A stretch of DNA of 29,086 nt from a virus. The stretch lies in IMG/VR virus record IMGVR_UViG_3300006810_000271, positions 1 to 29,086 of that record; one strand, given 5' to 3'. The notes below the pieces were generated by a model that did no database searches, was not told the DNA's origin, and worked only from the letters and a program-made list of their open reading frames with translations. The position numbers and the translations under genes were made by a program. Positions 1 through 29,086 of this stretch are shown piece by piece (position 1 is the first letter of the stretch; each line of letters starts with the position of its first letter).

Positions 1-388
1 GGGTATCAGGCTTACTATTACTTACTCTATATGTAGCATAATCTACATTATTTTCCCTCATTTTGACCTCTAGGTACAACCAATTCTCTTCATCCTCTTT
101 TGTTACTGATCCGATGTCTTCCTTGTTTTCTGGGAATAACCCATTAACCATTCCATTTGGCACTGTCAGGGTGGCTTTCGGATTTTCACCCGATGTCTGA
201 TCCTTGAACACAACATCCCAATGCGTACAGGTTGCCGAAGAAGCTTCTTCTAGGTTTGTATCAACAACAACTTTGTCACCAAAAGTGCTGACTAGAACAT
301 TATTTCCGCCTTGGACTTGTATTTTCTTTCTAGCCCTGGCTTCAAGTTCTATTTTCCTCTCAAGGTTTCTTAGATGTGCATCATTCAT
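1..388 (-). CDS. Partial distal tail protein, N-terminal 129 residues
   Basis: The frame is open from an ATG at 388 to the window edge with no stop, so the C-terminus lies outside. The start overlaps the upstream stop in an ATGA arrangement (388..385), which supports this start and implies translational coupling. The product begins MNDAHLRNLERKIELEARAR, a charged helical segment, followed by a beta-rich stretch rich in V, T, D and E. I recognise no family. Its place two genes after the tape measure is where distal-tail or baseplate-hub proteins are encoded in siphoviruses, so a tail-tip role is inferred from position only. Confidence 0.7.
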   Translation of the reverse strand, partial: MNDAHLRNLERKIELEARARKKIQVQGGNNVLVSTFGDKVVVDTNLEEASSATCTHWDVVFKDQTSGENPKATLTVPNGMVNGLFPENKEDIGSVTKEDEENWLYLEVKMRENNVDYATYRVSNSKPDT

Positions 389-1302
389 AGAAAGCTAGAA
401 TCAAAACGAGTATCAGCAATACCACTTTTTTCATCGGATCGGTATAGCAATCCATTCCACCCTAAATATCCACTTAGCGTAAAATCTACTTCCTGCCTAA
501 ACGCAGACCCTATAACCTCATGGGTTACCGAAGTTACCAACCAATTATAATCTGCATCAACCCCTCCCTTTGCCTCTGAGAATAACTCCGTATCAACATA
601 ATCCACTGGTGGGTCTACCTTTGCACCTACTGCATATATATATCCCCCATCCATAGGGTCGTTACTGATCTTTTGCTTAAAATCATTAGGTGCATGGGAA
701 ACAATAATAACTTTTAAAACAACTGAGAAATCTAGGTATTGTGTTACGCCTGGTAGATCATACATCGCTTCCTTTGGGAAATACCTAAAGCGCATACCCC
801 CAGCAGTACCACTACTCTCAAAGAACGCCTGATTTGATCCATTGGGTCCTCCCCCACTTACCTGCCCTCCGAACTTGTATCCAAATGCCTCATCCTCCTT
901 ATGGGCATCTGGGCTATTTGCTGGAATGTCTTTACCTTCCTTAAAAAATGGATGCGTCTGGATCGGTTCAGCTTTAGCACTAGACTCGACGCTATACCTC
1001 ACGAAATAATCACCACTCATGCAACCTTTGTATGTACAAGTAACAGTACCTAATCCAGCAGACATTCTCTGCACTCCGTAATTAGTTCTGACCAATGAAT
1101 CATATGTCGGATGGTTTTCTGATGCCCTTCCGTGCCTAACTACATCACTATAAGGTCCTATATAACTCACAGTAGCCGTGATAATTCCATCCATATCTTG
1201 TGAGAAATTCTCGTTGGTTTGCTTGAGGTTACCATCTAACTCTCCCGCACTTAATGAGGCTGGAGAACCATAAATTGTAATTGGTATTTCTGGGTCTGTC
1301 AT
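385..1302 (-). CDS. Putative distal tail / tail-tip protein, 305 aa
   Basis: A 305-residue protein starts 2 bp after the tape-measure stop and ends in an ATGA overlap with the next gene. It is acidic and glycine/serine-rich with mostly beta character, and has no signal peptide or transmembrane segment. A few cysteines occur in the first third (the stretch VTCTYKGCM around residues 87-95). I do not recognise a family. Position directly downstream of the tape measure is where distal tail (Dit-like) or tail-tip components are usually encoded, so it is called a tail protein on context alone. Confidence 0.6.
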   Translation of the reverse strand: MTDPEIPITIYGSPASLSAGELDGNLKQTNENFSQDMDGIITATVSYIGPYSDVVRHGRASENHPTYDSLVRTNYGVQRMSAGLGTVTCTYKGCMSGDYFVRYSVESSAKAEPIQTHPFFKEGKDIPANSPDAHKEDEAFGYKFGGQVSGGGPNGSNQAFFESSGTAGGMRFRYFPKEAMYDLPGVTQYLDFSVVLKVIIVSHAPNDFKQKISNDPMDGGYIYAVGAKVDPPVDYVDTELFSEAKGGVDADYNWLVTSVTHEVIGSAFRQEVDFTLSGYLGWNGLLYRSDEKSGIADTRFDSSFL

Positions 1303-1304
1303 AA

Positions 1305-4300
1305 TTAAAAATTAATTGGCTCAATTGCTGGCTGGGCATCTAAAGACTTCTGCTTTATACTTGCCTTGAGAATTTCTGCCGATCGTAACAATTCATTCGA
1401 TGCTTTAACCTGCGCACTTGCACCATTTATCAAGTGATTATTAACTGATGATGAAACCATCTCCCACTTTCCTGCCTTCTGTCCCTTGATCAATGGTGTC
1501 ATTTCTTTTGGTGCTGGCTTAAGTTTATAGAAAGGCTCAGTTATGCCTTGATTAAACGCCGCAAGCACATCTGCGGGCATAGCCTCTCCATCACTACTTT
1601 CTGCCCCTTGGTTAAATGCTGCAAGCACATCTGCGGGCATAGCCTCGCTCTTACTGCTTTCTTCCTTTACCATCTCCCATCTCCCAGCTTTCTTACCGCC
1701 AATCATAGTGGCATTATCTTCCTTATTGGGTTTTAATGTGAAGAAAGGCTTTATTACTTTTTTCTGGAAACTTTCACTAATAGGCTCTTCAGTAATACTT
1801 GGACGAGTAGGTGCCACGAATGGTCGATCATCAGTCTTCTCTTCACCCAATCTACTTTTGGGCATTTCTTGCGTGCCAAACACTCGATTTATTGGCTCTA
1901 CCTTTTTCATTAAGGTTGCCTTTGTGTCCATTATAGTTGGCGATTCTGGCATATTCTTTAGACCCATCCTTTTTAACAACTCATGCACGTTGTCATATTC
2001 TGGCATCCCTCCTATATCGATTCTGCTAGGTATCTGCCTGAATACTCCACTTAAATCCTCTATGCCAGCAACCTTTCTATTTGCATTGGCAATCATTGGG
2101 GCTGCACGAAGTTGAGGCATCTCAAGCTCCCTACTTCCTTCAGAATATGCACCCAACAGCCCCTCCATCATAGCTAATTCTTGATAGCGCTCTAATTGCG
2201 TGGGAGCTTTCTGATCTACCTTGTCTCTGAAATTTTCGTCAATTCTACCCTCGCCCGAACTAGTTCTGCTCAATCGGGTTATAAAATCTAAAAACTCATT
2301 ATAATTATTAAATCCACCTTTTAGTTCACCATTTATCTTCCCAATAAGAGCAGCTTCATTCTCAACCAACTGCCCCTTCTCATCATATACTGGCTTCGCG
2401 GTTTTCATTATTCTAATAGTATCTAACAATGAAGTGGCTATACTTTCTCCTTGAGCCTTAAAATCTTCCATAGACCTTTTAAAATTAATTTCGTTATACT
2501 CCGTTGCCACACTTTGTGCAATAGGTGCAGAGGGGACTAGCTTGTTCCATTGTGCTATAAAACCTTTCATTTGATTGGACTGCTCCTCTGGGTCGCCTTT
2601 CTTTTGAAAGCTCTTCTTGATATCTTCTAGCTTTAGTTCATCAAGCATCGCGATGAACTCTTTTACATTTTCTGCACCAGTAATCGTCGGCACAAACGGA
2701 GCTGAATATGAGGCGGTTGCAGCCTGATTTTCACCTAAAGCGATTTGGTCTGGTATTTCTGAGAAATTAGAGACAGTTGTATTTAGAGCATCTAATGAAT
2801 TTTTAAGAGCAAGATTGCTATCAATAAGCTGATCTTCTGGGTCAAATCCATACACTCCTCCACCAGCACCTATCTTTGTTTTGGAATCCCCAGTTACGGA
2901 CGGCATGAACCCTCTAACTTCATAATCTCCAAGCAACGGGTCTTTTCTCTCATAAATATTACCCTCATTCTTTGGCACCCCTGGTGCAAAATCAGATAAA
3001 GGTGGCTTATCAAATTCATACGCCTCTATCTCTTTATCAAACGCCGTTATCTTTTCTTTCAGCTTTTGTATTGCTAAAGAATCTCTAACTGGTGCCATCT
3101 CAAGCTCTTTGAGCTCTATTCGCAATCCCTTAGCTCCATCTACAAGTGAATTGAACGCCTCGGTAATCTTTGCATTAGCATTCTTTACATCCTCGTCATA
3201 ATTATCATCAAGTGCATTTTGAATATCTCCAGCAAAACTCTCTATGCGTCTTTTATCCCTTGCATAAACCTCATTAAATAATATCTCGCCTTTATCAATT
3301 TTTGGCGTTTTTCCTAAATGCTCATCCGATATCTGCACGATTCTCTCGTAATAATTCTCTAAGTCCATCAATGATTTTTTTAGCTTTTTCGCATTCGATA
3401 TCTCCTTAGCTTTCTCAAAGACTTCTAAGCCTCTTTCGCCTTTCGCATTATGCTCATTGACCTTTTCTTGTCTACCTGCTGCAAATTTATCTAAATGCGC
3501 GAATAGACTACTGAACCCCTTGCTTATACCTCTACTATCAAATAATGTTTGTTGGTCTTCAAACCCATGCCTTCTTAAAATAAACCTCAGAGAGCCACTA
3601 TTTAAATTATTAATGTCTTTTAATACCTCTCGCAAGGAACCCTTTACCATCTGCTCCTCTGGGTTCACCATGTTAATTTTTTGACCCTTCATGCCAGCTA
3701 CAAGTTCCCTAGCACTTCCCATTATGGAGTGTCCAAGACTGGTATCCATGCCCTCAAAGCTCCTAAAGGAACTGAGTACTTTATCACCATGCTTTTCATA
3801 TAAATCATCTACATGACTCACAGCCTTTGCCAGTGCCGCGGGGTCTCCAGATAGCATCTCCTGTAAATTGCCATGGTTCCTCTTAAACGCTTCAGTTTTA
3901 GCCTCTCTTACTGCCGCCATATCCTCTTTATCATCAGGAGTTAAATTTGCCTTGATTCTCTCAATAGACGCAGAAAAGAATGCTATAAATGGAGATAACG
4001 CACTTAACAACATAGGTGATATTTTTGCAAAGCCCAATAATATGCGATCCACAAAAGCAACAGCAATATCACCCATGGCATTACCCAACCCACTTACGGA
4101 GGATGAGTCAATTGATATCATATTAGCCAAGGTATCAAACACTCTCTGAAATGTTTGCAATATAAACTTAGCAGCTTTCGCAAAAGCAGACTTCATGATA
4201 GCGATCAAATAATCAAAAAACTTATCATCTCTAATAAGCTTCTTTATAAACGCCCACTCTTGCTGGAATCTTTGCCCAAGACCCTGCCAATCAAAATTGC

Positions 4301-5429
4301 GCATTCTCTGCATACCTTGCTCCATGAAATCAAGTATGTCTTTGAATACTGGTTTTAGAACCTCTCCGAGCTTGATAAAATTATTCATCGAGGTACGAGT
4401 TATTCTGGCAAATCTAAAGCCGAGAGTGTCCATCATTTTAGCAGTAGCTTGAGCTTGCGAACCACTAGGGTCTTCAAGTGCTTCAACCATACCGACAAAA
4501 TTTGTAGACTTAGCCAAAGTTAAAGCGGCGTTGCCAGCCTCAACTGATCCAAATAAATTACGCATAGAAATTTGGCGAGACTTCGCATAATCCCCAAGCA
4601 TCTTCACCACATCTACAAGCCGTCCACCTTCCTTTATATACTCCTCAAAGGGTTTTCCACGGGATGCCTGCAAGAAAGCCATATTAGCCTTATCCCCAGT
4701 CCTTGATATTTCAATTAAAAACTGCCTTAACTGAGTTGTACCGACTCGAGTCAAAGTACCAGTCGCTGCTAACGCAGATATAGAACCAAATAAGTCATCC
4801 AATCTAAGTCCTAGAGACCCAGCTGTTGGTAATATCTGATACATATAATCAGCTAATTCTCTGAAAGTAGTCTTAGACATTGCGACCGACTTAAACATTA
4901 AGTCAGAAACATATTGCATATCATAAACTCCTTGACCATAAGAGTTCACCACATTTGTTAAAGCGTCGACCGATGTTTTAAGGTCAGTAACTCCAGCTAT
5001 CGCAGCCTCTTGTGCTACCTTTAAAAATCCCTCATCTAAACCTTCTGGTGCTACACCCGCAGAGATAGCCTGATACATACCTTTTGAAACTTCTTCTGGC
5101 ATAATACCAAACTCCTCCGAGAAGGATAACGCATCACGCTTCATCTCCTCAAAGAATGCTCTATTGGCATTTGGAAGCAAGGTATAGACCTCCATCATGT
5201 TCTTCTCAAACTTAGAGAAAGCTTTTGCTGATGCACCTAATACAGCAGGCACACCACCTAATATAGTTAAGCCAGCCGTGTTTCCAGCAAAGCTCAATGC
5301 TCCCCTTAATGATGCTCCGATACCTCTACTGAGTTTACCTAGCGTCGAGATGCGATCATTCACATCATCCATTGCTCTCTTAAACTGCTTGGTATCAGCA
5401 GCGATTCTTACTTGTGCTGTTGCTGGCAT
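1305..5429 (-). CDS. Tape measure protein (TP901-like)
   Basis: This 1374-residue protein is the longest in the window, and it follows the tail chaperone and one small gene. The N-terminus (about 1-75) is helical. Residues about 75-310 carry a region typical of the PhageMin_Tail/TP901 tape-measure core, with alternating helices such as SFSEEFGIMPEEVSKGMYQA (102-121) and a conserved-looking ATGTLTRVGTTQLRQF. A hydrophobic stretch near residues 450-490 fits the membrane-active segment seen in many tape measures. The rest is largely helical and charged. The family sets tail length and guides DNA ejection. Close to the C-terminus (about 1225-1335) it carries an internal duplication (see repeat entry). 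A downstream stop 2 bp before the next ATG suggests coupled translation. Confidence 0.9.
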   Translation of the reverse strand: MPATAQVRIAADTKQFKRAMDDVNDRISTLGKLSRGIGASLRGALSFAGNTAGLTILGGVPAVLGASAKAFSKFEKNMMEVYTLLPNANRAFFEEMKRDALSFSEEFGIMPEEVSKGMYQAISAGVAPEGLDEGFLKVAQEAAIAGVTDLKTSVDALTNVVNSYGQGVYDMQYVSDLMFKSVAMSKTTFRELADYMYQILPTAGSLGLRLDDLFGSISALAATGTLTRVGTTQLRQFLIEISRTGDKANMAFLQASRGKPFEEYIKEGGRLVDVVKMLGDYAKSRQISMRNLFGSVEAGNAALTLAKSTNFVGMVEALEDPSGSQAQATAKMMDTLGFRFARITRTSMNNFIKLGEVLKPVFKDILDFMEQGMQRMRNFDWQGLGQRFQQEWAFIKKLIRDDKFFDYLIAIMKSAFAKAAKFILQTFQRVFDTLANMISIDSSSVSGLGNAMGDIAVAFVDRILLGFAKISPMLLSALSPFIAFFSASIERIKANLTPDDKEDMAAVREAKTEAFKRNHGNLQEMLSGDPAALAKAVSHVDDLYEKHGDKVLSSFRSFEGMDTSLGHSIMGSARELVAGMKGQKINMVNPEEQMVKGSLREVLKDINNLNSGSLRFILRRHGFEDQQTLFDSRGISKGFSSLFAHLDKFAAGRQEKVNEHNAKGERGLEVFEKAKEISNAKKLKKSLMDLENYYERIVQISDEHLGKTPKIDKGEILFNEVYARDKRRIESFAGDIQNALDDNYDEDVKNANAKITEAFNSLVDGAKGLRIELKELEMAPVRDSLAIQKLKEKITAFDKEIEAYEFDKPPLSDFAPGVPKNEGNIYERKDPLLGDYEVRGFMPSVTGDSKTKIGAGGGVYGFDPEDQLIDSNLALKNSLDALNTTVSNFSEIPDQIALGENQAATASYSAPFVPTITGAENVKEFIAMLDELKLEDIKKSFQKKGDPEEQSNQMKGFIAQWNKLVPSAPIAQSVATEYNEINFKRSMEDFKAQGESIATSLLDTIRIMKTAKPVYDEKGQLVENEAALIGKINGELKGGFNNYNEFLDFITRLSRTSSGEGRIDENFRDKVDQKAPTQLERYQELAMMEGLLGAYSEGSRELEMPQLRAAPMIANANRKVAGIEDLSGVFRQIPSRIDIGGMPEYDNVHELLKRMGLKNMPESPTIMDTKATLMKKVEPINRVFGTQEMPKSRLGEEKTDDRPFVAPTRPSITEEPISESFQKKVIKPFFTLKPNKEDNATMIGGKKAGRWEMVKEESSKSEAMPADVLAAFNQGAESSDGEAMPADVLAAFNQGITEPFYKLKPAPKEMTPLIKGQKAGKWEMVSSSVNNHLINGASAQVKASNELLRSAEILKASIKQKSLDAQPAIEPINF
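1546..1646 (-). repeat. 60-bp tandem duplication inside the tape measure gene
   Basis: Two copies of about 41 bp (1546..1586 and 1606..1646) lie exactly 60 bp apart; the 26 bases at 1561-1586 and 1621-1646 are identical. In protein they give the motif EAMPADVLAAFNQG twice with a 20-residue period. They are flanked by a more diverged outer pair, KPFFTLKP..KKAGRWEMV and EPFYKLKP..GQKAGKWEMV, so the tail end of the tape measure looks like a roughly 200-bp duplication with one inner unit repeated. Confidence 0.85.
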
Positions 5430-5430
5430 A

Positions 5431-6063
5431 TTACATCCTTAATTTTCTATGCTTTCTTATGACATAAACCATCATATCTTGTCTTGCACTTTTTAATGCT
5501 CTTGCTTCCGCAAGCCTTCGGTGCTTACCACTTACCACTCCTGGAACTCTTGATTGCCATAAAGCGAAGGGTTTGTTTCCTGTTGTTTTAATTTTTACTT
5601 TAGTATTTGGCTTTGCTCCCGAGTGCTTCTTATCTAATGATGGCGTAAATGATCTTGATTTCGGCTTCTCATTGGGTCTCCATTGCTTATATAGCATGGT
5701 TGCTTGCAACCACGCAGTGCCTCGATTACTCCTCCATGCGATTGCTTGCTTTTTACTTTTCTTTAAACCTTTAGCTCTCGGTGATACCGCATGCCTTGGG
5801 GGTCTTAAAGTGCCTTTACCAGCGGACTCTCTTTGCTTAAACTCTTGCTTAATCTTGGTCTTAGTTGCTCTTTTTTCATACAGAGTCTGACGCATACCAA
5901 CGACTTTTTTTGCGGATGCAGAACGAGGAGAGAAACCAGTGATGACCTTCCTCATCGTATGCTCAACTAATCCAGCCGTAGCTCTCTTATTTGCCTCTAC
6001 ATATTTCTTAAATGCTCGGTCAAATAAATGTCTCTCAAACTTAACTTTTATAAAGCTACTCAT
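5431..6063 (-). CDS. Strongly basic tail-region protein, 210 aa
   Basis: The product is very rich in lysine and arginine across its whole length (for example KGLKKSKKQAIAW and VSGKHRRLAEARALKSARQD), so it should be highly basic. There is no transmembrane segment or recognisable motif. Its ATG at 6063 lies 8 bp upstream of the stop (6056) of the frameshifted chaperone extension, so it is probably translated by coupling with that frame. It sits between the tail chaperone and the tape measure. A minor tail or assembly role is inferred from position; nucleic-acid binding is possible from the charge but not shown. Confidence 0.6.
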   Translation of the reverse strand: MSSFIKVKFERHLFDRAFKKYVEANKRATAGLVEHTMRKVITGFSPRSASAKKVVGMRQTLYEKRATKTKIKQEFKQRESAGKGTLRPPRHAVSPRAKGLKKSKKQAIAWRSNRGTAWLQATMLYKQWRPNEKPKSRSFTPSLDKKHSGAKPNTKVKIKTTGNKPFALWQSRVPGVVSGKHRRLAEARALKSARQDMMVYVIRKHRKLRM

Positions 6064-6693
6064 CCTTTAATATAGCCCCAATGTCCTCTACCGCATCGTC
6101 AGTCCAGCGAAGCTTGACATCATTGTATTTGTAATAACACCACAGATGCATCCATAGCTCAGCCATGGGCATATTCCAGAATATATCCCTAGCCCTTAGT
6201 GCATCACCCTTTGCTAGGGCGAAGCATATCATTAAGAGGGTTGGGGGGTGGGTTGCTTTTTTTTTGGGTCACTTGTTACTAATTCAGCAATACCCTCATC
6301 ACTTTCCTTCTGATCCTCTCCAGTCGGTTCTACCTTTGGCGACATTGCCTCACTTAACATTACACCAATCTTATCCCCCATCTGAGCAATATTGCCTAGG
6401 TCTACCTCATCAGCCCATGCTAACACATCGCCTATGAATTTTAAAGAGCATCCATTCTCATCGACACCCTGACTTTTATCGAAGAGACTTGCACGCACCT
6501 CATTAACAGAATGAGAATGGATGTAAAAGAATGCAACCGCCTCAAAGAATGGAACTTCCGACATTCCCCCCGAAGTGATTTTTAACTTAGCAAAATCGCA
6601 TAAACTTAACGATCCTGCTGTAGGTTTTTTTAACTTAATGCCACCGAAGTCCTCCGCCTCTGGTGCTAACATATTAACTATATCGCTACTCAT
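6056..6693 (-). CDS. Tail assembly chaperone gpGT-type fusion made by -1 frameshifting
   Basis: Reading from ATG 6693, a ribosome that slips back one base at the A9-G run (6265..6256) continues in a frame open from 6256 to a TAG at 6058..6056. This adds 66 residues to 146, giving about 212. The extension reads as real protein: it contains ALAKGDALRARDIFWNMPMA and ELWMHLWCYYKYND, rich in aromatic residues, and it fills the otherwise gene-free 6064-6231. Lambda G/GT and many siphovirus chaperones use the same arrangement directly upstream of the tape measure; the long form recruits the tape measure to tail-tube protein. The slip itself is inferred from sequence and family precedent. Confidence 0.75.
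6232..6693 (-). CDS. Tail assembly chaperone, unshifted gpG-type form
   Basis: This 153-residue product ends in a low-complexity tail, KKKQPTPQPS, after the slippery A-run. The N-terminal part (about 1-110) is a mixed helical domain with MLAPEAEDFGGIKLKKPTAG and a helix around EVPFFEAVAFFYIHSHSVNE. That is compatible with the gpG-like chaperone fold placed between tube and tape measure. Its ATG at 6693 overlaps the preceding stop by 4 bp. Recognition rests on position, size, and above all on the -1 frame that continues past the A-run into a convincing second domain. It would be made in excess over the fusion form. Confidence 0.75.
   Translation of the reverse strand: MSSDIVNMLAPEAEDFGGIKLKKPTAGSLSLCDFAKLKITSGGMSEVPFFEAVAFFYIHSHSVNEVRASLFDKSQGVDENGCSLKFIGDVLAWADEVDLGNIAQMGDKIGVMLSEAMSPKVEPTGEDQKESDEGIAELVTSDPKKKQPTPQPS
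6256..6265 (-). promoter_or_regulatory. Programmed -1 ribosomal frameshift site
   Basis: On the minus strand nine A residues are followed by G (6265..6256). In the zero frame the codons are AAA AAA AAG, so the last seven bases form the A-AAA-AAG heptamer known to promote efficient -1 slippage in bacteria. Zero frame stops 8 codons after the AAG; the -1 frame stays open for 66 codons. A 7-bp stem (arms at 6219..6213 and 6193..6187) lies 37 nt downstream, farther than usual for a stimulatory hairpin. Confidence 0.75.
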
Positions 6694-7088
6694 ATTTTTG
6701 ATGATAATTTTTTATGCAATGCTGACCCCTCATAAACCAACCATGTATTGCTCTTTTTCTTAACCGCTACCTTATATGGCTCTTCTTTTATCTTTGCCAC
6801 TAAATGCGTATGAGCATGTAAGGCTGACATAACTAAAGCCCAAGGGTGGCTTGGATAGTTTTTATCGAACCAATTATCATCATGCCACCAATCAGCTAGC
6901 TCACTTGTGGAGTAAGGGAAGTCATCACTTTGCATCTCAAATGTCCAATGCACGACCTCCCTTCCATCGATATGCCTTATCTTTTGAAAGGCTTCCCCAC
7001 TAAAGGGCACTCCAAAGGCTGCAAGTGCAGCAGCCAACTGCGTATTACGGGTACTAAATACCCGATGTTGGGACTGATCTGTTCTCAA
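6690..7088 (-). CDS. Tail-region protein of unknown function, 132 aa, TTG start
   Basis: The frame begins at a TTG codon at 7088; the next in-frame ATG is near residue 52, which would cut off a well-formed N-terminal part, so the TTG start is preferred. No good Shine-Dalgarno is visible; the 20 bases upstream hold a short direct repeat (TAGAAATTAG/TAGAAATT). The protein is rich in W and H in its middle (HWTFEMQ, ADWWHDDNWFDKNYPSHPW). Its stop overlaps the chaperone ATG by 4 bp. It lies between tube and chaperone, where some phages place a tail completion or minor protein. I do not recognise the family. Confidence 0.65.
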   Translation of the reverse strand: MRTDQSQHRVFSTRNTQLAAALAAFGVPFSGEAFQKIRHIDGREVVHWTFEMQSDDFPYSTSELADWWHDDNWFDKNYPSHPWALVMSALHAHTHLVAKIKEEPYKVAVKKKSNTWLVYEGSALHKKLSSKI

Positions 7089-7117
7089 TTTCTACTAATT
7101 TCTACTTTTTTAAATTC

Positions 7118-7576
7118 TTAGTGGTCGTCGTCTCCTCGCTTAAGGTCTTTAGATTCACCGAGACTTACATTGTGATAGAACTCACCAGTTACCTCAAACT
7201 TCATGAAATCTTCATTTGAGTTGTCTTGTTTAACTGAAACAATGAGGAGTTCACGATCTTTAGCGTTACCACCAGATGCGCCAGCATTACCGCCTTGTCC
7301 TACAATGTCACCGACATAAAGAGCAATAGACTCTTGGGCACCTAAATCAAAAGGAGCATTGTCACTGCATCCAGTGATGGTAGCCTCAAGTTTTGGGTCG
7401 CCAACTACCTGCCCTACACTAATTCCAACCTCATTTTTGAGCATTTGGTTGGTTTGAAACGATGATGTAGCTGAGACGGACTCAATTACCTTAAATGATT
7501 CCATTTCGGGGCATCCGAATTTAACTTCGGCTGCTTTACCGAATTTCTTTGTAGGTGTATCTGCTGCAAATCCCAT
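7118..7576 (-). CDS. Putative major tail tube protein
   Basis: A 152-residue, beta-rich acidic protein (AEVKFGCPEMESFKVIESVS, then VGDPKLEATITGC) with no membrane segment. It sits between the tail terminator candidate and the chaperone, the lambda V position, and its size is within the range of siphovirus tube proteins. The first about 25 residues and a glycine/alanine-rich loop (VGQGGNAGASGGNA, about 98-111) are the only low-complexity parts. The ATG at 7576 lacks a visible Shine-Dalgarno sequence but lies about 40 nt downstream of the shared AGGGAGACAA motif. A structural role is likely; the exact tube assignment is inferred from order and size. Confidence 0.65.
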   Translation of the reverse strand: MGFAADTPTKKFGKAAEVKFGCPEMESFKVIESVSATSSFQTNQMLKNEVGISVGQVVGDPKLEATITGCSDNAPFDLGAQESIALYVGDIVGQGGNAGASGGNAKDRELLIVSVKQDNSNEDFMKFEVTGEFYHNVSLGESKDLKRGDDDH

Positions 7577-7605
7577 AATAAATAAAAGTTAAGTGTTCAC
7601 AATAG

Positions 7606-8010
7606 TCAGCTTGTCTCCCTCTCAAATATAATTTCTAGTAATATTTCATTGGAAAAGAAGTCGTTTATGATTTCTGAATTAATTTCCTCTATGCACGCAC
7701 GAAAGACATTATAGCTGGAACTGCCCAATTCTTTGGTTAGATTATCGGTAGTAAACTGATCCATAATTTGCTGAAAATTTTGTGCCACCACTACACTACT
7801 CGTATCAGCATAATGTTCATCATACCTTATAGAGACCAAGCCTCTATAAACATCAGTGAACCCTTTATTAAAATTTTCTGCACTTTGAGTGTGGATGGCG
7901 ACACATGGAGCTGGCAGGTCATCACTACGCAACCCCTCGACTACTGGTATTCCCAGCCCAGCAGTTTCAACTTTTGATTTTATACGAAGAAATAGTAAGG
8001 AGGGTATCAT
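7606..8010 (-). CDS. Putative tail terminator (gpU/gpZ-like)
   Basis: A 134-residue protein beginning MIPSLLFLRIKSKVETAGLG. The pattern is that of small tail-terminator or minor-tail proteins: an N-terminal helix, then short strands (PAPCVAIHTQSAE, VSIRYDE), a helical middle and a final strand (ILLEIIFERE). It lies immediately before the tail-tube candidate, the place of gpU or gpZ in lambda. The ATG at 8010 overlaps the stop of the small upstream gene in an ATGA. The AGGGAGACAA motif falls within its last codons. The assignment rests on size, secondary-structure pattern and order, not on a signature residue. Confidence 0.6.
   Translation of the reverse strand: MIPSLLFLRIKSKVETAGLGIPVVEGLRSDDLPAPCVAIHTQSAENFNKGFTDVYRGLVSIRYDEHYADTSSVVVAQNFQQIMDQFTTDNLTKELGSSSYNVFRACIEEINSEIINDFFSNEILLEIIFERETS
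7611..7626 (-). promoter_or_regulatory. AGGGAGACAA motif, copy ahead of the tail-tube gene
   Basis: On the minus strand this reads TTTGAGAGGGAGACAA. Ten bases are identical to copies at 11602-11616 and 21091-21103. It lies within the last codons of the terminator candidate and about 35 nt upstream of the tube ATG. Function unknown; promoter start region, mRNA processing site or protein-binding site are all possible. Confidence 0.4.
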
Positions 8011-8156
8011 TTCTCATTATACTCCTTTATAAATTTATAACAAACCCAGGCTATGGTGAATAACCCCGCACATATACCGATTGCATGATTCCATTGACCA
8101 AGAGTAAAGGTCGAGATTGTGCCTATGACTCCAAAAACTGTAGTATTATCTGTCAT
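8007..8156 (-). CDS. Small single-membrane-span protein, 49 aa
   Basis: The minus strand from ATG 8156 to TGA 8009..8007 encodes MTDNTTVFGVIGTISTFTLG and continues with a second hydrophobic part, ICAGLFTIAWVCYKFIKEYN, ending in a charged tail. The stop overlaps the next gene's ATG by 4 bp, which supports it being translated. With one or two short hydrophobic spans and a position next to the holin candidate, it could be a small lysis accessory protein or pinholin-like peptide. No family is recognised, so the lysis role is an inference from size, hydrophobicity and neighbours. Confidence 0.6.
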   Translation of the reverse strand: MTDNTTVFGVIGTISTFTLGQWNHAIGICAGLFTIAWVCYKFIKEYNEK

Positions 8157-8179
8157 TGAAATAGAGATAAATTTCGATA

Positions 8180-8185
8180 ATTATA
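8180..8185 (-). promoter_or_regulatory. Candidate -10 box (TATAAT) ahead of the tail operon
   Basis: The 57-bp gap 8157-8213 is the most AT-rich short gap between these genes and holds a perfect TATAAT on the minus strand, directly preceded by TG. No convincing -35 box is visible at the usual distance. If real it would start a transcript just upstream of the 49-aa gene and the tail genes. Confidence 0.25.
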
Positions 8186-8213
8186 CATGCTATTAAAAAA
8201 TAAAATAATATGC

Positions 8214-8675
8214 TCACCTTTTAGGGCTTGGTCCAAAATAAAAGCCTAAAATTCCGCAGAGTGCTGTCTGTCCCATATAGGCGAGGTGTCCAGAAGAAAG
8301 ATGGATTGGCTCTTGGGAGGAAGGGTAGGAGAGGAGCCCGAAGAACCACTCCGTTCTTCCTTCTCCACTTGCGTTCGTAATGGAGAGAAATTCCGCTTGA
8401 GGGAAGATGGTGCAGAGCAGGACGCAAAGACAAAGAGTGCCAACGCCCATAAAAGCGATGATGCGACGGCTAACAGAAACAAACTCTGAATTACCTTGAG
8501 AATGGATGCTACTTTGGAGTCTAAGAAAATTATCATTCGCTCGACTTTCTCTCGCAAGCTCAAGCTCATGCTTTTGCCTACGATTCTCGAAAACGAACCC
8601 AAATGTACCTTTAAGGATAGCACCCATAGCTGTCGAACCACCTCCCGTAAGTAACATAAGCAAGACTTCACCCAT
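8214..8675 (-). CDS. Putative holin, three-segment GTA-type
   Basis: A 153-residue membrane protein. An N-terminal hydrophobic Gly-rich segment (EVLLMLLTGGGSTAMGAILK, 3-22) is followed by a charged amphipathic helix (ENRRQKHELELARESRAND). Two clear hydrophobic spans come next, around residues 70-91 (RIIAFMGVGTLCLCVLLCTI) and 130-148 (HLAYMGQTALCGILGFYFG). That order resembles the GTA-type 3TM holin family, which permeabilises the inner membrane at lysis. The ATG follows the upstream stop by a single base. It is grouped with two other small membrane proteins, but no endolysin gene is in the window, so the lysis role is probable rather than proven. Confidence 0.65.
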   Translation of the reverse strand: MGEVLLMLLTGGGSTAMGAILKGTFGFVFENRRQKHELELARESRANDNFLRLQSSIHSQGNSEFVSVSRRIIAFMGVGTLCLCVLLCTIFPQAEFLSITNASGEGRTEWFFGLLSYPSSQEPIHLSSGHLAYMGQTALCGILGFYFGPSPKR

Positions 8676-8676
8676 T

Positions 8677-9027
8677 TCACCTAATCTCTTCCACCTTGTC
8701 CCGCAACCGATCTAGCTCTTTCTCAAGATACTTTAATCTTTCAAATTGCTGATGATCTGAAGTTATTGGAGCATCTTGCATTTCCAATAAATGATTTAAG
8801 TCTGCTTTAGATTGTTCAGCAAACTTCTCTATATGCATCATTCGTGCCGAAAGATCGCCCAATAATGTGCCTTCATGTTGGACTCGGTCTAAGCCATTAT
8901 CTAAAGTTGTAAGCTTATTCCATATGACACTATAACCCCAAACCGCAGCGCCAACGATACCGATGACTTTTGCCATAAAAGCAAGGTTTGCCTTAACCTG
9001 AACATTCTCGCCAACTTCAGTAGCCAT
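8677..9027 (-). CDS. Membrane-anchored coiled-coil protein, possible lysis accessory
   Basis: A 116-residue protein with one transmembrane segment near the N-terminus (about residues 16-37, FMAKVIGIVGAAVWGYSVIW). A long charged helix follows with heptad-like spacing to the C-terminus (ERLKYLEKELDRLRDKVEEI). The topology would place the coiled coil on one side of the inner membrane. It lies 2 bp after the fibre gene and 1 bp before the holin candidate, so it may belong to the lysis set (inner-spanin-like or holin regulator). No signature of a named family is seen; an alternative is a fibre-associated membrane protein. Confidence 0.6.
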   Translation of the reverse strand: MATEVGENVQVKANLAFMAKVIGIVGAAVWGYSVIWNKLTTLDNGLDRVQHEGTLLGDLSARMMHIEKFAEQSKADLNHLLEMQDAPITSDHQQFERLKYLEKELDRLRDKVEEIR

Positions 9028-9029
9028 GG

Positions 9030-11243
9030 CTAGGGTGCATTGTTTTTATATGGATGTGAATTGGGCAGGTCTCCCGCCAAACCCCATTTGTGGGCTAGAT
9101 ACCCCTCCATCTTATCCGAATTAGCTGGGGTTAAATTTTCAGTAAATACTAACTCCCCCCAATCTGCATCACCATATGCAGTATATTTACCGACTCTTAC
9201 GCTCATTGTGCCAAAACTACTAAGACTATTATTAGTTACACCCGTATTATAGGCTGTACCATTTAACCAAGCTGATTGTGTAGAATTTGCTAGATTAAAC
9301 TCAGCAGACAACATAACATACTGACTTGTAAGGGCTGTAGTATTACCCGTCATATGACCACCAGTAGTATACCACTCAGCTTTAAAATCGGAACCGAATT
9401 GGAATAGAATAACTTGAAGTCCATTTCCAGTTATTGTCAAAAGCGCATCATTTTGATCAGCCTTAGTGACCTTTAATACCATAAAAAACTTATGGACTGC
9501 TGTGCTATCAAATGCTATCGGGGTCCAGTTCGTAGCATCTGCATCCCCGTCAAAACGCAATATACTCTTACCATTTTGAGCACTTGCTATAGACTGAACT
9601 GTAGATGAACCTTCTGGACTAAGATTGTAACCATTTCCTGATTTATCGTCTATTTGTGTAACCACACCACTTGTGCTAGTGATTGTAGTAGGATCATCTG
9701 CATCGAGCCAGAATCTTGTAGAGATTTGACTGGGGTTAAATCCAGAAGAGCCCACAGTGGCTAAAGCCATCTCGTCTGCATATGCTTGACCTATCTCAAA
9801 CATATCATTTACCCCTGTTCCAGTAGTATCAGGGTTAGTAGCCGTTCCAACATGATTATTAGTATTTGCGTGCCCATAGGCAGCAGAATCTACTATTCCA
9901 ACATAGTTATCAGCATTTGCTACTGGCGTTAAATCTGTGCCATAACCTATCTTTGTGATAACCACAGGAAGCTCATTCTTGGGTATATCCAATGTAAAAT
10001 TATTATCTAAATGATCCCTTACATGAGAAATAAGAGCTTGAAGGTCGCTTACAGTAGCTCCACTTTCTCCCTGCCACCATATCATTCCTGCAATGCGATA
10101 GGTATATCCAGCGTTTGTTAATTTGCTCAACCCATCAGATATAGCTAACTTCCATGCTCTTAATGCGTCTCCTCTACGGCTTCCAGTAGCAGTTAAGTCC
10201 CAATCTGAAAATCCACCAGAAGGATCACTAGGATCATCCACCAATGTGCTTGCACCAATAGCGTGCTTTAATACACCAATGGGTCTGCCTCCTGTTAGAT
10301 TGATTGCATTCGCTTGGTTAACGAAACCTAACTCAGGTCCAAAATTACTTGATCCCCCCAATGTGGAAGTGCCACTATCCCCCCTTGTATTACCCGCAAC
10401 CAAACTAGTTGCCCAATCTGAATAATACTGAGTGGAAGAAGCATTTGAAGTATTATCATGCCAAGAAGAGTAAAATATACCATCTTGTGTATAAAGCGCT
10501 GAGTCTAACGCACTTACATCTGCATGACCATGTGCATTAGACTGACCAGCGAGTAAATAAATATCAATTGTTTGATCAGATATTTGAGAGTTATCCGTTC
10601 CTCTATACCACTTTCCATTGTACCCATAAGCTAGAACTGGGTCAGAGTTTATCGACCCATCCTCTACGAATATGACCTGCCCATTGGTGACAATTAACGG
10701 AAGGCTATTCCTTTGGTATATAGTTGGAGGTTGCTCTAGAGCACCTATGCGAGTGCCAAGAGATGTAACTTGGGCGGTAGTAGGCTGAGCATCAAACCAT
10801 GCTTTTCCATAAGCCTCTACATTGCCTGAGTTATCTACAATCTTTAATGAATCGGGTCCAAGATAAAGGTCACGCACTCTATTTACGGCGCTACCGACAT
10901 CTTGAAGGTTATCGGTATTTGGCAATATATGTCCGTTGCTATCTTCTGACCAATCCGTAAGACCGCCTCCACCGCCTCCACCGCCTCCACCGCCAGCAAG
11001 CTGTGCTTCTATATCATCTACTCTATCTCCAACTTCTGCTCTTAATTGTGCCAGCGCATCCAACGCACTGGCTGCGGTCATATCTGTGCAAGCGCAGGTA
11101 GAATAATTAGCTATAGATACAGGAGTGTAACTTACATCCTTAGCATCAAGAGAATCAAGCCTCCCACTAAAAAGAGAGACTTTATGATTTAAGCCTTTAG
11201 CTATGACACCGACATCAATGCCGATGGACTTGAGGTGGCTCAC
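9030..11243 (-). CDS. Tail fibre with SASA esterase and LamG-like domains
   Basis: A 737-residue protein. Residues 1-80 are a helical start, then 11 glycines (84-94), then a fibre motif (LPNTDNLQDVGSAVNRVRDL, 107-126). Residues about 225-495 form a SASA/sialate-O-acetylesterase-like SGNH domain with the block I nucleophile in GQSNAHG (Ser235) and WWQGESG (389-395). Residues about 502-735 form a LamG/concanavalin-like domain beginning ISTRFWLDADDPTT and ending with EGYLAHKWGLAGDLP. SASA enzymes remove O-acetyl groups from glycans, so this is probably a receptor-modifying fibre. At the usual catalytic His position the sequence reads GVNDMFEIG, so the His may be replaced. The start overlaps the Fn3 gene by 4 bp. 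Confidence 0.85.
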   Translation of the reverse strand: MSHLKSIGIDVGVIAKGLNHKVSLFSGRLDSLDAKDVSYTPVSIANYSTCACTDMTAASALDALAQLRAEVGDRVDDIEAQLAGGGGGGGGGGGLTDWSEDSNGHILPNTDNLQDVGSAVNRVRDLYLGPDSLKIVDNSGNVEAYGKAWFDAQPTTAQVTSLGTRIGALEQPPTIYQRNSLPLIVTNGQVIFVEDGSINSDPVLAYGYNGKWYRGTDNSQISDQTIDIYLLAGQSNAHGHADVSALDSALYTQDGIFYSSWHDNTSNASSTQYYSDWATSLVAGNTRGDSGTSTLGGSSNFGPELGFVNQANAINLTGGRPIGVLKHAIGASTLVDDPSDPSGGFSDWDLTATGSRRGDALRAWKLAISDGLSKLTNAGYTYRIAGMIWWQGESGATVSDLQALISHVRDHLDNNFTLDIPKNELPVVITKIGYGTDLTPVANADNYVGIVDSAAYGHANTNNHVGTATNPDTTGTGVNDMFEIGQAYADEMALATVGSSGFNPSQISTRFWLDADDPTTITSTSGVVTQIDDKSGNGYNLSPEGSSTVQSIASAQNGKSILRFDGDADATNWTPIAFDSTAVHKFFMVLKVTKADQNDALLTITGNGLQVILFQFGSDFKAEWYTTGGHMTGNTTALTSQYVMLSAEFNLANSTQSAWLNGTAYNTGVTNNSLSSFGTMSVRVGKYTAYGDADWGELVFTENLTPANSDKMEGYLAHKWGLAGDLPNSHPYKNNAP
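10963..10994 (-). repeat. 9-bp tandem repeat encoding the poly-glycine linker
   Basis: On the plus strand the unit CCGCCTCCA is repeated about 3.5 times; it encodes the Gly11 hinge between the N-terminal helix and the fibre domain. Because the unit is a multiple of three, copy-number change alters linker length without breaking the frame. Confidence 0.8.
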
Positions 11244-11569
11244 GCAACGACTGTAACCGATCCAGTTGAGGTTACGATTAGCGAATCTCCAACTGCATTT
11301 GAGGCAGCGACACCATAATAATATACACCAGCAGCAGACTCATCATAGCTTATAACGAAATACTCGCCTGTTGTAGCTGAATTAGTAGTGTTAGTGCTTG
11401 TAAGTGCTACATTGGCTGCTGATCCAGAAACAGACCAAGTTCCTCCAGATAATGTTACCTCTGCTATTAAAGCATCACTAGTTGTCACAGGATTGCTGGT
11501 GCTCTTATACACCTTGAAACTATCCTCATTATCCGAATTATCTCTCCACGATATTTGTACTTTAGCCAT
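11240..11569 (-). CDS. Fibronectin type III single-domain protein
   Basis: A 109-residue protein that is essentially one Fn3 domain. The opening ISWRDNSDNEDSFKVYKSTS has the conserved W and the YKS strand; the end has GVYYYGVAASNAVGDS, the typical Y-x-V-x-A-x-N strand. There is no signal peptide. Phage virion proteins often carry such Ig/Fn3 domains for weak adhesion to cell-surface carbohydrate. The stop overlaps the ATG of the SASA fibre gene (ATGA), so the two may form one fibre complex. Its own start lies 42 bp from the upstream stop, just downstream of an AGGGAGACAA motif. Confidence 0.8.
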   Translation of the reverse strand: MAKVQISWRDNSDNEDSFKVYKSTSNPVTTSDALIAEVTLSGGTWSVSGSAANVALTSTNTTNSATTGEYFVISYDESAAGVYYYGVAASNAVGDSLIVTSTGSVTVVA

Positions 11570-11601
11570 AATATAAAAAATTTAGATTTCAAGTAAGCCC
11601 T

Positions 11602-11616
11602 ATTGTCTCCCTCAAC
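11602..11616 (-). promoter_or_regulatory. AGGGAGACAA motif, copy ahead of the Fn3/fibre genes
   Basis: The minus strand reads GTTGAGGGAGACAAT, just past the stop of the 1251-aa gene and about 34 nt upstream of the Fn3 ATG. Upstream of it is CGTATAGT, which could serve as a -10 element. Eleven bases (AGGGAGACAAT) match the copy ahead of the scaffold gene. Confidence 0.4.
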
Positions 11617-14600
11617 TATACGTTGACCTCAAACTTGTCACATTTTCTTGCATAATATGTAATTTATTCTCAGCGAATACATATAACTCACTATAATTGC
11701 CAAAACGAAAAACCGCACCTAGGGTCATCGGTCCAGCGAAATCATAATTACCAGTTCTTGTCACTCTGCCTCCCCTACTTGAATCATAAAACCAATTATT
11801 CTTAATTGTTTTTATTTCCTGCAACGGAGTCTGCCTTGACCCTTTTGCTCCAATAAAATTGTGAACTCTTATTTCAATCGGACGCGGATTATTTGTAACA
11901 CCATCCGACTTATATAAATTGTATCCACTTTGCACAGCAATTCTACCATCCTTTGATTGCCTCCAACGCCCTAACGGAAAATTAGGGCTTGGTCCCACTT
12001 GGCTGGTTACGACTATATAATCGCCCCCACTTAAATTATGATCAAATTTTGCGATAGTAGAATTGCTATCCCGAAATGATCCCGTAGTATTTCCCTCTAA
12101 TTGCACACCCCGACCATACCCCCACTTCGATCCAACTACTTGCGTAACTACCTTCCATACGCCATCTCGTAAGGCTAATATTGGCGCAACTCTCGGCTCG
12201 GCTCTAATTGAATCGTTGCTTAGCATTAAGCCAGAATTTTCACTAAAAGCACAACTATCGAAAAAATCTGTAGAGCCTAAACCATAGACATTGAAATCTT
12301 GACCGCGTAACTTAACTGGCTCTGTTTGTGCTAAGACATACCTTCCAGAATTGTTTTTCTCCCATATATGAAACATTCCCTCCTGCTCTCTGGCTCCTTC
12401 AGCGCCATTTGTATAGCGAGTTCCCGTACAAACATATTTTCCATCCTTTGATATAGCAGCGCCATACCCAAAATAGCTAGAGAAGAAATCATTAGTAGGA
12501 TGCGGTGAGGTAATAAACTCTATAGATGATATATTATCATTTTCGTCCCAAAACCTTACATCTACGCTGTTCGGTCCCGATGTACCTTTATTGCCCAGTA
12601 ATATATGCGTTCCATCACCGCTTATTTTTGCGCCACTTCTACTAAAATATCCAAGCTCTCCAGCATATGCTGAATTAGATGTAGCACCTAATGTTAATTT
12701 TTCTACAAATTCCCAAGCATCAAATACACCTGATCTTTTATAACAATGCCCGTAATTTGTGACCATACGCAATCCACTATCACTTATCGTGACTGAGCCA
12801 TTATAATTAGTGAGATTATTCATATCTATAGATTGAATTACGCTATACTCATAATCCAATCCTGCCGTCACCAATGATACATCATTCGATATTATGAACG
12901 CATCTACATCCAATGGGTCGCTTACTTGTATTCCAGCCTTTGTTTCCAAGACAGGTCTAGGCTCTGAAACCAACCTTCTCACCCTTCCCTCAAATTGGTA
13001 ATCGCCTAGCTCTCTGCGGTGGTAAGATACATAATCATTTAATCTATTAAAAAATCCTCTAATTCCGTCAACATCCAAGCTTTTCGGATCATCTCCTGGT
13101 TGGTATTTCTGGGATATAATGCACATGTTGCCATTATATGTTTTTCTTAAATGATCATTATTTACTTCAGTCAAAAGTAAATCACCATCAACTATAGATG
13201 TATTATAATTAACAGTTTCTTGATCATCCTCTATCCTAACCATAGGCATAACTGGAGCTCGCGAGGAACACGAGATAGCGTTTGCCGCCTCGACAGTAGA
13301 CCCCGATCCTAAATTAATAGCTGCCCCATCCATTATTAAATCCATTTCATCGACAGCTATGACGACATCTGTCCCAGTTCTTTTCCCGAGCCTATCGGAG
13401 AAAACAAGCTTTCTTGCAAGGGCAGAGGGGTCTTGATTATCAAGACCTTCCACAACGCAATAAATATACACATCTTGATTTGGTACCCCGCAATCAAGGT
13501 TTGCTATTTTCTTATATCTAAAGAAAGCAAAACCCTCCTCTACAAAATCAAATGTCCAAAGGTTTGATGTAGCTTGAAGCCCATAATATTTGAATGTATC
13601 CAAAAATTCACCATCATAAAGTTGGTAAGTTGGGTAAACCGATTGCTTATAGGCTAAGGCATTATGCTCAAACCAAAGGTACACCCCTTGCTCATCATCT
13701 ACCCTAGCATAGTATCCATCCCTATCATCATTAAAGCCACTTATTTTATGTGTTATCGTGGAGGTGTCATAAGGGTCGGAAGCCCACGATATTGGTAAAT
13801 ACCTCTGGTACTCTGGTTCACCTATAGGTAATTTTGATAGGGTTAGTGCTCTCTTTGCATTATCATCTTGTGGATTATAATGACCTAGGTTTACTTGGTT
13901 ATACCTAAATGACAGCCGATCACTTGTATACACTCCATGCGATGCATCATAGTACACCATGCCCATCTCACGGATTACCATATCCAACCTAGACGCACGC
14001 CTCCAAAACAACATTGTTCCACTAGCTGAATGCTCCCACAAGACCCCTCCATCGTCATGAGTCCATCCATCCCTGCCAGGTAACTTAGGCAAATCACCTA
14101 CACCGCCTGGTGATAACCAAATGCCTCCACTTGGTGTATCTTCAACTATTCCCTCATTTCTGACAAAAACTGAATCATTAGTTGGCTTGTCCTCTATGAC
14201 TTCTGGGTAAAAATTTGTTAAATCATACCTCCCTCTTGGTGCAGGGGGTCCAGTAAAATTAGGAGCAACTGTTAAGGCATTGCTTATTGGCACACTCCAC
14301 TTATTTGACAAATACGCCTCAATTGATCTTCTAGCGTCTTGATCAATATACGGCAATACGAGCAGCTCACCAAATTGTCCTTTTGCAGACAAACTCCTAC
14401 TTAAATCAGTAAAAACGGATATTCTTTTTCTCTCTGCTAAATTATCCTTGTTAAACGCTTGCGTGAGAGTCTGCACGCCATTGACATAAACGTTTAATAG
14501 ATAAAGTTCTCTATCAAACTCTAAAGTATAAATATTAAAATCATCATCCCCACTAATAGATAAAGTGCTTGCCGCCACTTGGGTTCCCCCACGAGCTACA

Positions 14601-15367
14601 TTACCGCTTTTAGTAATCTCTACATAAGGATGCTGTGCCATATTACCGCTTAACTGCCCACCCAGTAACTGCTCCCTCACATATGCTTCCCAGCCTCCGC
14701 TATGATATTGCCTATATGGCAGTGTCCAATTACCCTGATAGTCACCACTATCATTTACGCGTAAGTTCCCATTCTGAGTAACTAACTTGAAATAAGAATC
14801 TTCTATCGCGTTTCCATATTCATCGGTAAGGTCGTAGTATTTCCATATCCATTTTAGTGATCCGTTATAGCGATACATAACTGCACCTCCAAAACCCTCG
14901 CCGCCTCTCCCCCACAACGGGAACCTGTCACCTTTCCTTATTCCGAGAAACCCTGTGGTTCGAGGTACGATTCCATTAAAGACAATCTCTCCTGTCGCAC
15001 TTGCGTCACCTTTTCGATACATGAATGTACCCGCGTCATAGTCATTTCCATAGGACAATATCCCATGGCTATTATCGGCTAATATATCTACCTTGCTAGT
15101 GAATACCCAAGTTTGATTCTCATTTCGTATATTACTATTTTGAGTAAATCCGTGCTGTTCATCATCAAATGCAATTGTCTGCAACCCTCCTCTTGTTCTT
15201 GGATATATATCGTGCGAAAACATCAAATTGGTGCTTTCACTCCCCCTGTCTGACTTATCAATTAATCCACTAACTGATGATATTAGTTTCATTGTAATAT
15301 CGTCAGGCTCATTATAATGGGGCTGACACAAAACTTGTAATTCGTCTATAGCTGATGGAACTGGCAT
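11612..15367 (-). CDS. Large adhesin: LamG-like N-terminus, propeller-like C-terminus
   Basis: A 1251-residue virion protein. The first about 370 residues look like a LamG/concanavalin-like domain: GLIDKSDRGSESTN and GGLQTIAFDDEQHGF near the start, RSIEAYLSNKWSVPI at the end. The middle (about 380-860) is beta-rich without a recognised family. The last about 360 residues have repeats resembling FG-GAP or beta-propeller blades, for example YFGYGAAISKDGKYVCTGTR. The protein begins only 3 bases after the TAA of the upstream gene and in the same reading frame, and the first 25 residues continue that gene's P-S/D-x-V repeats, so the two frames may be halves of one adhesin. No good ribosome-binding site precedes the ATG. 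Confidence 0.8.
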   Translation of the reverse strand: MPVPSAIDELQVLCQPHYNEPDDITMKLISSVSGLIDKSDRGSESTNLMFSHDIYPRTRGGLQTIAFDDEQHGFTQNSNIRNENQTWVFTSKVDILADNSHGILSYGNDYDAGTFMYRKGDASATGEIVFNGIVPRTTGFLGIRKGDRFPLWGRGGEGFGGAVMYRYNGSLKWIWKYYDLTDEYGNAIEDSYFKLVTQNGNLRVNDSGDYQGNWTLPYRQYHSGGWEAYVREQLLGGQLSGNMAQHPYVEITKSGNVARGGTQVAASTLSISGDDDFNIYTLEFDRELYLLNVYVNGVQTLTQAFNKDNLAERKRISVFTDLSRSLSAKGQFGELLVLPYIDQDARRSIEAYLSNKWSVPISNALTVAPNFTGPPAPRGRYDLTNFYPEVIEDKPTNDSVFVRNEGIVEDTPSGGIWLSPGGVGDLPKLPGRDGWTHDDGGVLWEHSASGTMLFWRRASRLDMVIREMGMVYYDASHGVYTSDRLSFRYNQVNLGHYNPQDDNAKRALTLSKLPIGEPEYQRYLPISWASDPYDTSTITHKISGFNDDRDGYYARVDDEQGVYLWFEHNALAYKQSVYPTYQLYDGEFLDTFKYYGLQATSNLWTFDFVEEGFAFFRYKKIANLDCGVPNQDVYIYCVVEGLDNQDPSALARKLVFSDRLGKRTGTDVVIAVDEMDLIMDGAAINLGSGSTVEAANAISCSSRAPVMPMVRIEDDQETVNYNTSIVDGDLLLTEVNNDHLRKTYNGNMCIISQKYQPGDDPKSLDVDGIRGFFNRLNDYVSYHRRELGDYQFEGRVRRLVSEPRPVLETKAGIQVSDPLDVDAFIISNDVSLVTAGLDYEYSVIQSIDMNNLTNYNGSVTISDSGLRMVTNYGHCYKRSGVFDAWEFVEKLTLGATSNSAYAGELGYFSRSGAKISGDGTHILLGNKGTSGPNSVDVRFWDENDNISSIEFITSPHPTNDFFSSYFGYGAAISKDGKYVCTGTRYTNGAEGAREQEGMFHIWEKNNSGRYVLAQTEPVKLRGQDFNVYGLGSTDFFDSCAFSENSGLMLSNDSIRAEPRVAPILALRDGVWKVVTQVVGSKWGYGRGVQLEGNTTGSFRDSNSTIAKFDHNLSGGDYIVVTSQVGPSPNFPLGRWRQSKDGRIAVQSGYNLYKSDGVTNNPRPIEIRVHNFIGAKGSRQTPLQEIKTIKNNWFYDSSRGGRVTRTGNYDFAGPMTLGAVFRFGNYSELYVFAENKLHIMQENVTSLRSTYS

Positions 15368-15370
15368 ATC

Positions 15371-16918
15371 TTATGGTATTTGAGAATTAGTATCACTCGC
15401 ATCATACCAATGAACTAAATTCAGAGTTGCTGGATCAAATATTTCTTGTGCTATTACATCACTAGGGTCGCTTGATGGCTCTGTTATTGCGCTAACATGA
15501 CTTGGAAATCTTACACTTGATACAACATTTACCTCTGAGGGCTCATCTGCCAAAATACCTGCTACGACTAAGGTTGGCGGATCATCAGGTGCTACAACTT
15601 CATTTGCCCGAACATCACTTACATTATTTGGCTGGATGACTAAAGTGCCATTAACCATTGAAGGAGCATTAATATCACTACCAATAGCCCTTACATCAGA
15701 TGGCGCATCTCCCTCGCTCAATGTTTCTAAGGTTACATTAGATGGCTCTTGAGGAGGTAATTCAGTATGTATATAGAATTGATCACCATTCTCAAATAGG
15801 CGTTCATCTAATATTACATAACCCCCTTCATTTAACTCAAGGGCGGAAACTCCCGTCCATTCATCATCATCATTTACATACTTAACGATGCCTCCTCCGC
15901 TTGAATCCATTGTCGCTGCTGATCCATTTGCAAGCTGTGAAAGGTACTTAAATACGCTAAGTGTATGATTGATATTATCTTCAGAATTAAGTTCAAATTT
16001 CGTTGTCAGTCTTACCTCATAAACAAAATTACTTAACTTAAATGAATGACCCTCTGGTAATACATCTTCACTTAACTGCACTGATATGACTTCATACATC
16101 CATGCCTGCTGGGGTCGCGTCAAATAATGATTGTGCCTATACTCCTCGCCGACATTAAATATATCCTGCAACTCATAGAATTGATCAGTATCAAATGTAC
16201 CATTTTCATCAGTATCGACCGCCAATAACCTTCGGGCATAATCGCGTGGTACTATTGAATTGAATCCATAATCCCCATATATTCTGTCTACATACTCAAA
16301 ATCATATGTCTCAACTGACTCGACTGAAATTTCATCTGGCGGTTCTGGCATGCATGTATGGTAATTACCATGCCACAGGTCTACACCATCAGGCATCCAG
16401 TAAGTTTTTCCATCAAGGAAATGGCTATGTGCAGTCGGCGGAGCAAGAGGAGAGCCCAATAATGCTTCCTCTTCTGTGATGTAAATTGGGTAATATCGAT
16501 CAACTATTATAGGTACACCCCAAAGCCTTGACCTCGCCTCATCTACTTCCAATGGCGATATATCTAAAGTTACATCATCTGGTGCTAATGCATCATGAGT
16601 AACCGATAGCACAATGTGTGAGGGTAAATCTGGGGCTCGATCATCCCATACCCCATCACCATCTGCATCTAAATCAAATTGATCAAGGATGCCATCACCA
16701 TCAGTATCCAGCATACTCTCATATGGTGATTTAAATAATGGCTCATATAAAAATCTTATTGTGTCACCAACCGACAATACATGAGAATCTAGTTTTAAAA
16801 CTATATCACTTCCGTTTGCAGAAATTACCTCAATCTTTTCTGTATCAGTATATGCATAGACTTTACCCCCTTCATCTATGGTTCTCTGAATTAATTTCTC
16901 AGTGACATCAGTTATCAT
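15371..16918 (-). CDS. Ca-binding, proline-repeat fibre protein
   Basis: A 515-residue protein. Residues 71-93 (DTDGDGILDQFDLDADGDGV) are a classic thrombospondin type-3 calcium-binding repeat; a second Asp-rich loop is near 235-245 (DTDENGTFD). Residues about 390-490 carry a degenerate array, P-[SD]-x-[VI], about every 13-14 residues (EPSNV, APSDV, APSMV, EPSEV, FPSHV, DPSDV); two further copies are at 99 and 113. The C-terminus is LNLVHWYDASDTNSQIP, which looks like the first strand of a LamG domain cut short. The stop TAA is followed in frame by GAT ATG of the next gene. Likely a stalk or adhesin part. Its ATG overlaps the upstream stop (TAATG). Confidence 0.8.
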   Translation of the reverse strand: MITDVTEKLIQRTIDEGGKVYAYTDTEKIEVISANGSDIVLKLDSHVLSVGDTIRFLYEPLFKSPYESMLDTDGDGILDQFDLDADGDGVWDDRAPDLPSHIVLSVTHDALAPDDVTLDISPLEVDEARSRLWGVPIIVDRYYPIYITEEEALLGSPLAPPTAHSHFLDGKTYWMPDGVDLWHGNYHTCMPEPPDEISVESVETYDFEYVDRIYGDYGFNSIVPRDYARRLLAVDTDENGTFDTDQFYELQDIFNVGEEYRHNHYLTRPQQAWMYEVISVQLSEDVLPEGHSFKLSNFVYEVRLTTKFELNSEDNINHTLSVFKYLSQLANGSAATMDSSGGGIVKYVNDDDEWTGVSALELNEGGYVILDERLFENGDQFYIHTELPPQEPSNVTLETLSEGDAPSDVRAIGSDINAPSMVNGTLVIQPNNVSDVRANEVVAPDDPPTLVVAGILADEPSEVNVVSSVRFPSHVSAITEPSSDPSDVIAQEIFDPATLNLVHWYDASDTNSQIP

Positions 16919-17670
16919 TACGGAGTAACTGTTACGGTTGCTCCTCCTGCTGCTATAGCACCTAACGCTGAAACAGTTAGACCAGAGTCTGCAAGAGCTT
17001 TACCTTCTAAATAATCTGCATATGTACCTACTTCCGCCCTTAAGCTCTGCATACTCATAGCGGCTTCAGCCAACTCATATAGCGTGTCAAACTCTACTGG
17101 AGCCCCATCTTTTAAATCTATTATTCTTCCATCTACAATATTTTCGCATAATTCTTTTACCGTACTGAAAGAACCAATGTTGACCGAAGGCAATCCAAGC
17201 TGATTTATATTCTGAGTATCTACAATTGATCTTCTTACCCTAGCATTTCCTTGGACTGTGTACTGCCTTCCTAGTGCCCCATCTAGGATTACCAGCTCTA
17301 AAATGCAATTTATTGAACTACGAGTTCCTAGTGCGGTAATAATTTCCTCGGTGTTTAACTCCCATTGAGTGTCATACACCATATCCCCATCTTCATCAAA
17401 ATCCTTATCAAAGGTATTTGTGTAAGCGAGGACGGTCTGCTCCTGCTGGCGTAAATCATCCTCCAATGATAAGGCGAGAGCAATAGTCTCATTCTCACCG
17501 ATCTGATGGGGCTCACTACCCGAATCTGTTCTTTTTCTTAAATGAACGCGAAGGCTATAAGTATCCCCCTCAAAGAAAGTTTCTGAGGTTCCCCCTAGGT
17601 TTTTACTTGAAACAAGCCCATCACTTTGCTCGCCAAGATCAAAAAATATTTCCCTTTGCCCAAACTTCAT
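16918..17670 (-). CDS. Fibre-associated virion protein, 250 aa
   Basis: The N-terminal about 150 residues are beta-rich and acidic, with an Asp-rich turn (DKDFDEDGDMVYDT). The C-terminal part contains DGAPVEFDTLYELAEAAMSM, close to the APxxLDTLxELAxAL motif widespread in phage tail-fibre and neck-fibre proteins. It then has LRAEVG, which also occurs in the SASA fibre (AQLRAEVGDRV). It ends in a glycine/alanine segment (GAIAAGGATVTVTP). The start overlaps the connector stop by 4 bp and the stop overlaps the next start by 1 bp. I infer a fibre-anchoring role from the motif and its position at the head of the adhesion block. Confidence 0.65.
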   Translation of the reverse strand: MKFGQREIFFDLGEQSDGLVSSKNLGGTSETFFEGDTYSLRVHLRKRTDSGSEPHQIGENETIALALSLEDDLRQQEQTVLAYTNTFDKDFDEDGDMVYDTQWELNTEEIITALGTRSSINCILELVILDGALGRQYTVQGNARVRRSIVDTQNINQLGLPSVNIGSFSTVKELCENIVDGRIIDLKDGAPVEFDTLYELAEAAMSMQSLRAEVGTYADYLEGKALADSGLTVSALGAIAAGGATVTVTP

Positions 17671-17981
17671 CTTTCTGTAGCTCCTATATATTCGATTGCA
17701 ACCAAAGGATTACCTACGCTCTTTTGGATTGCATGAATCCTGAATAACTCATCATCTACTAACATCCTAGTACCAACCCTCGGCATAGTAGTGAAGTTCT
17801 TCTTTTCCAGAATGACGGCTCCTTCGGCTTGATCGGACACACCCCCAAGGTCAAGGTCAGGAGCTATTTCCGCCTCAGCAGGAAGGGCAATATATTCCAC
17901 CCCTTCTATGGCAACTTTAACAGAAAGAAAATTTAGATGGTCTTTAAACGCTTCCGTAACAAACGAGGTAAGATTGCTCAC
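17667..17981 (-). CDS. Head-tail joining protein, gpFII-like
   Basis: A 104-residue protein close to the size of lambda gpFII. It has the small beta-barrel pattern of head-tail connectors, with TMPRVGTRMLVDDELFRIHA (about 64-83) resembling the conserved pRvGd-l-x-dG-x-y-x-V strand pair. The frame begins at a GTG (17981) with AAGG just upstream, and ends in ATGA overlap with the next gene. It is placed after the capsid genes, as in lambda, which supports the call. In lambda the tail genes follow directly, whereas here a block of about 9.7 kb intervenes. Confidence 0.6.
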   Translation of the reverse strand: MSNLTSFVTEAFKDHLNFLSVKVAIEGVEYIALPAEAEIAPDLDLGGVSDQAEGAVILEKKNFTTMPRVGTRMLVDDELFRIHAIQKSVGNPLVAIEYIGATER

Positions 17982-18003
17982 CTTTCATTTCCACTTACTG
18001 AAG

Positions 18004-19404
18004 TTAAACGCTAGTTTCGTTTTCTAAATCCCAATCACCAGTCGCATAGAATGCTTGAACTGAATAAGCTTGCCTTACTCTCGTTCCAGCATTGTCAATA
18101 ATCAATGCGGGGGTACCTCGGGTGACTACAAAGTTTTCAGGTTGTTGCTCGACAGATAACCCAGTAACATGGCTTGTGTACTTATCCAAGACTCCCCAAA
18201 CGATTTTTCTGGCATCACTAGACTCTCCTGCCTCAAGCTCATAAATATCATCACGCTTAATCATGATGTATTGTGAGTTTGGATCTAAATCAGATACGGT
18301 GGCATCAAGCCCACCAGAAAAAGCTGTCTCACCTAATGCAGTTGGAAGAGTTGTATTATCACCAGTAAGAGTAATAGTAACAAGCTCACTTGCTTCAGTG
18401 CTTCCATCAATCAATTCTTTAATCTTCAATAAAGTTCCAGTTTGCCCAGAAGCATCTGCTCCACCAGTCAAAGAGAAAGAACCATTAATTGCTAGAGAAG
18501 CATTGGTAGCTGCATTAGTAACGGTTAAGCCGAACTTGGCAGTTGCACCAGAAAAGTTAGTTGCCCAAGCTTTTGTGCCATCAGTAATAAGAGCAAAAAT
18601 CTGAGCATTAGTATAATTGGAAATATTATCTACCAAACATACGGAAATGTCATCATCAACAGCATGAATCTTAACCTCGTCCTGATCATCTGCACCACCA
18701 GTAAAGCTGGTTTGGGCGATTACTGCTTGAGCTTCGCCTCCAGTTTTTCCTGCATTAAGAGTAGCTGTGAAATCAGCACCTAATGCTGAATTGTTGAAGA
18801 GGGTAATAATATCATTGGAAGTAGATGAAGCTGCAAGATTTTGCAAAGCAATCGTAATATCATTTCCGACTATACTTACTGCATCAGGTGCACCGTTACC
18901 CTCAGTCAATTGAATAGTATGACTAGAAGCACCAGCTACATTCTTTGTGAAAGTAACATCAGTGGTTACGGCAGAAGCAACAGTAGCATAACCGTTGTCA
19001 ACTTCATCGATAACATGAAACTGAACACTTCCAGCACCAGTTGCTACTCTAGAGATAGTAAAGTTATTATTATAAACTAAGCTATCAGAAACTCCTGGCA
19101 CTGCCATGGCTAAAGTTTTATCAAACTGAATGTCGAGAACTTTGCCGCCTTCTACACTCGCATGGTTTCTGACATCAATTTGATCGACTCCAGCTTGAGA
19201 GTTTTCGGTAATCTGAAAATATAATTTATTACCAACAGCGCCCTCAGCGACAGCAGTTATTTCTGCCCCATTCCCTGATCCAAGATCATACACCAATGAA
19301 GCTGTTGATCCATCAGCAGACAAAATTTCCTGCAAATCACCGTTACTATCAGTACCAATTTCCTTAATGCTAGGAAATACATCTATTGAATTTATTGTCG
19401 CCAT
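18004..19404 (-). CDS. Repeat-containing virion protein, candidate capsid decoration protein
   Basis: A 466-residue, acidic, Ala/Thr/Gly-rich beta protein with degenerate internal repeats that each end in a strand plus GG: TSFTGGADDQ, FSLTGGADAS, TAFSGGLDAT. Each is preceded by an A-L-x-N or similar helix and a T-x-T-x-N/G strand. The last about 90 residues form a different domain (SQYIMIKRDDIYELEAGESS, RKIVWGVLDKYTSH) of a kind I associate with small virion proteins encoded near capsid genes. The first residues, after MATINS, resemble that kind of module too. No membrane segment. Location just after the capsid gene suggests a decoration or head-fibre protein; this is inference. Confidence 0.65.
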   Translation of the reverse strand: MATINSIDVFPSIKEIGTDSNGDLQEILSADGSTASLVYDLGSGNGAEITAVAEGAVGNKLYFQITENSQAGVDQIDVRNHASVEGGKVLDIQFDKTLAMAVPGVSDSLVYNNNFTISRVATGAGSVQFHVIDEVDNGYATVASAVTTDVTFTKNVAGASSHTIQLTEGNGAPDAVSIVGNDITIALQNLAASSTSNDIITLFNNSALGADFTATLNAGKTGGEAQAVIAQTSFTGGADDQDEVKIHAVDDDISVCLVDNISNYTNAQIFALITDGTKAWATNFSGATAKFGLTVTNAATNASLAINGSFSLTGGADASGQTGTLLKIKELIDGSTEASELVTITLTGDNTTLPTALGETAFSGGLDATVSDLDPNSQYIMIKRDDIYELEAGESSDARKIVWGVLDKYTSHVTGLSVEQQPENFVVTRGTPALIIDNAGTRVRQAYSVQAFYATGDWDLENETSV

Positions 19405-19421
19405 TTTCTTTTAATTTAAGT

Positions 19422-19658
19422 TTAAGATAATTTTCTAGAGTTAATGAGCTTTCCGCCCCCATACCATATTACGGAACTAAATAATGGTTCATTTGTCTTG
19501 GTGTCTTCTTCACCATCCTTGCCTTTTACTACTTTGGTAGCCGTAGTCTTCTGCTTCCAATTTTCTGTAGCCTTTTCTGCATTCCCACAGAAGACTTCTG
19601 GTGCGCCTTTCAGCTTAACACCAACAACAAGATGAATCAATTTAGTGCTTAAGTCCAT
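19422..19658 (-). CDS. Small head-region protein of unknown function, 78 aa
   Basis: The ATG overlaps the capsid stop by one base (TAATG), which makes translation likely. The product starts with strands (TKLIHLVVGVKLKG), has a lysine/threonine-rich charged middle (ENWKQKTTATKVVKGKDGEE) and ends in SSVIWYGGGKLINSRKLS. It is too small and featureless to place in a family. By position it could be a head completion or decoration protein. Confidence 0.6.
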   Translation of the reverse strand: MDLSTKLIHLVVGVKLKGAPEVFCGNAEKATENWKQKTTATKVVKGKDGEEDTKTNEPLFSSVIWYGGGKLINSRKLS

Positions 19659-20656
19659 TATGCAATGTCTAAGCTAAAGAGACGATTTGTGGCACCATCA
19701 TTAGGAGCTTTAAGACCATACATTAAGGTAAGAGCATACTCTTCTTTCGCTGCAAAGACATCATACTTCCTTCGAAGCTGAAGGGATAGACCGCTATTTG
19801 GCTCAGTTGCATTTCCTACATCTCCGATTTGCATGGAGGCATCAGCAAACTCAGGCAAGCGATTCACCATCGCAAGAGAGCCTTGGTACCCTGCAAGCAC
19901 CCTCTGACCCCCAGTAAGACCATTCATGCCATTGTAGGTATAAATATCAAATCCAGCTAATCTTTGATCCAAGAATGCACGATTAATGCCTGGTTTAACA
20001 TCATAACTCGCATTGCTAATGGTCGTCAAAGATTTGAGAAGAAGATAGTAGGCGGTGTTATCCAATACCATCCATCTGCCAGCTTTTGGCATATTCGCAG
20101 TATCCATAGCTTCAGCTACATCATAAAGATTATCAATATCAAAGGCAGCTTGCGCGATCTGAGCACCAGCATTTACTATCGTATCACTTGCGAACCCTAC
20201 TTCTAATAAATCCTCAGTTACTTTTTGTGCCAACGCATGCGCAGCATATTTAGCAGCCTCAGATACATATTGTACCATTGTTTGCTCGCGCTCAAGATCG
20301 GTAAGGTGGAACTTGATGAATTTATGCTTGTCCAATTTAATAGCTACTGGATCAGCATCTTGATCTTCATTACCAGCATTATAATTCATTGAGGCTGGTG
20401 TGGGAGGGATAGCACCTGGGTTCGCTGCATTAAAAGCATCCTGAACATCAGCAATAGCTCTTGGTGAGAAGATTCTGGTTTGGAGTGACTGATTGAACCT
20501 CATAGCTTCTCCACCGAAATCGCGATGAATACTACCAAGGATACCAAGGTCTTTCGTGAATGTGTCTAAAGCCTCTTGCAAAATTACATCAACTTGCAAG
20601 TTGGGGTTAGCGCCATCTGACGCATACTTTGTTGCGATACTTCCTAAATTAGCCAT
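19658..20656 (-). CDS. Major capsid protein, HK97 fold
   Basis: A 332-residue protein with the composition and length of HK97-fold capsid proteins. It has an N-terminal arm, a long alpha helix that is Ala/Glu-rich (VSEAAKYAAHALAQKVTEDL, about 129-148), a P-domain strand (GRWMVLDNTAYYLLLKSL) and a late segment (LRRKYDVFAAKEEYALTLMY) typical of these proteins. It follows portal, prohead protease and scaffold as expected. A strong ribosome-binding site GGAGG lies 9 nt upstream of ATG 20656, consistent with high expression. The start overlaps the scaffold stop by 1 bp. I cannot say which HK97 subfamily (lambda E or other) without a profile search. Confidence 0.85.
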   Translation of the reverse strand: MANLGSIATKYASDGANPNLQVDVILQEALDTFTKDLGILGSIHRDFGGEAMRFNQSLQTRIFSPRAIADVQDAFNAANPGAIPPTPASMNYNAGNEDQDADPVAIKLDKHKFIKFHLTDLEREQTMVQYVSEAAKYAAHALAQKVTEDLLEVGFASDTIVNAGAQIAQAAFDIDNLYDVAEAMDTANMPKAGRWMVLDNTAYYLLLKSLTTISNASYDVKPGINRAFLDQRLAGFDIYTYNGMNGLTGGQRVLAGYQGSLAMVNRLPEFADASMQIGDVGNATEPNSGLSLQLRRKYDVFAAKEEYALTLMYGLKAPNDGATNRLFSLDIA

Positions 20657-21078
20657 TAGTTAAGTCCTCCAAGGATTTGTTCTTTGTGTTCTCTATAAAA
20701 TTTTGTTTTTTCTGCTGGGTTTGAAATTGATGCAAACTCTGTTGCATAATCACGCTCCTCAACACTCACCGATGCACTTACGGGTTGTACTCCGAGCTCT
20801 TGGCAGGTTTCAACTACCTTGACCTCAACGGATGCTTCTTCTTGCGTAAGTTTTTCTACCTTAGCATAAAGAACATCATACTCATCTTGAATTTTCTCAA
20901 ATGCATCATTTGATTCTTGTAATTGTTTTTCAAGCTCATCTATTTTTTCACTAGATTGCTTGATTTGCCCATTAGCTTCATCGAGGAGTTCATTGAGTGC
21001 AGTAATCTCAATTGCTGACTCATCTGCCTTCTCCTTTAATTCGGCATGTTCTTTAACAAGGTTTTTTACATCATTCAT
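20656..21078 (-). CDS. Putative scaffolding protein (coiled coil)
   Basis: A 140-residue, strongly charged protein predicted to be a long coiled coil over about residues 5-85 (NDVKNLVKEHAELKEKADES, then KIDELEKQLQESNDAFEK). A short C-terminal region carries helical basic residues (KTKFYREHKEQILGGLN). This is the pattern of phage scaffolds, whose C-terminus binds capsid protein. It is encoded between the S49 protease and the capsid gene; in lambda the scaffold is nested in the protease gene, here it is separate. It starts 29 bp after the protease stop, downstream of an AGGGAGACAA motif, and ends in TAATG overlap with the capsid gene. Confidence 0.7.
   Translation of the reverse strand: MNDVKNLVKEHAELKEKADESAIEITALNELLDEANGQIKQSSEKIDELEKQLQESNDAFEKIQDEYDVLYAKVEKLTQEEASVEVKVVETCQELGVQPVSASVSVEERDYATEFASISNPAEKTKFYREHKEQILGGLN
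20666..20670 (-). promoter_or_regulatory. Strong ribosome-binding site for the capsid gene
   Basis: GGAGG on the minus strand with 9 nt to the capsid ATG, lying within the last codons of the scaffold gene. Most other starts checked here have no such clear site, so it fits preferential capsid synthesis. Confidence 0.75.
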
Positions 21079-21090
21079 TGCAATAGCTTT

Positions 21091-21103
21091 ATTGTCTCCC
21101 TAC
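21091..21103 (-). promoter_or_regulatory. AGGGAGACAA motif, copy ahead of the scaffold/capsid genes
   Basis: The minus strand reads GTAGGGAGACAAT within the 29-bp gap between protease and scaffold. It lies 18 nt before the ATG, too far for a normal Shine-Dalgarno. It matches 11 bases of the copy at 11602-11616. Confidence 0.4.
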
Positions 21104-21107
21104 TTAT

Positions 21108-21929
21108 TTATTTTTTTAAATTAATTTCGTATTTAAGGAGTTGCATTGCATCTTCATAAGAGCCGTTAGTATCGACCAATCCGCGCTCCTTTGCTTTCTT
21201 CCCTAAAAAAGATTGACCACGCATAGAATCATTGTCTACTTGGTTTCTCGCAGACTTAACTGCACCCTTAAAACTATCAAATATATCCTGCACCATTTCA
21301 GTCATATATTCCTTCTGCTCTTCTGTTAACGAAGTGCCCTCAAAACCTGCACCTTTATATGTAGCTTCTTTATTTTTTATAAGTTCTACATGAATGCCTT
21401 GTGCCTTATACGATTCCGTACTATCAACCACGGGCAGATAAACCCCTATCGATCCAACCTTAGAGCTATTAGTTGCCACAATCATTCTTGCTTGCGAGCC
21501 AACCCAATATGCAGCAGATGCCATCATGCCCTCCACCGAGGCATAGACAGGCTTCTTAGAATTGGCATATGCAACAGCGTTGCCAGCTTCCTCGACTCCC
21601 GTGACAGACCCCCCTGGTGAATCTATGTCTAACATAATGCCTTTCACACTTTCATCATCTGCCAATCGCATTATTTGCTCCTTAAAAAGGGCAATATCTG
21701 CGATTCCGAATAATTTAGCGATTACTGGAGGCACATCCCTCATAACAGTTCCATGAAGCCCCACAACCGCAATGTCGTTACTAACTTTCGGCTCATTCGC
21801 TTCTGACTCAATTTCTTGAATCTCAAATGATAACTCATTTAAAGCATCCGCTATTGTTATATAAGCTTCTTGGGTTATTAACCAAGGATTATTAATCAGC
21901 TGTGTCTTGATTTGGTGTATTGTCTTCAT
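21108..21929 (-). CDS. Prohead protease, S49 (SppA/gpC-like)
   Basis: A 273-residue serine peptidase of the signal-peptide-peptidase A fold, the lambda C type. It carries MLDIDSPGGSVTG (99-111), the nucleophile helix GMMASAAYW with Ser138, SSKVGSIGVY (155-164), and Lys192 in ATYKGAG, the position of the SppA catalytic lysine. The Ser/Lys dyad therefore appears intact. In phages such enzymes cleave scaffold and portal or capsid ends during prohead maturation. The start ATG at 21929 lies 38 bp inside the portal gene, another frame overlap. No membrane segment is seen, as expected for the phage form. Confidence 0.9.
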   Translation of the reverse strand: MKTIHQIKTQLINNPWLITQEAYITIADALNELSFEIQEIESEANEPKVSNDIAVVGLHGTVMRDVPPVIAKLFGIADIALFKEQIMRLADDESVKGIMLDIDSPGGSVTGVEEAGNAVAYANSKKPVYASVEGMMASAAYWVGSQARMIVATNSSKVGSIGVYLPVVDSTESYKAQGIHVELIKNKEATYKGAGFEGTSLTEEQKEYMTEMVQDIFDSFKGAVKSARNQVDNDSMRGQSFLGKKAKERGLVDTNGSYEDAMQLLKYEINLKK

Positions 21930-23418
21930 CTTCTATTGGTTGTGGTGCTGTACCTACAAATTCTCCTTTTATCATTAAATTAACGATTGTTTCAAAACTG
22001 ACATCAGTTTCTTCAGCTATCGTTTTTGCTTTCTCCAAAATGTACTTCATTTCTTTGGCTTTCTGCTGGCACTCGGATTGCCAATCCATTCCGCGCTTAC
22101 CGAAGTGCTCCCTCATGGTCATTAGCCCCGCCTGCACATCTTCCCTTTCTTGTGATGCTTCTCTTCCTGCATCAATGGTCAATTCAGCTGGTGCTTGTAT
22201 ACGGCACTTATACCAATCTGGTACGGTTTTTAACTTGCCACTAGCGATAGCATCACTAATTACTACTGCCCAAACTTTTCTCAAGAAAGGTCCAAAAAGC
22301 CTCTGCCTTTCGTTGAACCTCCTCTGAGCCTTGCCCATTATAAACCTTTGAGCAGGTCCCGTTATTCCAGCAGGATGCCAAAGAAATTCATACGGCAATC
22401 CCATACCTACCGAGAACTCCCTTATGATAAACTCAAGAAAACCTTGAAAGGTAGGGGAGGGGCGATTGTACGAGAACGGACTTAATTTTTCACCTTTCTT
22501 CAAAACAGGAATGCTACCACTCTGTATATCATTTACAGTCAGCCTAGTTGCATCTTCCATTATCTCTGCCGTATTCCACGCATCTGGATCAGCCTCTCCA
22601 GTCTCCGACTCCAAAACAGCAGCTATAGTACTTAGGTTCTTTACGCCTGTTTTCTCAAATTCCAATATTTCCTTTATATCACGCAAATGATTGATTGCGT
22701 GTTTTATTGCTGGCAAACCTCTCTGCTGTTCAGCTCTCTCTGGGTCAAGCAACCAAGACATCGCATTAGCAGGAACTCTCCTTGCCTTAGTAGATTTTGG
22801 ATAGAACTCTGACTTTAATGTTTCATCTGCAATTAAATACTCTATTGGTCTGCCAAACCTATTCGTCCTCACACCATCCATGAAGCCAGCATCCTGCTCG
22901 ATCCAATCACCAACTCGATGCGACTCAATCATTTGAAGCTTTAATCCATTATAACGCACAAACAATGCACCGACATCCCCATCACGATCTATCGCAATAG
23001 ACATCAATCTTTGCATTTCATCAAAGCCATACCTTCCTCCTATATCTGCGTTATGTGACCACTCTTTGAATATAGCTTCTGCGTCTAAATTCCAATACGG
23101 GTCATCTGAAATAGCTTGAGGCATAAGCGGCAAACTATATCTAGCCATATCATTTATGGCGCCATGCACTATCCCATCATTATCATATAAATAGCGAGAT
23201 ATGCTTGCCATCTCCTTCCTCGACCAAGTGCTATTAGACCTAGCCGACTTAAATGTATATGGGATGTTTTTCCTATGCCTGGTTCTTTGTATTCCATCCC
23301 AATAGGTGGGGTGATACGCACTAGGTACTGGATTTGGCTCAGATGGCTTACTGCTGGGTTTCACCAGCCGTTTTAAATTTTCGACTATCTTCATAACGCT
23401 ACTTGTATTATGTCCCAT
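21892..23418 (-). CDS. Portal protein, lambda gpB-like
   Basis: A 508-residue protein of the lambda-type portal family that forms the DNA-entry ring at one capsid vertex. Seen are the N-terminal region SARSNSTWSRKEMASISRYL, the conserved GDVGALFVRYNGLKLQMIES strand pair, the conserved-looking FQGFLEFIIREFSVGMGLPY and the RFIMGKAQRRFNERQR helix. The protein ends with a helix and an acidic tail. It sits between the gpW-like and protease genes exactly as in lambda. The frame can start at 23418, but ATG 23394 (MKIVENL) forms an ATGA overlap with the upstream stop and may be the real start. Confidence 0.9.
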   Translation of the reverse strand: MGHNTSSVMKIVENLKRLVKPSSKPSEPNPVPSAYHPTYWDGIQRTRHRKNIPYTFKSARSNSTWSRKEMASISRYLYDNDGIVHGAINDMARYSLPLMPQAISDDPYWNLDAEAIFKEWSHNADIGGRYGFDEMQRLMSIAIDRDGDVGALFVRYNGLKLQMIESHRVGDWIEQDAGFMDGVRTNRFGRPIEYLIADETLKSEFYPKSTKARRVPANAMSWLLDPERAEQQRGLPAIKHAINHLRDIKEILEFEKTGVKNLSTIAAVLESETGEADPDAWNTAEIMEDATRLTVNDIQSGSIPVLKKGEKLSPFSYNRPSPTFQGFLEFIIREFSVGMGLPYEFLWHPAGITGPAQRFIMGKAQRRFNERQRLFGPFLRKVWAVVISDAIASGKLKTVPDWYKCRIQAPAELTIDAGREASQEREDVQAGLMTMREHFGKRGMDWQSECQQKAKEMKYILEKAKTIAEETDVSFETIVNLMIKGEFVGTAPQPIEDEDNTPNQDTAD

Positions 23419-23942
23419 CGCCCGCTCGTAGTTAATGGCGAACTGCTAAACTCTCTCTGGAAATCATATCGGAATCCTGCAATTCCATATATTCCCCATA
23501 GACCATTGCCGTTCTTTGCTAAATACGCTGACTCTTCAAAATGCTCATAATATCCAAACTCAAAAGTAATTAGTGATTTCTCCGCCTTATATGTAAATGA
23601 TCCATCTTTTATAAGACCTCCTGTGTGCTTATCTATACCAGTTACCACTAAGAATTGTTCAGTTACTCTAGTGCCGATGAATTTATTAAAGTTAGGAACA
23701 AGCCTCTTGATTGGCTTACCATAAATGTCAGGCTGTTCTTTTTTTAAGGCATATAAAACCTCCTGCAATTCATGCACAATTTCATTGTAAGACATGAGGG
23801 CTTTCTTGCCCATTTTGCCCCCCATATCGACTTCACTAAATCGACTACCCTCCCTCGCAGAGTTAAGAGCCTCAAATAGTTGAGTTCGTATTCTCTCCAA
23901 TTCAGGTACTGGTAAACCTAGATATATTCCTTTTATGACCAT
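23391..23942 (-). CDS. gpW-like head-tail joining protein with C-terminal extension
   Basis: A 183-residue protein. Residues about 12-70 match the shape of gpW: helix LERIRTQLFEALNSAREGSR, a short strand region (VDMGGKMGKKALM), then helix YNEIVHELQEVLYALKKE. gpW of lambda is about 68 residues and lies between A and B, just as here. The remaining about 110 residues form an extra domain (FNKFIGTRVTEQFLVVTG, ITFEFGYYEHFEESAYLA) with no family I recognise. The start is one base from the large-terminase stop. The gpW assignment is by pattern and position. Confidence 0.6.
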   Translation of the reverse strand: MVIKGIYLGLPVPELERIRTQLFEALNSAREGSRFSEVDMGGKMGKKALMSYNEIVHELQEVLYALKKEQPDIYGKPIKRLVPNFNKFIGTRVTEQFLVVTGIDKHTGGLIKDGSFTYKAEKSLITFEFGYYEHFEESAYLAKNGNGLWGIYGIAGFRYDFQREFSSSPLTTSGRWDIIQVAL

Positions 23943-23943
23943 G

Positions 23944-25725
23944 CTACTCTAGTCCTTCAGTCTCCATTTCCATGTCAGCTTGGCTAATTAACTTATTAGC
24001 TAATGAGGCTACAAGTATCATTAATTCGCAATCTAACATATGATTGTCTTTCCTAACTGGAAGCCATTCATACTTACTTCTACCTTTTATATCTATAGTC
24101 TGCACTCTTTTTTCTGCTGTAACCTGCCTCGTGTACTCACTTGTTACATCTTTTGCTATTGTCCAATCACCAATAAAACCTTGCATTAGCTCTGCAAACA
24201 TATCCTTTAATCCATCATTAGACCAAAGGAATAATCTAATCGCTTTATGCAAACCATGCTCTCTCGTTCCAATACCCACCTCTGCTTTTGTCCATGTCCA
24301 TAGCTGAGTGGACATCCTTCCTGTTTTTTTATTCCTATGCTTAAATCCCGAAGTGCCTGATCCCTTCATTGGCTTCCACCCGTGTCTTTGGCAGAACTTA
24401 TACACAGAGGTTGTATCAAAGCCAGAGTCTACTATACAATTATCTGGCGGCACATTATTTAATTCGGCAACTTCAAGAAGTTCTTTATCACCGCCAACCT
24501 GCCCATAATCAATAAGTCGCGACCTAGCTCCCTCCCTTGCAAAAGCTCTAACCACATACCAATAATGTATCCCCCCTTTGGCTTGCTTATCAGCAGCTAA
24601 AAACCTTACTTCTTCATCTTTCCACTCATCCCCTAGGGCATAATCTCCAGTACGCTTTTTTAATTGCCCAAAATCCTCAAAGTCGCCTAATCTATCTTCC
24701 CATGGCTCCCCCAAGGATTCATTTATAAAATCCTTTAAAGGCGATGTATCTCCATTATATGTCGCTCCTTTTGCTATAAGAAATTCTTCAACTAAGTCAC
24801 GCCACTTAACCCAAGTCGGTAACATTGCATTCCAATGAAATGATTTTCTATTCTTTGGAGCATTTGGGTTTAATGCTATATATTTCCCACTATTTACAAA
24901 ATGCCTTCTATCTACTGGGGTATCTCTATAAACCTCCCCACACTTGCACTCAAATGTAATTGTCTCTGCAAGCTTATCAAAATCATACCCTTTCTCATTT
25001 TTGGTTTCTTCGTTTTCTTCCCATTTCACAGATGACCAACTAAGTGGAAACCAATCTTCGCAATTTCTGCATTGATGATGCCAAACCCTTTGATCGCCTT
25101 GCAGGTATGCTCGATGAGTTGCATCATTGTGCATATCAGGGGTCGATACAATACATCTCCGTGCATTCCAATACGCTCTGGTTCTTTTTAAAACCATTTC
25201 TAATGCACCCTCTGGGTAATTTCTTACCTCATCCAGAAATAGCCACCTGACTGGCTTTGACTGCAACCTTGATGGTGATGATGAGCCTACGACACCTAGA
25301 GATGCACCCTTAAGGTGAACTTCCATCTTTGACACCGCCCCCCTGTCCTCGATCAGTGTTTCTGCCACTGGTTTGCAGGTTTTTATCGTTGGAATAAGCC
25401 TTGTCTTCATTAAAAACGCCGCTTCTTCTGCTGTACTTGTAACCCACATAGTTGGTGCTGGTTCCTCGGCTAAAGCCCACATCAATAGACAAATCATTGT
25501 TTGAGTTTTAGCAGATTGCGCAGAACACATAACGCTAATGTCAGACACTTCATTGTCTGCAAAAGTAACCATTAATTCCCTAACCCAAGGAGATATTTCT
25601 GACTTCCAAAACCCTTGGTAAGGTGAGGTTGGGTCTAATTTGACATTTTGATCAGCCCACTCCCAAGTCAAACGGGTGTCTGGAGGCTTCCACGACCTCC
25701 GTGCTGCAATTTCTACTACACTCAT
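23944..25725 (-). CDS. Terminase large subunit, lambda gpA family
   Basis: A 593-residue packaging ATPase-nuclease. The ATPase half has a Walker-A-like CSAQSAKTQ (67-75) and a Walker B, RWLFLDEV (160-167). A Cys/His cluster (HHQCRNCEDW, then FECKCGEVY) sits between the halves, as in gpA-type enzymes. The nuclease half has the acidic residues FLAADKQ, IVDSGFDTT and DNHMLDCEL. It translocates DNA into the prohead and cuts concatemers. Length fits the family. It is preceded by a phosphoesterase gene 6 bp away rather than directly by the small terminase, so three to four other genes are inserted between the two terminase subunits. Confidence 0.92.
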   Translation of the reverse strand: MSVVEIAARRSWKPPDTRLTWEWADQNVKLDPTSPYQGFWKSEISPWVRELMVTFADNEVSDISVMCSAQSAKTQTMICLLMWALAEEPAPTMWVTSTAEEAAFLMKTRLIPTIKTCKPVAETLIEDRGAVSKMEVHLKGASLGVVGSSSPSRLQSKPVRWLFLDEVRNYPEGALEMVLKRTRAYWNARRCIVSTPDMHNDATHRAYLQGDQRVWHHQCRNCEDWFPLSWSSVKWEENEETKNEKGYDFDKLAETITFECKCGEVYRDTPVDRRHFVNSGKYIALNPNAPKNRKSFHWNAMLPTWVKWRDLVEEFLIAKGATYNGDTSPLKDFINESLGEPWEDRLGDFEDFGQLKKRTGDYALGDEWKDEEVRFLAADKQAKGGIHYWYVVRAFAREGARSRLIDYGQVGGDKELLEVAELNNVPPDNCIVDSGFDTTSVYKFCQRHGWKPMKGSGTSGFKHRNKKTGRMSTQLWTWTKAEVGIGTREHGLHKAIRLFLWSNDGLKDMFAELMQGFIGDWTIAKDVTSEYTRQVTAEKRVQTIDIKGRSKYEWLPVRKDNHMLDCELMILVASLANKLISQADMEMETEGLE

Positions 25726-25731
25726 ACATCA

Positions 25732-26637
25732 TTAATCAGCTCTTAATGCTTCAAACTTTAATTTTTCTGATCCTATTTCGGGTATTCTTCCCAAGAAGAA
25801 CTTGAGCCAGATTGCGCCTAGTGGCTTTGGTGGTCTCCCTTTTTCCATATGAAACCCCGAATCCTTGACACCATACTCATTTTTGTAAGTAGGTATTTTG
25901 ATATGCAATTGTTCATCAATATATTCTTTACCATCCTGAGTAATGCGAGCCCTAGCATTAGGCAGAATCCAATGATCATGAGTATGACCAGTAGCAACGA
26001 TGTTAGCGTCTGGCAGGACAACGCCCATACGATTTGCACCAATGACCCCCTTTGTGACGGGTCCACCTCCTCCTGCCCCGTGGAACATATATAACCATAC
26101 TGTCCCAAGGCTCCTTGATTTCGCATCTTTCTTATGTCTTCCTCTAATTCCGATCCAATTAGCGATTTGACCTGTTTTGACGGTTGCATTTGTTTTTCCA
26201 TTTAATGAATTAACCAGCCTTTCTGTTAAATCTGTTTCTCTGTGCTTATATACAGCAGTTTCATGGTTCCCTTTACCCATGACTAAAATATTTGAAGCAT
26301 ATGGCTTGAGCCACTCCGAATATGTATCGACCAATTTATCTAGGTAATTGCCTCCCTTGTGCTCCAACTTAATATCATTCTTGCTCGCTCTCGGGTCGCC
26401 CTTTCCTTGCATAGCGCAAAAGGCATCACCATTATCTAGAATAAACGCTTTCTTTTTTATAGCCTCCTCTAAGTGCCTTTTCTCCATAGCATTATCGGAG
26501 TGCGGATTATCATGGTGTGCATCACTTCTCAACAAGCACCAGATCGGTTTGTTAATTTGCTTTGTCTCAAATGTTATATCCACGAAAAAGATGCCTTCTG
26601 ACACCTTCCTGATTTTGAAAGGTTTATCATCTTTCAT
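25732..26637 (-). CDS. Calcineurin-like metallophosphoesterase
   Basis: A 301-residue protein with all metal-binding blocks of the calcineurin-like phosphoesterase fold: SDAHHD (Asp39, His41), NGDAF (Asp71), GKGNHE (Asn124, His125), MFHG (His186) and GHTHDHW (His218, His220). This implies a two-metal enzyme that splits phosphate esters. It could act on a nucleotide, a sugar-phosphate or DNA ends; the sequence does not say which. The first about 30 residues are an added strand region. Its ATG overlaps the glycosyltransferase stop (TAATG), so the two are coupled. Likely roles are in DNA modification metabolism or DNA processing near packaging. Confidence 0.85.
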   Translation of the reverse strand: MKDDKPFKIRKVSEGIFFVDITFETKQINKPIWCLLRSDAHHDNPHSDNAMEKRHLEEAIKKKAFILDNGDAFCAMQGKGDPRASKNDIKLEHKGGNYLDKLVDTYSEWLKPYASNILVMGKGNHETAVYKHRETDLTERLVNSLNGKTNATVKTGQIANWIGIRGRHKKDAKSRSLGTVWLYMFHGAGGGGPVTKGVIGANRMGVVLPDANIVATGHTHDHWILPNARARITQDGKEYIDEQLHIKIPTYKNEYGVKDSGFHMEKGRPPKPLGAIWLKFFLGRIPEIGSEKLKFEALRAD

Positions 26638-27383
26638 TACACGCCTCCTATTGGTATTTTTATTATAGGGTTTATATCATAGGTGACTTGTCGCTTTCTT
26701 TGCGTATTTGAGTTCCCTTTATCTCTCCTAACTATATCTTTTCCCCACTTCTTTTCTAATAACTCAAACTGGTCTTTCTCTTCGTCTAAAGTCCTATACT
26801 CTGCACACCCCCCAATATTAGTATGTTGCTCACAAATATAATGAACATGATTAATTCGTAATATTTTTCTATACTTGTTGAGCATTTGAAGGCTAAGATC
26901 ATAATCCTCCTTTAATGGAAGGTTTTCGTCATACCTACAACTAGGGTTAAGAAAGCCACCAAACGGTCCTAGTATAACATTCGTCAAACTAAATGGAGTG
27001 TACTCTCTATAAGCACCTTTATCTTGTATAATGTTAACACCCCACATCTTAACGCCAAATTGTTCGGCAAGCATAAACCCATACTCAATAAATTCTTCAG
27101 CTTCATCCCCGCTCATTTTATGACACTCGTTGCCATTCCACCTTGAGAGGCACTTTAAATCATCATCTACAATGCAGACATTCTCTTTTTTAGCATAATC
27201 AAGTATCCAGTTCCTAACCCTGCTTACATTGCCTTGATCCTTATCCTGGCATGCCAATACAGGCAAACCTTTGTCTAAGTAGCTCTTCTCCTGCGACTTA
27301 CAAACTACATATTTAAGGCTGGGGAAATACTTATGGGAAGTGCAAATGTCAGCCCTCTTCCAACTGGGAGCTAAGATCATCAT
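26637..27383 (-). CDS. GT-A fold glycosyltransferase, TET-associated (TAGT)-like
   Basis: A 248-residue protein with a GT-A nucleotide-sugar fold. It shows MMILAPSWKRADI (start of the Rossmann part), the DxD-type motif VCIVDDDLKCLSRW (Asp73-Asp75), a GGFLNP strand, and the acidic KEDYDLSLQMLN (158-169) followed by TNIGGCAEYRT. This order, with IVDDDL then EDYDLSLQ then GG, is what I recall of the TET-associated glycosyltransferases proposed to add sugars to hydroxymethyl-cytosine in phage DNA. No TET/JBP dioxygenase or base-modifying partner is in the window. It overlaps the ParB-like gene by 4 bp (ATGA). Alternative: a wall or capsular glycosyltransferase. Confidence 0.7.
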   Translation of the reverse strand: MMILAPSWKRADICTSHKYFPSLKYVVCKSQEKSYLDKGLPVLACQDKDQGNVSRVRNWILDYAKKENVCIVDDDLKCLSRWNGNECHKMSGDEAEEFIEYGFMLAEQFGVKMWGVNIIQDKGAYREYTPFSLTNVILGPFGGFLNPSCRYDENLPLKEDYDLSLQMLNKYRKILRINHVHYICEQHTNIGGCAEYRTLDEEKDQFELLEKKWGKDIVRRDKGNSNTQRKRQVTYDINPIIKIPIGGV

Positions 27384-27988
27384 TTCTTGTTTAAACTCCT
27401 AATGTAATCCGATCCCTTTATTACTCGTCCAATGCCCTTACTCCACGGCTTACCATTAGCTCTACGAGAATGAACAGAATCAAGGTTAAAATGGGTTTGG
27501 GCAGATAGCCAATCAACATCATTGTCGAATGTCAGAACTACATAATTATGCGACTCATCAATGTACTCTGAAAACTTAACTTCTGGCTCTTCCTCTGCAT
27601 CATCTTCGGTTAACTCCTTCAACACATCGTCAGCCTCAAATCCCCAATCAATCAAATCTTCGGGGTCAAAATTATTGGCAAGCAAATCCCAATCCCACTG
27701 CCCACCATTCTTGTTCATGCGTACATTTAATTCCTTTTCTTTCGCTAATGGCAACTTGACCTCTACGCAAGGTACGGTGTCATTGCCCATTTCAGACCAG
27801 ATACGCAATCGCTGATGTCCACCTATAACTATATTTTCTCGCCCCTTGTGCATGTTGACGAGTACGGGCTCAACTAAGCCAAATTTTTGTAAGCTATTTT
27901 TTAAGTCCTCATATTGCTTTTTAGTAAGCTCCCTCGGATTATATTCGCTTGGCTTTAATGCACCTATTTTTTTATCTACAGTTTTCAT
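27380..27988 (-). CDS. ParB/sulfiredoxin-fold protein in DNA-modification cassette
   Basis: A 202-residue protein. Residues 8-95 form a ParB-type nuclease/NTPase domain: LKPSEYNPRELTKKQYEDLK with NPR at 17-19, and the core VIGGHQRLRIW (54-64). An acidic linker (EDDAEEEPEVKFSEYIDE) follows, then a small C-terminal domain (NYVVLTFDNDVDWLSAQTHF) and a basic end (RRANGKPWSKGIGRVIKGSD). Phage ParB-fold proteins next to DNA modification enzymes may bind DNA or act in base modification. It is coupled by 4-bp overlaps to the HTH-like gene upstream and the glycosyltransferase downstream. The molecular activity is not evident from the residues. Confidence 0.75.
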   Translation of the reverse strand: MKTVDKKIGALKPSEYNPRELTKKQYEDLKNSLQKFGLVEPVLVNMHKGRENIVIGGHQRLRIWSEMGNDTVPCVEVKLPLAKEKELNVRMNKNGGQWDWDLLANNFDPEDLIDWGFEADDVLKELTEDDAEEEPEVKFSEYIDESHNYVVLTFDNDVDWLSAQTHFNLDSVHSRRANGKPWSKGIGRVIKGSDYIRSLNKK

Positions 27989-28401
27989 AATCTTTTTCGT
28001 TGACCCCTCCCTTTTATGCTGAACTTTTCAGAGAACTTAATTGCTTGTTTACTAAGAGATTGCTTGTAGACATTCACACCCTTTGACTTTGCTATCTCCG
28101 ACAAAGCCAATCCGTTGAATAATTCAGGTCTAAGAACCCAGCACATAGCTATTGTCTTACGCATTAATGTCTGTCCATAACTTGCTGAATTAACATCACC
28201 CATGGTCAACCAAGTGAGCATTTCTCTCAATACTTCACCCAATTGCTGTACCGAGTCTGGATCATAATTTGGCTCTTCATACTCCCCATCTATTGAGTCA
28301 TAGTCAAAGTTATGGCACTGACCATCTGTTTGAAAGTCAGCTCTATTTTCGTCAAAGTGATATAAAGAATTATTTTTCCCCATTTGCCCATTCCCCCTCA
28401 T
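27985..28401 (-). CDS. Small helix-turn-helix-like protein of packaging region
   Basis: A 138-residue protein with an acidic N-terminus (FDYDSIDGEYEEPNYDPD) and a C-terminal region like a helix-turn-helix, LALSEIAKSKGVNVYKQSLS followed by KQAIKFSEKFSIKGRGQRKR. This suggests DNA binding. It lies between the small terminase and the ParB-like gene. The frame opens at 28401, but ATG 28383 (MGKNN) has AGGGGGAATGGG about 10 nt upstream and is the better start. It could be a regulator of late genes, a packaging accessory, or a second small-terminase-like DNA-binding protein; none can be decided here. Confidence 0.6.
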   Translation of the reverse strand: MRGNGQMGKNNSLYHFDENRADFQTDGQCHNFDYDSIDGEYEEPNYDPDSVQQLGEVLREMLTWLTMGDVNSASYGQTLMRKTIAMCWVLRPELFNGLALSEIAKSKGVNVYKQSLSKQAIKFSEKFSIKGRGQRKRL

Positions 28402-28984
28402 GCAAAGATCGCAATGCCTCTACGATACTTTGTTTAATTATCTTTTCTGCTTCTGCAACAGTTTGACCGATAACTTGTGGGGCTAGGGAAGAGGGTAGGG
28501 CAAGGAGCTCCCTTTTGGCTTGCTGAACCATTTCGGCAACTTGCTGGTCTATGTCTACATTAGGCGTATATTCGCCTTTTAATATCCCTACCTGTATTTC
28601 TAACTTCTCATTCTGTAATAATATGCTCTTGACTTGCGCAGATTCTTTGCTGGTTAAATCACCAGCCGTCGATCCCTTTGCATCCTTCCACGCCACCGCT
28701 TCACTTACACTATAACGACCATCCGCTCTAGGCTTTGGGAATGTAGGGTCTTTCCTCCACCTTTGAATAGTTTTCCTATCGACCCCAATTACCTTTGCTA
28801 ACTCTGTTTGATTCTTTGCGTATGCCCCACTAAATCCAATTTTACTAGATGCAGTATATTGATCTAGTAATTCCATCTCCATGTTGGTCGGAGTTTTCCC
28901 CTCTCTTATTTTTGTAAGTATATTATTAACAACCTTTTGCTTTACCTTCTCGGCATTTTCCTCAGTAATTAAAGTTGCACCCAT
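28370..28984 (-). CDS. Terminase small subunit, Nu1-like
   Basis: A 204-residue protein. Residues 58-80 form a helix-turn-helix (NQTELAKVIGVDRKTIQRW) followed by PTFPKPRADGRYSVSEAVAW, the winged pattern of Nu1-type DNA-packaging proteins that recognise the cos/pac site. The C-terminal half is helical (ESAQVKSILLQNEKLEIQVG; RELLALPSSLAPQVIGQTVA), as in the family, where it mediates assembly with the large subunit. ATG 28984 has a weak AAGAG about 7 nt upstream. It is the first gene of the module. The stop lies 32 bp into the next gene as annotated, or 14 bp if that gene starts at 28383. Confidence 0.8.
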   Translation of the reverse strand: MGATLITEENAEKVKQKVVNNILTKIREGKTPTNMEMELLDQYTASSKIGFSGAYAKNQTELAKVIGVDRKTIQRWRKDPTFPKPRADGRYSVSEAVAWKDAKGSTAGDLTSKESAQVKSILLQNEKLEIQVGILKGEYTPNVDIDQQVAEMVQQAKRELLALPSSLAPQVIGQTVAEAEKIIKQSIVEALRSLHEGEWANGEK

Positions 28985-29053
28985 TTATTGCTCTTATAAA
29001 GTCTTAATCAGAATTAATAAAGAACAAAATGTATGAGACATTTAGAAAATTAG

Positions 29054-29086
29054 TTTTTTCAGAGAAGGATCGAACCTCTCGAAACC
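29054..29086 (-). tRNA. Possible 3' part of a tRNA, cut by window edge
   Basis: On the minus strand the T arm reads AGAGG-TTCGATC-CTTCT (29079..29063), a 5-bp stem with a 7-nt TTCRANC-type loop, and 3' of it CTGAAAAA that could be the acceptor strand plus discriminator A. CCA is not encoded. The 5' half, anticodon and identity lie outside the window. A free hairpin of another kind is possible. Confidence 0.4.

Follow-up and report, generated by a model that had tools for sequence, protein, structure and literature searches.

Genes between the Terminase Subunits

The window analyzed here is the complete IMG/VR virus record IMGVR_UViG_3300006810_000271 (29,086 nucleotides), which is probably a fragment of a phage genome. 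On its minus strand, as a preliminary description of this DNA had stated, genes for a ParB-fold protein, a transferase, and a phosphoesterase lie between those for the two terminase subunits. The upstream flank of this slot is the terminase small subunit (TerS; 28984-28370; phrog_57, E 1.2e-20). It is followed by a 138 amino acid open reading frame (ORF; 27985-28401) that overlaps TerS and ParB, is retained in five dereplicated relatives, and had no family match in family-profile searches. The next genes encode the ParB-fold protein (202 amino acids; 27988-27380; PF02195, 32.9 bits), the transferase (248 amino acids; 27383-26637), and a calcineurin-type metallophosphoesterase (301 amino acids; 26637-25732; phrog_7339, E 2e-9). 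The downstream flank is a GpA-type terminase large subunit (TerL; 25725-23944; PF05876, E 4e-38; PF20454, E 1.5e-28), after which come portal and protease genes. The ParB and transferase ORFs share 4 nt, and the transferase and phosphoesterase ORFs share 1 nt. The motifs that had been reported are also present: GGHQR in ParB, VDDDL and EDYDLSL in the transferase, and a full set of metal sites in the phosphoesterase. Gene order is unchanged in close relatives whose transferases are 89% and 73% identical to that of the window, and the three-gene observation (ORFs, motifs, and order kept in close relatives) is real, far beyond chance.

A 47.8 kb sister contig (G001) has 23 mismatches to the window across the window's length, and its early region adds genes for Erf, RusA, a DnaC-like loader, and an O-like initiator. 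The same contig carries, on its minus strand, a 374 amino acid glycosyltransferase-like ORF with no Pfam or PHROG match (L008:13681-14805), which adjoins a tail-fiber-like gene and is a possible second transferase of this phage. It also has VWA/metallopeptidase (DUF2201) and AAA ATPase genes side by side (L008:2719-4957), which resemble the CobS/CobT-like pairs that have been described for tailed viruses, HHTV-2 among them. In the window, a large tail-region protein (9030-11243, minus strand) has a sialate O-acetylesterase-type (SASA) domain and is probably glycan-active.

The Transferase Belongs to the TAGT Family

The transferase had been assigned from its motifs to the TET-associated glycosyltransferases (TAGTs), and a profile search had been suggested as a check. 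That search bears out the assignment: the protein scores 32.8 bits against the Pfam profile PF20691, above the curated cut-off of 27.5, and it matches phrog_842 (beta-glucosyl-HMC-alpha-glucosyltransferase) with an E value of 4.5e-14. An AF2 model (pLDDT 87.8) has a GT-A fold with GT2/GT-A enzymes as its Foldseek neighbors. The closest solved folds are the GT2-like TarS, TarP, and glucosyl-3-phosphoglycerate synthase, plus a transferase crystallized with Ara-A; because these neighbors include cell-wall and small-molecule GT2 enzymes, the fold alone leaves the acceptor unfixed. A PDB sequence search with the TAGT profile returned nothing useful. The DDD motif (residues 73-75; 27159-27167, minus strand) is a predicted nucleotide-sugar/metal site, and its three aspartates (D73, D74, and D75) are invariant among 45 homologs, as are D160 and D162 of the EDYDL motif (residues 159-163; 26895-26909, minus strand).

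TAGTs were reportedly defined in a 2013 paper, and the PF20691 family is named for its association with TET/JBP dioxygenases. We found no such dioxygenase in the window, in its 47.8 kb sister contig, or in any of 29 further long records, which is compatible with PF20691 membership because T6-type members also lack TET. The beta-glucosyl-HMC-alpha-glucosyltransferase of T2 and T6 shares with the window TAGT a PF20691 score over the cut-off, phrog_842, and the GT-A fold. The T-even enzyme acts after dCMP hydroxymethylase and an alpha-glucosyltransferase (alpha-GT), whereas neither of these was found with the window TAGT. A TAGT tree contains three separate groups, namely the window clade (24 rows), a clade that includes c5 and HHTV-2 (7 rows), and a T4-like clade, and the first two are wholly ParB-paired. 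TAGT was absent from the plasmid records searched.

ParB and TAGT Form an Invariant Pair

We gathered relatives of the TAGT from viral contigs, and 101 loci remained after dereplication at 85%, 83 of them with at least 1.5 kb of upstream DNA. A ParB gene lies on the same strand no more than 1.4 kb upstream of the TAGT in 83 of these 83 loci, a figure that is valid for the window's own TAGT clade and not for all TAGTs, because the relatives were found with ParB-paired seeds. There are just three other ParB matches in 976 kb, and the TAGT loci without ParB, before dereplication, are cut off at or near a contig end. These counts show that the ParB linkage is obligate in the window's TAGT clade. 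The usual gene orders are ParB-TAGT-TerS-TerL and ParB-TAGT-TAGT-TerS-TerL, and the pair is found with two unrelated TerL types (Terminase_3-like and GpA-like). In some loci, the space between ParB and TAGT is occupied by a second TAGT, an FkbM-type methyltransferase, or another SAM methyltransferase.

Isolate phages with the pair include Streptococcus Javan291, L. delbrueckii c5, L. gasseri jlb1, E. coli vB_EcoS-613R10, haloarchaeal HHTV-2, and Nocardia NTR1. Microbacterium phage Jayden additionally has a UDP-glucose dehydrogenase, and its pair lies in the right arm, distant from the tail and lysis genes. Unlike the window, the T4-like Aeromonas phage Ah1 has a TAGT with no annotated adjacent ParB, and the same is true of two Vibrio phages; TAGTs of the T4 type function with no ParB next to them, which means that ParB is not a general requirement of TAGTs. 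We also compared natural in-place deletions among close isolate Lactobacillus phages (L257, which is c5, versus L266 and L267, which are Ld25A and LL-Ku). Ld25A, a phage of L. delbrueckii, lacks the ParB C-terminal domain of c5 and nearly all of the TAGT, and in LL-Ku a deletion fuses ParB residue 36 to TAGT residue 69. As these deletions hit ParB and TAGT together, the pair is dispensable in those hosts and was lost as a unit.

The phosphoesterase has a calcineurin-type metal set (D39xH41, G70D71, G123NHE126, H186, and G217HxH220) that is invariant in eight homologs. It had no match to the Pfam Metallophos profile at E 0.1 (phrog_7339 was its only family match), and a PDB sequence search with its profile gave nothing useful. 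The preliminary description had cast this enzyme as an extra step of the pathway and had suggested counting the co-occurrence of the three genes. In that count, ParB accompanies TAGT throughout (83/83), and the phosphoesterase is beside TAGT in only 5 of about 92 distinct TAGT loci, all in the GpA terminase lineage. In four more loci it is divergently adjacent to a ParB-TAGT operon, and 71 of 75 sampled phosphoesterase relatives (40-52% identical) lack a TAGT in their vicinity. This distribution led us to exclude the phosphoesterase from the conserved unit, and it is best read as a separate, optional passenger gene of this lineage. ParB and TAGT alone make up the invariant unit, which the earlier account had missed.

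ParB Combines a Constant N-Terminal Domain with a C-Terminal Domain that Tracks TAGT

A PDB profile search with the ParB-fold protein gave matches to ParB (E 2e-11), and its AF2 model (pLDDT 81) matches ParB/Noc CTPases (E 6e-7). With 32.9 bits, it has the ParB_N domain of partition ParB proteins; the ParA family had no match in family-profile searches of the window and the early region of G001. The N-terminal domain (residues 1-105; 27674-27988, minus strand) resembles ParB/Noc CTPases, sulfiredoxin, and free serine kinase in fold and includes GGHQR as residues 56-60. It is the constant part of the protein, common to the ParB of methyltransferase, Mom, and TET cassettes. The TAGT-specific C-terminal domain (approximately residues 130-202; 27383-27601, minus strand) is marked by the pattern NYVVLxFDNDxDW...GIGRVIxG.

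We computed the co-variation of protein distances over the 61 loci with a Terminase_3-like TerL. Distances between ParB N-terminal domains correlated with those of TerL (rho 0.43) and not with those of TAGT (rho 0.04), whereas C-terminal domain distances correlated with TAGT (rho 0.50) and weakly with TerL (rho 0.13). The C-terminal minus N-terminal difference in correlation with TAGT was 0.47 (bootstrap 0.33-0.60), which is an effect size and not a probability, because the loci are not independent. The C-terminal domain occurs in six ParB-seeded loci, with a TAGT adjacent in all six. TAGTs of the c5/HHTV-2 clade are paired with a ParB that has its own, different conserved C-terminal domain, for which hhalign found no similarity to the window type; this second type spans a haloarchaeal virus and phages of Lactobacillus, E. 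coli, and Nocardia. As the C-terminal domain tracks TAGT and the N-terminal domain tracks the terminase, ParB would consist of a platform and an enzyme-specific adaptor. We propose, with support from the co-variation, that the C-terminal domain is the adaptor that recruits TAGT.

The ParB Partner Is Exchanged in the Terminase-Side Slot

We collected further loci with ParB instead of TAGT as the seed. In these loci, the same ParB N-terminal domain is found fused to DPPY methyltransferases, or it precedes Mom (PF25680, up to 168 bits), a C5-methyltransferase, an N6/N4 methyltransferase, a radical SAM protein, an ABC-ATPase/GNAT protein, Tet_JBP (L175, 92 bits), or TAGT. About 20 loci share a backbone in which TerS is 91-99% and TerL about 90-95% identical, and in which the ParB N-terminal domain is 82-97% identical in most loci and 70-72% in the two TAGT carriers. 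What follows ParB in this backbone is Mom, ABC-GNAT, TAGT, a fused methyltransferase, or nothing. The isolates HHTV-2 and HCTV-2 have the N-terminal domain in common, and at the position of the HHTV-2 TAGT pair HCTV-2 carries a methyltransferase fused to ParB. ParB thus appears, from these gene neighborhoods, to be a platform shared by many DNA-modifying enzymes, a feature that had escaped the preliminary description.

Exchange also involves TET. Two loci (L293 and L300) have the order ParB-TET-TAGT-TAGT-ParB, and L289 has ParB-TET-P-loop ORF-TAGT-ParB, with the P-loop ORF in place of one TAGT; in all three, the operon (about 860-5920) encodes two distinct ParB proteins and has a phosphoesterase divergently adjacent. 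L294 has a window-type ParB-methyltransferase-TAGT cassette, and its conserved flanking genes are mostly 65-81% identical to those of the TET-operon lineage. The L294 TAGT is 51% identical to the window TAGT, and the L294 ParB aligns with the window ParB over 201 residues and with the TET-type ParB over the N-terminal 121-125 only. In one lineage, a window-type ParB-TAGT cassette has replaced the ParB-TET-TAGT operon (L294 versus L289, L293, and L300). Exchange of this kind with other DNA-modifying enzymes, including replacement of a TET operon, makes phage DNA the likely substrate of TAGT. The earlier supposition that the transferase acts on DNA is thereby strengthened by gene context (a ParB shared with Mom, TET, and methyltransferases, and slot exchange).

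Known Hydroxymethylation Enzymes Were Not Found in ParB-TAGT Records

The preliminary description had seen no dioxygenase or hydroxymethylase in the window and had nevertheless proposed sugar on hydroxymethyl pyrimidines. Searching outside the window was likewise negative: TET, a thymidylate-synthase-type hydroxymethylase, and a C5-methyltransferase were each absent from 30 of 30 ParB-TAGT records longer than 27 kb (the 47.8 kb sister and 29 others), which speaks against that proposal. None of the three was found in five further ParB-TAGT isolate phages, one of these searches having no internal positive control. As a sign of its sensitivity, the TET search recovered each of the four TETs known in the set (L175, L289, L293, and L300), and the hydroxymethylase search found a TS-family match in the T4-like Ah1. 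The L294 contig (39.9 kb) likewise yielded no TET, no precursor enzyme appeared when 35 Javan291 proteins were scanned against Pfam, and no AGT/BGT family member was among the Pfam matches of the window and the G001 early region. These absences refer to known families in contigs most of which may be incomplete, and they leave room for an unrecognized oxygenase. An N6/N4 amino-methyltransferase was present in 3 of the 30 long records, and we rejected it as a required partner on that count.

A Model for ParB-TAGT Function

We consider it likely that these phages have a modular slot for DNA modification and that the window represents one of its alleles, in which ParB, its adaptor, and TAGT put sugar on phage DNA. 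ParB would bind phage DNA through its N-terminal domain, and its enzyme-specific C-terminal domain would, as the co-variation suggests, recruit TAGT, which would then use a nucleotide-sugar donor to glycosylate a base in the phage DNA. Glycosylation would probably occur late, close to packaging, and the sugar may shield phage DNA from host nucleases or restriction. Optional neighbors (the second TAGT, the FkbM-type or other SAM methyltransferase, and the UDP-glucose dehydrogenase) might extend or decorate the sugar. As no hydroxymethylating enzyme is encoded alongside, the acceptor would be either an ordinary base or the product of an unrecognized enzyme. A plausible but tentative extension is that ParB-TAGT is self-sufficient, placing sugar on an unmodified base without hydroxymethylation in an undescribed linkage, as one plug-in of a general ParB platform with enzyme-specific adaptors. 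A slot to which DNA-modifying enzymes are drawn could also accommodate a counter-defense gene unrelated to them.

It is possible, if somewhat doubtful, that a hydroxymethyl pyrimidine is made by an enzyme encoded elsewhere than on the contigs, by a host enzyme, or by an oxygenase that escaped recognition, and that TAGT glycosylates it classically; this differs from the model above in the acceptor only, the DNA substrate being shared. PF20691 members of known function use hydroxymethylated or glucosylated bases (PMC13216743), TAGT stands beside TET in L289, L293, and L300, and the contigs may be incomplete. However, the three enzyme families were missing from the 30 long records and five further isolates in searches that, for TET, were sensitive, and in L294 the window-type cassette replaces the TET operon instead of joining it. 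We regard it as quite unlikely that the phosphoesterase performs a third step by taking a phosphate off a modified base or sugar. Its ORF overlaps that of TAGT by 1 nt in the window, and it is co-located with TAGT in five distinct loci and divergently adjacent to ParB-TAGT operons in four more, but most TAGT loci lack it, few of its relatives have a TAGT nearby, and the copies directly beside TAGT are confined to the GpA terminase lineage.

Glycosylated phage virion proteins exist, and ParB-TAGT could in principle act on a protein of the virion or of the packaging machinery, or on a glycan of the host surface, its terminase-side place reflecting co-expression with head genes. The late-operon position and the resemblance of the TAGT fold to TarS, TarP, and other GT2 enzymes would fit, but an obligate ParB partner common to Mom, TET, and methyltransferases, the indifference of the pair to terminase type, and its location in Jayden far from the tail and lysis genes make a protein or glycan acceptor unlikely. 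It is very improbable that ParB is an ordinary partition protein of a plasmid-like prophage with TAGT as an accidental neighbor: such a protein would have a ParB_N domain and resemble PDB entries for ParB and Noc, as this one does, but no ParA match was found in the window or the G001 early region, the C-terminal domain co-varies with TAGT, and the linkage to TAGT at every locus with enough upstream DNA already contradicts it.

Relation to Known Systems

Several systems resemble the ParB-TAGT pair, a probable DNA-glycosylation system, in part. The phage TET/JBP operons (L289, L293, and L300) are headed by ParB, include TAGT, and occupy the same genomic slot in related phages, whereas window-type phages are without TET. 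The closest relatives of the ParB N-terminal domain are in ParB-DNA methyltransferase fusions of temperate phages (phrog_498, PADLOC MTase_II), which sit in the same pre-terminase slot; the window differs in having a separate glycosyltransferase and a different ParB C-terminal domain. DpdB is a ParB-like ATPase that works with a DNA-modifying enzyme in Dpd systems, and the Dpd (DpdA and ParB-like DpdB) and Dnd (DndB) systems combine a ParB-fold protein with a DNA-modifying enzyme, as here (PMC12839542). Their chemistry is base exchange or backbone sulfur modification by a nonhomologous enzyme, whereas here the enzyme is a glycosyltransferase.

In T-even phages, the acceptor of a TAGT-family enzyme is a sugar on DNA (PMC13216743). 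Solitary TAGTs (with no alpha-GT or beta-GT) are found in 288 of 753 phage genomes, and their function was stated to be open (PMC13216743). To this picture we add the ParB link, the adaptor domain, and slot exchange; PMC13216743 does not mention ParB, and the novelty of the link is limited by the fact that the 2013 paper lies outside this comparison. Together with the matched adaptor domains and the exchange of TAGT for Mom, TET, or methyltransferases in the slot, the linkage to ParB indicates the most likely role of solitary TAGTs and predicts a sugar on DNA that is formed without known hydroxylation steps. If this is true, it would imply new base-modification chemistry and a general platform in which ParB loads DNA-modifying enzymes of phages, and it would provide a handle on counter-defense in isolate phages.

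Other Candidate Enzymes in the Slot

Additional gene combinations were seen after ParB in other loci. A ParB-Tet_JBP-glutamine-amidotransferase-like-GNAT-like-kinase-like operon lies directly before TerS-TerL in L175 (4998-8857) and looks like a complex TET-based hypermodification cassette. In L232 (86-1944), ParB is followed by a radical-SAM protein, with a TAGT match further on at about 1.3 kb. In L180, L186, L188, L221, and L246, the gene after ParB encodes an ABC-type ATPase with a fused GNAT domain (phrog_11143), which by the logic of the slot is a candidate new DNA-modifying enzyme. Another candidate is the 312 amino acid protein that follows ParB in L203 (4634-5572), which has no Pfam or PHROG match.
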